Shown here one piece after another: positions 1-64,000 of a DNA stretch of 64,000 nucleotides. The notes beneath the pieces are model-generated. The model saw nothing but the letters and a program-made list of their open reading frames with translations, was not told where the DNA came from and searched no databases. Every line of letters starts with the position of its first letter. Within the stretch, counting starts at the first letter, position 1. This DNA comes from Spongiibacter tropicus DSM 19543 (GTDB lineage Bacteria; Pseudomonadota; Gammaproteobacteria; Pseudomonadales; Spongiibacteraceae). The position numbers and the translations under genes are program-made. Location: positions 186,001 to 250,000 of the forward strand of contig NZ_ATUS01000005.1 in the NCBI RefSeq assembly GCF_000420325.1, written 5' to 3'.

Positions 1-1
1 T

Positions 2-127
2 GCTCGCACGGCGGGCTGGTCGGCGCATGTGATCGAGCAACGTATCGACAACAAAATCATTCGACCCAGTGCCAACTATATCGGTCCCGAAGATATGGCG
101 TTTACGCCGATGACCCAGCGCGCCTGA
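2..127 (+). CDS. prpC: 2-methylcitrate synthase, C-terminal end (partial)
   Basis: The open frame entering from the left edge ends at TGA 125-127 and gives the last 41 residues, ending in FTPMTQRA. The stretch [19 protein letters not shown] followed by GPE is the characteristic C-terminus of 2-methylcitrate synthase and related citrate synthases: the R-x-x-N-x-I-I-R-P motif near the end is conserved. PrpC condenses propionyl-CoA with oxaloacetate in the cytosol. The next gene, acnD, starts 70 bases downstream, so the two probably share a transcript. Most of the gene and any upstream regulator lie outside the window. Confidence 0.88.
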
Positions 128-197
128 GGCTTTTTCCCATTTGTTGTTGCGGCAGCAACGCAAGTCTGCCGCTGTTGTGATGTTATGAGGTTCCACA

Positions 198-2819
198 TTG
201 TCATCGTTAAATACTGCCTATCGCATTGCTCTGCCGGGTACCGAACTGGATTATTACGACGCGCGCAGCGCGGTGAACGCCATCCGGCCGGGTGCCTATG
301 AGGGCTTGCCCTACACCTCGCGGGTGCTCGCCGAACAGTTACTGCGACGCTGTGAGCCGAACGCCCTGACCGAGGCACTCACGCAGTTGGTTGAGCGACG
401 CCGAGACAGCGATTTTCCCTGGTATCCCGCCAGAGTGGTTTGCCACGATATTCTCGGCCAGACGGCGCTGGTTGATCTTGCTGGCTTGCGCGATGCCATT
501 GCCGAGCAGGGGGGGGATCCTGCCAAGGTGAATCCGGTGGTGCCTACGCAGTTGGTTGTCGACCACTCTCTGGCGGTGGAAGCGGCGGGTTTTGATCCCG
601 AAGCTTTCGAGAAAAATCGCGAGATTGAAGATCGCCGCAATGAAGACCGTTTTCACTTTATTGAGTGGACCAAAACCGCTTTTGAGAATGTGGATGTGAT
701 TCCCGCAGGCAACGGCATCATGCACCAGATTAATCTGGAGAAGATGTCGCCGGTCATTCAGTCTCGCGACGGCGTCGCTTTCCCGGATACCTGCGTAGGC
801 ACCGACAGCCACACCCCGCATGTGGATGCGTTGGGCGTCATTGCTATTGGCGTAGGTGGCCTGGAAGCCGAAACGGTGATGTTGGGGCGTCCATCGATGA
901 TGCGTCTGCCGGATATTGTCGGTGTGCAACTGAGCGGCAAGCGTCAGCCCGGTATCACCGCGACCGATATTGTGCTGGCGCTGACCGAGTTCCTGCGTCA
1001 GCAAAAGGTGGTGTCGGCCTATCTGGAGTTCTTTGGCGAGGGCGCTCGCGACCTGACCATCGGCGACCGCGCGACCATTTCCAATATGACGCCGGAGTTT
1101 GGTGCTTCTGCTGGGCTGTTCTATATCGATGAGCAGACGCTGGATTACCTGACACTAACCGGGCGCGAACCGGAGCAGGTCAAGCTGGTTGAACAGTATG
1201 CTAAAACCGCCGGACTGTGGGCCGACGATCTTGAGGGTGCAGAATACGAGCGGGTGTTGGAGTTCGACCTGTCCCGCGTGGCACGCAATATGGCCGGGCC
1301 ATCCAACCCTCATCGCCGCCTGCCGACCACAGCTCTTCATGAGCGGGGAATAGCGGTGGGTCTGGAAAAAGCGCGTGAAGAGGAGGCTCAGGGAAAGCTG
1401 CCCGATGGCGCGGTGATTATTGCGGCCATTACGTCCTGCACCAATACCTCGAATCCGCGCAATGTGGTCGCGGCGGGCTTGCTTGCCAAAAAGGCCAATG
1501 CGCTGGGGCTGCTGCGTAAGCCCTGGGTGAAAACCTCGTTTGCGCCGGGTTCCAAGGTGGCTCGTCTGTATTTGGAAGAAGCAGGGCTTCTGCCGGAGCT
1601 GGAAAAGCTGGGCTTTGGGATCGTCGCCTATGCCTGCACCACCTGTAACGGCATGAGCGGGGCGCTGGACCCGGCGATTCAGCAGGAAATTATCGATCGT
1701 GATCTGTATGCCACAGCGGTGCTGTCGGGCAATCGCAACTTCGATGGCCGCATTCATCCCCATGCCAAGCAGGCCTTTCTTGCGTCACCACCGCTGGTAG
1801 TGGCCTATGCCATTGCCGGTACAGTGCGCTTCGATATTGAAAAAGACGTGCTGGGCTACGATGACAAGGGCATGCCGATTACCTTGAAAACGCTGTGGCC
1901 CTCCGACGAGGAGATCGATGCCATTGTTCGTGACCATGTTCATCCGGCGCAATTCAGACAGGTGTACATCCCCATGTTTGATCTGGATCGTGGCGCCCGG
2001 GCACCGAGCCCATTGTATGACTGGCGTCCTCAGAGCACATATATTCGCCGTCCTCCGTACTGGGAGGGCGCACTGGCCGGAGATCGCAGTTTGACGGGTA
2101 TGCGCCCGCTTGCGGTGCTGGGTGACAATATCACCACCGATCACCTGTCTCCCTCCAATGCGATTCTGGCCTCCAGCGCGGCGGGGGAGTACCTGGCCAA
2201 AATGGGGCTGCCTGAGGAGGACTTTAACTCTTATGCCACGCACCGGGGCGACCATCTCACCGCGCAGCGGGCAACCTTTGCCAATCCCAAGTTGTTGAAC
2301 GAAATGTGCTTGGATGGCAAGACTGGCGAGCCTATCCAGGGCTCGCTGGCACGACTGGAGCCGGAGGGCGATATCGTGCGCATGTGGGAGGCCATTGAAA
2401 CCTATATGGCTCGAAAGCAGCCGCTGATTATTGTCGCGGGGGCCGATTACGGACAGGGCTCCTCCCGCGACTGGGCAGCAAAAGGCGTGCGTCTGGCCGG
2501 GGTTGAGGCCATTGTGGCAGAAGGCTTCGAGCGCATTCACCGCACCAATCTGGTTGGCATGGGTGTTCTGCCGCTGGAGTTCAAGGCAGGGGAAAACCGC
2601 AATACCTTTGGGATTGATGGCTCCGAGTTGTACGACGTGGTGGGCGACATTGCGCCCCGCGCCGAGCTGACCTTGATTATTCACCGTCAGAACGGCGATA
2701 GCGTGCAGGTGCCGGTGACCTGTCGCCTGGATACAGCCGAAGAGGTTTCGGTGTATGCGGCAGGCGGGGTATTGCAGCGCTTTGCTCAGGATTTTCTGGC
2801 GGGCAATGAGGCGGCATAA
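198..2819 (+). CDS. acnD: Fe/S-dependent 2-methylisocitrate dehydratase AcnD
   Basis: An aconitase-superfamily enzyme of 873 residues, the normal length for AcnD. It dehydrates 2-methylcitrate to 2-methyl-trans-aconitate in the cytosol, and PrpF then makes the isomer that can be rehydrated. The three [4Fe-4S] ligands are visible as C414 in SCTNTSNP and C480/C483 in ACTTCNG. The swivel domain carries the GADYGQGSSRDWA substrate-binding motif. The start is TTG at 198: MSSLNTAYRIALPG matches the family N-terminus, and the ATG at 185 is in another frame. An ATGAGG ribosome site precedes it. AcnD rather than plain aconitase A is favoured by the neighbours prpC, prpF and prpB. Confidence 0.95.
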   Translation: MSSLNTAYRIALPGTELDYYDARSAVNAIRPGAYEGLPYTSRVLAEQLLRRCEPNALTEALTQLVERRRDSDFPWYPARVVCHDILGQTALVDLAGLRDAIAEQGGDPAKVNPVVPTQLVVDHSLAVEAAGFDPEAFEKNREIEDRRNEDRFHFIEWTKTAFENVDVIPAGNGIMHQINLEKMSPVIQSRDGVAFPDTCVGTDSHTPHVDALGVIAIGVGGLEAETVMLGRPSMMRLPDIVGVQLSGKRQPGITATDIVLALTEFLRQQKVVSAYLEFFGEGARDLTIGDRATISNMTPEFGASAGLFYIDEQTLDYLTLTGREPEQVKLVEQYAKTAGLWADDLEGAEYERVLEFDLSRVARNMAGPSNPHRRLPTTALHERGIAVGLEKAREEEAQGKLPDGAVIIAAITSCTNTSNPRNVVAAGLLAKKANALGLLRKPWVKTSFAPGSKVARLYLEEAGLLPELEKLGFGIVAYACTTCNGMSGALDPAIQQEIIDRDLYATAVLSGNRNFDGRIHPHAKQAFLASPPLVVAYAIAGTVRFDIEKDVLGYDDKGMPITLKTLWPSDEEIDAIVRDHVHPAQFRQVYIPMFDLDRGARAPSPLYDWRPQSTYIRRPPYWEGALAGDRSLTGMRPLAVLGDNITTDHLSPSNAILASSAAGEYLAKMGLPEEDFNSYATHRGDHLTAQRATFANPKLLNEMCLDGKTGEPIQGSLARLEPEGDIVRMWEAIETYMARKQPLIIVAGADYGQGSSRDWAAKGVRLAGVEAIVAEGFERIHRTNLVGMGVLPLEFKAGENRNTFGIDGSELYDVVGDIAPRAELTLIIHRQNGDSVQVPVTCRLDTAEEVSVYAAGGVLQRFAQDFLAGNEAA

Positions 2820-2861
2820 ATGTGTTGCCTTGCCGCCGTGTTAACGATTTAAGGACAGCGT

Positions 2862-4046
2862 ATGTCGTGTTCACCTCAGCTTCGTATTCCCGCTACCTAT
2901 ATGCGTGGCGGCACCTCAAAAGGGGTGTTTTTTCGTCTGGATGATCTCCCCGTTGCTTGTCAGCAGCCGGGGGAGGCCAGAGACCGCCTGTTTATGCGGG
3001 TGATCGGCAGTCCCGATCCCTATGCCGCCCATATCGATGGCATGGGCGGCGCGACGTCCAGCACCAGCAAATGCGTGATTCTGTCGAAAAGCCAGCAGCC
3101 TGATCACGATGTGGACTACCTCTATGGCCAGGTGTCAATTGACAAGCCCTTTGTGGATTGGAGTGGCAATTGCGGCAACCTGTCTACGGCGGCGGGGGCC
3201 TTCGCCATTCACGCCGGGCTGATTGAACCGTCGCGATTGCCGGAAAGCGGCTACTGCGAGGTGCGTATCTGGCAGGCCAATATCGGCAAAACTATTATTG
3301 CCCGCGTGCCGGTCTGCGATGGTCAGGTGCAGGAAAGCGGCGATTTTGAGCTGGACGGTGTGACCTTTCCCGCCGCAGAGGTTGTGCTGGAATTTCTCGA
3401 CCCGGCCGATGGCGGTGAGGATACCTCGCTGTTTCCCACCGGCAATCCTGTCGATGAGCTGGACGTGCCGGGGATCGGTACGCTGCCTGCCACGATGATG
3501 ACGGCGGGGATTCCCACTGTATTCGTCAACGCCGCAGACACTGGCTACCAGGGCACTGAGCTTCGCGACGATATCAATAATGACACGGTGGCGCTGCAAA
3601 AGCTGGAAGCCATTCGCGTGGCGGGTGCGCTGCGCATGGGCTTGATCCGCGCGCCGGAAGAAGCACTGCAGCGCCAGCACACCCCCAAAATTGCTTTCGT
3701 GGCCGCGCCTGCTGACTACCGTGCAGCAAGTGGGGGCACCGTTTCTGCCGACGATATCGACCTCTTGGTGAGGGCGGTGTCGATGGGCAAGTTGCACCAC
3801 GCCATGATGGGTACAGCGGCCGTTGCCATCGCCGCCGCGGCGGCAATTCCCGGCACCTTGGTCAATCTTGCGGCGGGCGGCCGTGCTCGTGAGTCCGTCT
3901 GTTTCGGACATCCCTCCGGCACGCTGCGTGTGGGTGCCGAGGTGGCAGAAGAAAACGGCGAGTGGCGTGTGAAGCGCGCCATTATGAGTCGCAGCGCCCG
4001 CATTCTGATGGACGGCTGGGTGCGCGTTCCCGCCGATACCTTTTAA
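2862..4046 (+). CDS. prpF: 2-methylaconitate cis-trans isomerase PrpF
   Basis: A protein of 394 residues in the PrpF/diaminopimelate-epimerase fold family. It converts the 2-methyl-trans-aconitate made by AcnD into the cis isomer, which an aconitase can hydrate. The N-terminal YMRGGTSKGVFF motif, GGATSSTSKC near residue 65 and WSGNCGNLSTAAGAFA near residue 105 are hallmarks, as is the C-terminal GHPSGTLRVG. The ATG at 2862 follows AAGGA by eight bases. It lies 42 bases after acnD, consistent with the obligatory AcnD-PrpF pairing known in methylcitrate operons. Confidence 0.95.
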   Translation: MSCSPQLRIPATYMRGGTSKGVFFRLDDLPVACQQPGEARDRLFMRVIGSPDPYAAHIDGMGGATSSTSKCVILSKSQQPDHDVDYLYGQVSIDKPFVDWSGNCGNLSTAAGAFAIHAGLIEPSRLPESGYCEVRIWQANIGKTIIARVPVCDGQVQESGDFELDGVTFPAAEVVLEFLDPADGGEDTSLFPTGNPVDELDVPGIGTLPATMMTAGIPTVFVNAADTGYQGTELRDDINNDTVALQKLEAIRVAGALRMGLIRAPEEALQRQHTPKIAFVAAPADYRAASGGTVSADDIDLLVRAVSMGKLHHAMMGTAAVAIAAAAAIPGTLVNLAAGGRARESVCFGHPSGTLRVGAEVAEENGEWRVKRAIMSRSARILMDGWVRVPADTF

Positions 4047-4080
4047 CGCAGTAACACTGAATTATTGACAGGAAAAACGT

Positions 4081-4944
4081 ATGTCCACAGGAAAAACTTT
4101 GAGAGAACTTGCCAATGCCCGTCGGGGTGTACTGGTGCCTGGCGCCTTCAATGCCTTGTCTGCCAAGGTGATTGCCGATCTCGGTTTTGAAGCGATTTAC
4201 GTCACCGGCGCTGGCGTTACCAATATGCAGTTGGGACTGCCGGACATGGGATTTATGGGGCTGGCGGAAATTGTCGAACAGACCTCACGTATCCGCGACG
4301 CGGTGGACCTCCCGCTGCTGGTTGATGCCGACACCGGTTTCGGCAACGCCGTTAATGTGCGCCACAGTATCCGTCAGCTCGAACGGGCTGGCGCCGACTG
4401 CGTGCAGTTGGAGGATCAGCTCAGCCCCAAACGCTGTGGCCACTTTAATGGCAAGGCGGTGATTAGCTGCGAAGAAATGGTCGGTAAAATCAAAGCCGCC
4501 GTCGATGCCCGTCAAAGCGAAGATCTGCTGATTATGGCTCGCACCGATGCTCGCGCTATCGATGGCTTCGATGCCGCCGTTGACCGCGCGGCAGCTTATG
4601 CTGAGGCCGGTGCTGACATTCTGTTTGTCGAAGCCTTGGAAACCGCAGATGAAGTGCGTCGTTTGCCGGCGTTCCTGAGCGCACCCTTGCTGATGAATAT
4701 GGTGATCGGCGGTAAAACACCTATTGCGACGACCGGCGAACTGGCGGAATTCGGCTATGGCATCGTGCTTTATGCCAACGCGGCCCTGCAAGGTGCTGTA
4801 GCGGGCATGCAGCGGGCCCTGACGGTGTTGCGCGATGAACGTCACTTGAACGAAGATCCGGCGCTGGTAGCGCCCTTTGCCGAACGTCAGCGCTTGGTGG
4901 GCAAGGCGTTTATCGATGAGCTGGAGGCACAGTATTCGGTGTGA
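4081..4944 (+). CDS. prpB: 2-methylisocitrate lyase
   Basis: A protein of 287 residues of the isocitrate lyase/PEP mutase family. PrpB cleaves 2-methylisocitrate to pyruvate and succinate, the last step of the methylcitrate cycle. The catalytic KRCGH motif is at residues 117-121 with C119 as the general acid, and the metal/substrate segment LLVDADTGFGNAVNV lies near residue 80. The ATG follows an ACAGGAAAAAC ribosome site 34 bases after prpF, so it is the last gene of the run. In many relatives prpB precedes prpC, so its placement after prpF is a minor local rearrangement. Confidence 0.95.
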   Translation: MSTGKTLRELANARRGVLVPGAFNALSAKVIADLGFEAIYVTGAGVTNMQLGLPDMGFMGLAEIVEQTSRIRDAVDLPLLVDADTGFGNAVNVRHSIRQLERAGADCVQLEDQLSPKRCGHFNGKAVISCEEMVGKIKAAVDARQSEDLLIMARTDARAIDGFDAAVDRAAAYAEAGADILFVEALETADEVRRLPAFLSAPLLMNMVIGGKTPIATTGELAEFGYGIVLYANAALQGAVAGMQRALTVLRDERHLNEDPALVAPFAERQRLVGKAFIDELEAQYSV

Positions 4945-4972
4945 GGAACGGCTTTTGCGCTGGGTGCCGGCC

Positions 4973-5569
4973 TTAGTGCTGTGATGCGCCGAGTAAAAGG
5001 CCTATTTCTGTTTTAATATCGTCCAGCGGCGCGGGATCTCTGCTCGAACGGCACATCACAATGGCACCCTCCATTGCCGCGATGATCAAACGCGATCGGC
5101 GGCTTGCAGCGAGGGAATCAACGCCGCTGCTCTCCAATGCTGAGGCAATAATCGCCTGCCAGCCACTGAAAGCGTCTTCGGCAATATCAAGGAACTGACG
5201 TTGTACGCCGGTATCCGGCGCGCCATCGTCGCCGATATATTGCTCGACGCAAACGGCGAGGATAGGGCAGCCGGCTTCATAGTCATTGTCGCGAAGGATG
5301 TCCTTCCAGCTATCGATAAAAGATAGCACCCCTTCTGTTGGTCCTTTGTCTTCGATCAACGCTTTCAAAAGTTGCGTTACCAGTTCGTCGGCACTGCGCA
5401 TCGCCTCCGAGATCAATTGCTGCTTTCCGTCGGGGAAATGGTGTCGCACAGAGCCTCGTGGAGTATTGCTGTGTTTCACCACCTCACGGACGCTGGTGGC
5501 ATTCAGGCCGCGTCGGCGCAGCAGGTCGATGGCACCAAAGATCATTTTGTTTCGGGTTTGCCCTTTCAT
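4973..5569 (-). CDS. TetR/AcrR-family repressor (LmrA/YxaF-like)
   Basis: A cytosolic DNA-binding protein of 198 residues from the ATG at 5569. The N-terminal helix-turn-helix covers roughly residues 12-52 (AIDLLRRRGLNATSVREVV, then SVRHHFPDGKQQLI). The C-terminal ligand-binding half resembles the LmrA/YxaF subgroup, with a GCPILAV segment. Its frame stays open far upstream. I chose MKGQTRNK because it is the usual family start, but a GTG at 5611 behind GGAGG is possible. It is divergent from a membrane-protein gene, and two matching palindromes at 5602-5617 and 5634-5649 lie between them, so it probably represses that operon and itself. The ligand is unknown. Confidence 0.88.
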   Translation of the reverse strand: MKGQTRNKMIFGAIDLLRRRGLNATSVREVVKHSNTPRGSVRHHFPDGKQQLISEAMRSADELVTQLLKALIEDKGPTEGVLSFIDSWKDILRDNDYEAGCPILAVCVEQYIGDDGAPDTGVQRQFLDIAEDAFSGWQAIIASALESSGVDSLAASRRSRLIIAAMEGAIVMCRSSRDPAPLDDIKTEIGLLLGASQH

Positions 5570-5601
5570 TTTCTGCCACCGGTATGGATACGAAGCTTGA
5601 C

Positions 5602-5649
5602 TATGACGCACGGCATAATATAGCCTCCAGGAATATGTCGCATGGCATA
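5602..5649. promoter_or_regulatory. Paired operator palindromes for the divergent TetR regulator
   Basis: Two copies of a 16-base imperfect palindrome, TATGACGCACGGCATA at 5602-5617 and TATGTCGCATGGCATA at 5634-5649, differ at only two bases. Each has half-sites TATGNC and GNCATA around a four-base centre. Start-to-start spacing is 32 bases, about three helical turns, so both would present the same DNA face. They lie between the TetR start and the next gene's start, over the region where both promoters must be. Assignment to this TetR protein is inference from position. Confidence 0.68.
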
Positions 5650-5677
5650 ATTCTATGGGATTTCGCAGGGTACTGAA

Positions 5678-6184
5678 ATGGACACACCAACAAAAATCTA
5701 TAAATGGTTCATCTGGATAACGCTTTACGGCGCGGCATTGCACTTCTTCGACAATGTTTACTTCTTTGATGAATATCCCGAGCCCGCCTGGTTGACGGCA
5801 GAGATTGTCGCCTTGCTCTTTATTCCCATTATGTTGCTCGCGCATCGCGCGGTGGACTACATCTACCGGGGTAAAGTCGACTACAGCTTTTCTCTGGTTC
5901 ACGGCTTTGTATTGGCGAACTGGATTTCCTTGGGGCACTACCTCTTCGCGAGTCCGTCGGAAGTGTTGCCGCGCATTAATTTTGCCATTGCTCTGCAGGT
6001 GGGTCTCGCGACTGGATTGTTTATCTATACGCTTTGGTTTCAATATCAGCGTGCCCCTGAATCAGCGATGTGGAGTCGCCGAGCCTGGAAAAAGAATGTG
6101 GTGATGTACGCAGTGCTGATTGGCCTGCTGGAACTGGTGTGGCCGTCCAACTTCGACAGTTGGTGGATGTTTTGGCAAGTGTAA
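5678..6184 (+). CDS. Small integral membrane protein of unknown function
   Basis: A protein of 168 residues with about four hydrophobic helices: residues 10-25, 40-58, 68-88 with 100-122, and 142-158. It is rich in Trp, Tyr and Phe. I do not recognise a catalytic motif. The ATG at 5678 follows CAGGGT. It lies divergent to the TetR gene and downstream of the two operator palindromes. Its stop overlaps the start region of the next gene, so the two are probably translated from one mRNA. A role in an envelope function controlled by the TetR ligand is only inference. Confidence 0.75.
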   Translation: MDTPTKIYKWFIWITLYGAALHFFDNVYFFDEYPEPAWLTAEIVALLFIPIMLLAHRAVDYIYRGKVDYSFSLVHGFVLANWISLGHYLFASPSEVLPRINFAIALQVGLATGLFIYTLWFQYQRAPESAMWSRRAWKKNVVMYAVLIGLLELVWPSNFDSWWMFWQV

Positions 6185-6771
6185 CTGAACGCCGTTACGA
6201 CAAGTTCCTTATCCATCTCGCGATACTGGCGCCGCTTGCTTTGGTGCTGCTGGGGAAGTGGCAGGCATCGCTCGAAAGCTGGTATGTCGACCCGGATGAA
6301 GCTCCGCTTATGGGGTTTAACGACGGCTTTTCGGGGAGGGCGCAGGCCTGGTTGCTAGACGAAGGGTATGCCGGAGATCAGTTAGTACTCATCGTAGATC
6401 GCCATTGTGTATGTACCGCGGCAACGCTGAAAAAGCTGACTGCGATCCTCGAGGAGGCTGAACGCCCCACCTCAATGCTGAAGGTGATTGATGTCGGTCT
6501 CTATCGCACTGGAAACGGGATGTTTGATGCGCCTGCCATACTCGCCGAGATTCCGTCAACGCCAACACTACTCACTATGCGGGCGTCTGTGTTGACCTAT
6601 GTTGGCCCAGTAACGTCGGGAAATTTTTGTACAACTGCCGTGAATGATGTCATGGGTGTTTCTGCCTTGTCGTGGGAGTCTGAGGCGACCGTCTTTGATT
6701 GGTTGAATCGAGGTTGCTACTGCGACAATCCCATTGCTGAGCCCCATTCAACTGCGACTGGCGAGGCGTAG
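6163..6771 (+). CDS. DUF6436-like thioredoxin-fold protein, membrane anchored
   Basis: About 202 residues with one N-terminal hydrophobic helix (FLIHLAILAPLALVLLG), then a soluble, probably periplasmic domain. The layout resembles DUF6436/thioredoxin-like proteins: a beta strand LVLIVDRHCVC where the redox CxxC would be, and a late LTYVGPVTSGNFC block. Here the first motif is C-V-C rather than C-x-x-C, so ordinary disulfide exchange is doubtful. The start is uncertain: GTG 6163 overlaps the previous stop, TTG 6172 is close, and an ATG at 6070 lies deep inside the upstream gene. It is operonic with the membrane protein before it. Confidence 0.62.
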   Translation: MDVLASVTERRYDKFLIHLAILAPLALVLLGKWQASLESWYVDPDEAPLMGFNDGFSGRAQAWLLDEGYAGDQLVLIVDRHCVCTAATLKKLTAILEEAERPTSMLKVIDVGLYRTGNGMFDAPAILAEIPSTPTLLTMRASVLTYVGPVTSGNFCTTAVNDVMGVSALSWESEATVFDWLNRGCYCDNPIAEPHSTATGEA

Positions 6772-6822
6772 CCAGGCCTTTCGGTGTAACGGACGGGAGC
6801 AGAACACCGCATATCATTGTCA

Positions 6823-7329
6823 CTATTTTTTTGCAGATGCCTTTCTGTTTGGTGGGCTCAGACGATCACCCAGCCGGGCCTCCCAGCCCGCGCCTGCTTT
6901 TACCTCAACGTCTCGCGCGCGGACTTCCTCTCCACATGCTGAGCAGTGAGTGACGGGTGTCATCGGCATTCCGCAGTGTTTGTGCACATGAATAATCGGC
7001 GGTCCTTGCTCATCGGTCATGTACTTGTTTCCCCAAAAGACGAGATTGATGATGATGGGGTAGAGGTCCATACCTTTTTCAGAAAGGCGGTACTCCTCTC
7101 GTTTCTGCCCGTCCTGATAGGGCTTTTTGTACAGTACGCCATTCTCTACGAGCTTCTTCAGGCGGCCCGCCAGCACGTGCCGGGTAATGCCCAGACGTTC
7201 CTCAAACTCTTCAAACCGGCGAATGCCGAGAAAACACTCTCGCAGGATAATCAGCGTCCATCGATCTCCGATAACCGAGAGAGTTCTCGCTAAGCTGCAG
7301 GGCTCTTTGTCCAGGTCTTCCCAGCGCAT
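6823..7329 (-). CDS. HxlR-family transcriptional regulator
   Basis: A protein of 168 residues starting at ATG 7329 behind AGGAG. The winged helix-turn-helix of the HxlR family covers about residues 10-100: CSLARTLSVIGDRWTLIILR, then FEEFEERLGITRHVLAGRLKKL and the wing around YRLSEKGMDLYP. After the domain comes HKHCGMPMTPVTHCSACGE, a His/Cys cluster (HxHC and HCxxC) that could bind metal or sense redox, then a basic tail. It is divergent from an SDR gene, and three near-identical palindromes fill the space between, overlapping a consensus promoter. It is most likely a repressor of the SDR operon responding to a reactive or metal-linked signal. Confidence 0.9.
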   Translation of the reverse strand: MRWEDLDKEPCSLARTLSVIGDRWTLIILRECFLGIRRFEEFEERLGITRHVLAGRLKKLVENGVLYKKPYQDGQKREEYRLSEKGMDLYPIIINLVFWGNKYMTDEQGPPIIHVHKHCGMPMTPVTHCSACGEEVRARDVEVKAGAGWEARLGDRLSPPNRKASAKK

Positions 7330-7348
7330 ATTTCGCTCCTAACGTCAG

Positions 7349-7411
7349 GTTCTCGAATAGTAACTTGACAGGTTCCAAAATAGAACTAATATGAAAGTTC
7401 TAAAATAGAAC
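7349..7411 (+). promoter_or_regulatory. Promoter with three HxlR-type operators
   Basis: A -35 TTGACA (7365-7370) and -10 TAATAT (7387-7392) are separated by 16 bases. Site 2, GTTCCAAAATAGAAC (7372-7386), exactly fills that spacer. Site 3, GTTCTAAAATAGAAC (7397-7411), is a perfect GTTCTA-AAA-TAGAAC palindrome over the expected transcript start. Site 1, GTTCTCGAATAGTAAC (7349-7364), is a degenerate copy just upstream of the -35. Start-to-start spacings are 23 and 25 bases. The layout is that of a repressor blocking the SDR promoter and, through site 1, its own gene. Confidence 0.78.
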
Positions 7412-7425
7412 TTAAAGGAGTGGGC

Positions 7426-8160
7426 ATGACGAATACAGATCGACGGGTTGCTGTCGTGATTGGCGCGGGCGATGCCACCGGAGGCGCTATCGCGAAGCGT
7501 TTCGCTAAAGAAGGCTATACCGTTGTCGTGACGCGTCGCCAAAAAGAAGCGCTGGAGGGCTTGGCTCAGAGCATTCGGAATGATGGCGGCGACGTTCACG
7601 CGTTCGGCTGTGATGCCCGCAACGAGACAGATATGGAGTCGATGTTTAAGGATATTGAAGCAGACATCGGCAGCGTCGAGGTTGTCATTTTCAATATAGG
7701 TGCGAACGTTCGATTTTCTATTCTGGAGACAACGGAACGGGTCTATCGGAAGGTTTGGGAAATGGGCTCGCTGGCAGGTTTTCTTACGGGGCGAGCTGCC
7801 GCAAGAGTGATGCTTCCCCGGCAGCGGGGCACCATTATTTTCACTGGGGCCACGGCCTCGGTGCGCGGTGCTAGCGGTTTTTCTGCGTTTGCGGGTGCCA
7901 AGTTCGCTTTGCGAGCTCTGGCGCAAAGCATGGCCAGAGAATTGGGGCCTCAGGGAATTCATGTTGCACACGTTGTGGTAGACGGGGCGATTGATACGGA
8001 CTTTATAAAAGAGCGCTTCCCTGATGTGTACGCTCGAAAAGCGCAGGGCGGGATACTCTCGCCAGAACATATCGCTGATCAATATTGGAATATCCATTCG
8101 CAGCCACGGGATTGCTGGACTCACGAGTTTGATCTTCGTCCGTGGATGGAAACCTTTTAA
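7426..8160 (+). CDS. Atypical short-chain dehydrogenase/reductase
   Basis: A Rossmann-fold SDR of 244 residues. The nucleotide-binding loop reads GAGDATGGAIAKRF and the strand after it ends in VVVTRR. The catalytic Tyr-x-x-x-Lys is altered: F155-A-G-A-K159, so the usual proton donor tyrosine is missing although lysine remains. This makes classic alcohol/ketone oxidoreduction doubtful, though a related SDR group with SAFAGAKFALRALAQ appears to keep the same substitution. I chose ATG 7426 behind AAAGGAG; a GTG six bases earlier is in frame. It lies directly downstream of the HxlR-controlled promoter and 12 bases before the HCCA-isomerase-like gene. Confidence 0.85.
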   Translation: MTNTDRRVAVVIGAGDATGGAIAKRFAKEGYTVVVTRRQKEALEGLAQSIRNDGGDVHAFGCDARNETDMESMFKDIEADIGSVEVVIFNIGANVRFSILETTERVYRKVWEMGSLAGFLTGRAAARVMLPRQRGTIIFTGATASVRGASGFSAFAGAKFALRALAQSMARELGPQGIHVAHVVVDGAIDTDFIKERFPDVYARKAQGGILSPEHIADQYWNIHSQPRDCWTHEFDLRPWMETF

Positions 8161-8172
8161 AAAGGAGCTGTT

Positions 8173-8763
8173 ATGAGCCGCTGTGTTGATTTTTATTTTG
8201 ATGTGGGCAGTCCGGCCAGTTATCTGGCGTGGACACAACTTCCGGATATGGCCCGTAGTTTGGATGCGCGTATTAATTGGAAACCGATACTGTTGGGTGG
8301 GCTGTTCCAGGCGACAGGAAACCAATCGCCGGCGGCCAATCCGGCCAAAGGCCAGTATTTGTTTACGGACTTGAGCAGATATGCCGCGCGCTATGGTGTG
8401 GAGTTTATACTTAACCCGTATTTTCCCATCAATACACTTCGGTTGATGCGAGGCGCGGCAGGCCTGCTGGGTAGCGCAGATTTTGAAGCCTATCTAAACG
8501 CCGTGTATCCGGCACTGTGGTCAGAGGGAAAAAACCTGGGCGACGCGGATGTTCTGAATGAGGTGTTGCGTAAGGCGGGTATCGACCCTGCTGAAAACGA
8601 TGCGCTTTGCGGTTCAGAGGAGGTCAAAGAACGCTTGAAATCATTGACTGGAGAAGCCGTTTCGCGAGGTGCTTTTGGTGCACCCACGTTCTTTGTCGGC
8701 GACGAGATGTACTTTGGCCAAGACCGGCTTGAGTGGGTCGCTGCGGCCTTGGAAAAGGAATGA
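8173..8763 (+). CDS. 2-hydroxychromene-2-carboxylate isomerase-family protein
   Basis: A protein of 196 residues in the DsbA/GST-kappa-like HCCA isomerase family. The N-terminus YFDVGSPASYLAWTQLP contains the Ser that replaces the DsbA cysteine. The central FPINTLRLMRGA and the C-terminal GAFGAPTFFVGDEMYFGQDRLEW (cis-Pro region) are typical. The named enzyme isomerises a naphthalene-pathway intermediate with glutathione, but many homologues lie outside aromatic pathways and have unknown substrates. An AAAGGAG site precedes ATG 8173, and it is the second gene of the HxlR-controlled operon. No ring-cleavage genes are nearby, so a glutathione-linked role on another carbonyl or quinoid compound is possible. 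Confidence 0.9.
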   Translation: MSRCVDFYFDVGSPASYLAWTQLPDMARSLDARINWKPILLGGLFQATGNQSPAANPAKGQYLFTDLSRYAARYGVEFILNPYFPINTLRLMRGAAGLLGSADFEAYLNAVYPALWSEGKNLGDADVLNEVLRKAGIDPAENDALCGSEEVKERLKSLTGEAVSRGAFGAPTFFVGDEMYFGQDRLEWVAAALEKE

Positions 8764-8785
8764 CGGGTCGCTAAACGCGCGTTCG

Positions 8786-8806
8786 GGGAGGGCATTGCGC
8801 CCTCCC
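8786..8806. terminator. GC-rich hairpin between convergent genes
   Basis: GGGAGGGC (8786-8793) and GCCCTCCC (8799-8806) form an eight-base perfect stem with a five-base loop in the 71-base gap between the convergent isomerase gene and gcvP. No strong U-run follows on either strand, so it is a possible rather than a certain intrinsic terminator. Confidence 0.45.
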
Positions 8807-8834
8807 GTGGAGTCCAAGGCTGATAAGCCGGTGC

Positions 8835-11708
8835 TTAGCGATAGCTGTCAACCGGCGGGCAGGAGCAGATCAAATTGCGGTCGCCGTAGACATTGTCGAT
8901 GCGGTTGACCGTTGGCCAGTACTTGGCGTCTTTCAGGTAGCTGGCTGGCCAGGCGGCTTCCTCGCGGCTATATGCGCGAGTCCAGTCGTTGCCGATGACG
9001 TCGGCCTGGGTATGCGGTGCGTTGACCAGCGGGTTGTCGTCGGCGGGTAACTGACCGGCTTCGACGCGGGCAATCTCACGGCGAATGCTGATCATGGCGT
9101 CGCAGAAACGGTCAAGCTCCGCCTTGGATTCACTTTCTGTGGGCTCAATCATCAGTGTGCCGGGCACCGGGAACGACATGGTGGGCGCGTGGAAGCCATA
9201 ATCCATCAGACGTTTGGCCACGTCTTCTTCGCTGATGCCGCTGCTTTCCTTTAATGGGCGCAGGTCGATAATGCACTCGTGAGCTACGCGACCCATCTTG
9301 CCGGTGTACAGCACAGGGTAGTGTTCGCCGAGGCGTTTAGCCATGTAGTTCGCGTTGAGAATGGCAACCTCTGTGGCCCGGCGCAGGCCGCTGCCACCCA
9401 TCATGCGGATGTACATCCAGGAGATCGGCAGAATGCTGGCGCTGCCGTAGGTAGCGGCTGATACCGTGTCGTTATCGGCATTCAATCCGGCGATAGGCTG
9501 GACCGGGTGATTGGGCAGGAATGGCGCCAGGTGCGCTTTCACGCCGATGGGACCCATGCCCGGGCCGCCACCGCCGTGAGGAATACAGAAGGTTTTGTGC
9601 AGGTTCAGATGCGATACGTCGGCACCGAAATGGCCGGGGGCGGCGAGGCCCACCAGGGCGTTCATATTGGCGCCATCCACGTAGACCTGTCCGCCGTGCT
9701 GGTGAACAATGTCGCAGATCTCGCGGATACCTTCTTCAAAAACACCGTGGGTGGACGGGTAGGTCACCATCAGGGCGGCGAGTTGCTCGCTGTGCTGTTC
9801 AGCTTTGCTGCGCAGGTCGTCGATGTCGACGTTACCCAGCTTGTCACAGTTGACGATAACCACGCGCATGCTTGCCATTGCTGCTGATGCCGGGTTGGTG
9901 CCGTGGGCAGAGCTGGGAATCAGGCAGATGTCACGCTGCACGTCGCCGCGACTTTCGTGGTAGCGGCGAATCGCCAGCAGCCCGGCGTACTCACCCTGTG
10001 AGCCGGCATTGGGCTGCATGGAGAATTTGTCGTAGCCGGTACATTCCACCAGTTGTTTTTCCAGCTCATCGACTAACTGCAGGTAACCCTGAATCTGCGA
10101 TACCGGCGCGAAGGGGTGGATGTTTCCCAGCGTCGGCCAGGTGACCGGAATCATTTCGCTGGTGGCGTTGAGTTTCATGGTGCAGGAGCCCAGCGCAATC
10201 ATCGAGTGATTCAGTGCGATGTCGCGACGTTCCAGTCGCGCCATGTAGCGCAGCATCTCGGTTTCTGAGTGATAGCTGTTGAACACCGGATGGCTGAGAA
10301 TTTCGCTGTGGCGCTGCAAGTCTTCGGGGATGCCCGGCAGAGCGGCCAGTTCGGCATCCAGTGCGTCGATATCAGGCAGCGGCTGGCCGTCGGCGAACAG
10401 CGACCAGAGGGCCTGCAAGTCGTCACGAGTGGTGGTTTCGTCCAGGCTGATGCCCAGTGAGTCACCGTTGCGGCGGAGGTTGATCAGTTGCGCTTCGGCG
10501 GCATCGGCGATGGCGCCGGCTTTGCCTTGCGCATCGACACTGAGTGTGTCGAAGAACTGCTCATTGCTTGAATAGCCCAGTTGCTTGAGGCCCGCTGCCA
10601 GAATGCCGGTCATGCGGTTGGTGCGCAGGGCAATGCGGCGGAGGCCCTCGGGGCCGTGATAAATCGCGTAGAACACGGCCATGATGGCCAGCAGTGCCTG
10701 CGAGGTACAGATATTCGAGGTCGCCTTTTCACGGCGGATATGCTGCTCGCGGGTTTGCATCGCCATGCGCAGGGCGGGCTTGCTACGGCTGTCGACGGAG
10801 ACACCGATAATACGGCCGGGCACCGAGCGCTTGTGCTTGTCTTTGGTGGCAAAGAACGCGGCGTGCGGGCCACCAAAACCCATCGGCACGCCAAAGCGCT
10901 GGGCGCTGCCCACGACAATGTCGGCACCCAGCTCGCCGGGAGGGGTCAGCAATACGAGGCTGAGTAGATCGGCAGCGACCACGCTCAGGCAATCCTTCTG
11001 TTGTGCGGTCTGGCAGAGTGCGCGCAGGTCGCGCAACTCGCCGCCGGTTTGAGGGTACTGCACCAGTACACCGAAACATTCGGTATTTTCCAGTTCGCTG
11101 AAGGCGTCGCCGACGTGAATGTCCAGTCCGAGGGCGTCAGCGCGGGTTTTCAGTACGGCGAGAGTCTGCGGATGGCATTGGGCATCCACAAAAAAGACGT
11201 CGCTCTTGTTTTTGCGGGCCGCGCGCTTGCACATGGCCATGGCTTCGGCAGCGGCTGTGGCCTCGTCCAGCAGCGAGGCGTTGGCCAAATCCAGTCCGGT
11301 CAGGTCAATAACCATCTGCTGGAAGTTCAGCAGGGCTTCCAGGCGCCCTTGGGCAATCTCTGGCTGATAGGGTGTGTAGGCGGTATACCAGCCCGGGTTT
11401 TCCAGCACATTGCGCAGAATGACCTTGGGGGTGTGAGTGCCGTAGTACCCCATACCGATAAACGAGCGGGCAATCTGATTTTTGCCGGCGATGGCGGCCA
11501 GCTCGCTCAGCGCATCGTGTTCACTGACACCGTCTGGCAGCGGCAGTGAATCGCGAAGAATACTGGCGGGCACGGTCTCTCTGATCAGTGCGTCCAACGA
11601 TGGCGCGCCGAGCTGGTGAAGCATGGCGGAGACCTGCTCGTTGCCGGGTCCGATATGGCGCTGCGTGAATTCGCTGGCGTCGCTGAATTGAGAGAGGGTG
11701 TGTTTCAT
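8835..11708 (-). CDS. gcvP: Glycine dehydrogenase (decarboxylating), P protein
   Basis: A full-length, single-chain P protein of 957 residues, homologous to E. coli GcvP. It uses PLP to decarboxylate glycine and passes the aminomethyl group to lipoyl-GcvH in the cytosolic glycine cleavage complex. The PLP-binding lysine is K705 in [20 protein letters not shown]. The N-terminal half keeps the inactive P1-like fold ([21 protein letters not shown]). ATG 11708 gives the usual FxxRHIGPG start. gcvT and gcvH are not within 20 kb, so the gene is separated from its partners here. I see no glycine-riboswitch-like leader in the 243 bases upstream, only AT-rich promoter-like sequence. Confidence 0.97.
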
Positions 11709-11951
11709 AGCTGAGCGCGGCCTGAGTAGAGTAAAAAACGGCGCTATTAAAGCACATTACAGGCCACATTTCGTCGGCATTAATGCGCCAGGAACGCATA
11801 TTTTCAGGCTTTATCGGTTCATTTCGCTAACTTATCCGCTTCTGTGTGCAAGATTTCATTTGAGGGGGTCGCGTGCCTTAGGGATTTCGTTATAAGATTG
11901 AAAAATCAGTGCTAAACGCCAGTATAACCGCCGCCGGAAACGGAACATTCT

Positions 11952-13028
11952 ATGTCTTTTCGCCTTTCTCTTTTGCCTCTTGCCGCCGCAGTGATGTGTA
12001 CGGCGTGCTCGTTGACCCCTGTTCAGTCGTCTGGACAGGTTGCGCCGGAAGCGGTGCCCGATGGCGAGCGCATGGCATCGCTGGAAACCGCCCTGGCCGA
12101 TGCATTGATTCAGATAGAAAAGTTAAAGGCGCGCAGTGAACAGGATGGCGGTCTGCCTGCCATGCCGCCGAACGCCCAGACGGGCGCGTGCTATGCGCGT
12201 ATGCTGACGCCGCCGAAATATATCGACCGCCGGGCCAGTCGTATTGTTAAAGAGGCGACCGAGCGTCTGGAAATGCAGCCTGCGCGAACGGAGTGGCAGG
12301 AAGAGCAAGTGGTTGTCAGCGAGGCCTATACCAAGCTGGAGCTGGTGCCCGCGACCTATAAGTGGGTAGAGGAGCGCACCGAAGTGCTCCCCGCCAAGCA
12401 ACGTCAGGAGCTGGTGCGCCCTGCCGAGTATGAGAGCCGCGAAGAAAAAATTCTGGTGAAACCGGCAGAGTGGGTATGGCGTCCGGGTCGCGGTGAGCTG
12501 GAAAAGATCGATGAGGAAACCGGCGAGATTCTCCATCAGGTAGAAATCCCCGCAAAATACCGCACAGTAGAACGGCAGGTATTGGTGTCGCCTCCGGAAT
12601 ACCGCACCATTCATGAGCCCGCCGTGTTCGAAACCGTGCGCAAGCGCGTTGTCGATCAACCGGAACACACCGTGGAAGTCAAAGTACCCGCGGTGTACAA
12701 AACCGTGAAAGTGCAGAAGGTGGTGGAGCCCGCCAAGCTGATTCGTGTGCCGGTACCCGCAGAGTACGAGGAATATAGCTATCGCGAAAAAATTGCCGAC
12801 GAGGAGCTGGTCTGGCGTCAAATTCCCTGCAAGCGTGACCTGGACGACGACAAACTGCTTCGCCAGGTACAAAAACAGCTTAACGAGCGCGGCTTCGACG
12901 CGGGCTATGCTGACGGTATTCTAGGCAAGCGCACCGAGGCGGCCATTCATGCCTTCCAACAAAAGCAGGGACTGGCAACCGGGCGTCTCTCGGTTGAAAC
13001 CATTCAATCACTGGGCATTGCGTTCTGA
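11952..13028 (+). CDS. Lipoprotein with tandem beta-repeats and a peptidoglycan-binding domain
   Basis: A protein of 358 residues. A signal peptide ends at CTAC with C19 as the likely lipidated cysteine, followed by a short coiled segment (residues 40-62). Residues about 90-280 are built of repeats of 20-25 residues around P-A-x-[YWF]-x-x-V-x-x-x-V, for example VPATYKWVEERTEVLPA, IPAKYRTVERQVLV and VPAVYKTVKVQKVVEPA. The C-terminal 60 residues (LLRQVQKQLNERGFDAG, then YADGILGKRTEAAIHAFQQ) are a PG_binding_1 domain. It should sit in the envelope and clamp onto the cell wall. I do not recognise a characterised homologue; the repeat part has no enzymatic motif. Confidence 0.85.
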   Translation: MSFRLSLLPLAAAVMCTACSLTPVQSSGQVAPEAVPDGERMASLETALADALIQIEKLKARSEQDGGLPAMPPNAQTGACYARMLTPPKYIDRRASRIVKEATERLEMQPARTEWQEEQVVVSEAYTKLELVPATYKWVEERTEVLPAKQRQELVRPAEYESREEKILVKPAEWVWRPGRGELEKIDEETGEILHQVEIPAKYRTVERQVLVSPPEYRTIHEPAVFETVRKRVVDQPEHTVEVKVPAVYKTVKVQKVVEPAKLIRVPVPAEYEEYSYREKIADEELVWRQIPCKRDLDDDKLLRQVQKQLNERGFDAGYADGILGKRTEAAIHAFQQKQGLATGRLSVETIQSLGIAF

Positions 13029-13082
13029 TAGCGGCGCGGGTGTTGGCTTGCTCCCAACCTCGCGCCAACGCAGAATGCGGCC

Positions 13083-13709
13083 ATGGACGCATTTTCTGAA
13101 TTGCTGAGCGAGGTGCGGCATTGCCGCCTTTGCGAAGCGCATCTGCCACTGGGGCCTCGCCCCGTTGTTCAACTCAGTGCTGACGCCCGATTGCTGATCA
13201 TCGGGCAAGCGCCGGGTACGCGCGTGCATGCGTCCGGCAAACCCTGGGATGACCCCTCGGGTGACCGCCTTCGCGGTTGGCTGCAGATGGACCGGCAGCG
13301 TTTTTACCACGATCCTCAGCTTGGCATTATGCCGATGGGCTTTTGCTACCCCGGTAAAGGGCGCAGTGGTGATTTGCCGCCCCGGCCAGAGTGTGCGCCC
13401 ACTTGGCATCAGCGTTTGCGTGAGCATATGCCGAACATCGCGCTCACCCTGCTGATTGGGCAGTACGCCCAGCGCTATTATCTGCCGGATGTCAAAAAAG
13501 GCGGAAAGCCGCTTTCGCTGACCGATCGGGTGCGGAATCAGCCATTGGACGGCGATTTTCTGTGCCTGCCGCATCCCTCGCCACGCAATATTCGCTGGTT
13601 TCGTCAAAATGCCTGGTTTGATGACGAGATCGTGCCCGCTTTGCAGTCGCGCCTGTGCGGGATACTTGATCCCTACCTTCCCGTTACCGAGATTTCTCCT
13701 GATGACTAA
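13083..13709 (+). CDS. Uracil-DNA glycosylase-superfamily protein
   Basis: A protein of 208 residues with an N-terminal CRLC pair and a UDG-like fold: LLIIGQAPGTRVHASGKPWDDPSGDRLRGWL as motif 1, and LPHPSPRNIRW as the motif with the catalytic-loop histidine. Proteins of this type are annotated as uracil-DNA glycosylase family (UDG-like), but the activity of this subgroup is not established, and the motif-1 residues differ from the GQDPYHG of true Ung, which is encoded separately at 54231. Its stop overlaps the start of the Nudix gene by eight bases, so the two are translationally linked; both could serve nucleotide or DNA sanitation. Confidence 0.8.
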   Translation: MDAFSELLSEVRHCRLCEAHLPLGPRPVVQLSADARLLIIGQAPGTRVHASGKPWDDPSGDRLRGWLQMDRQRFYHDPQLGIMPMGFCYPGKGRSGDLPPRPECAPTWHQRLREHMPNIALTLLIGQYAQRYYLPDVKKGGKPLSLTDRVRNQPLDGDFLCLPHPSPRNIRWFRQNAWFDDEIVPALQSRLCGILDPYLPVTEISPDD

Positions 13710-14301
13710 ATCGATTGGCCCCTGGCTTCAGCATAGCCGTGACACGGTGTACGAAAACCCCTGGTTGCGACTGGAGCACCACAGTGTCACCACGCCGGGC
13801 AAGACCGAGGGTATTTACGGCAAAGTCTGCTTTAAAAATACGGCAGTTGGCGTGGTGCCGCTGGATGACGACGGCTATACCTATTTGGTGGGGCAGCATC
13901 GCTATCCGCTGGATAGCTATAGCTGGGAAATTCCCGAGGGCGGCGCGCCACTGGGCACATCCCCTGCGGATACCGCCAGGCGTGAATTGGCAGAGGAAAC
14001 CGGCCTGCGCTGCGCGGCGCTGTATCACTACGCTCAGCTGCACACCAGCAATTCCTGCACCGATGAAGTCGCCGATGTATTTCTGGCATTGGAGCTGACG
14101 CCGGGAGAGACTGCGCCGGAAGAGACCGAGGATTTGCAAGTGCGTCGTCTGCCGCTGGGTGAAGCGGTGGAGATGGCGATGTGTGGGGAGATCACCGATG
14201 CCTTGAGCGTAGCGGCACTGCTTAAATTGCGGCTTTTGCTTGATCGGCATCGCGGCGATCTGCAGTCAGTGATTGCCGCAATGAAAAGCTGTCCTGATTG
14301 A
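13702..14301 (+). CDS. Nudix hydrolase, ADP-ribose/ADP-sugar pyrophosphatase-like
   Basis: A cytosolic protein of 199 residues. The Nudix box spans GGAPLGTSPADTARRELAEETGL (about residues 80-102) and fits G-x5-E-x7-REUxEExGU except that the first glutamate position is changed by the family's variable spacing. The upstream WEIPEG segment and the GQHRYPLDSYSWEIP stretch are typical of ADP-ribose pyrophosphatases (NudF/YffH-like). The ATG at 13702 lies inside the end of the upstream UDG-like gene. Likely substrates are ADP-ribose or sugar nucleotides; the precise one cannot be read from sequence. Confidence 0.85.
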   Translation: MTKSIGPWLQHSRDTVYENPWLRLEHHSVTTPGKTEGIYGKVCFKNTAVGVVPLDDDGYTYLVGQHRYPLDSYSWEIPEGGAPLGTSPADTARRELAEETGLRCAALYHYAQLHTSNSCTDEVADVFLALELTPGETAPEETEDLQVRRLPLGEAVEMAMCGEITDALSVAALLKLRLLLDRHRGDLQSVIAAMKSCPD

Positions 14302-14382
14302 ACACTGGCGCAAGTCGGCGTACTAAACGTAGTGTGTCAGGACAGACAAACAGGTGCTGGGGAAATTAGAGGAGAACAGATT

Positions 14383-14958
14383 ATGCCGTATCGCCAATGG
14401 CTGGGGATTTGGGTATTGCTGGTGACATTGCTGCCGCTTTCGGCGACCGCCGAAGAGGGCGCCGATGCCCAGAATGAGGGCTTCAGCAAAGAGCAGGTCA
14501 TGGAAAAAGCGGGGGCTTTCTTCGGTGAAACGAGCAAGGGCTTGGCGAGCGCCATAGAGAAAGTCTTTGAGGAACAGGGCGAGCCCAATGCCATCGTGGT
14601 GGGCGAGGAAGTGTCGGCGGCCATTGTGGTGGGTTTGCGCTACGGGCGGGGTGAGCTGCAAATGCTCGACGGTGAGACGCGGGCAATTTTCTGGCAGGGG
14701 CCGTCAGTGGGCTTTGATATGGGTGGCAACGCCTCGAAAGTTTTTACGCTGATCTACAATCTGGACGACGCCGAAACCCTGTATCAGCGCTTCCCCGGCG
14801 TTGAAGGCAGTGTGTATTACGCTGCCGGGGTAGGCGTGAACTATCTGCGCAGTGGCGACACGGTCGTCGCGCCGATTCGTACCGGGGTAGGCCTGCGAAC
14901 TGGCGCCAATGTGGGCTACCTGCAATTCACCAAGGAAGCTTCCTGGAATCCCTTCTAA
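14383..14958 (+). CDS. DUF1134 periplasmic protein (EipA-like)
   Basis: A protein of 191 residues with a cleavable signal peptide (hydrophobic residues 7-20, cleavage near SATAEE). The mature part has the DUF1134 signature: GPSVGFDMGGNASKVFTLIYNL, YQRFPGVEGSVYYAAGVGVNY and APIRTGVGLRTGANVGYL. Family members are small periplasmic beta-rich proteins; alphaproteobacterial homologues (EipA) affect envelope integrity. ATG 14383 was chosen because AGAGGAGAACAG precedes it. It ends in front of a strong hairpin shared with the convergent esterase gene. Confidence 0.87.
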   Translation: MPYRQWLGIWVLLVTLLPLSATAEEGADAQNEGFSKEQVMEKAGAFFGETSKGLASAIEKVFEEQGEPNAIVVGEEVSAAIVVGLRYGRGELQMLDGETRAIFWQGPSVGFDMGGNASKVFTLIYNLDDAETLYQRFPGVEGSVYYAAGVGVNYLRSGDTVVAPIRTGVGLRTGANVGYLQFTKEASWNPF

Positions 14959-14961
14959 TTG

Positions 14962-14990
14962 ACCCAGCCCGGCGTTATGCCGGGCTGGGT
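14962..14990. terminator. Bidirectional terminator-like hairpin overlapping the esterase stop codon
   Basis: ACCCAGCCCGGC (14962-14973) and GCCGGGCTGGGT (14979-14990) pair perfectly over 12 bases with a GTTAT loop. It begins four bases after the DUF1134 stop. The esterase stop codon on the other strand (14975-14977) is in the loop, and its last codons form the right arm. The U-run is poor, so termination strength is uncertain. Confidence 0.65.
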
Positions 14991-16297
14991 TCGCCTTCCT
15001 CGTTGTCGTTATTCCGGTTGTCGCTATCACTGCTGCTTGTGTTGCTGTTGTCGCTAGTCAGGCTGACCTTTTCGCCCAGGTACTGCTGGTGAAGCACGTA
15101 GCAGTAGTCACAGAGTGCGTTGACGACCAGTTGGCTGCGCAGTGAAATCACCAGCTCAAAAGCGTGCTGAGCGCCGGGTAGTTCCGCATAGCCGACGCCT
15201 TGTTTCGAGACGGCCTTCAGCATGTGGTAAAGCTCTCGGGATTCCTTGACGGGCACCAGCGTGTCGGCGTCGCCATGAATAATCAGGAACGGCGGTGCAT
15301 CGCCATTCACCCATGACACCGGTGACGCGCGCTCCCAGAGTTCCGGATCTTCACTGCGCGTTTTCTTGACGACGCGTTCAGCCAGCCATTGTTCCAGACC
15401 TTCGTTGTGGCGCTGATGCTTGCTGTTCAGGAAGTCGTAAACCCCATAGAAGGGAATACAGCCCTGCACCCGCGTGTCGCGGTGCTCAAAGCCGGGCTGA
15501 AAACAGTCCGCATTGGCGCTGAGGGCCAGCAGACTGCTCAGGTGCCCGCCTGCCGAGCCACCGGTGGCAACGATAAAGTCGGGGTCGCCACCGTAGTCGG
15601 CAATATGATCTTTCACCCACAGCAGGGCGCGCTTGCAGTCGATAATGTGGTCGGGGAAGGTGGCGCCCGGGCTGAGGCGGTATTGGACGGCAACACAGAT
15701 CCAGCCGTTCAGCGCCAGTTGCGTCATCAGCGGCAGGCCCTGTTGCTCCTTGCTGCCGAGATTCTGCATCCAGGCGCCGCCGTGAATCTGCAACAGCACC
15801 GGCGCGTTTTTCGGGTAGTCGCGGCGCTGGTAGATGTCTAGGTGTAAATCTCGGCCGTCGACCTTGCAGTAGGGAACATTGCGATGAAGTTTCAGGCGCG
15901 GGTGTTTGAAGGCCACCGGATTACGTAGGCGTTCGAAGTCCGGCGTGTAATGCAGGATGTCGTCCGGGGTGTCGGGGTAGGTTTCGCTGTCCAGCGCTTC
16001 ACAGATAGCGCCACGCATTACCGGCTCTGCATTGGCTGACTGGAAATAGAAGCGCGCCAGCGCCAGCCAACTCAGCATGGCAATCAGCAGGCCGAGACTG
16101 TCAGCCAAGCCCTCCAACTCGCCGAAGGTGACAATACCCAGCGTCAGAACGACGTTGATAGCAATGATGTGCAGCCCCAGCTCACCCGCCAGCATTCCGA
16201 AGATAAAGCTGATAATCCCCATCATCTCCGGCTTGCCTTTCCAGGGGTGGTAAGCATTCCAGCTCAGCCAGGCCCAGAACAGTGATAGCAGCAACAT
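14975..16297 (-). CDS. Membrane-anchored alpha/beta hydrolase (HSL/BD-FAE-like esterase)
   Basis: A protein of 440 residues. The first about 90 residues hold three hydrophobic helices, including one in MMGIISFIFGMLAGELGL and one in ADSLGLLIAMLSWLALARF, so the catalytic domain is tied to the membrane. The hydrolase domain has the oxyanion motif HGGAW, the nucleophile serine in GGSAGGH, and the late D and H in HGDADTLVP and PGAQHAFEL. It resembles carboxylesterases of the hormone-sensitive lipase type. A tail of about 30 residues is rich in S, N, D and E. Only 12 bases separate it from greB upstream, so it is probably co-transcribed with it. Substrate unknown. Confidence 0.85.
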   Translation of the reverse strand: MLLLSLFWAWLSWNAYHPWKGKPEMMGIISFIFGMLAGELGLHIIAINVVLTLGIVTFGELEGLADSLGLLIAMLSWLALARFYFQSANAEPVMRGAICEALDSETYPDTPDDILHYTPDFERLRNPVAFKHPRLKLHRNVPYCKVDGRDLHLDIYQRRDYPKNAPVLLQIHGGAWMQNLGSKEQQGLPLMTQLALNGWICVAVQYRLSPGATFPDHIIDCKRALLWVKDHIADYGGDPDFIVATGGSAGGHLSSLLALSANADCFQPGFEHRDTRVQGCIPFYGVYDFLNSKHQRHNEGLEQWLAERVVKKTRSEDPELWERASPVSWVNGDAPPFLIIHGDADTLVPVKESRELYHMLKAVSKQGVGYAELPGAQHAFELVISLRSQLVVNALCDYCYVLHQQYLGEKVSLTSDNSNTSSSDSDNRNNDNEEGEPSPA

Positions 16298-16309
16298 AGC
16301 CCGTTCTCC

Positions 16310-16828
16310 TTATGTGTTGGTGTCCGGCTTATCGCCGTAGTGAATCGCGCAGACGTAGTAGCATTTTTCGCCGGTGGGCGTGCTAACAAGCACTTCGTCA
16401 TCCAGCCGCTTTCCCAGCATGGCACGAGCCAGTGGGGCGTCCATCGATAGCTTGCCGCTGGCCAGGTCAAATTCATCGGGACCGACAATCCGGTAGCAAG
16501 TCTCTTCGCCGTCGTCGTCTTCCAGTGTGACCCAGGCGCCGAAGAAAATCTTGTCACGGTCGCTGGGGAGGGTGTCGACCACCTTCAGTTCGTCTAGGCG
16601 TTTGCCGAGAAAGCGCACCCGGCTGTCGATTTCCCGCAGGCGTTTCTTGCCGTAGATATAATCGCCGTTTTCAGAGCGGTCGCCATTCTTGGCTGCTTCG
16701 TGCACCGCAGCGGTCACCTGGGGGCGTTCGACCTTCCAGAGTTGCCTGAGTTCTTCTCGCAGCGCACGCTCGCCTTCGGGCGTAATATAGCGAGACCCTC
16801 GGGCGCGGGGAGGGCGGTAGCGGCTCAT
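16310..16828 (-). CDS. greB: Transcription elongation factor GreB
   Basis: A protein of 172 residues. GreB stimulates RNA polymerase to cleave backtracked transcripts. The N-terminal coiled coil has its acidic tip at GDRSENGDYIYGKKRLREID, and the C-terminal FKBP-like domain runs from VTLEDDDGEETCYRIVG to LVSTPTGEKCYYV. The GSRYITPEG start and the length fit GreB better than GreA. The ATG 16828 start gives MSRYRPPR. It lies divergent from the M23 peptidase gene, with 111 bases between. Confidence 0.95.
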   Translation of the reverse strand: MSRYRPPRARGSRYITPEGERALREELRQLWKVERPQVTAAVHEAAKNGDRSENGDYIYGKKRLREIDSRVRFLGKRLDELKVVDTLPSDRDKIFFGAWVTLEDDDGEETCYRIVGPDEFDLASGKLSMDAPLARAMLGKRLDDEVLVSTPTGEKCYYVCAIHYGDKPDTNT

Positions 16829-16939
16829 GGGTGCAACAATCCTCAGGACGAAATAGCTGAACGGCGGATCATATCGCGATATGGTATCGGCGATGAATAG
16901 GGGGCAACGATTTGCAGCCCCGCGAGAAGGGAGTGAAAG

Positions 16940-17749
16940 ATGCGAGGTTTTATCACGCTGGCGGTACTGGTGTTGTCGGTATCGGCTCAGGCGGTGGAGC
17001 TGAATGGCTCATTGATTCAGGGTGGAATGATCTGGGGGAAGGTTGAGCCGGGTAGCCGTGTGGAACTCGGGAAATACACGGTGGCTGTCGCCGATAACGG
17101 GGTGTTCGCGGCGGGCTTTGACCGCGATGCGCCGGCGTCTGTGCCACTGAAAATCTGCCGGGGTGATGCCTGTCAGACGCAAATGCTGTCTATCGAGCAG
17201 CGTGAATACGCGATTCAGCGCGTCAATGGCGTTCCCCAGAAAACCGTGACACCACCGGCGGATGTGTTGGAGCGCATTCGCCGCGAGGCCGCGCTGGTGC
17301 GCAAGGCGCGTCAGCACTATGAGCCCCGTCAGGATTTTACCGGTGACTTCGTATGGCCGCTGAGTGGGCCGGTAACGGGTGTTTTCGGCAGTCAGCGTGT
17401 CTATAATGGCACGCCCGGCCGGCCCCACTACGGTGTGGATGTGGCTAGACCAACCGGCACCGTGGTCACCGCGCCGATGAGTGGTCTGGTGACGCTGGTT
17501 CACGACGAGATGTTTTATTCCGGTGGGACGCTGATTATTGATCACGGCCAGGGGATTTCCTCGACTTTCATTCACCTCAGCAAAGTGCTGGTGAACGAGG
17601 GCGACGAAATTGCGCAGGGACAGGCGATTGCCGAAGTCGGCGCCACCGGCCGCGCAACGGGGCCACATCTCGACTGGCGACTGAACTGGTTTGGCCAGCG
17701 TCTGGATCCGCAGTTGCTGGTCGGTGAAATGCCCGAGATGTCGCAGTAA
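16940..17749 (+). CDS. M23-family (LytM) metallopeptidase
   Basis: A protein of 269 residues with a signal peptide (residues 1-18, cut near AQA-VE), a beta-rich N-terminal domain, then a LytM domain from about residue 130. The Zn ligands are visible: H and D in PHYGVDVARPTGT, and the H pair in STFIHLS and GPHLDWRLNW. These enzymes cut peptidoglycan cross-links in the periplasm. All ligands seem present, so it should be active rather than an EnvC-type activator. ATG 16940 follows GAGAAGGGAGTG. Confidence 0.93.
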   Translation: MRGFITLAVLVLSVSAQAVELNGSLIQGGMIWGKVEPGSRVELGKYTVAVADNGVFAAGFDRDAPASVPLKICRGDACQTQMLSIEQREYAIQRVNGVPQKTVTPPADVLERIRREAALVRKARQHYEPRQDFTGDFVWPLSGPVTGVFGSQRVYNGTPGRPHYGVDVARPTGTVVTAPMSGLVTLVHDEMFYSGGTLIIDHGQGISSTFIHLSKVLVNEGDEIAQGQAIAEVGATGRATGPHLDWRLNWFGQRLDPQLLVGEMPEMSQ

Positions 17750-17790
17750 TAGTCTGCTGCGGCGCTGAACAATGAATTTGAGTACATGTA

Positions 17791-17976
17791 ATGATTGATA
17801 AAAAACTGTTGGAAATCCTCGTTTGTCCCGTCAGCAAAGCGCCGGTGGAATACGATGCAGAGCGCAATGAGCTGGTGTGTAAAGCCAGCGGTTTGGCCTA
17901 TCCGGTTCGCGATGGTATTCCGGTGATGCTGGAATCCGAAGCGCGAACCTTGAGTGCAGACGAAAAACTCGGCTGA
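17791..17976 (+). CDS. Trm112-family protein (YcaR-like)
   Basis: A protein of 61 residues starting [19 protein letters not shown], with [22 protein letters not shown]. This is the small zinc-ribbon-like Trm112/UPF0434 family, which in bacteria often sits by lipopolysaccharide or nucleotide genes and is proposed to partner methyltransferases. Only one cysteine is left at each knuckle (CPVSK and LVCK), as in E. coli YcaR, so zinc binding is doubtful. It stands alone between the M23 gene and alaS. Confidence 0.9.
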
Positions 17977-18041
17977 ACATCCCTGCACCGGGGTTTCGGT
18001 AGCATACAAACCTCGGTGATTTCGCTATACTTTTCCTCTTT

Positions 18042-18063
18042 CGCCGGACGTTTTCGTCCGGCG
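18042..18063 (+). promoter_or_regulatory. Palindrome in the alaS leader
   Basis: CGCCGGACG and CGTCCGGCG form a nine-base perfect stem with a TTTT loop, 39 bases before the alaS ATG. A TATACT -10-like hexamer at 18026-18031 would place the transcript start at about 18038, just before the palindrome. It is followed by TTTCTCGTTT rather than a clean U-run, so it may be either a weak terminator for the upstream gene or an operator/attenuator for alaS. Confidence 0.45.
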
Positions 18064-18102
18064 TTTCTCGTTTAATCAGAACTCCGGAGTGAGACCGTTT
18101 TA

Positions 18103-20724
18103 ATGAAAAGCGCTGCCATTCGCGATGCCTTTATCCGCTATTTCGAAAGCAAAGGGCACACCCCTGTTGCCAGCAGTTCGCTGGTGCCCGGCAATGACCC
18201 GACGCTGCTTTTTACCAATGCGGGCATGGTGCAGTTCAAGGACGTGTTTCTTGGTCGCGACAAGCGCAACTACAGCCGAGCGGTCAGCAGCCAGCGCTGC
18301 GTGCGGGCCGGCGGTAAGCACAACGATCTGGAGAACGTTGGCTACACCGCTCGTCACCATACGTTCTTTGAAATGCTGGGTAACTTCAGCTTTGGCGATT
18401 ATTTCAAGCGTGATGCAATTCAATTTGCCTGGGAATTTCTGACCTCGAAAGACTGGATGAACATCGACAGCGAGCGGCTGTGGGTGACGGTGTATGCCGA
18501 CGACGATGAGGCCTACAAAATCTGGAATGAAGAAGTGGGCGTGCCCGCCGAGCGCATGGTGCGTATCGGTGACAATAAGGGGGCGAAATACGCGTCGGAC
18601 AACTTCTGGTCGATGGGCGACACCGGCCCCTGCGGACCTTGCACCGAAATTTTCTATGACCACGGCGAAGACGTAGCTGGCGGCCCTCCGGGTAGCCCCG
18701 ACGAAGACGGTGACCGCTACATCGAAATCTGGAACAACGTCTTCATGCAGTTCAACCGCGATGCCGATGGCACGATGAACCCGCTGCCCGCGCCCTCGGT
18801 GGACACCGGCATGGGCCTGGAGCGCATCTCTGCGGTGATGCAGGGTGTGCACAGCAACTACGAAATTGACCTGTTTGCCAATCTGATTGCGGCAACGGCG
18901 AAGGTGGTTGGCGCAAGCGATCTGGAGCATGCGTCACTGCGGGTGATTGCAGACCATATCCGCTCCTGCGCATTCCTCATTTGCGATGGTGTGTTGCCCT
19001 CCAATGAGGGGCGCGGTTACGTGCTGCGCCGTATCATTCGCCGCGCGGCGCGCCACGGTAATAAGTTGGGGGCAGAAGGCCCGTTCTTCTACAAACTGGT
19101 CGACGCTCTGGCCGCGGAAATGGGCGAGGCTTACCCTGAGCTGCGTGAGCGTCAGTCGCAGGTTGAGAAGGCGCTGCTGGCGGAAGAAGAGCAGTTTGCC
19201 AAAACGCTGGATCAGGGCATGCGTATTCTCGAAGCGGATCTGGAGGGGCTCGAGGGCAGCCAGATTCCCGGTGAAACGGTCTTCCGCCTCTATGACACCT
19301 ATGGGTTCCCGGTTGACCTCACCGCCGATATCGCCCGTGAGCAGAACCTGACGCTGGATATGGATGGCTTTGAAGCGGCGATGGACGCCCAACGCGAGCG
19401 CGCCCGCTCTGCCTCCAACTTTAAAATGGATGCCGATATCGAACTCGATCTCGACGGGCAGACAGCGTTTCTGGGTTACAGCGGCCTGGTAAGCGATGCG
19501 ACTGTGCTTGCCATTCTCAAGGATGGCAAGCGTGTTGCCAGTGCCTCGCAGGGCGAGGAAATTGTGCTGGTGCTGGATCGCACGCCGTTCTACGCCGAGT
19601 CCGGTGGGCAGGCGGGGGACAGCGGTGTGATCTCGGCTGATGGCCTGCGGGTGGAAGTTCGCGATACCCAGAAAGCCGGTGCCCATTTTGTGCACCTCGG
19701 TATCGTTGCCGAGGGGCAGGTGTCCGAAGGCTCAGCCGTACAGGCGCTGGTGGACGCATCGATCCGTCAGGCGACGGCACTGAATCACTCCGCCACGCAC
19801 TTGCTGCATGCGGCGCTGCGTCAGGTACTGGGCGATCACGTCAGTCAGAAAGGCTCGCTGGTTACTGCCGAGCGTTTGCGTTTTGACTTTGCTCATGGCG
19901 AAGCGGTGAAGCCGGAAGAACTCGCGGCCATTGAAGATATGGTTAATGCGGAAATTCGCCGCAATACGGCCGTTGAAACGCTGGAAACGGATATCGACAC
20001 CGCCCGCGAGCGCGGTGCCATGATGCTGTTTGGCGAGAAATACGGCGACAGCGTTCGTGTGCTGAGCATGGGCGGGGATTTCTCGGTCGAACTTTGCGGC
20101 GGTACCCACGTTGAGCGCACCGGAGATATCGGCCTGATGCGCATTGTGGCGGAGTCCGGTATTGCCGCTGGTGTGCGCCGTATCGAAGCGGTGACCGGGG
20201 AGGGCGCACTGGCGGAAGCCAATGCGGATCGCCGCCGCCTTCAATCTGCCTACTCCGCGCTGAAGAGCAGTCCGGAAAACTTTGACAGCAAGCTGTCTCA
20301 GCTACTGGCCGCCAATCGCGAGCAGCAGAAAGAGCTGGAGCGTCTGAAAGCCAAGCTGGCGACGGCAGGCAGCCGCGATCTCATGAGTGAAGTCGAAGAG
20401 ATCAACGGTGTAAAAGTATTGGCGGTGCAGATCGAAGGCGCCGATGCCAAGGCCCTGCGCGACAGCATGGATCAACTCAAAAACAAACTCGGTAGCGGTG
20501 TTCTGCTGCTGGCCAGTGCCGAGGGCGACAAGGTCGCACTGGTGGCCGGTGTGACCAAAGACCTCACATCGCGCTTCAAGGCGGGTGAGATCATGAAGCA
20601 GGCGGCGGCGGCCGTTGGCGGGAAAGGTGGCGGTCGTCCGGATATGGCGCAGGGCGGCGGCACCGACCCCGCTGGGATTCCTCAGGCATTGGCAGTTGCC
20701 AAGGAATACGTGAACCACGTATAG
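18103..20724 (+). CDS. alaS: Alanyl-tRNA synthetase
   Basis: A protein of 873 residues, the usual length for bacterial AlaRS. It charges tRNA-Ala in the cytosol. The class II aminoacylation domain opens with [27 protein letters not shown] and [15 protein letters not shown]. The editing domain holds the Zn-binding [17 protein letters not shown] and [15 protein letters not shown], and the C-Ala domain ends [13 protein letters not shown]-like. ATG 18103 lies behind GGAGTGAG. alaS is followed by lysC, csrA and tRNA-Ser, a gene order conserved in pseudomonads and relatives. Confidence 0.98.
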
Positions 20725-20808
20725 GGGCTGAGAAGCCGTTTCCTTTATTCTGGAGTTGTTGTTTAATGGGCGCCCTCCGCACGGGGCGGTCATTTGCAGA
20801 AAGAAAAG

Positions 20809-22038
20809 ATGAGTCTGATTGTTCAAAAGTTCGGTGGCACCTCGGTCGGTACCATTGAACGTATAAAAGCAGTGGCCGAAAAGGTCGCGGGATTCAAAGC
20901 AAACGGGCACGACGTGGTCGTTGTGGTGTCGGCAATGAGCGGTGAAACCAACCGCTTGATCGACATGGCCAAAGCCATGCAGGACCAGCCGACGCCCCGT
21001 GAAATGGATGTACTGGTTGCCACCGGTGAGCAGGTGACTATCTCCCTGCTGTGCATGGCTCTTCACGACCTCGGCGTTGGTGCTCGCTCCTATACTGGAA
21101 GTCAGGTGCGAATCCTGACTGATGAGGCGCACACGAAAGCCCGGATTAAGGAAATTGACGATAAACGTATCCGCGCTGATCTGGCTGCAGGACATGTCGT
21201 TGTTGTTGCCGGTTTCCAGGGCGTGGATCAGGACGGCAATATCACCACGCTGGGGCGTGGCGGTTCTGATACCACGGGCGTGGCGCTGGCTGCTGCGCTG
21301 AAGGCCGATGAGTGCCAGATTTATACCGACGTTGACGGTGTTTACACCACCGATCCGCGGGTGGTTGGTGATGCGCGCCGCCTGAAGCGTATTACCTTTG
21401 AAGAAATGCTGGAAATGGCCAGTCTGGGTTCAAAGGTATTACAGATTCGCGCGGTGGAATTCGCTGGAAAATACAGTGTACCGCTGCGTGTGCTGCACGC
21501 CTTCGAAGAAGGCCCAGGCACCTTGATCAGTCTTGAGGAAGATTCAGATATGGAAAACCCGGCGATTTCGGGTATCGCGTTTACCCGCGATGAGGCAAAA
21601 ATTACAGTTTTAGGCGTGCCCGATACTCCGGGACTTGCGTATCAGATATTGGGCCCGGTCAGCGATGCCAATATTGAGGTCGACGTCATCGTTCAGAACG
21701 TTGCCGAAGACAACACTACAGATCTGACATTTACGGTAAGCCGTAATGACCTGGCTAAGGCTGAAGCGATTGTTCGGGAACTGGTGCAGAAAACCGGCGC
21801 TCGCGAGGTCAAAACAGACAACAAGATTGCCAAAGTATCCCTGGTCGGTGTTGGTATGCGTTCGCATGCGGGCATTGCCAGCAAGATGTTCAAGACCCTG
21901 GCAGAAGAGTCGATCAACATTCAGTTGATCACCACCTCGGAGATCAAGATCTCTGTGGTTGTTGACGAAAAATATCTTGAGCTGGCGGTGAGGGCTCTTC
22001 ACGCAGCTTTTGATCTGGATAAAGAGCCTTCAACGTAA
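20809..22038 (+). CDS. lysC: Aspartate kinase
   Basis: A monofunctional aspartokinase of 409 residues from ATG 20809 (MSLIVQKFGGTSVG). It phosphorylates aspartate, the first step to lysine, threonine, methionine and diaminopimelate. The kinase domain shows KFGGTS, the GRGGSDTTGVALAAAL block and YTDVDGVYTTDPR. Two ACT domains fill the C-terminus (ITVLGVPDTPGLAYQILG and VSLVGVGMRSHAGIASKMF), so feedback inhibition by lysine/threonine is expected as in Pseudomonas-type enzymes. A TTG at 20794 is in frame but lacks a good ribosome site. It lies between alaS and csrA in the conserved order. Confidence 0.97.
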   Translation: MSLIVQKFGGTSVGTIERIKAVAEKVAGFKANGHDVVVVVSAMSGETNRLIDMAKAMQDQPTPREMDVLVATGEQVTISLLCMALHDLGVGARSYTGSQVRILTDEAHTKARIKEIDDKRIRADLAAGHVVVVAGFQGVDQDGNITTLGRGGSDTTGVALAAALKADECQIYTDVDGVYTTDPRVVGDARRLKRITFEEMLEMASLGSKVLQIRAVEFAGKYSVPLRVLHAFEEGPGTLISLEEDSDMENPAISGIAFTRDEAKITVLGVPDTPGLAYQILGPVSDANIEVDVIVQNVAEDNTTDLTFTVSRNDLAKAEAIVRELVQKTGAREVKTDNKIAKVSLVGVGMRSHAGIASKMFKTLAEESINIQLITTSEIKISVVVDEKYLELAVRALHAAFDLDKEPST

Positions 22039-22114
22039 AAACAGAGACGATTGCTGCGTTGCATAGGGATACGCCACGGGGTATGGACACGGACTCTGGA
22101 AAGGAGAAACCTAC

Positions 22115-22297
22115 ATGTTAATACTGACTCGTCGTATTGGTGAGACGCTCATGGTTGGTGACGAAGTCACCGTGACAGTACTGGGTGTAAAAGGAAATCA
22201 AGTGCGATTGGGTGTCAATGCCCCCAAACACGTCGCGGTTCACCGCGAGGAAATCTACGATCGCATTCAAGGTGAAAAAGACGGTAACAAAGAATAG
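22115..22297 (+). CDS. csrA: Carbon storage regulator CsrA/RsmA
   Basis: A protein of 60 residues, [18 protein letters not shown] at the start and [16 protein letters not shown] in the C-terminal half, matching CsrA almost residue for residue. It is a homodimeric RNA-binding protein that recognises GGA in mRNA leaders and governs carbon flow, motility and biofilm. The key L4 and R44-type residues (VHREEIY) are present. A strong GGAAAGGAGAAACCTAC ribosome site precedes the ATG. It follows lysC by 76 bases and precedes tRNA-Ser. Confidence 0.98.
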
Positions 22298-22317
22298 CGG
22301 AAATTGCCGTCAAGGCC

Positions 22318-22345
22318 TTTGATTCTTCGCTGAGTATGGTATTAT
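22318..22345 (+). promoter_or_regulatory. Probable tRNA-Ser promoter
   Basis: TTTGAT (22318-22323) and TATTAT (22340-22345) lie 16 bases apart and are followed by the GC-rich discriminator GCCGCGCG, the pattern of a growth-rate-controlled stable-RNA promoter. The predicted start is about 70 bases before the mature tRNA. Confidence 0.5.
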
Positions 22346-22424
22346 GCCGCGCGTTTCGTTGCTAACACGCTTTTGAAAACAAGGCCTTAGCAGCAAAACC
22401 GCCAGCATTATGCTGGAACATCCC

Positions 22425-22517
22425 GGAGAGGTGGCCGAGTGGCTGAAGGCGCTCCCCTGCTAAGGGAGTATGGGGTTAATAGCTTCATCGAGGGTTCGAA
22501 TCCCTCCTTCTCCGCCA
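22425..22517 (+). tRNA. tRNA-Ser (anticodon GCU)
   Basis: A complete tRNA of 93 bases including the encoded CCA. The acceptor GGAGAGG pairs with CCTTCTCC at the 3' end (one G-U), followed by discriminator G. The D-arm has GGCCGAGTGGCTGAAGGC, the anticodon stem CTCCC/GGGAG carries the loop CTGCTAA, and the long class II variable arm precedes GGTTCGAATCC. Anticodon GCT reads AGC/AGU. A U-tract terminator follows seven bases later. Confidence 0.98.
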
Positions 22518-22523
22518 TATTTG

Positions 22524-22556
22524 AAAAGCCCTGATCGAAAGGTCAGGGCTTTTTTT
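22524..22556 (+). terminator. Rho-independent terminator after tRNA-Ser
   Basis: AGCCCTGA and TCAGGGCT form an eight-base stem with an eight-base loop (TCGAAAGG), followed immediately by a run of T at 22550-22556. It starts seven bases after the tRNA CCA end. Confidence 0.92.
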
Positions 22557-22684
22557 ATTTGTGGCATTGCTCAGTATTGTCATGAGCGTGTCATTGTTAC
22601 TCGCTAGGCTCCCAGCTTCATTTGTGCGTCCTGCACAGCCATATCCTGTTTCTGGCAGCGCCGGTTGGCGTAATGAGGTTGCCT

Positions 22685-24646
22685 ATGTTGTCCCGCCGCG
22701 AACTACTTCAATTGATTATGTCTTCCGCCGCACTGACCGCTTGCGGGAGTGATACAACACTTAATCCCAAAACGGTCGATGGCGGCAGTGATAACAGTGA
22801 TGGCGGCGGTGAGGTGCCCGAGCCGGGAGAGCCTGACCTCAATGTTGATTTCACGGTGCCAGACAGTTGGGACTATCCTGCCGTAGAGGCGCTTTTGCCA
22901 TTTGGCCACGGTGTCGCGTCGGGTGACCCATTGGCTGACCGGGTGATTCTATGGACGCGCATTACGGTTCCCGATGAGCGGGGATGGCGGGTCGAGGCGC
23001 CGCAGGGCTTGCGGGAAGTCAGTGTGTATTGGGCTATCGCAACGGACCCGGACTTTCAGCAGATCGTCGGCAGTGGGGAAGTCGTGACCGATCGGCAGCG
23101 CGACTGGACGGTGAAAATTGATGCGGCCGGACTGGCATCGGCGACGACTTACTATTATGCATTCGCCGCGCTGGGCCGCAGTTCGCCGATCGGCCGGACC
23201 CGCACCGCGCCGAAAGCCGGTGACCGTGTTGACGATCTGCGTATCGCCCACGCGTCCTGTTCATCGTACTGGAACATGGACTTTCATCCCTACGCGCGCA
23301 TTGCGGAGCGCAACGATCTCGACCTGTTCTGTCACGCCGGAGATTACGTCTACGAGTTTGTCGACAGCAAGGGCTGGTATCGTGCGCGCAATGACCGCTT
23401 TGATCTGGACTATGTCGATTTTCGCCATTGGCATAACCGCGACGAGTGCTGCCGGCGCTACGCGCTGTATTACAGCGACCCCGATCTGCTGCGCGCGCAC
23501 CAGAGCGTAGCCTTTGCCATCATGCCGGATCAGCACGACTTTGATGATCAGGAAGATCCCGAGACGGGGGTGCTGTTCAGTCAAAGCGACGCTGCGGAAG
23601 TGTTCTGGCTGTGGACGCCCTCACGACCGCCGCTGCCCGATGGTTCGGGGGAATTTGGCCCGCCGCCTGCGGCCAACGAGCAGGTAGCGGCCCCTGCTGG
23701 AGAGCAGGCTTTACTGGATTACCGCTATCTCCCCTACGGCGATTTGGCTGATGTGGTATTGATTGATATCCGACGCTTCCGTGACGACAGTGCCGCTTCG
23801 GAAATGGGTAAGCTGCTGGGCGATCGTCAGACCGAATGGTTGAAGCAGCTATTGTTGGCATCGGCGAATACGCGGCAGGCGCGATTCCGCATCATTGTTA
23901 ACCAGATCAATATGTCGCAGCTCGGCACCACTGAGAGTATCCCGTTTCTGGAGACCTTGTTTGGCTCAGAAGCTACCGGCCCGGAGCTCTATACCAATGG
24001 CTGGGGAGGCTATATTGCTTCACGCCGAGAGTTCTATGGCTTTCTGCGCGAGCAGGGTATTGTCGACAACATCGTCTTTTCCGGCGACAGCCATGGCTGG
24101 TTTGCCCACGATCTGATTGAAGATCCGTCCTTACCCAGTTATGTGCCTGCTATTGCCGACAATGGCCCGGCGGGGACGCTGCAAACCGTGGGTGTAGAAT
24201 TGGTCCCGTCATCGATGGGGCGGCCCGGCGGGGGAGAAGTGGTGGCTGGTGCTCTCTATGAAGCGGCGGAGGGTGGTCCGGTGCACGACGACTACGAGAC
24301 CTTTCGTCAGCGCTATCTTCCCTTGGGTGAAACGGCCGTTCGTGTGCTGGAAGGGGTTGCGCCACTGGCGAACAATAATCTTCGCTATTTTAATTGGCGC
24401 ACTTACGGCTACGGCCTGACGCACCTGACTGATGATCGTCATGTGATGGAGTTGTGGGAGGTGCCTGCGCCGGTGCGAAGTGATGAGCAGACATTGATTC
24501 GCCAGTTCGACAACCGCCGGGGTAATCCGGGGCTGTTGGAGCGCGGTCCCTTCTCCAGAGTCGCAACGGTAGGGCTTCGTCAGGACCTTCCCGCACCGGC
24601 CCCGAACTGCCGGCGGTGTTTACGCCAGTGGTATAACAGTTTATAA
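22685..24646 (+). CDS. PhoD-like alkaline phosphatase, Tat lipoprotein
   Basis: A protein of 653 residues. The N-terminus MLSRRELLQLIMSS is a twin-arginine signal, and the following LTACG is a lipobox, so it is probably exported folded and lipidated. A low-complexity linker follows (DGGSDNSDGGG-type). An N-terminal Ig-like PhoD_N domain has GHGVASGDPLADRVILWTRIT, then the metallophosphatase domain has CHAGDYVYEF, MPDQHDFDDQEDP and FSGDSHGWFAHDL. PhoD enzymes hydrolyse phosphomonoesters and diesters with Fe/Ca. ATG 22685 follows TGAGG. Alternative ATG 22673 would add MRLP. It has no obvious operon partner. Confidence 0.9.
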   Translation: MLSRRELLQLIMSSAALTACGSDTTLNPKTVDGGSDNSDGGGEVPEPGEPDLNVDFTVPDSWDYPAVEALLPFGHGVASGDPLADRVILWTRITVPDERGWRVEAPQGLREVSVYWAIATDPDFQQIVGSGEVVTDRQRDWTVKIDAAGLASATTYYYAFAALGRSSPIGRTRTAPKAGDRVDDLRIAHASCSSYWNMDFHPYARIAERNDLDLFCHAGDYVYEFVDSKGWYRARNDRFDLDYVDFRHWHNRDECCRRYALYYSDPDLLRAHQSVAFAIMPDQHDFDDQEDPETGVLFSQSDAAEVFWLWTPSRPPLPDGSGEFGPPPAANEQVAAPAGEQALLDYRYLPYGDLADVVLIDIRRFRDDSAASEMGKLLGDRQTEWLKQLLLASANTRQARFRIIVNQINMSQLGTTESIPFLETLFGSEATGPELYTNGWGGYIASRREFYGFLREQGIVDNIVFSGDSHGWFAHDLIEDPSLPSYVPAIADNGPAGTLQTVGVELVPSSMGRPGGGEVVAGALYEAAEGGPVHDDYETFRQRYLPLGETAVRVLEGVAPLANNNLRYFNWRTYGYGLTHLTDDRHVMELWEVPAPVRSDEQTLIRQFDNRRGNPGLLERGPFSRVATVGLRQDLPAPAPNCRRCLRQWYNSL

Positions 24647-24839
24647 GCCCTTCAAAAATAAGGGTTTATAGGCTGTAACCTGTAAAATTATTAATCCACT
24701 TCGGGTAGCCATCCTGATAAGCTGCTCCGTTGCTCGCGCGTGCATTTTTACCAGATGGCCTACGCCGCGCTGACGTCACGCACTTTTGCGCTATACCGCG
24801 TCGGGTGTACCTGCTCAAACAGAGATGAAAGGAAGAACA

Positions 24840-25967
24840 ATGACAAAGCGGATGCTTATTATGCTGCTGCTCTGCGGCGTGGTGTTTGGCGGTGTGTTCG
24901 GCATGAAGTGGTTCGGCAACAGCATGATGAACGAGTTTATCGATAATATGCCGACACCTGCGGTCAGTGTGTCCAGCAGCGAAGTGGAAGCGCAGCAATG
25001 GGCATCGACTCTCAACGCGGTGGGCAGTCTGGTGGCGGTGCGCGGGGCCGATCTGACGGCGGAGATGGACGGGACGGTCACCTCGATTGATTTTGAGTCG
25101 GGACAAACGGTCAGTGAGGGCGATCAGCTTCTCAGCCTCGAGTCTGTCGCCGAGCGCAGTGAATTGGCGCGTTTAAAAGCCCAGGCCAAGCTCGCCGAGA
25201 TTGAAGTAGAACGTCGGGCGGCCTTGTTCAAGCGCGGTACGATTTCCAAGTCTGAATACGATACAGCAATTGCGGAAACGGAAGTGGCCAAGGCGGCGGC
25301 TGACGCGCAGCAGGGGCGTGTGAATTTGAAAACATTGCGGGCGCCCTTTGCCGGTGAGCTGGGTATCCGCCGTGTTTCTGTTGGACAATACCTTCGCGCG
25401 GGTGATGCCATCGTGACGCTGCAGGCGCTCGATCCCATTGAACTGGACTTCTCACTGCCCGAAAAGCAGCTGGGCAAAGTTCAGCCGGGCGATACTGTGA
25501 CGATTGTGGTGGATGCCTTGGGCAACCGTCAGTTCACCGGGGAAGTTATAGCGGTAGAGCCAAAAATCGACCCGGCGACCCGAAATTTTGATTTGCGTGC
25601 ACGCTTGAGTAATCCGGAAAAGCTGCTTAAACCCGGTTTGTATGCCAAGGTCAGCGTCGACTTGAACGTACCACGCGATGTCTTGGTGTTACCTCGCACG
25701 GCGATTCAGTACACCTCTTACGGTGATTCTGTCTATGCCATCCGTCCTCAGGAAGAGGGCAATAAGGAAGGCGATCTGGAAGTAATCCAGCGCTTTGTCA
25801 CACTGGGTGAGGCGCGTGGTGATTACATTGAAATTATTGACGGGCTGGAAGCGGGCGACGAAGTTGCCAGCAGTGGTCTGCTGAAGCTGCGCAGTGGTCA
25901 GCCGGTAATGATCGAAAACGCGTTGAAACCGCAAGCCAAGCTGGCGCCGACGCCCCCGCAGGGCTGA
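24840..25967 (+). CDS. RND efflux periplasmic adaptor (membrane fusion protein)
   Basis: A protein of 375 residues. An N-terminal signal/anchor helix (MLIMLLLCGVVFGGVFG) precedes the MFP domains: barrel-sandwich half at ADLTAEMDGTVTSIDFESGQTVSEGDQLL, an alpha-helical hairpin (residues 105-155), the second lipoyl half LRAPFAGELGIRRVSVGQYLRAGD, then a beta-barrel and membrane-proximal part ending VASSGLLKLRSGQPV. It links an inner-membrane RND pump to an outer-membrane channel. The start with GAAAGGAAGAACA before ATG 24840 was chosen over upstream in-frame codons. The permease gene follows after 39 bases. No TolC-type gene lies in the window. Confidence 0.93.
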   Translation: MTKRMLIMLLLCGVVFGGVFGMKWFGNSMMNEFIDNMPTPAVSVSSSEVEAQQWASTLNAVGSLVAVRGADLTAEMDGTVTSIDFESGQTVSEGDQLLSLESVAERSELARLKAQAKLAEIEVERRAALFKRGTISKSEYDTAIAETEVAKAAADAQQGRVNLKTLRAPFAGELGIRRVSVGQYLRAGDAIVTLQALDPIELDFSLPEKQLGKVQPGDTVTIVVDALGNRQFTGEVIAVEPKIDPATRNFDLRARLSNPEKLLKPGLYAKVSVDLNVPRDVLVLPRTAIQYTSYGDSVYAIRPQEEGNKEGDLEVIQRFVTLGEARGDYIEIIDGLEAGDEVASSGLLKLRSGQPVMIENALKPQAKLAPTPPQG

Positions 25968-26006
25968 TGTCTCTGAGACGACGCGAATACGACAAGGACT
26001 GGCCCT

Positions 26007-29000
26007 ATGCATTTTACTGATATTTTCGTTAAGCGCCCGGTACTGGCCATCGTGGTCAGCCTGGTGATTTTCCTGCTCGGCCTTCGCGCGGCGCAGGACC
26101 TGACCGTGCGCGAGTATCCCGAAATTCAAAACGCTCAGATTACTGTGTCGGTGGTGTATCCGGGCGCGGATCCGGAGTTGGTCGAAGGTTTTATTACCAC
26201 GCCATTGGAGCGGGAAATTGCCTCGGCGGACGGCATCGACTTTCTGACCTCAAACTCGGCTCAGAGCCTGGCCAATATCACGGTCAATTTGAGTATTGAT
26301 AAAGACCCCAACGAAGCGCTGACCGAAATCTCCGCCAAGGTAAACAAGCTGCGCAGTCAGCTGCCCGAGGGGAGTGAGGACCCGGTTATTCAGCTGGCCG
26401 ATGCCGGCGGGAATGCGGCGATGTATCTGTCGTTCTATTCCAATACGCTGAGCAAGGCGCAAATTACCGACTATGTGATCCGCGTGGTCGAGCCGGAGTT
26501 GTCCTCTCTCGGCGGTGTCGAAAGCGTCGCCTTGTTGGGTGGCCGCAATTACGCCATGCGTATCTGGTTTGATCCGGAACGGCTGGCTGCCCACGACATG
26601 ACGCCGGGTGAAGCCTTTTCTGCGGTACGGAATCAGAACGTATTGTCGGCAGTGGGCGAGACCAAGGGGCAATATGTAAAAGTCGGCTTGGCGGCAGATA
26701 CCGATTTGAATACGGCTGAATCCTTTAAAGATTTGGTGCTGCGCAGTGAGGGGACCCAAATTGTCCGCCTCCGGGATGTGGCCGATGTGGTGTTCGGTGA
26801 CGAAAGCTATGACTCTGTTGCGCATTGGGATGCGGAGTCGGGCTTGTTTCTGGGCATCAACGTACGGCCAGATGCCAATCTGCTGGCGGTGACGGCCGAA
26901 GTCCGCGAGATGTGGCCTCGAATCGTCAAGGCGCTGCCTGAGGCTATTGAGGCCAATTTGTCTTACGACAGCACCGTGTATGTGAATGCGGCGATCAGCG
27001 ATGTTCGTACCACGCTGGTAGAGGCGGTACTGATTGTTGTTGTCGTTATTTTCTTGTTCCTCGGCTCTGCCCGCAGCTCCATCATTCCTGCTGTTACCGT
27101 ACCCTTATCTCTGGTTGGCGCACTGTTTTTGATGTACTCACTGGGGTTCTCCATCAACTTGCTGACCTTGCTCGCTATGGTGCTGGCGATCGGGATGGTG
27201 GTCGATGACGCCATTATCGTACTGGAGAATATCCACCGGCATATTGAAGAGGGGATGGAGCCTAATCAGGCGGCGCTTGTCGGGGCTCGCGAGCTGGTCG
27301 GTCCGGTCATCGCCATGACCATTACGCTGGTGGCGGTCTACGCGCCGATTGGCTTCCTGACGGGGATTACCGGCAAATTGTTTACAGAGTTTGCCTTTAC
27401 CCTGGCCGGAGCCGTGCTGATATCGGGGGTGATCGCACTGACCTTGACGCCGATGATGTGCGCCAAGATTTTGCGTTCGACAACGGGCAGCAGCCGTCTT
27501 GAAGTGTTTCTCGATGAAAAGTTTGAGTTCTGGCGCCGAGGCTACAAAGATCGCCTGCATGTGGCACTCGATCAAGTCAACGTCATCGGCGTTTTCGGCT
27601 TAATTGTTCTCGTTTCCTGCTTCTTTCTTTTCACAACCTCTACCAGCGAGCTGGCACCGGCCGAGGACCTCGGCTTTGCGGGCGTGATCGCAGAAGGGGA
27701 TGGATATTCATCGCCGGAGTATTTTACCGAGTCGTTTCTGGCCACCCAGCGGGCCATTCTCGACCATCCAGAAGTTGATCACACCTTCGCGTTTAATATC
27801 GCCGAAAATGGCCAGAGCAGCATGGGCTTTATCGGCTTGATTGGTACTCCCTGGGACGCGCGTGACAAGACCATGGGCGATGTCGCGAACGAGCTGGGAC
27901 AGAGCCTGGTGAGTATCGCACCACTGCGCCTCGCGGCGTTCCAGCCACCGCCATTACCGACCCCCGGCCAAGGTTACCCGGTTGAATTTGTCCTCAAGTC
28001 GACGGCGGAACCCGAGTTGCTCGCCGAGGTGGGGGACGAAGTGGTTAAACGCGCTGAGGCGAGCAATCGCTTCTTTTACGTGGCGTCGCAGTTGAACTTC
28101 GATCGCCCGGAGGCGACCCTGGCTATCGATCGGGATAAGGCCGGCTTACTGGGCGTGGACATGCAGTCATTGAGCTCTGATCTGACGGCGATGATGGCGG
28201 GCGCTGAGGTCAATCGCTTCTCCTACCTCGGGCGCTCTTATAAAGTGATTGCTCAGGTGAGTCGCGACGAGCGTTTGAACCCCGAGCAACTGGAAAACTT
28301 CTATACCCGCGGTGGGCAAGGTGAGCTGCTGCCGATCTCCACGCTGACGACGCTGAAAAAGGAGACCAAGCCCCGGTCAATCCCGCATGCCCAGCAGCTG
28401 AACTCCAATACAATTATCGCTGTTCCCCGTCCGGATGTGAGTCAGGGCGACGCGCTGGCGGTATTGGAAAATATTGCTCGGGAAGTCATGCCCAGTAATT
28501 TCCAGCTCGACTATGCCGGGAGTTCGCGACAGTTCAAGCAGGAGGGGAATGCCCTGCTGGTTACTTTCGCCTTTGCGCTGCTGATTATCTATCTGGTGCT
28601 GGCGGCGCAGTTCGAATCTTTCCGCGATCCGCTGATTATTCTGGTCACCGTACCGATGTCGGTGTGTGGGGCACTGCTCTGCCTGAATATCTTTGCCTTG
28701 ACCAATGGGATGCAGCTGACGGCCTTCCCCGGTATGACCCTGAATATTTATACACAGGTCGGCTTGGTTACCCTGATTGGTGTGATCTCGAAACACGGTA
28801 TTCTGATCGTCGACTTCGCCAACCGTCTTCAGCTGGAGAACGGAATGAGCAAGCGGGAGGCGATTGAGGAGGCGGCATCTATCCGCCTGAGGCCGATTCT
28901 GATGACCACCGCGGCATTGGTTGTCGCCATGTTTCCGCTGCTGGTCGCGACCGGCCCCGGCGCTTCGTCGCGCTTCTCGCTGGGGATGATTATCGCCTCG

Positions 29001-29120
29001 GGGATGAGCATCGGTACGCTGTTTACACTGTTTGTGGTGCCGGCCATGTACCAATACATCGGGCGGGACTACGGCAACGCGGACAAGAAAGCGGCGGCTG
29101 TCACTGGTGGCGAGACCTGA
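26007..29120 (+). CDS. RND efflux transporter permease (HAE1 family)
   Basis: A protein of 1037 residues, the full RND permease length, with the twelve-helix duplicated layout and two large periplasmic loops. It starts MHFTDIFVKRPVLAIVVSLVI as in MexI/AcrB-type pumps. The proton-relay aspartates are present in VVDDAIIVLENIHRH. The second half has ITYLVLAAQFES-type helix and GLVTLIGVISKHGILIVDFANRLQ. It exports hydrophobic compounds, probably drugs, solvents or signal molecules, using the adaptor encoded just before it. MexI/VmeB-like is the nearest impression; the substrate cannot be inferred. Confidence 0.95.
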   Translation: MHFTDIFVKRPVLAIVVSLVIFLLGLRAAQDLTVREYPEIQNAQITVSVVYPGADPELVEGFITTPLEREIASADGIDFLTSNSAQSLANITVNLSIDKDPNEALTEISAKVNKLRSQLPEGSEDPVIQLADAGGNAAMYLSFYSNTLSKAQITDYVIRVVEPELSSLGGVESVALLGGRNYAMRIWFDPERLAAHDMTPGEAFSAVRNQNVLSAVGETKGQYVKVGLAADTDLNTAESFKDLVLRSEGTQIVRLRDVADVVFGDESYDSVAHWDAESGLFLGINVRPDANLLAVTAEVREMWPRIVKALPEAIEANLSYDSTVYVNAAISDVRTTLVEAVLIVVVVIFLFLGSARSSIIPAVTVPLSLVGALFLMYSLGFSINLLTLLAMVLAIGMVVDDAIIVLENIHRHIEEGMEPNQAALVGARELVGPVIAMTITLVAVYAPIGFLTGITGKLFTEFAFTLAGAVLISGVIALTLTPMMCAKILRSTTGSSRLEVFLDEKFEFWRRGYKDRLHVALDQVNVIGVFGLIVLVSCFFLFTTSTSELAPAEDLGFAGVIAEGDGYSSPEYFTESFLATQRAILDHPEVDHTFAFNIAENGQSSMGFIGLIGTPWDARDKTMGDVANELGQSLVSIAPLRLAAFQPPPLPTPGQGYPVEFVLKSTAEPELLAEVGDEVVKRAEASNRFFYVASQLNFDRPEATLAIDRDKAGLLGVDMQSLSSDLTAMMAGAEVNRFSYLGRSYKVIAQVSRDERLNPEQLENFYTRGGQGELLPISTLTTLKKETKPRSIPHAQQLNSNTIIAVPRPDVSQGDALAVLENIAREVMPSNFQLDYAGSSRQFKQEGNALLVTFAFALLIIYLVLAAQFESFRDPLIILVTVPMSVCGALLCLNIFALTNGMQLTAFPGMTLNIYTQVGLVTLIGVISKHGILIVDFANRLQLENGMSKREAIEEAASIRLRPILMTTAALVVAMFPLLVATGPGASSRFSLGMIIASGMSIGTLFTLFVVPAMYQYIGRDYGNADKKAAAVTGGET

Positions 29121-29160
29121 GGGCGCGTATGATCGCGCCTTTAGCCTTTACAGAGGGTCA

Positions 29161-29445
29161 ATGGTGATCAAACACAATACGTATTTCGACGGCAATGTGC
29201 AGTCGCTGGGATTTGAGTCTAAGGGTCAGCCGGTATCAGTCGGGGTGATGGCTGCCGGTGAATACCAGTTCGGCACCGATGCTGCCGAACGCATGCTGGT
29301 CATCAGTGGCGAGCTGAATGTCCTGTTGCCCGGTAGTGATAACTGGCAGCGATTTGGTCCGGGTGAAGAATTTAACGTGCCTGCCAATAGTGCCTTTGAC
29401 CTTCAGATTCCCGAAACCAGCAGCTACGCCTGCTTCTACGGCTGA
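29161..29445 (+). CDS. ppnP: Pyrimidine/purine nucleoside phosphorylase PpnP
   Basis: A cupin-fold protein of 94 residues, MVIKHNTYFDGNVQSLGF at the start and GEYQFGTDAAERMLVISGEL, then NVPANSAFDLQ, matching E. coli YaiE (DUF1255), which phosphorolyses several nucleosides. ATG 29161 follows CAGAGGGTCA. It stands 40 bases after the RND gene but is probably independent. It ends before a strong hairpin shared with the convergent DUF1704 gene. Confidence 0.93.
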   Translation: MVIKHNTYFDGNVQSLGFESKGQPVSVGVMAAGEYQFGTDAAERMLVISGELNVLLPGSDNWQRFGPGEEFNVPANSAFDLQIPETSSYACFYG

Positions 29446-29452
29446 TCAGTTT

Positions 29453-29479
29453 GTCCTCTGGCTTGTCTTGCCAGAGGAC
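29453..29479. terminator. Hairpin between convergent ppnP and DUF1704 genes
   Basis: GTCCTCTGGC (29453-29462) and GCCAGAGGAC (29470-29479) pair perfectly over ten bases with a seven-base loop. It lies in the 39-base gap between convergent stops and could act in both directions, although the trailing T-runs are short. Confidence 0.65.
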
Positions 29480-29484
29480 GCTTC

Positions 29485-30777
29485 TCATGTTGAAAACAGC
29501 GATTGATAGTGCGCCTGCACACTTTGCAGGTCGAGCTTGGACAGACCGCTGGAAAACCCAAACCACACATACAAGCCATTCAGGTCGCGAAACATGGGCG
29601 GCAGATAGCGCGGTGGCTCGATAATACCTTCCTGCATATAGCGATACAGTACCGGTACGTCATCCAGGCTCACCTTGCCCACAAACAGCAGGGGCAACAG
29701 CTGCGGGGCGTCGGCCAGAATGGCGCTGCGGATGAAGTTCACCGTTTCCACCAGTCCTTTCACATAGGACAGATCCTTGGTGAAGCAACTGCCGCCCGCC
29801 ACCATGCCACCTCGGAACACCCGCTGAGCGATTTTGTAGCACTCGCGTTCATTCAGCCCCTGTGCCAGAAAATGACGGTAGACCTCGATAAAATCAGCGC
29901 CTCGCTCGGCCATATCGATGGCGACCACCCGGTCGCTGATCTTGCGTGCCCGGCCGGGGAAAGAGCTGAAGGTCAGTGTTTCGATCAACACTGCCAGTCC
30001 TTCCTGGAGTGCGGTAATACGTGGTGATCCGACACTCAGCCAGCTCGCCCAGGGTTGTGATCGACCGTTGAGAGTCGTGCCCACATGCACCCAGCCTTCG
30101 TGCACTTCCAGTACTTGCAGTTCCAGCTCGGAAAAATTGGCGTGGGTGTTCACCTTGATGCAGTCGCCCCCGGCAGAGGCGTCTGACACGATGCCATCAG
30201 ACTCTTTGACGCTGAAGTTGCTGCCATCGAAAAAGGGCAGCAGTCGCTGCTGAAGCTGGCGGACGGCTTCATCGGCGGGAATGTTCTTGGGGTAGGGGGC
30301 GGAGAGGTGGTGAGCGGCGGGCAGCGAAAAGATATCGCAGAAGCGCTGTCCCATCTCAATCAGAGGCGTCGTATCGCCATTCAGGGCGTCGCTTGCTGAG
30401 CCGTAGAGCTGTCGGCTGGCGGTGAGGAATGCTGGCGTGCCGCGGGCGGCGAGCAGCTCGGTAACACGCTGATACTGCTCGGCTGTTTCCCAAAGAATAT
30501 GGCCCAGTGGATCCGCTTCGCCAAGACGGTTATGCAGTCGCTGCTGAAAGTCTGACAGCTGGCGCTGCAACACTGCCGGTTCGAAATTCAGCGGGTTATT
30601 CTGCTGATAGAACGCACTGTCTATATCCGGCAGGCGCTGGGCATTGTTGGCAAAGAACGTCTGCTCGACCGACTGAGGCCACTTGATAGCATCAAGAATC
30701 AGTATCGGCTTTTGAATGGCAATCAATTCGTCTGATAGTTGGCGCAGTGTTTCGCGGTAGGTCTCGGTAACAGCCAT
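29485..30777 (-). CDS. DUF1704 (QEGLA-motif, MATCAP-type) putative zinc metallopeptidase
   Basis: A protein of 430 residues from ATG 30777 (MAVTETYRE) behind AGGATC. It belongs to the family named for 'flavohemoglobin expression-modulating QEGLA motif', now seen as relatives of the eukaryotic MATCAP tubulin carboxypeptidases. The putative metal site is visible: H226-E227-x-x-x-H231 in VHEGWVHVG and E259 in LQEGLAV. The C-terminal half has FRGGMVAGGSCFTKDLSYVKG. No signal peptide, so cytosolic. The C39-GNAT gene overlaps upstream on the same strand. Peptidase activity is inference from the family; the NO-related name reflects an early annotation. Confidence 0.88.
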   Translation of the reverse strand: MAVTETYRETLRQLSDELIAIQKPILILDAIKWPQSVEQTFFANNAQRLPDIDSAFYQQNNPLNFEPAVLQRQLSDFQQRLHNRLGEADPLGHILWETAEQYQRVTELLAARGTPAFLTASRQLYGSASDALNGDTTPLIEMGQRFCDIFSLPAAHHLSAPYPKNIPADEAVRQLQQRLLPFFDGSNFSVKESDGIVSDASAGGDCIKVNTHANFSELELQVLEVHEGWVHVGTTLNGRSQPWASWLSVGSPRITALQEGLAVLIETLTFSSFPGRARKISDRVVAIDMAERGADFIEVYRHFLAQGLNERECYKIAQRVFRGGMVAGGSCFTKDLSYVKGLVETVNFIRSAILADAPQLLPLLFVGKVSLDDVPVLYRYMQEGIIEPPRYLPPMFRDLNGLYVWFGFSSGLSKLDLQSVQAHYQSLFST

Positions 30778-30812
30778 AAAAGATCCTGTCTGTGGGGGCG
30801 ACACGCCCATCC

Positions 30813-31952
30813 TCATCCGTGGCGTCGGTCGATGGCAAGCAGGCAGCGCAAGCGCCGCTTGCCGTAACTGGCCATGGTGCTGAACTGGTCCAGCGAAATC
30901 GGTACATGGCGGTAATCCGCCTCAGATTGCCAATCGCTGGCACTGTCGTCCAGCGATTGGCCGTTCTCGGTGTTGCTGTCGGGGTCGTTAATAAAAACAG
31001 TGTTGGCGCTGTTGCGACTGAGGTAAACCCAGTGTGGCTGCCGACGTCGGTCCAGTGCCCAGGTGCTGATCAGCGCTACCACGTGTTCATGACGACTCAA
31101 TAGCTCAGCGAGCTGCCTGCGATCCAGTATGGCCTGCTGAATAGTGGCCGGGTACGTCGCCAACTGCTCAAGAAAGTCGCTGTGCACCCGCTCCAGCAGC
31201 TCTCGCCGGTCTTCCCCGCGCACACTGTCAAGAAAAGGCGGAGTCAGGTCGTTGATATACAGCGTGGTGTCAAAGCCTCTGCGCAGCGCTGCCAGCGCCA
31301 GCCCGTGAGGCGAGCAGCCGCCATGGCCGCGCCCCATAAAAATGGTGGTGGCTTCACGCCACAACTGTAATTCCTGACGTTGATTCAGGGCTTGAGTGGG
31401 GTCAAGTTGATGCATGGCCATCATCAGCGAGGCGGGGCCACAGGTAAATTCGGTGGTTTGGCGGTAGTAGGCCGGTGCCTGCTGCATGCCTTCTTTTGCG
31501 TGGCCGCGAAGCCGTTTTTCCATACGCAGGGCAGCCGCAGCATCCTCGTAATAGTCGGTCACCCGGTCAAAACGGCGATAGCCGCGCTGTTCGTATAGCG
31601 CGATGGCGGCACGGTTATCCTCACGCACCTCAAGCCGCAGAAACATACAGTTGCGCTGCCGGGCATGGTCTTCCGCGGCGTCCAGCAATTGCCCGGCAAT
31701 GCCTCTGCCTCGGCAATCGGGGTGGACGGCCAATGAGTATAGGCGGGCGAGCAGTGTTCCGCGGCGAAACAGCAGCAAGGCATAGCCCCGCAATACCGCG
31801 TTTTCTTCCCAGACAAGCAGGTGATGAGCGCCGTCGTGGATAAAGGCCCGTAAGCTGCGGCGGGATAGTCGATCGCCCTCAAAGCATGCGGTTTCCAGCG
31901 CCAGCAAGGCGTTGAGGTCGCTCAAAGCCGCTTCGCGAATAGCGGGATTCAC
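30813..31952 (-). CDS. GNAT acetyltransferase fused to a peptidase C39-like domain
   Basis: A two-domain protein of 379 residues. Residues 1-150 are a RimI-like GNAT domain with the acetyl-CoA loop VHPDCRGRGIAGQLL and ALYEQRGYRRF. Residues 155-379 are a papain-like C39 domain: C171 in TTEFTCGPASLMMAM, H307 in QPHWVYL and the following INDPD supply a full triad. C39 domains are known for cutting double-glycine leaders, yet here there is no membrane transporter attached and no signal. It lies 35 bases upstream of DUF1704 and divergent from the RimK-like gene, in what seems a conserved trio. Confidence 0.88.
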   Translation of the reverse strand: MNPAIREAALSDLNALLALETACFEGDRLSRRSLRAFIHDGAHHLLVWEENAVLRGYALLLFRRGTLLARLYSLAVHPDCRGRGIAGQLLDAAEDHARQRNCMFLRLEVREDNRAAIALYEQRGYRRFDRVTDYYEDAAAALRMEKRLRGHAKEGMQQAPAYYRQTTEFTCGPASLMMAMHQLDPTQALNQRQELQLWREATTIFMGRGHGGCSPHGLALAALRRGFDTTLYINDLTPPFLDSVRGEDRRELLERVHSDFLEQLATYPATIQQAILDRRQLAELLSRHEHVVALISTWALDRRRQPHWVYLSRNSANTVFINDPDSNTENGQSLDDSASDWQSEADYRHVPISLDQFSTMASYGKRRLRCLLAIDRRHG

Positions 31953-32165
31953 ACCGCTTGGCTCGGGGTAATGGACGCATTCATACTGGCAACCTGGTAG
32001 AGCGGCGGCGCCGCAAATATGGGCGGATCATACTGCGCAATATTTACTGACGACAATCCGCAGTGATCACTTGTTTAGGGTAATAGTTGGCCGCAGAATG
32101 CGCGCCATTGAGCGGCCTGTTGCCCGCTCGCTCAGGGATGCCCGTTGGGCCAGGAGAGTTGCCGC

Positions 32166-33629
32166 ATGTCCCGTTTTTTTGTGGTGGTTGATGATGTTCG
32201 CGACTGGGCGCCGTATTACCCCAGCAAGGATGTGATCAGCTTTGATGACTATCTGGCCTTGCCCGCTCAACGCGAGCGAGTGAGGGTGATTAACCTCTGT
32301 CGCTCTTACCGCTATTTGGGCAGCGGTTACTACTGCTCACTCCTGGCAGAGGCACGCGGACACAATGTGTTGCCGTCGGTGAAAACCCTCAGCGACCTCG
32401 GCCGCAAATCCCTGTCAGCGATTCAGTGGGAGGGGGTCGATCCGGTGCTGAGGGAGCTGCCCGCCGGTGAAGAGGGACAGCAGCACAAGCTGCGCTGTTG
32501 GTTTGGCGACACCTTGGATGATGCCTACCGCGATGTCGGTCGCTCGGTGTTCACGCATTTTCCCTGCCCGCTGCTTGAAATCACTCTGGAGTTTCGGCGT
32601 CGCTGGCGGCTGGAGAAGGTGCAGGCGGTCTCGCTGCGCGCCTTGAAATCCGCTGACGAGCAGGAGGCCTTTGCGACTACCTTTGAGCGCTTCAGTCGCA
32701 AAATGTGGCGCAAGCCGCCAGCGCGAAAAACCTTCCGCTACGACCTGGCGATTCTGGCTGATCCGGAAGAGGGGATGCCGCCCAGCGACAAGACGGCGCT
32801 GCGCAAGTTTATTCGAGCGGCAGAGCGACACGGCATTTCGGCTGAGCTGATTGGCAAGCGGGATTATCCCCGACTGGCTGAATATGACGCACTGTTTATT
32901 CGCGAGACCACATCGGTCAATCACCATACTTACCGCTTTGCCAAGCGTGCGGAAGCGGAGGGACTGGTGGTCATCGACGACTCCCAGTCCATTCTGCGTT
33001 GCACCAATAAAATCTACTTGGCTGACCTGTTGCGCAGCCATCGTCTGCCGGTGCCCGCGACGGAGTTCTTGCGGCGTGATCGTGACGGCGAGCTGGAGCG
33101 TCTGGTGACAACCTTGGGCTTGCCCATGGTATTGAAAGTGCCGGATGGGGCGTTTTCCAAGGGGGTGGTTAAGGTCGATACGATGGACGAATTGCGAGAG
33201 GAGAGCGCTCGTCTGCTGGACAAGTCGGCGCTGTTACTGGCGCAAGAGTTCATGTACACCGACTACGACTGGCGTATTGGTGTGCTCGATGGCAAGCCAC
33301 TGTATGCCTGTCGTTACTATATGGTGCGCAAGCATTGGCAAATTTACCGCCACGGCAAGCGCAGCCAGTCAGGCGGCTTTGATGCGGTGCCCCTGGACGA
33401 GGTGCCGAAGGCCGTGCTGGATACGGCGGTGAGCGCCTGTGCACTGATCGGAAAAAGTTTTTACGGGGTTGATCTCAAGCAGAAGGGTGACCGGGTTGTG
33501 GTGATCGAAGTCAACGACAACCCCAGTGTGGATTCAGGCGTTGAGGACAAGCTGCTGGGGGATGCTTTGTACGATGCGTTGATGAAGGTGTTTTTGCAAC
33601 GCATGGAAATGCGCGGTCGCAGAACATAA
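32166..33629 (+). CDS. RimK-family ATP-grasp ligase with N-terminal RLAN-type domain
   Basis: A cytosolic protein of 487 residues. The first about 190 residues form the N-terminal domain found in this family (RFFVVVDDVRDWAPYYPSKD and VINLCRSYRYLGSGYYCSLLAEARGH). The rest is an ATP-grasp fold of the RimK/glutathione-synthetase type, with VLKVPDGAFSKGVVKV as the nucleotide loop and VVVIEVNDNPSVDSGVED as the Mg-binding end. RimK proper adds glutamates to ribosomal protein S6; the target here is unknown. ATG 32166 follows CAGGAGAG. It is divergent from the GNAT-C39 and DUF1704 genes, with a shared promoter region of 213 bases. Confidence 0.88.
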   Translation: MSRFFVVVDDVRDWAPYYPSKDVISFDDYLALPAQRERVRVINLCRSYRYLGSGYYCSLLAEARGHNVLPSVKTLSDLGRKSLSAIQWEGVDPVLRELPAGEEGQQHKLRCWFGDTLDDAYRDVGRSVFTHFPCPLLEITLEFRRRWRLEKVQAVSLRALKSADEQEAFATTFERFSRKMWRKPPARKTFRYDLAILADPEEGMPPSDKTALRKFIRAAERHGISAELIGKRDYPRLAEYDALFIRETTSVNHHTYRFAKRAEAEGLVVIDDSQSILRCTNKIYLADLLRSHRLPVPATEFLRRDRDGELERLVTTLGLPMVLKVPDGAFSKGVVKVDTMDELREESARLLDKSALLLAQEFMYTDYDWRIGVLDGKPLYACRYYMVRKHWQIYRHGKRSQSGGFDAVPLDEVPKAVLDTAVSACALIGKSFYGVDLKQKGDRVVVIEVNDNPSVDSGVEDKLLGDALYDALMKVFLQRMEMRGRRT

Positions 33630-33631
33630 AA

Positions 33632-33655
33632 AAAACGGGCCGTCTGGCCCGTTTT
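33632..33655. terminator. Bidirectional rho-independent terminator
   Basis: AAAACGGGCC (33632-33641) and GGCCCGTTTT (33646-33655) form a perfect stem with a GTCT loop; the A-run on the left and T-run on the right give a U-tract on both strands. It lies between the convergent RimK-like and acyl-CoA dehydrogenase genes. Confidence 0.9.
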
Positions 33656-33676
33656 CCGTATTGCTTAGCGGCGGTT

Positions 33677-34813
33677 TTAGTAGCCGCAGAGGCTGGCGTA
33701 GCGGTCGCGGTGGAAACCGCTGTTACCCAGCAGATGACTGGCCATGCGCGAGCGTTTCAGAAAGAAACCGATTTCCAGTTCATCCGTCACGCCAATGCCG
33801 CCGTGCATCTGTACCGCCTCGCTGGTGACCAGCTCAAACACGTCGTTCAGACGAGCCTTGGCCAGACTGGCGAGCTGGGGCATGTCCGGGCGCTTGTCGT
33901 CGATGGCTGACAGGGCGTCAAGCACCACCGATTTAGCCAGCTCCAGCTCGATGTACATCAGTGATGCACGGTGTTGCAGGGCCTGGAAGGAGCCGATTTT
34001 GACGCCAAACTGCGAGCGCTCTTTCAGGTATTCCACGGTGCGTTGGAAGCACTCTTGAGCGCCACCCAGCATTTCAGCGGCCAGGCAGATACGGCCGCGG
34101 TCCAGTGCCGGTTCCAGCACAGGCCAGGCTTTGCCCAGTTCACCGATAAGCGCGTCGCTGCTGACCTCCACATCGAAATCGATGGCGGCGGCACCGCGAC
34201 TGTCGGCCATGCGGCGGCGGTGTCGTGAAACCCCCTGGGCGTTCCCGTCCACCAGAAACAGGCTCAGACCTTCCGCTTCGCCGGCCTTGCCGCTGCTGCG
34301 GGCCAGCACGATCAATTTGTCGGCGCTGTAGCCGTCGGTGACAAGGCTCTTGCTGCCGCTGAGGCGATAGCCTGAGGCGGTCGCTTCGGCGCGCAGAACG
34401 GTGTCGAGCGGCGCATGGTGATTGCCTTCTTCCATGGCCAGCGCCAGTGTCAGCTCGCCGCTGGCGATTTTCGGCAACAGCGCCGCCTTCTGCTCGTCGC
34501 TGGCGCCGAGCATCAGGATGGATGCGCCCAGTACCACGGTGCTCATCAGGGGCGAGGCCGCCAGTACACGGCCGCTCTCTTCAATGACGGCGCCAAGGCC
34601 CATAAAGCCGAAATCGAGGCCGTCGTATTCTTCGGGCAGGACGATGCTTGCCCAACCGAGTTCACACATCTGCTGCCAGTGTTCGCGGCTGTAGCCCATT
34701 TCATCGTCGCTGTCGCGCAGCTTGCGCAGGGCTTCGACGGGCATGTTCGCGCTCAGAAAATCCTTGGCGGTATCCTTGAGCAGGCGTTGTTCTTCATTCA
34801 GTACCAGTGCCAT
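33677..34813 (-). CDS. Acyl-CoA dehydrogenase-family protein (subunit 2 of a pair)
   Basis: A flavoprotein of 378 residues in the ACAD fold from ATG 34813 (MALVLNEEQRLL) behind GGAG. The N-terminal helices, a beta domain (LTLALAMEEGNHH) and C-terminal helices (QFGVKIGSFQALQHR and MHGGIGVTDELEIG) are present. The position that carries the catalytic Glu in classic ACADs is not obvious. It follows another ACAD by 16 bases. Such pairs are known to form heterotetramers that oxidise bulky CoA esters such as steroid side chains, so the two probably work together. Substrate is inference. Confidence 0.9.
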   Translation of the reverse strand: MALVLNEEQRLLKDTAKDFLSANMPVEALRKLRDSDDEMGYSREHWQQMCELGWASIVLPEEYDGLDFGFMGLGAVIEESGRVLAASPLMSTVVLGASILMLGASDEQKAALLPKIASGELTLALAMEEGNHHAPLDTVLRAEATASGYRLSGSKSLVTDGYSADKLIVLARSSGKAGEAEGLSLFLVDGNAQGVSRHRRRMADSRGAAAIDFDVEVSSDALIGELGKAWPVLEPALDRGRICLAAEMLGGAQECFQRTVEYLKERSQFGVKIGSFQALQHRASLMYIELELAKSVVLDALSAIDDKRPDMPQLASLAKARLNDVFELVTSEAVQMHGGIGVTDELEIGFFLKRSRMASHLLGNSGFHRDRYASLCGY

Positions 34814-34829
34814 TTCCGGTCTCCCTTTC

Positions 34830-36023
34830 TTACTGCTGAGGCAGGCCAAGGACACGCTTGGCAATGATGTTCAATTGGACTTCCGAGGTGCCGCCGGCAA
34901 TCGACAGGGCTTTGGAGAACAGCCAGCCGCGGGTGGTGAGATCTTCGTCTTCGTTGAAGCCATCACCGCCCCAGCCGAGGGCTTTATGCCCCAGCAGGGC
35001 AACCAGCAGCTCGTCTTTGCGCTTGGTTTCTTCGGTACCGACGTACTTCATGATCAGCGGCACATTGCTGTCGGCCTGACCACTCATGCGCTCTTCAAAC
35101 GTACGGAAGTGGGTGAGCCCCACGGCGCGGAAGGCCATCTCGTGACGGACCAGTTGGTCGCGCAATCCGGCGTCTTTGAGCTTGCCGTCGTCACCCAGAC
35201 CGACGTACTCCAGTGCGGCTTGTACCGGCCCGAAGCTGGGAGCAGGGGTGTCGCCGCCCACTTCTGACATCAGTTTGCGTTCGTGCTTGAGCAGGGCCTT
35301 GGCCACTGACCAGCCCTGGTTCAGCTCGCTGACGAGGTTCTTCTTCGGCACTTTCACATTGTCGAAGAAGGTCTGACAAAACTCTGACTCGCCACTGATC
35401 AGCTCGATGGGCGTGGTGGTTACACCGGGATCGTCCATGTCGATCAGCAGGAAACTGATTCCTTCCTGCTTTTTCGCGTCGGGGTCAGTGCGCACCAGAC
35501 AGAAGATCCAGTCGGATTTATCGGCGTTAGTCGTCCAGATTTTGGAGCCATTGACCAGGAAGTGGTCGCCCTTGTCCTCGGCCCGGGTTTGCAGGCTGGC
35601 AAGGTCGGAGCCCGCACCGGGTTCCGAGTAACCCTGACACCAGCGCGCGTCGCCGCGAACAATTTTGGGGATATGCTCGCGCTTCTGTTCTTCGTTGCCA
35701 AACTCCAACAGCGCGGGGCCAAGCATCCAGATACCCAGGTCGTAGAGCGGCGTGCGGCAGCCCAGCGCTTTCATTTCTTCGCGCAGGATTTTGGTTTGAC
35801 GCTCGTCAAGACCGCCACCACCGTATTCGGTCGGCCAGTCAGGCACCGTCCAGCCCTTGTCGGCCATGCGCTCGAGCCACAGTCTGGCATCGTCGCTGGG
35901 GAAGGATTTATTGCGTCCGGCCCAAACCTGCTCGTCGCGGGTAATCGGCTTACGCTGTGATTCGGGGCAGTTGTCCTCCAGCCATTGGCGGACTTCGAGG
36001 CGGAATTGGTCCAGATCGGCCAC
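34830..36023 (-). CDS. Acyl-CoA dehydrogenase-family protein (subunit 1 of a pair)
   Basis: A protein of 397 residues, MADLDQFRLEVRQWLEDN at the start, WCQGYSEPGAGSDLASLQTRA as the FAD/substrate loop, NGSKIWTTNA and IAGGTSEVQLNIIAKRVLGLP at the C-terminus. This is the ACAD signature set. It starts at ATG 36023 after GGAGAG and is the first gene of the operon, with the second ACAD 16 bases behind. 243 bases separate it from the divergent SDR gene, and no regulator gene lies in that space. The pair matches the FadE-type subunit pairs of steroid or terpenoid degradation, but I cannot name the substrate. Confidence 0.92.
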   Translation of the reverse strand: MADLDQFRLEVRQWLEDNCPESQRKPITRDEQVWAGRNKSFPSDDARLWLERMADKGWTVPDWPTEYGGGGLDERQTKILREEMKALGCRTPLYDLGIWMLGPALLEFGNEEQKREHIPKIVRGDARWCQGYSEPGAGSDLASLQTRAEDKGDHFLVNGSKIWTTNADKSDWIFCLVRTDPDAKKQEGISFLLIDMDDPGVTTTPIELISGESEFCQTFFDNVKVPKKNLVSELNQGWSVAKALLKHERKLMSEVGGDTPAPSFGPVQAALEYVGLGDDGKLKDAGLRDQLVRHEMAFRAVGLTHFRTFEERMSGQADSNVPLIMKYVGTEETKRKDELLVALLGHKALGWGGDGFNEDEDLTTRGWLFSKALSIAGGTSEVQLNIIAKRVLGLPQQ

Positions 36024-36266
36024 GTCGCTCTCCTGTAGTTTCTAGTGTGGTGGGGCGCTGGGCGCCGCTATAACAGGTGTTTTTTTCTGCGGGCCAGCTT
36101 ATCTCAGCCGTGTCGCAAGGCAAGGGCCAAACACGTCACCGGGACTAACATATTCGGTCACTTTCCCCCCGGCACCCTGCGCCTCCTACAAACGGGTGTT
36201 TCCCCGCGCAGCGAGCACTGCTATTTCTGTCAACCTTGTACACGACAACAATAAAACAGGAACACC

Positions 36267-37013
36267 ATGAAACGATTCGAAAATAAAAATGTATTGGTCA
36301 CCGGCGCTGGCTCGGGGATTGGGCGTGCAGCGGCGCAGCGGATTGCAGCAGAAGGCGGTCGGGTGCTGTGTGCCGACATCAATGCCAAGGGGATTGACGC
36401 AGTGGTTGCCGAGATTGCCGAGGCCGGTGGTAGTGCCGAAGCTATGGTGTTTGATCTCTCCCGCGAGGGGGACGCAGAGCGCAGTGTGGCCAAGGTGCGG
36501 GAGTGGGGGCAGTTGGATGCTGTGGTCAATATGGCCGGCATCTTGCGCTTTGCCAATGCCCACGAAACTCCGCTGGATGTGTGGCAGCAGATCATCAACG
36601 TCAATCTCACGGGCACGTTCATGCTGTGCAAGGCCGCGCTGCCTTCGCTGATTGAAAGTAAAGGGGCACTGATTAATGCGGCGTCGACCGCGTCGCTCAA
36701 AGGTCTGCCCTGGGGTGTGGCCTACGGTGCTAGCAAAGGCGGTGTGCTGGCGCTGACTCGCAGTATTGCCGTGGAATATGCCAAGCGCGGGGTGCGGGCA
36801 AACTGTGTGTGTCCCGGAGATATTCAAACGGGCATGGTGGATGGCCTGGCCTTTCCCGACGATGCCGATTTCAGCCTGCTGAGCCGTATCACCTCGCTGT
36901 CTGGTGCCAAGGGCCCCGACGTCGTGGCCGGGGTCATCGCCATGCTGGCGTCGGATGACGGTACGCATATCAATGGCGAAGAAATTCGTGTCGACGGCGG
37001 GATGCTCGCCTAG
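36267..37013 (+). CDS. Short-chain dehydrogenase/reductase
   Basis: A classical SDR of 248 residues with all the usual marks: TGAGSGIG at 12-19, the strand end CADIN (NAD preference suggested by the D), NMAG at 88-91, S140, Y153 and K157 in YGASK, and a C-terminal GEEIRVDGGMLA. It is probably an NAD-dependent alcohol dehydrogenase or 3-oxoacyl reductase. It is divergent from the ACAD pair, so it may oxidise the hydroxyacyl product of the same pathway. glpK follows after 71 bases. Confidence 0.92.
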   Translation: MKRFENKNVLVTGAGSGIGRAAAQRIAAEGGRVLCADINAKGIDAVVAEIAEAGGSAEAMVFDLSREGDAERSVAKVREWGQLDAVVNMAGILRFANAHETPLDVWQQIINVNLTGTFMLCKAALPSLIESKGALINAASTASLKGLPWGVAYGASKGGVLALTRSIAVEYAKRGVRANCVCPGDIQTGMVDGLAFPDDADFSLLSRITSLSGAKGPDVVAGVIAMLASDDGTHINGEEIRVDGGMLA

Positions 37014-37084
37014 ACGGTGCTTGTGCCACGCTGCCCTGCTGAGTACGCTTGCCTGTAACGAAAAGTACAGGGGAGAGGGCGCCG

Positions 37085-38569
37085 ATGGGCCAATATCTGC
37101 TAGCCATCGATCAGGGAACCACCAGTTCCCGCGCGATTGTTTTCGATCGACACGGACGTCACTGCGGTGTCGGACAGCAGGAGTTTACGCAGCACTATCC
37201 GAAGGACGGTTGGGTAGAGCACGACCCCGAGGAAATCTGGCAGACGACGCTGGAAAGCTGCCGGGCGGCGATTGCCGATGCGGGGCTGCAAGCGTCAGAG
37301 ATTGCCGGCATCGGTATTACCAATCAGCGTGAGACCACGCTGGTTTGGGATCGTAGCAGTGGCGAGGCGATCTATCCCGCGATTGTCTGGCAGGACCGCC
37401 GCACGGCGGACTGGATAGCTCGATTGAAGTCTCAGGGTCTGGAGAAAATGGCCAGCCGTCGCAGTGGCCTGCTGCTGGATCCGTATTTCTCCGCCAGCAA
37501 ACTGGCCTGGATTCTCGATAATGTGCCGGGTGCACGCCGCCGGGCGGAAGCCGGGGAGCTGGCATTCGGCACGGTCGACAGCTTTTTGTTGTGGCGCCTG
37601 ACCGGCGGCAAAGTACATGCCACCGACGCGAGCAATGCCGCGCGTACCTTGCTGTTTAATATCCACGAACAGCGCTGGGACGAAGAGTTGCTCGAAATGT
37701 TCGATATTCCCGCCAGTCTGCTTCCAGACGTGAAGGATTGCGCTGACGATTTCGGTCACAGCGACGAGGCGCTGCTGGGCGCACGTCTGCCGATCTGTTC
37801 GATGATTGGCGACCAGCAAGCGGCGACGGTCGGGCAGGCCTGCTTTGAACCGGGTATGGTCAAGAGCACCTATGGCACCGGCTGTTTTGTGGTGCTGAAC
37901 ACCGGCAAGCGTGCACTGAAATCCAAGCACCGGCTGCTGACAACCGTGGCTTACCGGCTTAATGGTGAAGTTTGCTATGCGCTGGAAGGCAGTATTTTTG
38001 TGGCGGGCGCGGCCGTGCAGTGGTTGCGCGATGGTTTGAAACTGATTGGTTCGGCCGCCGAAACCCAGGCGATGGCAGAGAGCGTGGACAGTGCCAATGG
38101 CGTGTTTATGGTGCCTGCCTTTACCGGGTTGGGGGCGCCATACTGGGACCCGGAAGCGCGCGGCGCGATTCTGGGGCTGACCCGCGACACCGGGATTGCC
38201 CACATTGCGCGAGCGACGCTGGAGTCGGTGTGCTACCAAACCCGAGATCTGCTGGAAGCGATGGCCGGCGACGGCGCAAATATTCAGAACCTGCGCGTCG
38301 ACGGAGGCATGTCGGTGAATGACTGGTTGATGCAGCGTCTGTCCGATACCTTAGGCTGCCACTGCCAGCGCCCCCAGGTTACCGAGACGACCGCGCTGGG
38401 AGCGGCGTATCTGGCAGGCTTACAGTTGGGGTTGTTTGACTCCTTGGACGATATCGCGGCGCTGTGGCAGGAGGAGCGCAGCTTCTCGCCCAAGATGGGG
38501 GATATCGACCGCGAGCGACGCTATCACGGTTGGAAGCGGGCGGTAGCGCGGGTGCGCAGCGACGCCTGA
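37085..38569 (+). CDS. glpK: Glycerol kinase
   Basis: A protein of 494 residues from ATG 37085 behind GGGGAGAGGG. It phosphorylates glycerol to glycerol 3-phosphate with ATP in the cytosol. The FGGY hallmarks are [15 protein letters not shown] at the N-terminus, the [12 protein letters not shown] loop, and [14 protein letters not shown] and [14 protein letters not shown] with the ATP-binding GAAYLAGL. glpF and glpD are not nearby, and no glpR operator was recognised. Its end is 12 bases from the convergent GGDEF/EAL gene, with no clear terminator between. Confidence 0.97.
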
Positions 38570-38580
38570 TACGCCGCGCG

Positions 38581-41394
38581 CTAATCGGGCAGGGTGGTAT
38601 GGAGATTCAAGGCGTTTATCGGCACCGGGCGGCTGATGTAATAGCCTTGAATGTAATCGACATCCAGTGCCCGCAGCACTTCCAGAGCCTGACGGCTGTC
38701 GACGCCCTCCGCGATCACACGTTTTCCAAGACCGTGGCTCATCTCGACGATCGAGCGAACGAGCACCCGGTCGTTCTCCCGCTCGTGGACGAACTGCACA
38801 AACGCCTTGTCGATTTTGATGTAGTCCACGGGCAGTTCCCGAACATACTCAAACGAGGTGAAGCCGATACCGAAGTCGTCCAGTGCAATACTGGCGCCGA
38901 GTGCCTGCAACTGTTTGAGCAGGCGGCGGGCATTGTCGATGTCTTGCAGGGCGTCGGTTTCCACCAGCTCGAATATCAAGGCTCTGGGGTCAGCGCCTGT
39001 GCGATTTACAATCTCGGCGATGCGTTGGGCGAAATCAGGCTGATCGAGAGTGGGGGCCGTAATATTGATACTCAGCCGGGTATTGACGCCCGCCCGTTGC
39101 CATACCACCTGTTGGCGCATGGCTTTTTCGATAACCAGATAATCCAGTCGCGGCATTAAGCCCGATTCATTGGCGATATCCAGAAAGCTCGCCGGTGGAA
39201 TAAAGTTGCCATCGTTGTCGAGCATCCTGATCAGGCACTCGCAGTGGGTCATTTTGCCACTGCTGAGGTCTACAATCGGTTGGAAAAACAAAACAATACG
39301 GTTATTACTGAAAGCGCGAAGCAACTGCTGTTTAAGAAGATATTTTTCTTCACGACGTTTTTTGCCATCGTCGTCTTCAGCGAGATAAACATGGCCTTTG
39401 GCCTTGGCTTTCATAAGGTTCATTACCGACGTACTGTCGGAAAGCAAGTCGTCAATGCTGCCGCTCTCACGCCGGTAGCGTTCGACAATGACAGTGATTG
39501 AGACGGTTTCCCGCTGTCCGTTGATGTCGATGCTCAGAGCTGTAAGCCCCTCCAACTGCTTGGCATCGAGTTTCGCACCCGATGACGAGGCGCGCAGGGC
39601 GCAAAATTCGCCTGAGCCTGTTCTTGCCAGCAAGCTGCTGCTGCCGAAATGTTGAGCCATGTGCTGAGCATAGCCGCGCAGGAGTTTGTCGCCATTTTCA
39701 AAGCCGAAGCGATCATTAAACTCAGAGAAATTATCGATATCTGCCATGATCAAATCGATGTCATGGACGTTGTCGAGGCTTTGGATATGCAGGTCTGCCT
39801 GTTCGGTAAAGGTAGAACGGTTCAGCAGGCCGGTGACGCGATCATGCTCGCCGAGCCACCGCAAGCTCTCTTCGGCTCTCCGTGTTTCGGTAATGTCGAC
39901 CCCGAGCGACAGCAGCAGACTTTCGTCATCAATATCGATGCGGCTGTGCGTCCACAGAAAATGACGCAGTTCGCCGCTGTAGCTGAGGAACGGGAATTCG
40001 TTCTGCAGCTTGGTGGTATTTTGCTGGATAAGGTCTTCAAGCGTTTGGCTGAGGGTGATACCCCGTTCCGGGTCGCGTATCCATAAGTTGATATTTGCGC
40101 CAGCCGGTATCGCATTGTCCAGACCGCACAGTGCTCGCCCCTGACCATTGAGGGTGCGAATTCTGCCATCGGCTTCGTGCAAAATGACGACGATGGGCGC
40201 ATTGTCCAGCAGCAGTTCGTTAAAGCGTTTGGCCTCGGTTAGCGCATGGACCTTATCTTGCAGTTCTTCGCGGTGACTTTGCACATCCAGACTGAGCTTC
40301 TCCAATGCATCGTTAACCGCGGCAGTGGTATTGATCAAATCGTCGATTTCATCGCGGAAGCCCGCTCGTCGTCTAACCCGTTGCAGGCTGCGCCTGGCCA
40401 GAGCGAACTGCTCATTGGGAAGCTGCGGCAGTATTCGCGTTACGGCGGCGAGGCGGTCGAGAGGAGGCTTGAGAACGAAGTACACGACCAGTGAAACGAG
40501 CACCAGAGTGATCAACGATGTGATGACCGCTTGGCGGAGGTATTCGGTAACTTCGCCGGGAATATGACTTTCGTCGACCAGAACACCAAATAGTAAGCTC
40601 GGTGACAGCGTATCCACATTGTCGACGGCCAGGCTGAAGTAGCCAATGGCAGTTTTGCCGATGAAGGTTTCGCCGGGTGTCAGCAAGGTTGGCTTGGTGT
40701 TCAGCGCGGATTTGAGTATGCGGACGCTTGCCTCCGGGTGGCTGGCCATCAGCACGTGGCTGCCTAAGTCACTTTCTCTGGACGGATGAAGGAGTAAAAG
40801 CTCTGCGTTTGTCAGATTGAAAAAATCCTGCAGCAGCAGGGTCGAGGAGCGATTGAGATTGATAATTAACTCTTCGCCCTCGTCGGTGATGACCGGCACA
40901 TAGGCGCTGTTGAAGCACTGGTCGTTACATATTAATGAGGCTTTTGGACGTTGCTCTGTTGAAATATCCCTAAGCGCGTTATCGATCTGTTCCGCGGTTG
41001 GCCGCAGTTGGCGACCTTCCTGCTGAATGCTGGCAATAATTGTTCGGTTGGGTGAGATGAACAACACTGAGTCAATGCCGGACGTTAACGAGGGCGAGGA
41101 GAATGTGCCACGTTGCAGCTCGGCTAAGGACGTCACCTGATATTGGGAAGAGGCTCGAAACAGCTCTTGGCTGCTGCGTTCGGTCAGGGCATAGAAGGTC
41201 TTTTGAAGCATCGCCAGATGTTCTTCAGAATGCTCGCGCATGTGGGTCATTGTTTGCTGATAACTCACATAGCTGCGTGCGAACACGATGATGCCGATAA
41301 ACAGGAAGATCAGCGTGCACAGTTTCTGGAACAGTCCAAGCGCGCGCTTGTGCTCAGTCAGTGCGGCTTCAAGCTGAGGGTTGCTGTTGGGCAT
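38581..41394 (-). CDS. Membrane sensor with PAS, degenerate GGDEF and EAL domains
   Basis: A protein of 937 residues. A helix near residues 22-45, a periplasmic sensor of about 240 residues, a second helix near 290-312 and a HAMP-like linker precede a PAS domain (LLLDNAPIVVILHEADG). The GGDEF motif reads G-S-G-E-F, so it is probably not a cyclase. The EAL domain looks complete: E719-C-L for EAL, the ELVET loop, D839-D840-F-G and the YIKID lysine. It most likely degrades c-di-GMP. Its ATG overlaps the stop of the upstream barrel gene (TAATG), and a periplasmic binding-protein-like gene leads the operon, so the sensor domain may read their state. Confidence 0.93.
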   Translation of the reverse strand: MPNSNPQLEAALTEHKRALGLFQKLCTLIFLFIGIIVFARSYVSYQQTMTHMREHSEEHLAMLQKTFYALTERSSQELFRASSQYQVTSLAELQRGTFSSPSLTSGIDSVLFISPNRTIIASIQQEGRQLRPTAEQIDNALRDISTEQRPKASLICNDQCFNSAYVPVITDEGEELIINLNRSSTLLLQDFFNLTNAELLLLHPSRESDLGSHVLMASHPEASVRILKSALNTKPTLLTPGETFIGKTAIGYFSLAVDNVDTLSPSLLFGVLVDESHIPGEVTEYLRQAVITSLITLVLVSLVVYFVLKPPLDRLAAVTRILPQLPNEQFALARRSLQRVRRRAGFRDEIDDLINTTAAVNDALEKLSLDVQSHREELQDKVHALTEAKRFNELLLDNAPIVVILHEADGRIRTLNGQGRALCGLDNAIPAGANINLWIRDPERGITLSQTLEDLIQQNTTKLQNEFPFLSYSGELRHFLWTHSRIDIDDESLLLSLGVDITETRRAEESLRWLGEHDRVTGLLNRSTFTEQADLHIQSLDNVHDIDLIMADIDNFSEFNDRFGFENGDKLLRGYAQHMAQHFGSSSLLARTGSGEFCALRASSSGAKLDAKQLEGLTALSIDINGQRETVSITVIVERYRRESGSIDDLLSDSTSVMNLMKAKAKGHVYLAEDDDGKKRREEKYLLKQQLLRAFSNNRIVLFFQPIVDLSSGKMTHCECLIRMLDNDGNFIPPASFLDIANESGLMPRLDYLVIEKAMRQQVVWQRAGVNTRLSINITAPTLDQPDFAQRIAEIVNRTGADPRALIFELVETDALQDIDNARRLLKQLQALGASIALDDFGIGFTSFEYVRELPVDYIKIDKAFVQFVHERENDRVLVRSIVEMSHGLGKRVIAEGVDSRQALEVLRALDVDYIQGYYISRPVPINALNLHTTLPD

Positions 41395-42530
41395 TAGAAG
41401 CGGTATCCGACCATGATCGCCAGCAGTTCTGTCCGCTCGCGACGGCCATCGGGGTTGTCGCCTGCCGGGATGCCGCTATTTCCGCGAATGCCGTGCAGGT
41501 CGACCGCCAGCGTCCAGTTGTGGTCGATCGACCATTTCGCCCCCATGACGAGTCGCTGGGTATCGTCGCTGTCGAAACCCTGGTGGGGGATGCTGTATTC
41601 GTAACGTCCCAACAGCGTCATGTTTGGGGACAGTCTGTACTGGGTCTGCAAATAGCTGCCCTCAATATCGATCTTCAGGTTGTTGAACGCGCCGCCATAG
41701 AAGCGAAGTTCGGTCGTAGAATACTCTGCGGTGAACGACCAGTCTTGAGTATTGTACTGGGCTGAGGCCACATAGCCGCGGGCATCGAGATGGATATCCC
41801 GGCTTCCGGGGAGCATAGTGACCAAATCGACGCCGACATCGTAGCTCGACAGCGCGAAGCGCAGCCGACTGCCATCGATATTGTGAGCCAGCTGAACATA
41901 GACCGGGCGATCGGCGCGGCCTTTCAGGATGACGGATGTATTGTCGCCGAACAGGTTACTGACCAGGGTTTCAGAGAGGCTGTTGTTGCGCCCCATCGTC
42001 AGGGAAAAGGTGGTGCTGGTGCGCTCGTCGTCCCAATAGCTGTATATCTGCGCCCCTTCGGAGGCAAACAGCAGTTCACGCATTCCGATACCTTCAAAGT
42101 AAACAGCCTGGGGGATGAGGATGCTTGGTCTTGCGACCAGAACATCCCGTATCTCATTGTAAAAACCCAAGGCATTGCGGACGCGGCCAACGCGCACTCC
42201 CAGTCCTGAATCCTGAGTCTGGACGGCGTGATAATCCACAAACAAATAGTCCACGATAACTTTGCCATTATCGGTACTGCCGGCATCACGGGTAAACAAC
42301 TGCCCGGCGATATTCCAGTTTTTGCCGGTGCTCCAGTTGGCATTGAGTCCCGCTTCCATGAAGTCGAAGGTGCCGCGCTGACTTTCCCCATAAAAATTAT
42401 TGCCGTCGCTCAGCAGATAGCCTTGGGACGCAAAGCCATGAATCTGCAGAGCACTTTTGTCCTGGGCATGGGCGCAGTTGCTTGCGGCATATTGCAAAAC
42501 CCCCAAACACAGCAGTAAATGTCGATTCAT
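41394..42530 (-). CDS. Outer-membrane beta-barrel/porin-like protein
   Basis: A protein of 378 residues with a signal peptide (residues 1-22, cut near AHA-QD). The mature part alternates polar and aromatic residues in about 16 strands, begins LQIHGFASQGYLL and ends with GYRF, the C-terminal phenylalanine typical of BamA-folded barrels. Homologues occur as unnamed porin-like proteins with no known substrate. Its ATG overlaps the stop of the gene before it (ATGA) and its stop overlaps the GGDEF/EAL start, which suggests fixed stoichiometry of all three products. Confidence 0.85.
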   Translation of the reverse strand: MNRHLLLCLGVLQYAASNCAHAQDKSALQIHGFASQGYLLSDGNNFYGESQRGTFDFMEAGLNANWSTGKNWNIAGQLFTRDAGSTDNGKVIVDYLFVDYHAVQTQDSGLGVRVGRVRNALGFYNEIRDVLVARPSILIPQAVYFEGIGMRELLFASEGAQIYSYWDDERTSTTFSLTMGRNNSLSETLVSNLFGDNTSVILKGRADRPVYVQLAHNIDGSRLRFALSSYDVGVDLVTMLPGSRDIHLDARGYVASAQYNTQDWSFTAEYSTTELRFYGGAFNNLKIDIEGSYLQTQYRLSPNMTLLGRYEYSIPHQGFDSDDTQRLVMGAKWSIDHNWTLAVDLHGIRGNSGIPAGDNPDGRRERTELLAIMVGYRF

Positions 42531-42985
42531 GGTGTGTCCTCTGATTTGCCTTGCGCCGTTTGTCGGGAACTGGGGTGGTCAGGGTTGTAGGCATAGCCGA
42601 TTGCGCCCGGCGTAGCGGCAACGGTTCGCCGCAGTTGCTCAACGTTTTCCAAGATCGTCGGGGGGGTGCCGGTACCACTGAAAATAATACGATCCCATTG
42701 CTCGCGCAGCACATACGGATAAACCTTTAGCACTGACTTGCAGAACGCTTTGTGGAGAGGGTGGTTGTCGGGCAAGACGAAAACGCGGATGGCGGTATTG
42801 TCTTGCCAGTTGCGTTTGCGCATGGAAAAAATAGCGCGCAGCTCGGTCGTTGTGAGTTGTTTGGGATCGATGTGTTCGTTATTGATCACGAGCTGAACAT
42901 CGTCAGCGAAGACAGGGTACGGTGCGACAAGCCCGAGGGATAGCAACATGCACACGAGTGCAGGGGCGGCGCGTCTTGTCAGCAT
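42527..42985 (-). CDS. Small periplasmic substrate-binding-like (PstS-type) protein
   Basis: 152 residues from ATG 42985, MLTRRAAPALVCMLLSLGL being a signal peptide cut near VFADD. The mature part has the phosphate-binding-protein-like half fold, with LTTTELRAIFSMRKRNWQDNTAIRVFVL and ILREQWDRIIFSG-like segments and GAIGYAYNPDH near the end. It is far shorter than a full ABC binding protein. AAGGA sits about ten bases before this ATG; earlier in-frame starts exist at 43018 and upstream. It is the first gene of a three-gene operon with an outer-membrane barrel and a c-di-GMP enzyme, which hints at a sensing rather than a transport role. Confidence 0.78.
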   Translation of the reverse strand: MLTRRAAPALVCMLLSLGLVAPYPVFADDVQLVINNEHIDPKQLTTTELRAIFSMRKRNWQDNTAIRVFVLPDNHPLHKAFCKSVLKVYPYVLREQWDRIIFSGTGTPPTILENVEQLRRTVAATPGAIGYAYNPDHPSSRQTAQGKSEDTP

Positions 42986-43130
42986 ATGTGCGTCATCCTT
43001 ATGCGCTCCGTAATCCATGCCCACCATAGCCTTCACTGAAGCCCAATGTTCGGCCGATTGCAACCGCAGTCAAAGCGGGAGGGCAGCCGCATTGCTCCTC
43101 ACTATAGACGGCATAGCCCTTGTCTGCATG

Positions 43131-43838
43131 CTAGTTCAGCGATTGCCGGTAGTGTGTCAGGAAGCGCTGGATGCGTCGGGCATTGGCGCCGAGGTCGCCT
43201 TTTCCTACGCGGGAGGCCGATCGCAGATCGATGGTGCTCGATTGCGAATCCGCCTCAATGCGAATCACGACGTCGTCAATAAAGCCAAACCAGAAGCTTT
43301 GATCCGTTGCCTCGATGTGTCCCGGGCTTGAGGCCGTAACGGTCCAGCCGAGTTCCTCGACGGTGCGAAGGGCAAGCGTCTGAGCCTCTGCCAGTGGACG
43401 TGGCACCGTCAGTGACTGCAGAGCCGGGTAGGCCAGGCGCTGTTGTTCTGCGATGGAGTCGGTGTAGGCAAGTATATTGTGGTAATCGCTGCGAAGCTGA
43501 CGTGCCTGAACAAACTGCGGCGGGTCTTCGGTGTCTGTGCTGATGTCGTGAATCATCGGACTGCCGCTGCCCAGATACAGGCTGAAGGCAAAAAAGCCGA
43601 TAGCGGGGGTCGACAGCACTGCAGCCCGACTCAATCGTCGGCGGTGGGCGTTGTCTGATTGGCGGCGGGTGAATACGGCGGATATACCGATAGCGATGAG
43701 CGCCAGCAAGGCCGAGAGTGCGAAGCAGAGTAGCGCAGCGGAATATTGCGCGGGTGCAAGCCGAACGAATAGCACACTGCCCGGCAGCAGGATCAGGGAT
43801 AAGTACGCCAGACACTCGGCCAGATAGACGATGCGCAA
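43131..43838 (-). CDS. DUF1499 membrane protein
   Basis: About 235 residues. Three N-terminal hydrophobic helices (VYLAECLAYLSLILLPGSVLF, ALLCFALSALLALIAIGI, AIGFFAFSLYLGS) are followed by a DUF1499 domain of about 120 residues: LTVPRPLAEAQTLALRTVEELGW and IEATDQSFWFGFIDDVVIRIE. The domain is widespread in proteobacteria and has no assigned activity. I chose the TTG at 43838 because AGGAG lies seven bases before it; the frame is open to 43913, with a GTG at 43859. It stands alone, in the opposite direction to the following SDR gene. Confidence 0.78.
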   Translation of the reverse strand: MRIVYLAECLAYLSLILLPGSVLFVRLAPAQYSAALLCFALSALLALIAIGISAVFTRRQSDNAHRRRLSRAAVLSTPAIGFFAFSLYLGSGSPMIHDISTDTEDPPQFVQARQLRSDYHNILAYTDSIAEQQRLAYPALQSLTVPRPLAEAQTLALRTVEELGWTVTASSPGHIEATDQSFWFGFIDDVVIRIEADSQSSTIDLRSASRVGKGDLGANARRIQRFLTHYRQSLN

Positions 43839-44020
43839 AATAACGCTCCTGTTGGACACTTGTTTATCGTTAATAGTGTTGCCATAGAAACTATAACAAA
43901 GGCCAATCGTCATTACCTGCCATAGATGCGGGCGGGCTTCAGAGTATTGATCGATAACGACAGTTCCGTGATCGGCTGGGCACTTTGTCTTTCTCGTGCG
44001 CCGTGATTAACTGCAAGAAG

Positions 44021-44036
44021 GTTACGGGTTTGTAAC
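44021..44036. promoter_or_regulatory. Inverted repeat upstream of the SDR gene
   Basis: GTTAC-GGGTTT-GTAAC is a perfect five-base inverted repeat around six bases, 77 bases before the SDR start. It lies in a 274-base gap between divergent genes. It may be an operator; the binding protein is unknown. Confidence 0.4.
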
Positions 44037-44112
44037 TGGGCGGTGTCGGTGAATCGACTTGCCCATCATGCTCTCAAGGCATTTTCTTTAATCATAATGA
44101 GGTGTTGAAGCA

Positions 44113-44889
44113 ATGGGCAGAGTTGCCGGAAAGGTTTGTATTGTCACGGGTGCCGCCAGCGGCATGGGGAAAGCGGATGCTATCCGCCTGGCTGCAGAAG
44201 GCGCGAGCGTCGTTTTGACCGATCTTAATGAAAAAGACGGGCAGGATGTTGCAGCCCAAATCGGTGAGAAGGCGATATTCCTCAAGCACGATGTGAGCAA
44301 CGAGGCCGATTGGCAGCGCGTTGTTGATGCCGCAGTGGAAAAGTTCGGTGGTGTCGATGTGCTGGTGAACAACGCGGGCATGATGACCATGGGGAGCGTG
44401 GTTGACTGTACGCTGGAAGATTACAAGCGTGTGAATGCGGTGAACAGCGAAGGTGTCTTTCTGGGCTGTAAAGCGGTCATCCCCGTGATGGAAGCGGCCG
44501 GTAAGGGAGGTTCTATCATCAACATGTCCTCCGTTGCGGCGCTGCACGGCATGTCATTTGTTGCGGCATACAGTGCCAGTAAGGGGGCCGTGGCGGCATT
44601 GACCAAGTCGGTCGCTCTGTACTGTCGCGAGCGAGGTAATGGTATTCGCTGTAACTCGGTACATCCTGATGGTGTGAAGACACCGATGGTCTTCAAGGTG
44701 GCGACAGGCGCTGAATCGGCAACGCGCGAGGAGATTGAATCGCTGTCCACGGAAAAGAACCCCATGTGCGAGCCTGAAGATATCGCGGCCTTGATTGTTT
44801 ACCTGGCCTCGGATGAGTCGCGTTTCGTCAATGCCGCTGAGATGCTGATCGACAATGCTGCGACGGCAACGCCGCCGGTGATCGTTTGA
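44113..44889 (+). CDS. Short-chain dehydrogenase/reductase
   Basis: A classical SDR of 258 residues with TGAASGMG at 12-19, LTDLN after the second strand, NNAG at 86-89, S140, Y153 and K157 in YSASK. The C-terminus RFVNAAEMLIDNAATATPPV is unusual for the family but ends near the normal point. It is probably NAD-dependent and oxidises a hydroxyl group. It opens the catabolic region and is followed after 16 bases by the EthD-domain gene, so the two form an operon. Confidence 0.92.
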   Translation: MGRVAGKVCIVTGAASGMGKADAIRLAAEGASVVLTDLNEKDGQDVAAQIGEKAIFLKHDVSNEADWQRVVDAAVEKFGGVDVLVNNAGMMTMGSVVDCTLEDYKRVNAVNSEGVFLGCKAVIPVMEAAGKGGSIINMSSVAALHGMSFVAAYSASKGAVAALTKSVALYCRERGNGIRCNSVHPDGVKTPMVFKVATGAESATREEIESLSTEKNPMCEPEDIAALIVYLASDESRFVNAAEMLIDNAATATPPVIV

Positions 44890-44905
44890 TAGAGAGGGTT
44901 GGTGA

Positions 44906-45595
44906 ATGCGTAAATTTCAGGTACTCATCTGGGCGCAGGACGCCAGCCCAGCTTTTTTTGCGCGCCTGCGGGAGCAGGCGCTCGCACTTTCTTCGACTGA
45001 TGGGGTCAGCGCGGTTCAGTTAAACCTGGCGGATAGCGATGTTGAACCGGCTGCGGACAAGCGCATGGCAAATGGCGATTCGCCATTGTTCGACGCACTC
45101 TGCAGCTTCTGTTGGCAGGCGCAGTCTCAGCCCGATACCGTCCTCAGTATGTTGGCGTCGGTGGGCGGCCGTCTTGCCTGTTATGAGGTCGATGCCGCAG
45201 AGCCGCTGCCGAATTCGGCATGCCCCGCTGCGCCCGGCGAGCGCACCGAGGGCTTCAGTCAGGTTGCGCTGCTGCGTTGTCCGTCGTTTCTCTCTTACGA
45301 AGATTGGCTGAGTTACTGGAAAACGACGCACACGGGTGTGGCGATTGAAACCCAGTCGACGTTCCGTTACGTGCAGAATCGCGTTGTGGCCAGACCGGCT
45401 GAAGCCCTGCCTTATGATGCGATTGTCGAGGAGTGCTTTCCCACTGCGGCGATGACCAGCGCTGAAGCGTTTTATGACGCAGAAGGGCAGGCGGAATTGT
45501 TCCAGCAGCGCTTGCAGGCAATGATGGAGAGCTGTGGGAAGTTTATCGATTTCAGCGAAATCGAGGTGGTCCCCACCAGCGAGTACTGCTTCTGA
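44906..45595 (+). CDS. EthD-domain protein
   Basis: A protein of 229 residues. The second half carries the dimeric alpha-beta barrel pattern of EthD (Pfam EthD): VALLRCPSFLSYEDWLSYWKTTHTGVAIET, with HTGVA in place of the usual H-x-P. EthD proteins appear beside cytochrome P450 and other degradation systems but have no firmly assigned activity. The N-terminal half is a weaker copy of the same fold. It sits in an operon with the SDR before it and faces the MerR gene. Confidence 0.78.
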   Translation: MRKFQVLIWAQDASPAFFARLREQALALSSTDGVSAVQLNLADSDVEPAADKRMANGDSPLFDALCSFCWQAQSQPDTVLSMLASVGGRLACYEVDAAEPLPNSACPAAPGERTEGFSQVALLRCPSFLSYEDWLSYWKTTHTGVAIETQSTFRYVQNRVVARPAEALPYDAIVEECFPTAAMTSAEAFYDAEGQAELFQQRLQAMMESCGKFIDFSEIEVVPTSEYCF

Positions 45596-45613
45596 TGAAC
45601 CGCTGAAGGAGGC

Positions 45614-46444
45614 TTACTCCTTCGGCAGCTGCTTGAGAATAGATTCCAGCGTATCTGCCAGGAAGCGGTTTGCCGCCTGATCCATGGCGCGCCCTAATTC
45701 AGCGTCGACCACGACCTGGGCCATCGGGCGCAAGCGCCACACCAGTTCTGCAATTTTGGGGAACTCCTCTCTGGGGGGCAGCGGCTGCTCTCCATAAGGC
45801 TCCAACACATGCTCGGCGACCAGCTTGACGAAGGAATCCGCGACCGGCTGCACCTTGCCGCGCATCATTGCCAGAATATCCAGCAGTTCTTCCAGTGGAA
45901 TGCCGGTAGCACAGAGCTCCTGTGACACTTTCAGGGTGTTCATGCTGGTGACCCTGAGCTGCGCACCATTGATGGAGAACAGGTCCAGGTCGGCCGCTTT
46001 CTTGATCGCTGCGGGGGTCAGCTTTGTGCCGAACATGGCGATCATTTCCGACATCGGCAGATTGATCGGTGCCTCATTGCCCCAGGGGGAGTTGATGGCT
46101 GATTCCATGCCCAGCACTTCACTCAAACCGATACCCTGTTCCATGGCGTCCAGCAGTTCACGAATGCTCGACAGGGTGTAGCCGCGTTCCAGCAGATTGC
46201 TGACCAGCCTCAGTCGGGACAGGTGCTGGTTGTTGTAAATCCCTTTTCTTCCACGCAGTGTCGGCGGGGGCAGGACGCCGCGATCCTGATACGCCCGGAT
46301 GTTTCGCACCGTGGTGTTGGCGGCCAGCGCCAACTCTTCAACACTGTACTCCCGCTGCTGCTCTTCAGATGGCGCTGGGGCTTGTTCTCCCCCGTGAGGC
46401 AGGAATTGGGCGATGCTGTTGATCGTTTCTTCAGGAAATGGCAT
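45614..46444 (-). CDS. MerR-family transcriptional regulator
   Basis: A protein of 276 residues. The MerR winged helix occupies about residues 33-100 (YSVEELALAANTTVRNIRAYQDRGVL, then GRKGIYNNQHLSRLRLV). The C-terminal 170 residues are helical and lack the metal-binding cysteines of MerR/CueR; they resemble the larger regulators that sit by lipid or steroid genes. It is divergent from the TonB receptor gene with 198 bases between. Its likely targets are the receptor and neighbouring degradation operons, judged from position only. Confidence 0.9.
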   Translation of the reverse strand: MPFPEETINSIAQFLPHGGEQAPAPSEEQQREYSVEELALAANTTVRNIRAYQDRGVLPPPTLRGRKGIYNNQHLSRLRLVSNLLERGYTLSSIRELLDAMEQGIGLSEVLGMESAINSPWGNEAPINLPMSEMIAMFGTKLTPAAIKKAADLDLFSINGAQLRVTSMNTLKVSQELCATGIPLEELLDILAMMRGKVQPVADSFVKLVAEHVLEPYGEQPLPPREEFPKIAELVWRLRPMAQVVVDAELGRAMDQAANRFLADTLESILKQLPKE

Positions 46445-46566
46445 GTGTTTTACTGCTTGTTGAGGTCGTTGGGTCCATCGAGGTAAACCGCATTGTAATC
46501 AATGCCTTGCCTAATTACAGCAACTGGCGCACGCAACGACTATGACACAAAATTGTATTGCCCGTG

Positions 46567-46614
46567 TTGACATGTCATTAAACGCCGTTTATGTTTCATC
46601 GAATAATGTAACAT
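46567..46614 (+). promoter_or_regulatory. Promoter and dyad upstream of the TonB receptor
   Basis: TTGACA (46567-46572) and TATGTT (46590-46595), 17 bases apart, form a probable promoter. TGACATGTCA at 46568-46577 is a perfect palindrome over the -35. ATGTTTCAT (46591-46599) and ATGTAACAT (46606-46614) form a nine-base inverted repeat with one mismatch around six bases, over the -10. TGTAACATAA within it recurs before the operon at 49933. Confidence 0.55.
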
Positions 46615-46643
46615 AATAAATTGAAGCATAAGGGCATGTCACA

Positions 46644-49118
46644 ATGGCTAGTTTTAGCACACTCCGCGTGGGCAGCATAGCGCTGACCTGTGTTCTCCCG
46701 CTGTCTTCCTGGGCAGCAAAACTCGAAGAAGTCGTTGTTACCGCACAGCACCGTGAGCAGAGCTTGCAGGATGTGCCGGTGTCGGTGAGCGCCATCAGCG
46801 GCGACAAAATGATGGAGGCGGGCATCAACCGCATGGAGGATCTCCAGGCCTATGTTCCCAATCTGACCGTTACCGAGAGCGGCATCAGCACAGATATCTA
46901 CGTGCGGGGCATTGGCACCGGGATGAACCAGGGCTTTGAACAGTCGGTGGGGATGTATGTCGACGGTATTCACTACGGACGTGCCCAGCTGGCTCGTGCG
47001 CCGTTTCTCGATTTGGCGCGTATCGAGGTGCTGCGCGGGCCGCAGAATATTTTGCAGGGCAAGAACAGTATTGCCGGCGCCTTGAATATTATTACGGCTT
47101 CTCCGGGCGAAGAAGTTGAGGGCTTGTTCTCGGCGCTGTATGAGCCCGAGTACGACGAAAAGGTGCTCGATCTGATGTTGTCCGGACCGGTAACGGACAA
47201 TTTCGGACTGCGTTTTGCCGCCCGTCTGCGGGAATACGGTGGCTACATCGAAAACATTCTGCTGGATCAGAATGAGCCGCAATATGACCAGGCGACGTTC
47301 CGCATCAAAGGGGTGTGGGATGTGACCGATAATTTGCGGGCGTCGCTGAAGTACGAGCGGGGCAAATTCGACAGCATTGGCCGTCAGGCAGAAATTATTA
47401 ACGACGAGCCGTCCACTGACCCCAATCCGGTACTCTTTGGCCGTACTCAGGCTGAAATTCTCGACCGCAGTTTTATCCCGCCGGTGCTGGATGTGGACAC
47501 CGACGAGGCAGTATTGAATAACTATCAGGACTTTAAAAACGCTTCTAATGGCAACTACAGCAACAATGACACCCACAATCTGACGCTCAACCTTAACTGG
47601 GTGAGCTCTGGCGGTCACGAGTTCTCGTCGATCACCGGGCTGATGAAATATAAGTACGATGACCTGTGCGATTGCGACGCTACGGCCGCGGAGCTATTCA
47701 AGTTTGAGCTGCAGGAAGACTATAAACAGTACAGTCAGGAGTTCCGCTGGGTATCACCGGGCGGGGAGAAGATCGATTACATCGGTGGCGTTTACTTCCA
47801 GTACAACGATCTGGAATTCCGCGATCGCCTGGTGCAGGACTCCAACCTTGTGGTCGAACTGCTCAACGCGGCGGACCTGATAGAAGGCGGTGCCAGAGGG
47901 GATATTGATCCACTGGGTCTGGCTCTCGATCCCTTTGAATTGCTGGGCATTGGCGATGCTGGTAACGCCGTTCGCGATATTGCCGGTCCGCGCCTGTTCC
48001 TGAGCGAAACCAAAATTGCGTCGGCGTTCCTGCAGTCCACCATTAACGTCAGTGACACGCTGCGGCTGACTTTGGGCGGACGTTATACCTACGAGAATAA
48101 GGAAGGTAGCCGCGACCTGACGATTACGGATCTGGATGGCAACGAATTGCCTCAGGGCGAGGTGGACACCGTGGCCGCGATCACCTTTGCCATGGAGCGA
48201 CACAGCCTGCGCGGCGAGCGCAGCGAAAGTCAGTTTTCCCCCTTGGTTAACGTACAGTGGGACTATTCTGCTGATGGCATGGCGTATTTTACCGCCACCA
48301 AGGGCTTTAAAGCCGGCGGTTTTGATGCCCGCTCCAACGCGACGCCGGATGATGAGCTGACCTATCGCAATCCGCTGGCCACCGTGCCGAACCAGACCGT
48401 ATTGGTCGGCACTTTTGAGTACGACGAAGAAGAGGCGATCAGCTACGAGCTGGGGTTGAAGACGGGCCTGCTGGATGGGGCGGCGGAATTCAATATTGCG
48501 GCCTTTTACACTGAATACAGTAACCTCCAGATCAGTATTTTTGATGGCAGCATCGGCTTTAAAGTGGGTAACGCCAAAGAAGCGGTGACCATGGGTATTG
48601 AGATGGATGGCCGCTGGCAGGTGACTGACTACCTGAGCCTCGGCGGTGCTCTGGCCTTATTGGATTTTGAGTTCACCGACTTTCCCAATGGGCAGTGTCG
48701 GCAGGATCAGGTCTCGGACTCTCCGAATGGCCGCGACTGTAACTACACCGGCTGGAGCAATCAGTATGTTGCAGACTGGTCCGGCACTTTCATTATTGGC
48801 TACATCCGTCCCATCAGCCACACCCTGGGGATCGGTGCCTCGCTGGACGTGATCTTTACCGATGACTACAACCCATCCAGCAACCTCGATCCCCGTGTAG
48901 AGCAGGACGCGTTCTACAAAGTGAACGGCCGCCTGGGTATAGGCGCTATTGATCAAAGCTGGGAGCTGGCGCTGATCGGTAAAAACCTCACAGACGAAGT
49001 TATCGTGGTTTACGCCGCAGACACGCCATTGGCGAAAAACCTGTTCGGCACGACCAGCCATACCGGTTTCATCGATGCGCCGCGCTCCGTCGCGCTGCAA
49101 TTCACTTACCGCATGTAA
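46644..49118 (+). CDS. TonB-dependent outer-membrane receptor
   Basis: A protein of 824 residues with a signal peptide (residues 1-24), a TonB box KLEEVVVTAQHREQ, a plug domain with PVSVSAISGDKM and VRGIGTG (residues 30-150), and a 22-strand barrel rich in TxxxxKAGGFDARS-type strands. It imports a substrate across the outer membrane with TonB energy. The receptor is of the long type seen with hydrophobic or carbohydrate substrates rather than siderophore receptors with their own regulators. The secreted START-domain gene starts 12 bases later, which suggests a lipid-like substrate. Confidence 0.95.
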   Translation: MASFSTLRVGSIALTCVLPLSSWAAKLEEVVVTAQHREQSLQDVPVSVSAISGDKMMEAGINRMEDLQAYVPNLTVTESGISTDIYVRGIGTGMNQGFEQSVGMYVDGIHYGRAQLARAPFLDLARIEVLRGPQNILQGKNSIAGALNIITASPGEEVEGLFSALYEPEYDEKVLDLMLSGPVTDNFGLRFAARLREYGGYIENILLDQNEPQYDQATFRIKGVWDVTDNLRASLKYERGKFDSIGRQAEIINDEPSTDPNPVLFGRTQAEILDRSFIPPVLDVDTDEAVLNNYQDFKNASNGNYSNNDTHNLTLNLNWVSSGGHEFSSITGLMKYKYDDLCDCDATAAELFKFELQEDYKQYSQEFRWVSPGGEKIDYIGGVYFQYNDLEFRDRLVQDSNLVVELLNAADLIEGGARGDIDPLGLALDPFELLGIGDAGNAVRDIAGPRLFLSETKIASAFLQSTINVSDTLRLTLGGRYTYENKEGSRDLTITDLDGNELPQGEVDTVAAITFAMERHSLRGERSESQFSPLVNVQWDYSADGMAYFTATKGFKAGGFDARSNATPDDELTYRNPLATVPNQTVLVGTFEYDEEEAISYELGLKTGLLDGAAEFNIAAFYTEYSNLQISIFDGSIGFKVGNAKEAVTMGIEMDGRWQVTDYLSLGGALALLDFEFTDFPNGQCRQDQVSDSPNGRDCNYTGWSNQYVADWSGTFIIGYIRPISHTLGIGASLDVIFTDDYNPSSNLDPRVEQDAFYKVNGRLGIGAIDQSWELALIGKNLTDEVIVVYAADTPLAKNLFGTTSHTGFIDAPRSVALQFTYRM

Positions 49119-49130
49119 GGGAGAAGACCA

Positions 49131-49793
49131 ATGCAAGCAGTGTTGAAACGCGCCTGCGCTGTTCTATGTCTGTTGCTGTTGTGGGGGCCGGTGCAGGCCG
49201 GGGAGTGGGAGTTAGCCAGGCAGAAAGATGGCATTACGGTGTACACCCGCGAGGTGGCTGATTCGGCTTTTCGCGAGTTTCGCGGTGAGGTGGAAATTGC
49301 CGCGAATATCAATTCGCTGATGGCGGTGCTGGATGATACCGCCAACTTTACTCAGTGGATGCATCAGTGCGCGGAAGCCAAGCTGCTCCACAAGGAATCA
49401 CTGCTGGAGCGCTATCAGTACCTGGTGAATGATTTCCCCTGGCCCGCGGCCGATCGTGTGCTGTTGTTGCGCAATCGCATCAGTCAGGCGTCTGATCGAG
49501 TGGTGACCGTCAGTCTTGAAGGGGTAGTGCCAGACGCGCTGCCGGTGCAGGCGAAGAATGCGCTACCGGAGAATAAAAGCGCGAAGTGGGTAAAACATGC
49601 GAAGGGCTTTTATCGACTGACGCCAATGGGCGATACGCGCACGGCGGTTGAGTTTCAGCTTCATCTCGACCCGGCTGGCGCCTTGCCTGCCTCCCTGGTC
49701 AATAGCCTTATTGTCGACAATCCCTTCGATACGCTGCGACAGTTGCGGGATCAGGTAGTGGACGCAAAATACGCGCATTTCGATCCCTTCTAA
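49131..49793 (+). CDS. Secreted START-domain lipid-binding protein
   Basis: A protein of 220 residues with a signal peptide (MQAVLKRACAVLCLLLLWG to VQA). The rest is a START/Bet v1-like fold: ELARQKDGITVYTREV, FREFRGEVEIAANINSLMAVLDD and FTQWMHQCAEAKLL, with DFPWPAADRVLL. Such bacterial proteins bind a hydrophobic ligand in an internal cavity. It lies 12 bases after the TonB receptor, so it is well placed to carry an imported lipid or steroid in the periplasm. The ligand is not deducible. Confidence 0.9.
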   Translation: MQAVLKRACAVLCLLLLWGPVQAGEWELARQKDGITVYTREVADSAFREFRGEVEIAANINSLMAVLDDTANFTQWMHQCAEAKLLHKESLLERYQYLVNDFPWPAADRVLLLRNRISQASDRVVTVSLEGVVPDALPVQAKNALPENKSAKWVKHAKGFYRLTPMGDTRTAVEFQLHLDPAGALPASLVNSLIVDNPFDTLRQLRDQVVDAKYAHFDPF

Positions 49794-49853
49794 GGCGTCG
49801 CATGACGCCTAATCTTTAGCGCTCAATTGTACAAAAATAAGACTAAATTTAAT

Positions 49854-49901
49854 TTGACATTGATTTGTGTAACGTTAATTATACATCAAACGGTGTAACA
49901 T
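49854..49901 (+). promoter_or_regulatory. Promoter and dyad upstream of the hydrolase-monooxygenase operon
   Basis: TTGACA (49854-49859) lies upstream of TAATTA (49876, 16-base spacer) or TATACA (49880, 20-base spacer as in MerR promoters). ATTATACAT (49878-49886) and GTGTAACAT (49893-49901) form an imperfect dyad with a six-base centre, the same spacing as the dyad before the TonB receptor. TGTAACATAA is identical in both. Confidence 0.5.
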
Positions 49902-49932
49902 AAATCAGTGAGCTATTTACAGGAGCTTAGAC

Positions 49933-50787
49933 ATGAAAACCGAAGTCATGCCCGTACGCCGCAACCTTGAGTTCAATCTGCCCGAGTCCCGGATTGGGGA
50001 TTGGCACGCAGACGGCGTCCATGTGAGTCACTTCTTTAATGCCATGTCTCTGTTTTTCCCGGATGGCGAGCGCTTCTTCATCGACAGTGTGCGCGCTTAC
50101 CGGGATGAGATTCACGACCCTGAATTAAAAGAAGCTGTGCGGGGCTTTATCGGCCAGGAAGCCATGCATGGCCGCGAACATGAAGAGTACAACGAAGCAC
50201 TGGAAAAGCGTGGTATGCCCGCCAACCGTAACAGTCGCATGATTTTGGGGTTGCTCAACTTTACGCGCAAAATTGAAAGCCGGGCAGGGCAGTTGGCCAT
50301 TACCATTGCACTTGAGCACCTGACTGCGATTCTCGCGGACGTTGTGTTGCGCGAGCCGCGTGTGCTTGAGGGGGCCGAGCCCCGCTTCGCTGCGCTGTGG
50401 CGCTGGCATGCGATGGAAGAGACCGAGCACAAAGCCGTAGCCTTTGATGTGTATCAGGCGACTGTCGGCAAAGGGCCGGTGGCGTATTTCCGTCGCTGCT
50501 TTGCGTTGCTGATGGCTACCTTGATCTTCTGGATCATGGTGATTCCCATTCATATCGATATGGTGCGTCGCGAAGGCAAGCTGTTCAGCCTTTCTGGTTG
50601 GTGGGGAGCCATGAAGTTTCTCTGGGGTAAGCCCGGTGCGCTGCGTCGGGTTATTCCTGACTGGCTGGATTTCTTCAAGCCCGGTTTCCACCCCTGGGAT
50701 CACGATAACCGCCGCTTCCTCGATGGTGTGGACGACTTGGTACAGGAAGTTGAGGGCTACGGTGAAATGGCGGGAGTTCGCTCGTGA
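49933..50787 (+). CDS. Ferritin-like 'metal-dependent hydrolase' (COG3687/PF10118 family)
   Basis: A protein of 284 residues. The predicted di-metal ligands are in GQEAMHGREHEEYN (E76, H79, H83), ALEHLTAILAD (E128, H129) and RWHAMEETEHKAVAFD (H159, E162/E163, H166), a helical ferritin-like pattern rather than a true hydrolase. A hydrophobic helix near residues 190-210 (CFALLMATLIFWIMVIPIHI) suggests membrane contact. The family name is old and activity is unproven; a di-iron oxygenase is conceivable. The ATG follows AGGAG. The next gene starts inside its stop codon. Confidence 0.85.
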   Translation: MKTEVMPVRRNLEFNLPESRIGDWHADGVHVSHFFNAMSLFFPDGERFFIDSVRAYRDEIHDPELKEAVRGFIGQEAMHGREHEEYNEALEKRGMPANRNSRMILGLLNFTRKIESRAGQLAITIALEHLTAILADVVLREPRVLEGAEPRFAALWRWHAMEETEHKAVAFDVYQATVGKGPVAYFRRCFALLMATLIFWIMVIPIHIDMVRREGKLFSLSGWWGAMKFLWGKPGALRRVIPDWLDFFKPGFHPWDHDNRRFLDGVDDLVQEVEGYGEMAGVRS

Positions 50788-51788
50788 ATGTGCCGGTGAC
50801 GCCTGGCACGGATGCATCTGCAGAGGTGGCAATTGCCACTTTGGAAGCTCGCTTCATGGCGGGGCCGCTGGCAATGATTGATGAGGGCGCGCTTAAACGC
50901 TGGCAGCCCAAGCCTATGGGCTGGTTCTTGCGCTTACAGCAGCTGTTGGCGCAGCGCGCAGGGCTGCGAAGCCTTTACTGCGAGGTTGACGGGCACCGGA
51001 TCAACTATTGGACAGGCGGAAATGTCGATGGCCCGACCATGCTTCTGCTGCATGGTTTTGGCGCCAGTCGCGAGAACTGGCTGACAATCGCACCCCTCCT
51101 GGCTAAGCAATTCCACCTGTTGATCCCGGATCTGCCGGGCTTCGGCCGCAGCAGCTTTTGCGCCGACGCCGATTACTCTCTTGCTGCGCAGGCATCGCGC
51201 GTTGCCCAGTTGCTGCGCCACTGCGATCGCGGCCCAGCGCTCGTCGTCGGGAGTTCCATGGGGGGCGCGATCTCTGCACAACTTGCTGCCCGGTATCCGG
51301 GACGGGTGGCTGCGCTGTGCTTGATGAATGCGGCGGGTGCACCCGCAGAGCGCCTGAGTGTGCTGGAGAGCGGTTTGGCGGCGGGGGTGAACCATTTGGC
51401 GCCGTCAAGATTGGAAGACGTATCCAAGGTCTTCGACATCTGCCTGCATCGTCGGCATCGCCTGCTAGGGCGCCTGCTGGCGTTCTTTATGGCCAAAGAT
51501 ATGGTGCACCGTTACCCGGTAAACCGTTTTCTGTTCAAGGGACTGGCGACCTCGCTGTCAGATACTTGGGCCTGTTTGCCCGACATCGCTGCGCCGACCC
51601 TGGCCCTTTGGGGGGACAGTGATCGCGTGCTGGATATGAGCTGTGGATCAGCGTTTGTACAGCGCATTGATCAGTGCCAATTGACGGTATTGCCCGGTGT
51701 CGGGCACCTGCCAATGATTGAATCGCCCGGCGATACCGCGCAGTTACTGCGGGATTTCTGGGCGAGTAATAAGGAATTTTCGCTATGA
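50784..51788 (+). CDS. Alpha/beta hydrolase
   Basis: A protein of 334 residues from GTG 50784, which overlaps the previous stop (GTGA). The fold is the lipase/epoxide-hydrolase type: HGFGASRENW (oxyanion loop), S158 in GSSMGGA as the nucleophile, the acid in WGDSDRVLD and the histidine in GVGHLPMIESP. It probably hydrolyses an ester or lactone. Its stop overlaps the monooxygenase start (ATGA), so its product and the Baeyer-Villiger product are likely matched: monooxygenase makes the ester, this enzyme opens it. Confidence 0.9.
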   Translation: MNVPVTPGTDASAEVAIATLEARFMAGPLAMIDEGALKRWQPKPMGWFLRLQQLLAQRAGLRSLYCEVDGHRINYWTGGNVDGPTMLLLHGFGASRENWLTIAPLLAKQFHLLIPDLPGFGRSSFCADADYSLAAQASRVAQLLRHCDRGPALVVGSSMGGAISAQLAARYPGRVAALCLMNAAGAPAERLSVLESGLAAGVNHLAPSRLEDVSKVFDICLHRRHRLLGRLLAFFMAKDMVHRYPVNRFLFKGLATSLSDTWACLPDIAAPTLALWGDSDRVLDMSCGSAFVQRIDQCQLTVLPGVGHLPMIESPGDTAQLLRDFWASNKEFSL

Positions 51789-53341
51789 ACGCAGCAAAAA
51801 CATCAGGGACCAATAAGACTCGCTGCCTGGATGTTGCCATTGTTGGGGCAGGTTTTGGTGGGCTCGGCTTGGCTATCCGACTCAAGCAGAATGGTATTGA
51901 TAATTTCCGCATTTTTGAGCAAGCCGAGGACGTAGGGGGAGTCTGGCGGGACAATCGCTACCCCGGTGCGGCCTGCGATGTGCCCTCGCATTTGTATTCG
52001 TTTTCCTTCGAGCCCAAGCCGGACTGGGGCCGTGTATTCAGCCCTCAGCAGGAAATTTATGCGTATCTGCGCCATTGTGCAGACAAGTACCTGCTGCGCC
52101 CAAAGATTCGTTTTGGCACCCGCGTTACCGAGGCGCGATTCGATGAAACTCGCGGTGAATGGGAGGTGGCGCTGGATACCGGTGAGCGGTGCCGGGCTCG
52201 CGCACTCATTATGGCGGTCGGCGCTCTCAACGTGCCTCAATACCCGGATATTGAGGGTATGGATAGCTTTGGCGGCACCGTCATGCACACGGCCGAATGG
52301 CAGTCCGATTGCTCGCTGAAAGGAAAGAAAGTTGCCGTTGTGGGCACGGGCGCCAGCGCCATCCAGGTCATACCGAGTATTCAGCCCGATGTTGAGCAGT
52401 TGACCGTCTTTCAGCGAACCCCGCCGTGGGTGTTGCCCAAGCACGATCGCTCCCTGAGTATGGCGGAGCACCAGCGCTTCAAGCGTTGGCCCTGGTTGCA
52501 GAAAATGCTGAGGCGCCTGCAGTACATCAAAATGGAAAGCGTGCTTCCCGCGTTTATCTGGGACAGCCTGCTCACGAGAATCGGTGAAGCGGCGGCAAGG
52601 CGATACATTAATAGTCAGATTCGCGATCCGGAGCTGCGCAATAAATTGACGCCGGATTACTCCATTGGTTGCAAGCGGGTACTGCTCTCTGACGATTACT
52701 ACCCGGCGCTGCGTCAGCCCAATGTGGAGGTGATTGCCGAGGGTGTCGCGAGGATGGATGAGTCCGGTATTGTCGCCAGCGACGGCGAACGTAGGGATGT
52801 AGATGTTGTCGTCTTGGCAACCGGCTTTAAAGTGCCATCGGCCGGTGCGCCGATGCCTATATATGGCTTGGGCGGCCGGAAATTGCAGGATGATTGGGCA
52901 GTGGGGGCTGAGGCGTATAAAGGCATCAGCGTGACAGGCTACCCCAACATGCTGTATCTCATGGGGCCTAATACCGGTCCGGGCAATACCTCCGTTATCT
53001 TTTATATCGAGTCGCAAATTCGCTATGTCGTTAAGTACCTCAAGCGCCTGCAGGCGTTCTCTGATGGCAGCTTGAACGTGCGGCCCGTCGTGCAGCGCGA
53101 CTTTAATCAACGCATCGACCGAATGTTCCAGGGCACAACCTGGACCTCGGGTTGCCACAGTTGGTATCTCACGGAGGACGGTCGAAATACCACTCTGTGG
53201 CCCGGCTTTTCCTGGCGTTATCGAATGGTGACCCGGCACTTTGCTCTCGGTGATTACGAGCTCGTACCTCACCGCTCTGCAAGTGTGGAAGCCAGCGAGG
53301 AGCCGGTGTCCGCTGGTGAAGCCGAGTTAAGTCTCCCCTGA
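51785..53341 (+). CDS. FAD-dependent Baeyer-Villiger-type monooxygenase
   Basis: A protein of 518 residues. Two Rossmann motifs, GAGFGG at 21-26 and VVGTGASA at 185-192, flank the Baeyer-Villiger fingerprint F-x-G-x-x-x-H-x-x-x-W at F162 to W172 (FGGTVMHTAEW). NRYPGAACDVPSHLYSFSF and GPNTGPGNTS-type segments are also typical. It should insert oxygen into a ketone with NADPH and O2, giving an ester or lactone. It is embedded between an alpha/beta hydrolase and an SDR with overlapping start/stop codons, the order expected for ketone degradation. Confidence 0.93.
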   Translation: MNAAKTSGTNKTRCLDVAIVGAGFGGLGLAIRLKQNGIDNFRIFEQAEDVGGVWRDNRYPGAACDVPSHLYSFSFEPKPDWGRVFSPQQEIYAYLRHCADKYLLRPKIRFGTRVTEARFDETRGEWEVALDTGERCRARALIMAVGALNVPQYPDIEGMDSFGGTVMHTAEWQSDCSLKGKKVAVVGTGASAIQVIPSIQPDVEQLTVFQRTPPWVLPKHDRSLSMAEHQRFKRWPWLQKMLRRLQYIKMESVLPAFIWDSLLTRIGEAAARRYINSQIRDPELRNKLTPDYSIGCKRVLLSDDYYPALRQPNVEVIAEGVARMDESGIVASDGERRDVDVVVLATGFKVPSAGAPMPIYGLGGRKLQDDWAVGAEAYKGISVTGYPNMLYLMGPNTGPGNTSVIFYIESQIRYVVKYLKRLQAFSDGSLNVRPVVQRDFNQRIDRMFQGTTWTSGCHSWYLTEDGRNTTLWPGFSWRYRMVTRHFALGDYELVPHRSASVEASEEPVSAGEAELSLP

Positions 53342-53356
53342 TTAGGAAATCTTCGT

Positions 53357-54166
53357 ATGTCGCAAGAACAACGGGTATACGCCATTACCGGTGCTGCGTC
53401 GGGTATCGGCCTGGCGCTGGTAAAGCAGTTGCTGGAAGCGGGGCAGTGCGTAGCCGCTTCTGATATTTCCGCTGAGGCCTTGGCCGATATGCGGGCACTG
53501 GCGCCTGAGGCGCAGCTTATGCTGAGCCCATTGGATGTCGCGGATCGCGAGGCGTTTAACGCTTGGGCCGATGCCGTGGTCGAGCATTTTGCCGGGGTCG
53601 ATGTCATTGTTAATAACGCAGGTGTGTCACTGAGCTGTCATGCGGGAGAGCAGCCCCGTGAGCACTTTGAATGGCTGTTTAATATCAATTTCTGGGGGGT
53701 GGTAAATGGCTGCGAAGCCTTCTTGCCACATTTAAGCGCCCGCAACGGCACGATCGTTAATATTTCAAGTCTGTTTGGCCTGATGTCGGTGCCCTCCCAG
53801 TCGGCCTATAACTCGGCGAAGTTTGCGGTTCGCGGCTATTCAGAATCGCTGCGTCAGGATTTGCGCGGCAGCGGTGTGTCGGTGTTGACGGTCCACCCTG
53901 GCGGCATCAAAACCAATATCGCCCGCAATGGCCGCCATTTCCATGATCTGCAAGGCAATGCGCGTGGCTTGGATGCAACCGCTGCCAGTTTCGATCGCGT
54001 TGCGCGAACCAGTCCCGAGTCAGCCGCCGCCGCTATACTGCGCGCCTTGCGTAAAGGGCGCCGCCGCTTGTTGATTGGCGGCGATGCTCGCTTGCTGGAT
54101 GTCATTCAGCGCATGTTTCCCGGGCGATACGACCAACTGTTGGGTCCGCTGCTGCGCTTCGGCTGA
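53357..54166 (+). CDS. Short-chain dehydrogenase/reductase
   Basis: A classical SDR of 269 residues: TGAASGIG at 11-18, NNAG at 86-89, S138, Y151 and K155 in YNSAK. The [17 protein letters not shown] run resembles the SDRs with a C-terminal extension that act on lipids, retinoids and acylglycerols. It would turn an alcohol into the ketone used by the monooxygenase, or reduce it back. It is the last gene of the operon, 15 bases after the monooxygenase, and 64 bases before ung. Confidence 0.92.
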
Positions 54167-54230
54167 GGGGAGTGCTGCCAGCGGCGACGGGCACTGGTAT
54201 GCTTGGCGCCTTGTTGTGCAGGAGGGCCCC

Positions 54231-54920
54231 ATGGCGAAGGCGATTCAACTGGATGATTCCTGGCTGGCAGAGCTGGCCGGGGAATTTGAGCAGGATTATA
54301 TGCAGCAGTTGCGCGCGTTCCTGCAGCAGCGTCGCGAGCAGGGGGCGACGATTTACCCAAGACCCTCTGAGTGGTTTGCCGCACTGGATGCAACGCCCTT
54401 TGATAAAGTGAAAGTGGTGGTGCTTGGGCAGGACCCCTATCACGGTCCACATCAGGCCCACGGTCTCTGTTTTTCTGTTCAGCCCGGCGTGCCGGCTCCT
54501 CCGTCGCTTGTGAATATTTTTCAGGAACTGGAACAGGATGTGGGGATTCCCCGGCCAAGTCATGGCTACCTTCAATCCTGGGCTGAGCAGGGTGTATTGC
54601 TGCTGAACAGTGTGCTGACGGTAGAGCAGGGGCAGGCGGGCGCGCATCAGGGGCGCGGTTGGGAGCGTTTTACCGACGCCGTGGTGGACGCGCTGAACCG
54701 CGATCGAGAAGGCTTGGTGTTTATGCTGTGGGGGTCGTACGCTCACAAAAAAGGGGCGGCGATAGACGCGCGCCGCCACTTGGTGTTAAAGGCGCCTCAC
54801 CCCTCTCCGTTGTCGGCTTACCGTGGCTTTTTTGGCTGCCGCCATTTTTCCAAGGCCAACGATTACTTGCAGGGACGTGGTGAGGCGCCGATCAACTGGC
54901 AATTGCCCACCTCAGTCTAG
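54231..54920 (+). CDS. ung: Uracil-DNA glycosylase
   Basis: A family-1 enzyme of 229 residues from ATG 54231 behind AGGAGG. It removes uracil from DNA in base-excision repair. The catalytic motif GQDPYHG is at 66-72 with D68 as the general base, and the second motif [11 protein letters not shown] carries the catalytic histidine. LLLNSVLTV and WGSYAHKKG further match. A four-base gap separates it from the convergent ygfZ. It is not part of the catabolic operon before it. Confidence 0.97.
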
Positions 54921-54923
54921 TGT

Positions 54924-55958
54924 TCAGTCTTCGCCGATCTCCGGCAGGGGATAGGGCAGCTCCAGCAGGCTGAGTGGCTGTGTTTCTCCCGCCAGGTGAA
55001 TGGCTTTGTCCAGCGCGTTGATGCTTAACACCGCAGACACAAGCGCTTGGCCGTTCTCGCTGTACATCGAAACAACGTTACCGATACTCGACGCTTCGTC
55101 GTCGGCAAATAACTCGCTGCCCGGCGTGGCTGGGGTGTCGCGGTTCACGGTCGCTGCATAGAGACGGCGCTTCAGCTTTCCACGGTATTGCATCCGGGCG
55201 ACCACTTCCTGTCCGGTGTAGCAGCCTTTTTTGAAGTTCAGGGCGCCAGTGAGCTGGTAGTTCAGTTGTTGCGGGACAAACATGTCCTGGGTGGCTGCGC
55301 AGACGTCGGCAATACCGGCGCGGATATTCTCTGCTTCCCAGCGACCACCCGGCACGACGCTGGCGCCTTCGCTGAGCGCGGGCCAAAGTTCACAGGCACG
55401 CTCGTTACTCAGCCAACACTCAAAGCGCTTGCCGTCATGGTCGCTTTGAATGACCAAGGTGTCGGGGGCAGTTGCAACGCTGCTCAGCTCGCCTTGAGGG
55501 CATCTGCCGAACACGGCGGAAATTTTAGATTGGGCGTCATCGCCCCAGAGCGCGATGACGTGATGCTGACGGCGCGTTTCGCTGATGCTGGCTTTCGAGA
55601 AGACAATATACTTGTTTAAGAGCAGTCGGGTGCTCTCGCAGAGGTCGGCAGACATGCGTAGCAACGCGCAGTCTTCGCTGGGCATGGCGCCTACAAAGCT
55701 GCTGACAACTCGCCCCTTGAGGTTGCAATAGGCACCTCGACTGGCCTGCTCGGCAGTGATTTGCTGCCAATCGCAACTGGTTTGGCCCTGAAGAAACTTA
55801 CGGCTATCCGGGCCGTCCAGTCGCAGGAAGTCGTAGTGCAGCAGCGGACTGATATTCAGTGCTGAACCAGGCTCCTCGGTGCCCGGTTGCCAATAACTTT
55901 GCGCGTCTATCTGGCTGTCGGGGTAGTGTGTTGCGAGTTGTGCTTCGAAGGTACTCAT
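54924..55958 (-). CDS. ygfZ: Folate-binding protein YgfZ
   Basis: A protein of 344 residues from ATG 55958 (MSTFEAQ), chosen because AACAGGATTT precedes it; an ATG six codons earlier is possible. It belongs to the GcvT-like folate-binding family and carries the signature KGCYTGQEVVARMQYRG. YgfZ uses tetrahydrofolate and helps repair or assembly of Fe/S clusters, notably for MiaB. It is divergent from sdhE, as in many gammaproteobacteria. Confidence 0.95.
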   Translation of the reverse strand: MSTFEAQLATHYPDSQIDAQSYWQPGTEEPGSALNISPLLHYDFLRLDGPDSRKFLQGQTSCDWQQITAEQASRGAYCNLKGRVVSSFVGAMPSEDCALLRMSADLCESTRLLLNKYIVFSKASISETRRQHHVIALWGDDAQSKISAVFGRCPQGELSSVATAPDTLVIQSDHDGKRFECWLSNERACELWPALSEGASVVPGGRWEAENIRAGIADVCAATQDMFVPQQLNYQLTGALNFKKGCYTGQEVVARMQYRGKLKRRLYAATVNRDTPATPGSELFADDEASSIGNVVSMYSENGQALVSAVLSINALDKAIHLAGETQPLSLLELPYPLPEIGED

Positions 55959-56094
55959 AAATCCTGTTGCCGACATTGTGTCGAATTTGGAAGTGGGGGA
56001 GGTTCACGTAACGGCCCCCGAACACGGTATACTAGGCCGTCTTTCATGGGCTGGCGAATGATTTGTCTGCCCGTTTTCAGTGCAGTGGAAAATA

Positions 56095-56355
56095 ATGCTT
56101 TCAGAAAACGAGATCAAGCGAATTTACTGGGCCTGCCGCCGAGGCATGCTGGAACTTGACCTGGTCATGGTGCCATTTTACGAGCAACGCTTCAGGGCGT
56201 TAAGTGAGGTCGATCAACAGCGCTTTGTTAAGCTGCTGGAATGTGAGGATACCGAGCTGTTCCAGTGGTTTCTCGGAAAAGGCTCGCCGGAGGATCCCGA
56301 GTTGGCCAGCATCGTCAATGACATCAACGCCTTTTCTAAAGCCGCTAAGGCTTGA
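56095..56355 (+). CDS. sdhE: FAD assembly factor SdhE
   Basis: A protein of 86 residues from ATG 56095 (MLSENEIKR). It has the R-G-M-x-E-L-D motif (RRGMLELDLVMVPFYE) of SdhE/YgfY, which promotes covalent FAD attachment to succinate dehydrogenase and fumarate reductase flavoproteins. GSPEDPELASIV in the C-terminus is typical too. The gene is divergent from ygfZ and overlaps ygfX. Confidence 0.95.
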   Translation: MLSENEIKRIYWACRRGMLELDLVMVPFYEQRFRALSEVDQQRFVKLLECEDTELFQWFLGKGSPEDPELASIVNDINAFSKAAKA

Positions 56356-56803
56356 GCCGACGTTCTCAAATCGCTTGGCGGCCTCACTGGTGGCCGCCGC
56401 GGGGATCGTATGCGTTCTTTTATTCCCTCTCGATACCGGCTTAATACAACGGGGCGTTCCCTCTGCGGCAAGCACCGTTGTACGTCTTTTCCTTCAGCTT
56501 ACGCTTGCCGTCTATGCCGGCGTTTGGCTCCGCCGGCTGACATCTCGCTCGCGCTGGTGTCCTGCTGAGTTGCTGTTGCGCGACGGGCGGGCGGATATCC
56601 GCTGGCAGGAGACCGCTCTTCCGGTGCAGCTGACACCACGTTGGGTGGGGGCGCGATTGATTGTGCTGGTCGTTGACGATGGCCAGTGCCGCTGGCCGTT
56701 GCCGTTGTTCTCACACCAGCTTCCCGCTGACGACTTTCGTCGCCTTCGGGGGCTGGTCAATCTCGGTGCTGTCGGGGACAGGGTTCAGCTATCGCGGCGA
56801 TAG
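56318..56803 (+). CDS. ygfX: YgfX-like membrane protein
   Basis: 161 residues from ATG 56318, which lies inside sdhE and overlaps its end by 38 bases. No other ATG in frame lies before the conserved region ([15 protein letters not shown]). Two N-terminal helices ([16 protein letters not shown] and [18 protein letters not shown]) precede a small cytosolic domain ([16 protein letters not shown] and [20 protein letters not shown]). This matches the layout of YgfX, normally the partner of sdhE. Its end overlaps the convergent nadB by 19 bases. Confidence 0.78.
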
Positions 56804-58374
56804 TTGTCGGGGACCAGAACTGTGTCTTTGGCCACATCTAATGTTTCGGGGTAATCGAGCGTGTAGTGCAGGCCGCGACTTTCTTTGCGCTGCATGGCAC
56901 TGCGAATAATCAGCTCGGCAACCATCGCAAGGTTGCGCAATTCCAACAGGTCGTTGCTGACCTTGTAATTGGAGTAATACTCGCTGATTTCCTGCTGTAG
57001 CAGGGCTGCCCGGTTCAGGGCACGCTGCAGGCGCTTGTCGGTGCGTACGATGCCGACGTAGTCCCACATAAAGCGCCGTAACTCATCCCAGTTGTGGGAG
57101 ATCACCACGTCCTCATCGGAGTCGGTCACCATGGACTCGTCCCATGGCGGGGCAATCACCGGGGCGGGCAGAGTGTCGAGTTGTGCGCTGATATCAGCGG
57201 CTGCCGAGCCACCGTACACCAGGCATTCCAGCAATGAGTTGCTGGCCAGCCGATTGGCACCGTGCAAGCCGGTAAATGAGGTTTCGCCGATGGCGTACAG
57301 ACCGGGAATATCGCTCCGTCCGTGCTGGTCGACCATGACTCCGCCACAGGTGTAATGAGCTGCGGGTACCACCGGAATGGCTTCGCGGCTGATATCAATG
57401 CCGAGTTCCAGGCAGCGGGCGCGAATAGTCGGAAAGTGTTCCAACAGGAATTCAGGGGATTTGTGGCTGATATCCAGATAGACGCAATCGCTGCCAAGTC
57501 GCTTCATTTCATGGTCAATGGCCCTGGCGACGATGTCCCGGGGAGCCAGTTCACCGCGCTCATCGTAGCGAGGCATGAACCGCTCGCCACGGGAGTTAAA
57601 CAGCTTTCCGCCTTCACCTCGGATGGCCTCGGTAATCAGAAATGACTTGGCTTTGGGATGATAGAGGCAGGTCGGGTGGAACTGATTAAATTCCATGTTG
57701 GCGACTCGGCAACCTGCTCGCCATGCCATGGCGATGCCATCGCCGGAAGCGCCATCCGGGTTGCTGGTGTAAAGGTAAGCCTTATTGGCGCCGCCGGTTG
57801 CCAGTACGACGGTTTTGGCGTGGAACAATTCCACGTGGCCGCTGTCTCTGTTGAGGACGTAAGCGCCGTGGCATCGCCCTGACCGGACAATTAAGTCGAT
57901 AGCGACGTGCCGAGCGAACAACTTGATGTTGTCGTGCTCCTGAGCGCGAGCGCTGAGGGTCGTTGATACTGCGCGGCCTGTGGCATCCGCGGCATGTATA
58001 ATGCGGCGCTGACTATGCCCTCCCTCGCGAGTGAGGTGCAGGTCGTTATTGTCGTTGTCAAAACGACTGAACTGGACGCCTTGGGCCAATAGCCAGTCAA
58101 TAGTGGTGCTGGAGTGGCCGACCGTAAATCGGACGGCGTCCTCGTGACACAGTTGGGCGCCCGCTGTCAGTGTGTCGGCAACGTGCGCGTCCACGCTGTC
58201 GTTTTTGTGCAGTACGGCGGCGATGCCCCCCTGAGCCCAGTAGGTAGCGCCTTCGTTGAGTTCGCCTTTGCACAACACGGCGATACTGGCGCGCTCTGCC
58301 AGTTGCAGTGCGAGGGACAAGCCTGCTGCGCCGCTGCCGATGACCAGCACGTCGTGGGCGTGATAGTGGCTCAT
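56785..58374 (-). CDS. nadB: L-aspartate oxidase
   Basis: A protein of 529 residues from ATG 58374. It oxidises L-aspartate to iminoaspartate in NAD biosynthesis using FAD. The N-terminal [14 protein letters not shown] Rossmann loop, [13 protein letters not shown], the [15 protein letters not shown] and [14 protein letters not shown] motifs and the C-terminal helical domain are all present. It shares the succinate dehydrogenase flavoprotein fold. The start has only a distant AGGAG (13 bases), so an earlier start is possible. It is divergent from the algU operon, an arrangement common in the gammaproteobacteria. Confidence 0.96.
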
Positions 58375-58513
58375 GGGAGGGTGTTTGCTCCTAATGCGGT
58401 CCGGCGATACTATGCCGTCGGAGATAATGAGGCGCAAAGTATACTGGTAGCTGCGTCGCTAACCAATATGATGGGCTGAGCGCCTGGCGCCGACCACGGG
58501 AAAAAGAATGAGA

Positions 58514-58540
58514 GAACTTCTTCAGCGTATGCTGGTCTAT
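58514..58540 (+). promoter_or_regulatory. Sigma-E (AlgU)-type promoter before rpoE
   Basis: GAACTT (58514-58519) and TCTAT (58536-58540) lie exactly 16 bases apart, matching the AlgU/RpoE consensus GAACTT-N16/17-TCTGA except at the last two positions. It is 38 bases before the rpoE ATG, so the sigma factor probably reads its own operon. Confidence 0.75.
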
Positions 58541-58577
58541 GCAACAGTTGCTGTTGATTCGTTGTTGGCGGGGATTT

Positions 58578-59168
58578 ATGAGTCAGCCTAAAAATACGGA
58601 TCAACAACTGGTTGAGCGGGTAAAGAAGGGCGATAAACGAGCCTTCGATATGCTCGTCCTCAAATACCAGCACAAGATTTTTGGTTTGATCTCGCGCTAT
58701 GTCAAAGACAGCGATGAAGTGCAGGATGTTGCTCAGGAAGCCTTTGTCAAAGCCTATCGTGCTTTGCCTAAGTTTCGGGGCGATAGTGCCTTCTATACCT
58801 GGCTATACCGTATTGCGATCAACACAGCCAAGAACTATCTGGTGGCACGTAATCGGCGGCCACCGGGCAGTGACGTCGATGTGTCTGATGCCGAGTATTT
58901 TGACGGGCCATCGGCACTGAAAGATATCGAATCGCCGGAAAACCAGCTCTACGGTCAGGAGTTGCAGGCGGTTGTGCAGGATGCCATTAAATTATTGCCA
59001 GAAGATTTGCGTTCTGCGCTAACTCTTCGCGAATTTGATGGTCTTAGCTATGAAGATATTGCGGCGGTGATGGATTGCCCCGTTGGAACGGTCCGTTCGC
59101 GGATATTCCGCGCGCGGGAGGCGGTGGATAGTCGGGTTAAGTCCCAGATGAGTGGCGAAGAGGTGTAA
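58578..59168 (+). CDS. rpoE: RNA polymerase sigma factor RpoE (AlgU)
   Basis: An ECF sigma factor of 196 residues. Region 2 is in LVERVKKGDKRAFDMLVLKYQHKIFGLISRYV and DVAQEAFVKAYRALPKFRGDSAFYTWLYRIA; region 4 in LPEDLRSALTLREFDGLSYEDIAAVMDCPVGTVRSRIFRAR. It reads as RpoE/AlgU, the envelope-stress sigma factor. ATG 58578 follows GGGGATTT. The anti-sigma gene rseA starts two bases after its stop. Confidence 0.97.
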   Translation: MSQPKNTDQQLVERVKKGDKRAFDMLVLKYQHKIFGLISRYVKDSDEVQDVAQEAFVKAYRALPKFRGDSAFYTWLYRIAINTAKNYLVARNRRPPGSDVDVSDAEYFDGPSALKDIESPENQLYGQELQAVVQDAIKLLPEDLRSALTLREFDGLSYEDIAAVMDCPVGTVRSRIFRAREAVDSRVKSQMSGEEV

Positions 59169-59170
59169 TT

Positions 59171-59746
59171 ATGAATGATACCGTCAGAGAATCGTTGTCG
59201 GCGCTGATGGATGGGGAAGCCAGCGAGCTGGAGCTGCGGCGTATCCTTAAAGATGAGGATGCGGCACTGCGAAGTGAGTGGGCCTCTCTGAATCGCAATC
59301 AGCAATTGATGCATGACGGTGGCTTGCCCTTCGCTGAGCTGGATATTTCGTCTCGGGTGATGGCGGCCATTGACGAGCAGCCGGTAAAAAACAGTGGCAA
59401 CTGGCGTCAGGCTTTGGCCGGTGTCGCTGTAGCGGCCAGTGTTGCGGCGGTGGTGGTTTTCACTGGTAGCGACCGGATGATGGGCGCGTCGCCGACGGTG
59501 GTTGCTCAGCAGGAGACGGTCAGCAATACCAGTGGTCGCGTCTATCCTGCGCAAATGTCGCCGGCAACAGGCGGTGTTGCGGTGAGCGCTAAAGCTGGAG
59601 CGATGCCAACCATGACAGCCTCTCCCGCAGGGGAGGATCAGCAGCGCTTCGAAGAGTTGCTGCGTAAACATACAGAGCGCGCATCACTGAATAACGGACA
59701 GGGCTTCGTATCTTATGCACGTGTGGTTTCCCAGGAATCCGAATAA
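59171..59746 (+). CDS. rseA: Anti-sigma-E factor RseA (MucA)
   Basis: A protein of 191 residues. An N-terminal RseA_N domain (ESLSALMDGEASELELRRIL) binds the sigma factor in the cytosol, one helix near residues 75-95 (ALAGVAVAASVAAVVVF) crosses the inner membrane, and a periplasmic tail (LLRKHTERASLNNGQGFVSYARVV) matches the RseA C-terminal segment cut by DegS/RseP under stress. It lies between rpoE and rseB, with overlaps at both ends. Confidence 0.93.
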   Translation: MNDTVRESLSALMDGEASELELRRILKDEDAALRSEWASLNRNQQLMHDGGLPFAELDISSRVMAAIDEQPVKNSGNWRQALAGVAVAASVAAVVVFTGSDRMMGASPTVVAQQETVSNTSGRVYPAQMSPATGGVAVSAKAGAMPTMTASPAGEDQQRFEELLRKHTERASLNNGQGFVSYARVVSQESE

Positions 59747-60647
59747 GGTGCGTGTTGGCGCCATCCTCGCTTTTGCAGCCATGGCGGCGTGCCACAACGT
59801 CATGGCTGATACGTCGGCCGCTGATTGGCTAAAGCGTATGGCAGAAAGTCATCGCACACTGAATTATCAGGGAGTGGTGCGCTACCAGATTGAAGGTAGC
59901 ACCAACAATTTTAAAATCAGTCATATCGTGAAGGGCGACAGTGAGTATGAATCGCTGGAGTCTCTGGATGATGCCGAGTCCAGTGTGGTTCGCCATGGTC
60001 ACGATTTGAACTGTGTTCATCCCGGTCCAGAGTTGTTGCGCCTCTTGTCGGCTAACTCCACCGAAAACAGCTTGCTGCACAGCTATTATTCTCTTGCGGT
60101 TGCCGAGCCCGGGAGGGTTGCGGGTCGGGAGAGTGTTACCATCGATGTTCGCCCGAAAGATGTCTATCGCTTGGGTTATCGCTTGGGGATTGACGAAGAG
60201 TCCGGCCTGTTGTTGAAGTCTGAAATCCTGAATAAGCAGGGCAAGGTGCTCGAGAGTTTCCAGTATCTGGTGCTGGATATGGGCTTGAGTGCGGAGTCAG
60301 AGCAGGCTGCCGTCACGCCCGCGGCCCACGATAAAGTGCTGGAAGCATCCTCGCATCTCGACCACCGTTGGAAAGTAGGGTGGTTGCCTGATGGTTTTAC
60401 GCCGTTGTCGGGCTACCGAGACGTCGAAAGCCTGAGTTATACCGATGGTTTGGCCGTGTTCTCTGTCTTTGTGGAGTCTTTCGCTATCGATCACAGCGTG
60501 CCGCCTGATAGCCATATGCGCAGAGGGGCGTCGGTGAGCTACTCCACGATTTATCCTGAACAGGGGCGTCGCGTTACGGTCGTCGGTGAGGTCCCGATGC
60601 TGACCGCTCGTCAGGTAGCGCGCTCGATTAAATGGGCGCTGCCGTGA
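59715..60647 (+). CDS. rseB: Sigma-E regulatory protein RseB (MucB)
   Basis: A protein of 310 residues with a signal peptide (hydrophobic residues 13-29, cut near VMA-DT). The N-terminal LolA-like domain starts TSAADWLKRMAESHRTLNYQGVVRY, and the C-terminal SMR-like domain has WKVGWLPDGF and YTDGLAVFSVFVE. RseB binds RseA in the periplasm and protects it from DegS. Its start overlaps rseA by 32 bases and its end overlaps rseC by 16, so translation is coupled. Confidence 0.95.
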   Translation: MHVWFPRNPNKVRVGAILAFAAMAACHNVMADTSAADWLKRMAESHRTLNYQGVVRYQIEGSTNNFKISHIVKGDSEYESLESLDDAESSVVRHGHDLNCVHPGPELLRLLSANSTENSLLHSYYSLAVAEPGRVAGRESVTIDVRPKDVYRLGYRLGIDEESGLLLKSEILNKQGKVLESFQYLVLDMGLSAESEQAAVTPAAHDKVLEASSHLDHRWKVGWLPDGFTPLSGYRDVESLSYTDGLAVFSVFVESFAIDHSVPPDSHMRRGASVSYSTIYPEQGRRVTVVGEVPMLTARQVARSIKWALP

Positions 60648-61126
60648 TCTGCGAGCGAGGGCGCGTGGTTGCCGCAGACGACAACGCGCTTTGGGTGGAA
60701 ACGATTCAGCAGAGCAGTTGCTCATCCTGCGCCGCAAAAAAAGGCTGCGGGCAGGGGCTGATGAACAGTTTGCACGACGGTCGGAGAAACCAGATCCGGG
60801 TTGCCCTTGACGGGCAATCCGCTGGCGATTACCCCATCGGCAGCGATGTCGATATTGCGATACCTGAATCGGCGCTGTTGGGCGGTGCTTTTGTCGTGTA
60901 TTTGCTGCCGCTGCTGAGCATGCTCGGTATTATGGCACTGGTTGCCCAGCGGTATGAAAGTGACGGCCTGGCTGCGCTGGGGGCGGTCTTGGGCTTCTTG
61001 CTTGGTTTGATGGCTGTGCGCCTGCACGCCTGGACTAGTCGCAACAACCCCCGTTTTCAGCCGAGGGTGATCGGGCTGCACAAGGCGGTCGCCAGCGATG
61101 TTATGACCTTTGTTGACCCCCGCTAA
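60632..61126 (+). CDS. rseC: RseC/MucC-type SoxR-reducing-system protein
   Basis: A protein of 164 residues. The N-terminal cysteine motif SSCSSCAAKKGCGQG (C-x2-C-x5-C) could bind an iron-sulfur cluster. Two hydrophobic helices (LLGGAFVVYLLPLLSMLGIMALV and ALGAVLGFLLGLMAVRL) follow. RseC is known to affect SoxR reduction and to belong to the sigma-E operon. ATG 60632 is inside rseB. The gap to lepA is 114 bases. Confidence 0.93.
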   Translation: MGAAVICERGRVVAADDNALWVETIQQSSCSSCAAKKGCGQGLMNSLHDGRRNQIRVALDGQSAGDYPIGSDVDIAIPESALLGGAFVVYLLPLLSMLGIMALVAQRYESDGLAALGAVLGFLLGLMAVRLHAWTSRNNPRFQPRVIGLHKAVASDVMTFVDPR

Positions 61127-61240
61127 GTCCTTGTCTTTGTCACAATAAACGCTGGGCTGCGTAGCCGAGTGGTCGGGCTTTGCGCTACAATCGCGGGCTT
61201 ATTTTTCCGCTAATGGCCTTGTCCTGGGGTTTTGCCAATC

Positions 61241-63040
61241 GTGCCTAGTCTCGACCGAATTCGTAACTTTTCTATCATTGCCCATATCGACCACGGTAAG
61301 TCGACACTGGCCGATCGCTTTATTCAACATTGCGGCGGCTTGACCGAGCGTGAAATGGCGGAGCAAGTGCTCGATTCGATGGATATTGAGCGAGAGCGCG
61401 GTATCACGATCAAGGCGCAGAGTGTCACGCTCAACTACACCGCCAAAGACGGGAATACCTACCAGCTTAATTTCATCGACACCCCCGGGCACGTAGACTT
61501 TTCCTACGAAGTGTCCCGTTCGCTGGCTGCCTGCGAAGGCGCGCTGCTGGTAGTTGATGCTGCCCAGGGGGTGGAAGCGCAATCCGTGGCGAACTGCTAC
61601 ACCGCCATCGAGCAGGGGCTCGAAGTCCTGCCGATTCTGAACAAGATGGATTTGCCGCAGGCAGACCCGGACCGGGTCAAGCAGGAAATTGAAGAAATCA
61701 TTGGTGTGGATGCCTCCGATGCCGTGCCTGTGAGTGCCAAGTCGGGCATGGGGATTGAGGACGCTCTGGAGCACCTTGTTGCCACGATCCCGCCGCCGGA
61801 AGGTGATCCGGATGAACCACTGCAAGCGCTGATTATCGATTCGTGGTTCGATAATTATCAGGGCGTTGTCTCTCTGGTTCGGGTTAAGAATGGCACGCTG
61901 AAAAAGGGCGATAAAATCATCTCCAAGTCCCTTGGCAAGGCGCACTCGGTGGATGTAGTCGGAATATTTACGCCGAAGCAGACCAGTACCGGAGTGCTCA
62001 AGGCCGGTGAAGTCGGCTTTGTAATCGCCGGAATCAAGGATATTCTCGGCGCGCCGGTCGGCGATACCTTCACCCACTCGGCAACACCAGAGGTGGCGGC
62101 ATTACCGGGTTTTCAAAAGGTGAAACCGCAGGTATATGCAGGGATGTTCACCGTTTCCACCGACGACTACGAGGATTTCCGCGATGCGCTGGGCAAGCTG
62201 ACGCTGAATGATGCGTCGCTTTTCTACGAGCCGGAAACCTCAGATGCTTTGGGTTTTGGGTTCCGTTGTGGCTTCCTCGGTACGCTGCACATGGAAATTA
62301 TCCAGGAGCGCCTGGAGCGAGAGTATGACCTCGATCTGATTACGACAGCCCCCACGGTTATCTATCAGGTGCTGAAGAAGAATGGCGAAGAGATCATGGT
62401 GGACAATCCGTCTGCCATGCCGGATCCCGGTGAACTCGAAGAAACGCGAGAGCCGATTGCCCGTGTGAATATTCTGGTGCCACAGGAACACCTGGGCAAC
62501 GTGATGAGCCTGTGTTCCGAAAAACGTGGGGTTCAGATCGATATGCAATTCCTCGGGCAGCAAGTGTCGCTGACTTGGGATATCCCAATGAGCGAAGTGG
62601 TACTGGACTTCTTTGATCGTTTGAAATCCGTCAGCCGAGGTTTCGCTTCGTTGGATTACAGCTTCGAGCGCTTTGAAGCGGCCAACCTTGTCAAACTCGA
62701 TGTGTTGATTAATGGCGATCGCGTCGACGCTCTGGCGATGATTGTGCACCGGGATTTCGCTCAGTCTCGTGGACGACTGCTGGTAGAAAAAATGAAGGAA
62801 CTGATTCCTCGTCAAATGTTTGACGTGGCGATTCAGGCGGCGATCGGCGGACACGTGATTGCGCGGCAAACCGTGAAGGCGCTGCGTAAAAATGTGACGG
62901 CAAAGTGCTATGGTGGCGATGTTTCCCGTAAGCGCAAGCTGTTGGAAAAGCAAAAAGCAGGGAAAAAGCGCATGAAGCAGGTCGGCAATGTCGAGATTCC
63001 ACAGTCTGCTTTCCTCGCGGTTCTCAAGGTCGATGGATAA
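61241..63040 (+). CDS. lepA: Elongation factor 4 (LepA)
   Basis: A translational GTPase of about 599 residues, the normal LepA length. G-domain motifs are [14 protein letters not shown] (G1), [10 protein letters not shown] (G2), [15 protein letters not shown] (G3) and NKMDLP (G4); the C-terminal LepA domain ends [13 protein letters not shown]. It back-translocates or remodels ribosomes under stress. I chose GTG 61241, which gives [13 protein letters not shown]; a TTG at 61232 is in frame and not excluded. lepB follows 12 bases after the stop. Confidence 0.96.
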
Positions 63041-63052
63041 GGGACAGATCGC

Positions 63053-64000
63053 ATGGTCAATCTGATATTGCTGGTGGCAGTGGTAGCGTCGCTGCTGGTT
63101 TGGCTGGTTCAGGAGCTGAAAGGTCGCCGTCAAATGCAGACGGCGCTGCAGTGGTGTGCTGAGCGCAAGACCGCCAGTGATGCTGATTCACTGCGCGAAC
63201 AGGTGATACCAGCATGGTTGGAGTGGAGTTATCGCCTGGTATTGGCCTTGTGGCTTGTCTGGCTGGCCAGCGTTGTACTGATAAAGGATGGTGATTTCGC
63301 GCTGGCACTGGTGATGCTGACCCTGTTGGCGGGTGTCATTGCCGGTCTGGACCGCTTTGTTTTCCAGAAGGCGAGGGAAGCGTTTGTCAGTGCCGGCAAT
63401 GTCGCGGTCTATATCACCTATTTCGTAAAGCAGGAGCAGGACAGCCTCAAAAACGAGTTTGGTGGGACACTGCCGATTGCCGAAAATGCCCGGTCATTTT
63501 TCCCGGTATTGCTGGTGGTACTGGTTCTTCGCTCGTTTGTCGTCGAACCTTTTCAGATTCCTTCCGCGTCAATGGTGCCAAGCCTTGAAGTCGGTGACTA
63601 TATTCTGGTCAACAAGTTTAACTATGGCTTACGCCTGCCGGTGACCGGCACCAAATTGATGGAAGTCGGTGAGCCCAAACGCGGCGATGTGATGGTGTTC
63701 TTCCCGCCGGGGGACAGTCGCTACTTCATCAAGCGCGTGGTCGGTCTGCCGGGCGATAAACTCCAGTACATCAACAAGAAGTTATATGTGAACGGTAAGC
63801 TGATGCCGCAGACGCTGGTGGCCGAGGTACCCCCATTGCAGCCGGTGACTCAAGTCATTCGTGAGCAGCTGGGGGATGTTGCGCACCTGATACATCATGA
63901 TAAGCGGATATATCGCGGCGACTTTGAAACGACGGTAGCGCCTGGGCACTACTTCATGATGGGCGATAATCGCGATAACAGCAGCGATAGCCGGGTGTGG
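63053..64000 (+). CDS. lepB: Signal peptidase I (partial, C-terminus cut by window edge)
   Basis: The frame from ATG 63053 is open to the end of the window and gives 316 residues. It starts MVNLILLVAVVASLLVWLV as the first transmembrane helix; a second hydrophobic block follows near residue 65, and a third at residues about 145-158. The catalytic serine is S173 in PSASMVPSL and the catalytic lysine is K227 in YFIKRVVGLPGDK. GHYFMMGDNRDNSSDSRVW lies at the right edge. LepB cuts signal peptides of secreted proteins at the inner membrane. It is longer than E. coli LepB before the catalytic serine. Confidence 0.96.
   Translation, partial: MVNLILLVAVVASLLVWLVQELKGRRQMQTALQWCAERKTASDADSLREQVIPAWLEWSYRLVLALWLVWLASVVLIKDGDFALALVMLTLLAGVIAGLDRFVFQKAREAFVSAGNVAVYITYFVKQEQDSLKNEFGGTLPIAENARSFFPVLLVVLVLRSFVVEPFQIPSASMVPSLEVGDYILVNKFNYGLRLPVTGTKLMEVGEPKRGDVMVFFPPGDSRYFIKRVVGLPGDKLQYINKKLYVNGKLMPQTLVAEVPPLQPVTQVIREQLGDVAHLIHHDKRIYRGDFETTVAPGHYFMMGDNRDNSSDSRVW

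Follow-up and report, generated by a model that had tools for sequence, protein, structure and literature searches.

The locus lies in the window, the whole 64,000-nucleotide stretch of Spongiibacter tropicus DSM 19543 DNA analysed here, and comprises a MATCAP-family gene and a GNAT-DUF3335 fusion gene on one strand, separated from an oppositely oriented RLAN-ATP-grasp ligase gene by a divergent intergenic region (Table 1). All three genes were confirmed, with family matches far above chance by Pfam and NCBIfam scoring, and the original observation of their placement around a 213-base gap was borne out; this length holds for a ligase start at ATG 32166, the start common to most relatives, while an alternative 494-aa frame begins at TTG 32145. 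The start of the MATCAP gene shares four bases (ATGA) with the fusion gene, an overlap also present at loci L261, L264 and L265. The intergenic region contains one promoter-like match (minus strand, 32056-32027), the only one over positions 29300-33800 and not in excess of the shuffle mean of 1.8. Terminator-like sites in the region, among which the hairpin 3' of the ligase gene is to be read, number nine against a shuffle mean of 4.9. Inspection of the cluster contents recognised no substrate gene, and the gaps within the cluster, none longer than 274 bases, speak against an interposed gene for a peptide or carrier. None of the three proteins matches a PADLOC anti-phage defence model at 1e-5, and a defence system was rejected on that basis.

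Table 1. Features of the three-gene locus, in window coordinates
Feature	Position	Strand	Details
MATCAP-family (PF08014/DUF1704, QEGLA) metallocarboxypeptidase-like gene	29485..30816	-	443 aa; alternative inner start M14 at 30777
E272 of QEGLA motif	30001..30003	-	presumed third metal ligand; aligns with human EGLA
HExxxH metal site	30085..30102	-	H239, E240, H244
GNAT-DUF3335 (papain/C39-like) fusion gene	30813..31952	-	379 aa; GTG start
DUF3335 (PF11814) papain/C39-like domain	30831..31469	-	242.5 bits, cut-off 25; Q165, C171, H307, D323
GNAT domain, RimI/Ard1-like protein N-alpha-acetyltransferase fold	31512..31907	-	PF00583; best Foldseek matches RimI, Ard1
Divergent intergenic region	31953..32165	.	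213 bases; two sequence blocks partly conserved among relatives
RLAN-ATP-grasp ligase gene	32166..33629	+	487 aa from ATG 32166
RLAN domain (RimK-like ATP-grasp N-terminal domain)	32244..32666	+	PF14401, 150 bits, cut-off 25
ATP-grasp domain	33000..33533	+	weak RimK-family matches; residues 286-463 of the 494-aa ORF
Terminator-like hairpin	33630..33657	.	directly 3' of the ligase gene

The MATCAP protein scores 435 bits with PF08014 (cut-off 27) and 365 bits with TIGR02421 (cut-off 338.65). Its metal-site residues, originally numbered H226, E227, H231 and E259 from the second methionine (M14), correspond to H239, E240, H244 and E272 from the ORF start. All four are invariant in 13/13 aligned MATCAPs, none of which has lost the metal site, and they align with the equivalent positions of the human KIAA0895L structures 7z5g and 7z6s. 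A profile of 13 MATCAP relatives matches 7z5g with an E value of 2.7e-12. The predicted active site and eukaryotic kinship are both upheld by this conservation and this match, and the sequence comparison supports homology between the bacterial DUF1704 protein and human MATCAP. The human enzymes TMCP1 and TMCP2 are metallocarboxypeptidases that also perform deglutamylation (PMC10499314).

The fusion protein is full-length in 14/14 clustered relatives, and residues Q165, C171, H307 and D323-P-D325 are invariant in 13/13. The C171/H307/INDPD triad described from the initial reading is therefore complete and intact in all 13 homologues, though N322 of the motif varies. With the RimI model TIGR01575 the fusion scores 77.1 bits, below the cut-off of 86.4; the GNAT fold nonetheless matches RimI. 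The N-acetylglutaminylglutamine model TIGR03103 is matched by the GNAT part only (35.5 bits, cut-off 569). On its own, the papain-like domain reaches 13.9 bits with peptidase C39 of bacteriocin ABC transporters (PF03412, cut-off 22), and its sequence matches to solved structures have E values of 0.14 or worse, with BtrH-like proteins among the best. Homology of DUF3335 to ACTMAP was rejected, since a Pfam search with an E-value limit of 10 listed no ACTMAP model, although the HMMER filters drop most matches above ~0.1. One paper groups C19orf54 with the C39-like families in a broad cluster I and mentions the DUF3335-GNAT fusion with reference to Iyer 2009 (PMC10318531); we do not count this grouping as a close link. 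A DUF2817 gene adjoins the fusion gene in some relatives, with or without MATCAP; elsewhere in the genome of the window, DUF2817 has a weak partial match only (E 3e-7, profile positions 46-116).

In the ligase, K324, K336, E361, D436, E448 and N450 (487-aa numbering) are invariant in 14/14 proteins. Its top family scores are with LysX, the RimK family and MptN: LysX gives the best NCBIfam score (68 bits, cut-off 275.6 not reached), RimK-family TIGR00768 gives 66.6 bits (cut-off 143.4), and Rimk_N (PF18030) has no match at E 0.001. The original assignment to the RimK family stands for the ATP-grasp fold with its own N-terminal domain, here RLAN, but not for an S6-type RimK, the score being 66.6 against 143.4 bits. 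Because the structure model is poor (pLDDT 68; rmsd ~12.6-15.4 Å to the ATP-grasp enzymes listed), the ligase pocket is unreadable.

Comparison across overlapping order, class and phylum samples reveals that the conserved unit is the RLAN ligase plus the GNAT-papain fusion, not three genes. The ligase is present in 41/41 DUF3335 genomes of the order sample and 28/29 of the class sample, lying within 5 kb of the fusion in 32 and 27 of them, respectively; co-occurrence reaches p = 6e-27 (order) and 9e-21 (class) before kinship correction. The Iyer 2009 amidoligase survey reportedly describes the families of this pair. Among the 185 class genomes, MATCAP occurs in 31, RLAN in 44 and DUF3335 in 29. 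The proposed co-occurrence of three families thus held for ligase and fusion but not for MATCAP, which usually lies apart; a conserved three-gene system as first stated was rejected, MATCAP being unlinked to DUF3335 in most genomes that encode both.

MATCAP is an add-on to the pair, joined in a few lineages. Among the 80 nearest MATCAP loci, 14 have it next to the pair, of which 11 belong to the window's family and three to unclassified bins, and the other 66 have neither partner adjacent. Where MATCAP and DUF3335 share a genome, they lie within 5 kb in 1/4 class, 7/17 order and 1/14 phylum genomes, the sole linked case in the class and phylum samples being the window's own genome. MATCAP and RLAN co-occur in 17 order genomes where 10.6 would be expected (p = 0.004, or 0.027 once the window's own family is left out) and in nine class genomes where 7.4 would be expected (p = 0.3). 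No RLAN ligase was detected in 27/50 unlinked genomes with a close MATCAP, some of them incomplete bins, so MATCAP has work without this ligase.

On the MATCAP tree, for which a long-branch warning was given, the label 'clustered' requires four changes, at least three forced by starred branches, and these changes do not separate gain from loss. The clustered lineages are Spongiibacteraceae and kin, G259 and G190. In G259, the fusion and a 40% identical MATCAP stand in tandem, with the ligase elsewhere; a 717-aa open frame there was considered as a fused DUF3335-MATCAP protein and rejected, the two domains lying in different frames. In G190, a long-type MATCAP lies near the pair, convergent and one gene away, and in Nitrincola alkalilacustris all three genes fall within ~10.5 kb. 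Outside the window's own family, 3/13 order genomes with MATCAP and either partner hold them within 5 kb (chance ~7e-5, rising to 0.003 when G216 is treated as kin); adding eight such class genomes, none linked, gives 3/21 (chance 3e-4, or 0.008 with G216 as kin).

MATCAP is repeatedly placed beside this and other ATP-grasp ligases. Long MATCAPs adjoin a glutathione-synthetase-like ATP-grasp gene in 14/16 cases, often near N-formylglutamate amidohydrolase-like genes as well. Of 40 short MATCAPs, four lie within 5 kb of rimK (chance 8e-6 if each genome has one rimK) and 31 have no ATP-grasp ligase within that distance; four of the remaining nine belong to the window's own family. Both rimK and a rimB-like match occur near MATCAP in G152, G029 and G249, and rimK alone in G187 and G219. 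These neighbourhoods lend supporting evidence to a ligase/trimmer logic.

With a conserved pair that MATCAP has joined in a few lineages, joint editing of a peptide or protein end becomes possible. Our leading reading, held tentatively at a probability of roughly 0.4, is that the module sets such an end through ATP-grasp extension, carboxypeptidase trimming, and cutting and acetylation by the fusion. The RLAN-ATP-grasp enzyme would add amino acids, driven by ATP, to the end or a side-chain carboxylate of a peptide or protein, and MATCAP, as a metal-dependent carboxypeptidase, would take residues off the same C-terminal end, so that the two together would fix tail length. The cysteine-hydrolase domain of the fusion may cut, or transfer, the same substrate, and the RimI-like GNAT domain would then acetylate the amino end left by that cut; DUF2817, where present, could act as an optional second metallopeptidase. 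We infer a substrate common to all three proteins, its nature as a peptide or protein end, and the direction of each reaction. Of the bacterial ligase/carboxypeptidase cycle originally envisaged, the enzyme classes, the MATCAP homology and the repeated MATCAP/ATP-grasp pairing were retained, but the conserved three-gene system was not.

The main rival, which we consider a real though less probable account, is that a small N-acetylated peptide (an osmolyte, cofactor or signal) is made and turned over and no protein is tagged. The ATP-grasp enzyme would join amino acids, the GNAT domain would cap the amino end, the papain-like domain would catalyse either transpeptidation or hydrolysis, and the product would be trimmed or recycled by MATCAP or DUF2817. 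N-acetylglutaminylglutamine synthetase has the same make-up of ATP-grasp plus GNAT, and the GNAT half weakly matches its model TIGR03103, the cut-off of which is far off. LysX and MptN, two of the ligase's three best-scoring families, serve small-molecule pathways, and the glutathione-synthetase-like and amidohydrolase-like neighbours of long MATCAPs are in keeping with this account, as is a Photobacterium damselae QEGLA-family gene listed as 27.5-fold up at 1% NaCl in a published table (PMC10308900). Against it, the GNAT fold is nearest to protein N-terminal acetyltransferases, characterised MATCAPs work on protein tails, and ORF clustering found no widely recurring amino-acid biosynthesis gene beside the pair, most neighbours being without annotation.

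Less likely is that MATCAP is a passenger, which landed beside ligase and fusion in one family and has only a transcript in common with them. Most genomes with both keep MATCAP away from the pair, no ligase was detected in the 27 unlinked genomes noted above, and the clustering seen at 14 of the nearest 80 loci may trace to one or few joinings. Distant MATCAP subfamilies beside the fusion (G259) or near the pair (G190), the four-base overlaps, the Nitrincola alkalilacustris arrangement and the separate attachment of MATCAP to other ATP-grasp ligases all argue the other way. We give very little credence to the RLAN ligase being a variant S6 (RpsF) glutamate ligase with MATCAP in RimB's place, a reading suggested by its RimK-family-like ATP-grasp domain and by the rimK and rimB-like neighbours of some MATCAPs, because the protein fails the RimK-family cut-off, has no Rimk_N match, and is encoded in a genome with a separate canonical RimK on another contig.

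Editing of a peptide or protein end remains our preferred reading, and it can be extended by analogy. ACTMAP, a papain-like protease, and NAA80, an N-terminal acetyltransferase, are animal enzymes comparable in kind to the two halves of the fusion, as TTL and MATCAP are to the ligase and the trimmer. One cluster would thus hold all four kinds of enzymes that in animals serve two separate pathways editing actin and tubulin ends, and, as a long shot, might act on both termini of a single bacterial protein, possibly a cytoskeletal or ribosomal one; in this comparison, eukaryotic homology applies to MATCAP only, the other three activities being enzyme-class matches. If true, a switch resembling the cytoskeleton code would exist in bacteria.

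Across CC-licensed papers, we found no measured activity and no known function for any bacterial MATCAP (QEGLA), RLAN or DUF3335 protein, and none of the matches listed paired MATCAP-side with RimK or ATP-grasp terms. The class counts above place all three families among those common in bacteria, and the conserved pair together with the repeated MATCAP/ATP-grasp attachment provides one testable hypothesis for three families lacking an assigned function. Should bacterial MATCAPs undo the work of ligases, the eukaryotic tubulin-tail cycle would gain prokaryotic counterparts beyond RimK/RimB.

Among the closest known systems is the RLAN-ATP-grasp/GNAT-papain pair (PF14401, PF11814): Pfam scoring places the ligase and the fusion within its families, and MATCAP as a third gene sets the cluster apart. 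In lysine biosynthesis, LysX and LysK act as ligase and carboxypeptidase on the C-terminus of the carrier LysW; the ligase scores best with LysX, but below its cut-off. A ligase/remover cycle is already known in bacteria from RimK/RimB, and RimK/RimB/RimA combines an ATP-grasp ligase with a protease reversing what the ligase does, whereas the cluster has a different N-terminal domain, an HExxxH protease in place of a retropepsin, and a GNAT-papain fusion. The Rlo operon of Pseudomonas aeruginosa (RloA protease, RloB, RloC ATP-grasp) also unites protease and ATP-grasp enzyme in one operon, but its protease is a secreted retropepsin and it also encodes a membrane protein; the cluster lacks both. 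In the eukaryotic TTL/MATCAP (TMCP1/2) tubulin tail cycle, the common ground is a homologue of MATCAP that shares its metal motif, here beside an ATP-grasp ligase that is RimK-like with an RLAN domain and likened to TTL by enzyme class.

The RLAN-ATP-grasp ligase and the GNAT-DUF3335 fusion behave as one unit. Across the 185 genomes of the class sample, RLAN occurs in 44 and DUF3335 in 29, of which 28 carry both (6.9 expected; p = 9e-21, a value inflated by kinship among genomes, as is that for the order sample), with the two genes ≤5 kb apart in 27. The DUF3335 tally, initially 33, excludes short matches (≤24.5 bits) in G004, G016, G049, and G116, two of which pass the cut-off once in-frame neighboring matches count; RLAN is present in G004 and G116 and absent from G016 and G049, giving 30/33 with all four kept. 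The order sample (115 genomes) holds 45 RLAN and 41 DUF3335 genomes, 41 with both (16.0 expected, p = 6e-27), lying ≤5 kb apart in 32 and in separate places or on separate contigs in nine. DUF3335-GNAT fusions are mentioned in PMC10318531, which cites Iyer et al. 2009; the ligase/fusion module is already known, and a MATCAP gene attached to it is new. At two further loci (L129 and L130), an RLAN ligase adjoins a gene of one common cluster that lacks the GNAT domain, the L130 copy being a C39_2-like peptidase by Pfam. In G253, a TAG interrupts the ligase frame, and the adjoining fusion frame is open.

Features of the cluster and its surroundings in the window
Feature	Position (strand)	Description
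RND efflux gene, gene preceding it, Ppnp gene	24786-29445	adjoins MATCAP; the preceding gene belongs to a cluster common to relatives
RND efflux gene, Pfam match	26007-29120	PF00873
MATCAP	29485-30816 (-)	PF08014/DUF1704
Fusion	30813-31952 (-)	GNAT-DUF3335 (PF11814)
Divergent region	31953-32165	two partly conserved blocks
Ligase	32166-33629 (+)	RLAN (PF14401)-ATP-grasp, 487 aa

The three window proteins score far over the PF08014, PF11814, and PF14401 cut-offs. The nearest MATCAPs among the relatives found, from Spongiibacter, Zhongshania, and Neomelitea, are 70-73% identical. Loss of the metal site or of the papain-like triad in homologues had been named as evidence against the original prediction, and both are intact. 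MATCAP H239, E240, H244, and E272 (numbered from the ORF start) are invariant in 13/13 aligned proteins sharing 27-72% identity with the window MATCAP; fusion Q165, C171, H307, and D323-P-D325, including the Cys/His/Asp triad, are invariant in 13/13 relatives, all near ones (45-62% identity). A profile built from the 13 MATCAPs retrieves the human KIAA0895L structures 7z5g (E = 2.7e-12) and 7z6s (7.9e-11), with HExxxH and EGLA lining up; the window MATCAP as a single sequence found no KIAA0895L structure among solved structures. Ligase K324, K336, E361, D436, E448, and N450, which we take to be the ATP-grasp residues, are invariant in 14/14 near relatives (56-74% identity). The fusion model (pLDDT 80) best matches the N-terminal acetyltransferases RimI and Ard1; that of the ligase is of low quality (pLDDT 68). 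The divergent region contains a block around CATTCTGCG(G/A)CCA in 7/8 Spongiibacteraceae and another around AAATATTGCGCAGTATGATCC in 5/8, with one change in two of these; both are possible divergent promoter or operator sites.

MATCAP joins this module far less regularly. It occurs in 31/185 class, 27/115 order, and 47/398 phylum genomes, the three samples overlapping. MATCAP and RLAN share nine class genomes (7.4 expected, p = 0.3) and 17 order genomes (10.6 expected, p = 0.004; 0.027 with Spongiibacteraceae removed). MATCAP and DUF3335 share four class genomes (4.9 expected), 17 order genomes (9.6 expected, p = 0.0009; 0.009 with the family removed), and 14/398 phylum genomes, many of them close relatives (6.8 expected, p = 0.003). 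The predicted co-occurrence of all three families holds for ligase and fusion (28/29 and 41/41), but MATCAP is mostly unlinked, lying ≤5 kb from DUF3335 in 1/4 class, 7/17 order, and 1/14 phylum genomes with both. In both the class and the phylum sample, the one linked genome is that of the window; in the order sample, linkage occurs in this genome, in G206, G245, and G277 of its family, and, outside that family, in G216, G259, and G190. G245 also shares the RND efflux, preceding-gene, and Ppnp surroundings. The three-gene observation is confirmed, and its ligase/carboxypeptidase interpretation is partly supported.

Eight short MATCAPs served as queries for relatives, and among the best 80 of 421, fusion and ligase adjoin MATCAP in 14. 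Eleven belong to Spongiibacter, Zhongshania, Neomelitea, UBA5047, and Litorivivens; another two, both bins of unclassified Gammaproteobacteria, share the window's orientation, and the remaining bin (L279) differs in gene order. The other 66 show no adjacent partner; in one, Nitrincola alkalilacustris, several ORFs lie in the 6.3 kb that separate the pair from MATCAP. Fifty of these 66 genomes were examined for RLAN, which was present somewhere in 23 and not found in 27, some being incomplete bins.

For a set of 72 MATCAPs, 15 of them clustered, a quick tree requires four changes of the clustered label, gain or loss alike, at least three of them forced by starred branches, with a long-branch warning between short and long types. 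It took 8/14 clustered and 10/66 unclustered loci from the best-80 relatives and omitted L120 as well as L222 and L226, where ORF calling did not pick up the MATCAP frame. In G259, fusion and MATCAP stand in tandem in that order, with the ligase on another contig, and this MATCAP shares 40% identity with that of the window; in G190, a long-type MATCAP is convergent to the pair, with a 2OG-Fe(II)-oxygenase-like gene between. Under random placement, with a 25-kb span picked post hoc, the chance of linkage in order genomes outside the family is ~7e-5 for 3/13 and ~0.003 for 2/13; adding eight class genomes, none linked, gives 3e-4 (3/21) and 0.008 (2/21). The gene flanking the pair in G190 (L217:8198-8920), 2OG-Fe(II) oxygenase-like in its Pfam match, has a relative next to the ligase of G259 (L244:5790-6641).

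Another gene, DUF2817, presumably an M14-like carboxypeptidase, also accompanies the pair. It lies between ligase and fusion in 4/14 clustered loci (L264-L267) and shares a 4-base overlap with the fusion in all four. Long matches occur in 16/115 order genomes (of 34 with a match at E 0.001, 18 were set aside because theirs was weak and partial), ≤5 kb from DUF3335 in nine; the window genome has a weak partial match only. From these layouts, we suggest that the slot beside the pair may be filled by DUF2817 or MATCAP alone, filled by the two together, or left empty.

MATCAP's association with ATP-grasp ligases in general was assessed at 56 loci of the class and order samples (16 long, 40 short; a broken G027 copy left out, two G164 copies counted as one, some loci ending at contig edges). 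It is strong for the long type and weak for the short, since a glutathione-synthetase-like ATP-grasp gene lies ≤1 kb away in 14/16 long loci (L111, L113-L119, and L237-L242) and 31/40 short ones are near none of three ATP-grasp types. The one such gene tested, at L119, belongs to the glutathione-synthetase-like PRK12458 subfamily. Long MATCAPs (~625-700 aa) have an N-formylglutamate amidohydrolase-like match nearby in 9/16; in two of the nine, this match runs 50-71 bases into that of MATCAP and could belong to MATCAP's own N-terminal half, for which the L119 protein gave no Pfam match. Short MATCAPs are near RLAN in 5/40 (four being the window genome and its family) and near rimK in 4/40. Eight recurrent neighbors from five unclustered loci comprise aldehyde dehydrogenase, M48 peptidase, EF-G, MlaC, thymidine kinase, Na/H antiporter, MFS, and one without a family match. 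A rimK gene lies ≤5 kb from MATCAP in five genomes (L097, L098, L235, L236, and L239), three with a rimB-like match, and a CorA-like Mg transporter gene adjoins MATCAP in two genomes and an RLAN ligase in a third (L092, L098, and L125).

In the proposed mechanism, the ligase would add an amino acid to a carboxylate at the expense of ATP, and MATCAP would trim residues from a C-terminus in the manner of its human relatives. The fusion would cut and N-acetylate, or, equally possibly, act as a transferase. The substrate could be a protein or a small peptide, as sequence fits either. On these tests, the ligase is not the S6 enzyme, since the genome encodes a canonical RimK at another place; its best family scores (LysX, RimK-family, and MptN) each fall under cut-off. 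PMC10308900 lists a Photobacterium damselae QEGLA (MATCAP-family) gene 27.5-fold up in 1% versus 3% NaCl, a hint of osmotic regulation. Among known systems, human MATCAP relatives remove C-terminal residues, deglutamylation included, according to PMC10499314. The long MATCAP/glutathione-synthetase-like pairing is tighter than the window's ligase/MATCAP pairing, and RimK/RimB provide a bacterial ligase/protease cycle of this sort on a ribosomal protein.
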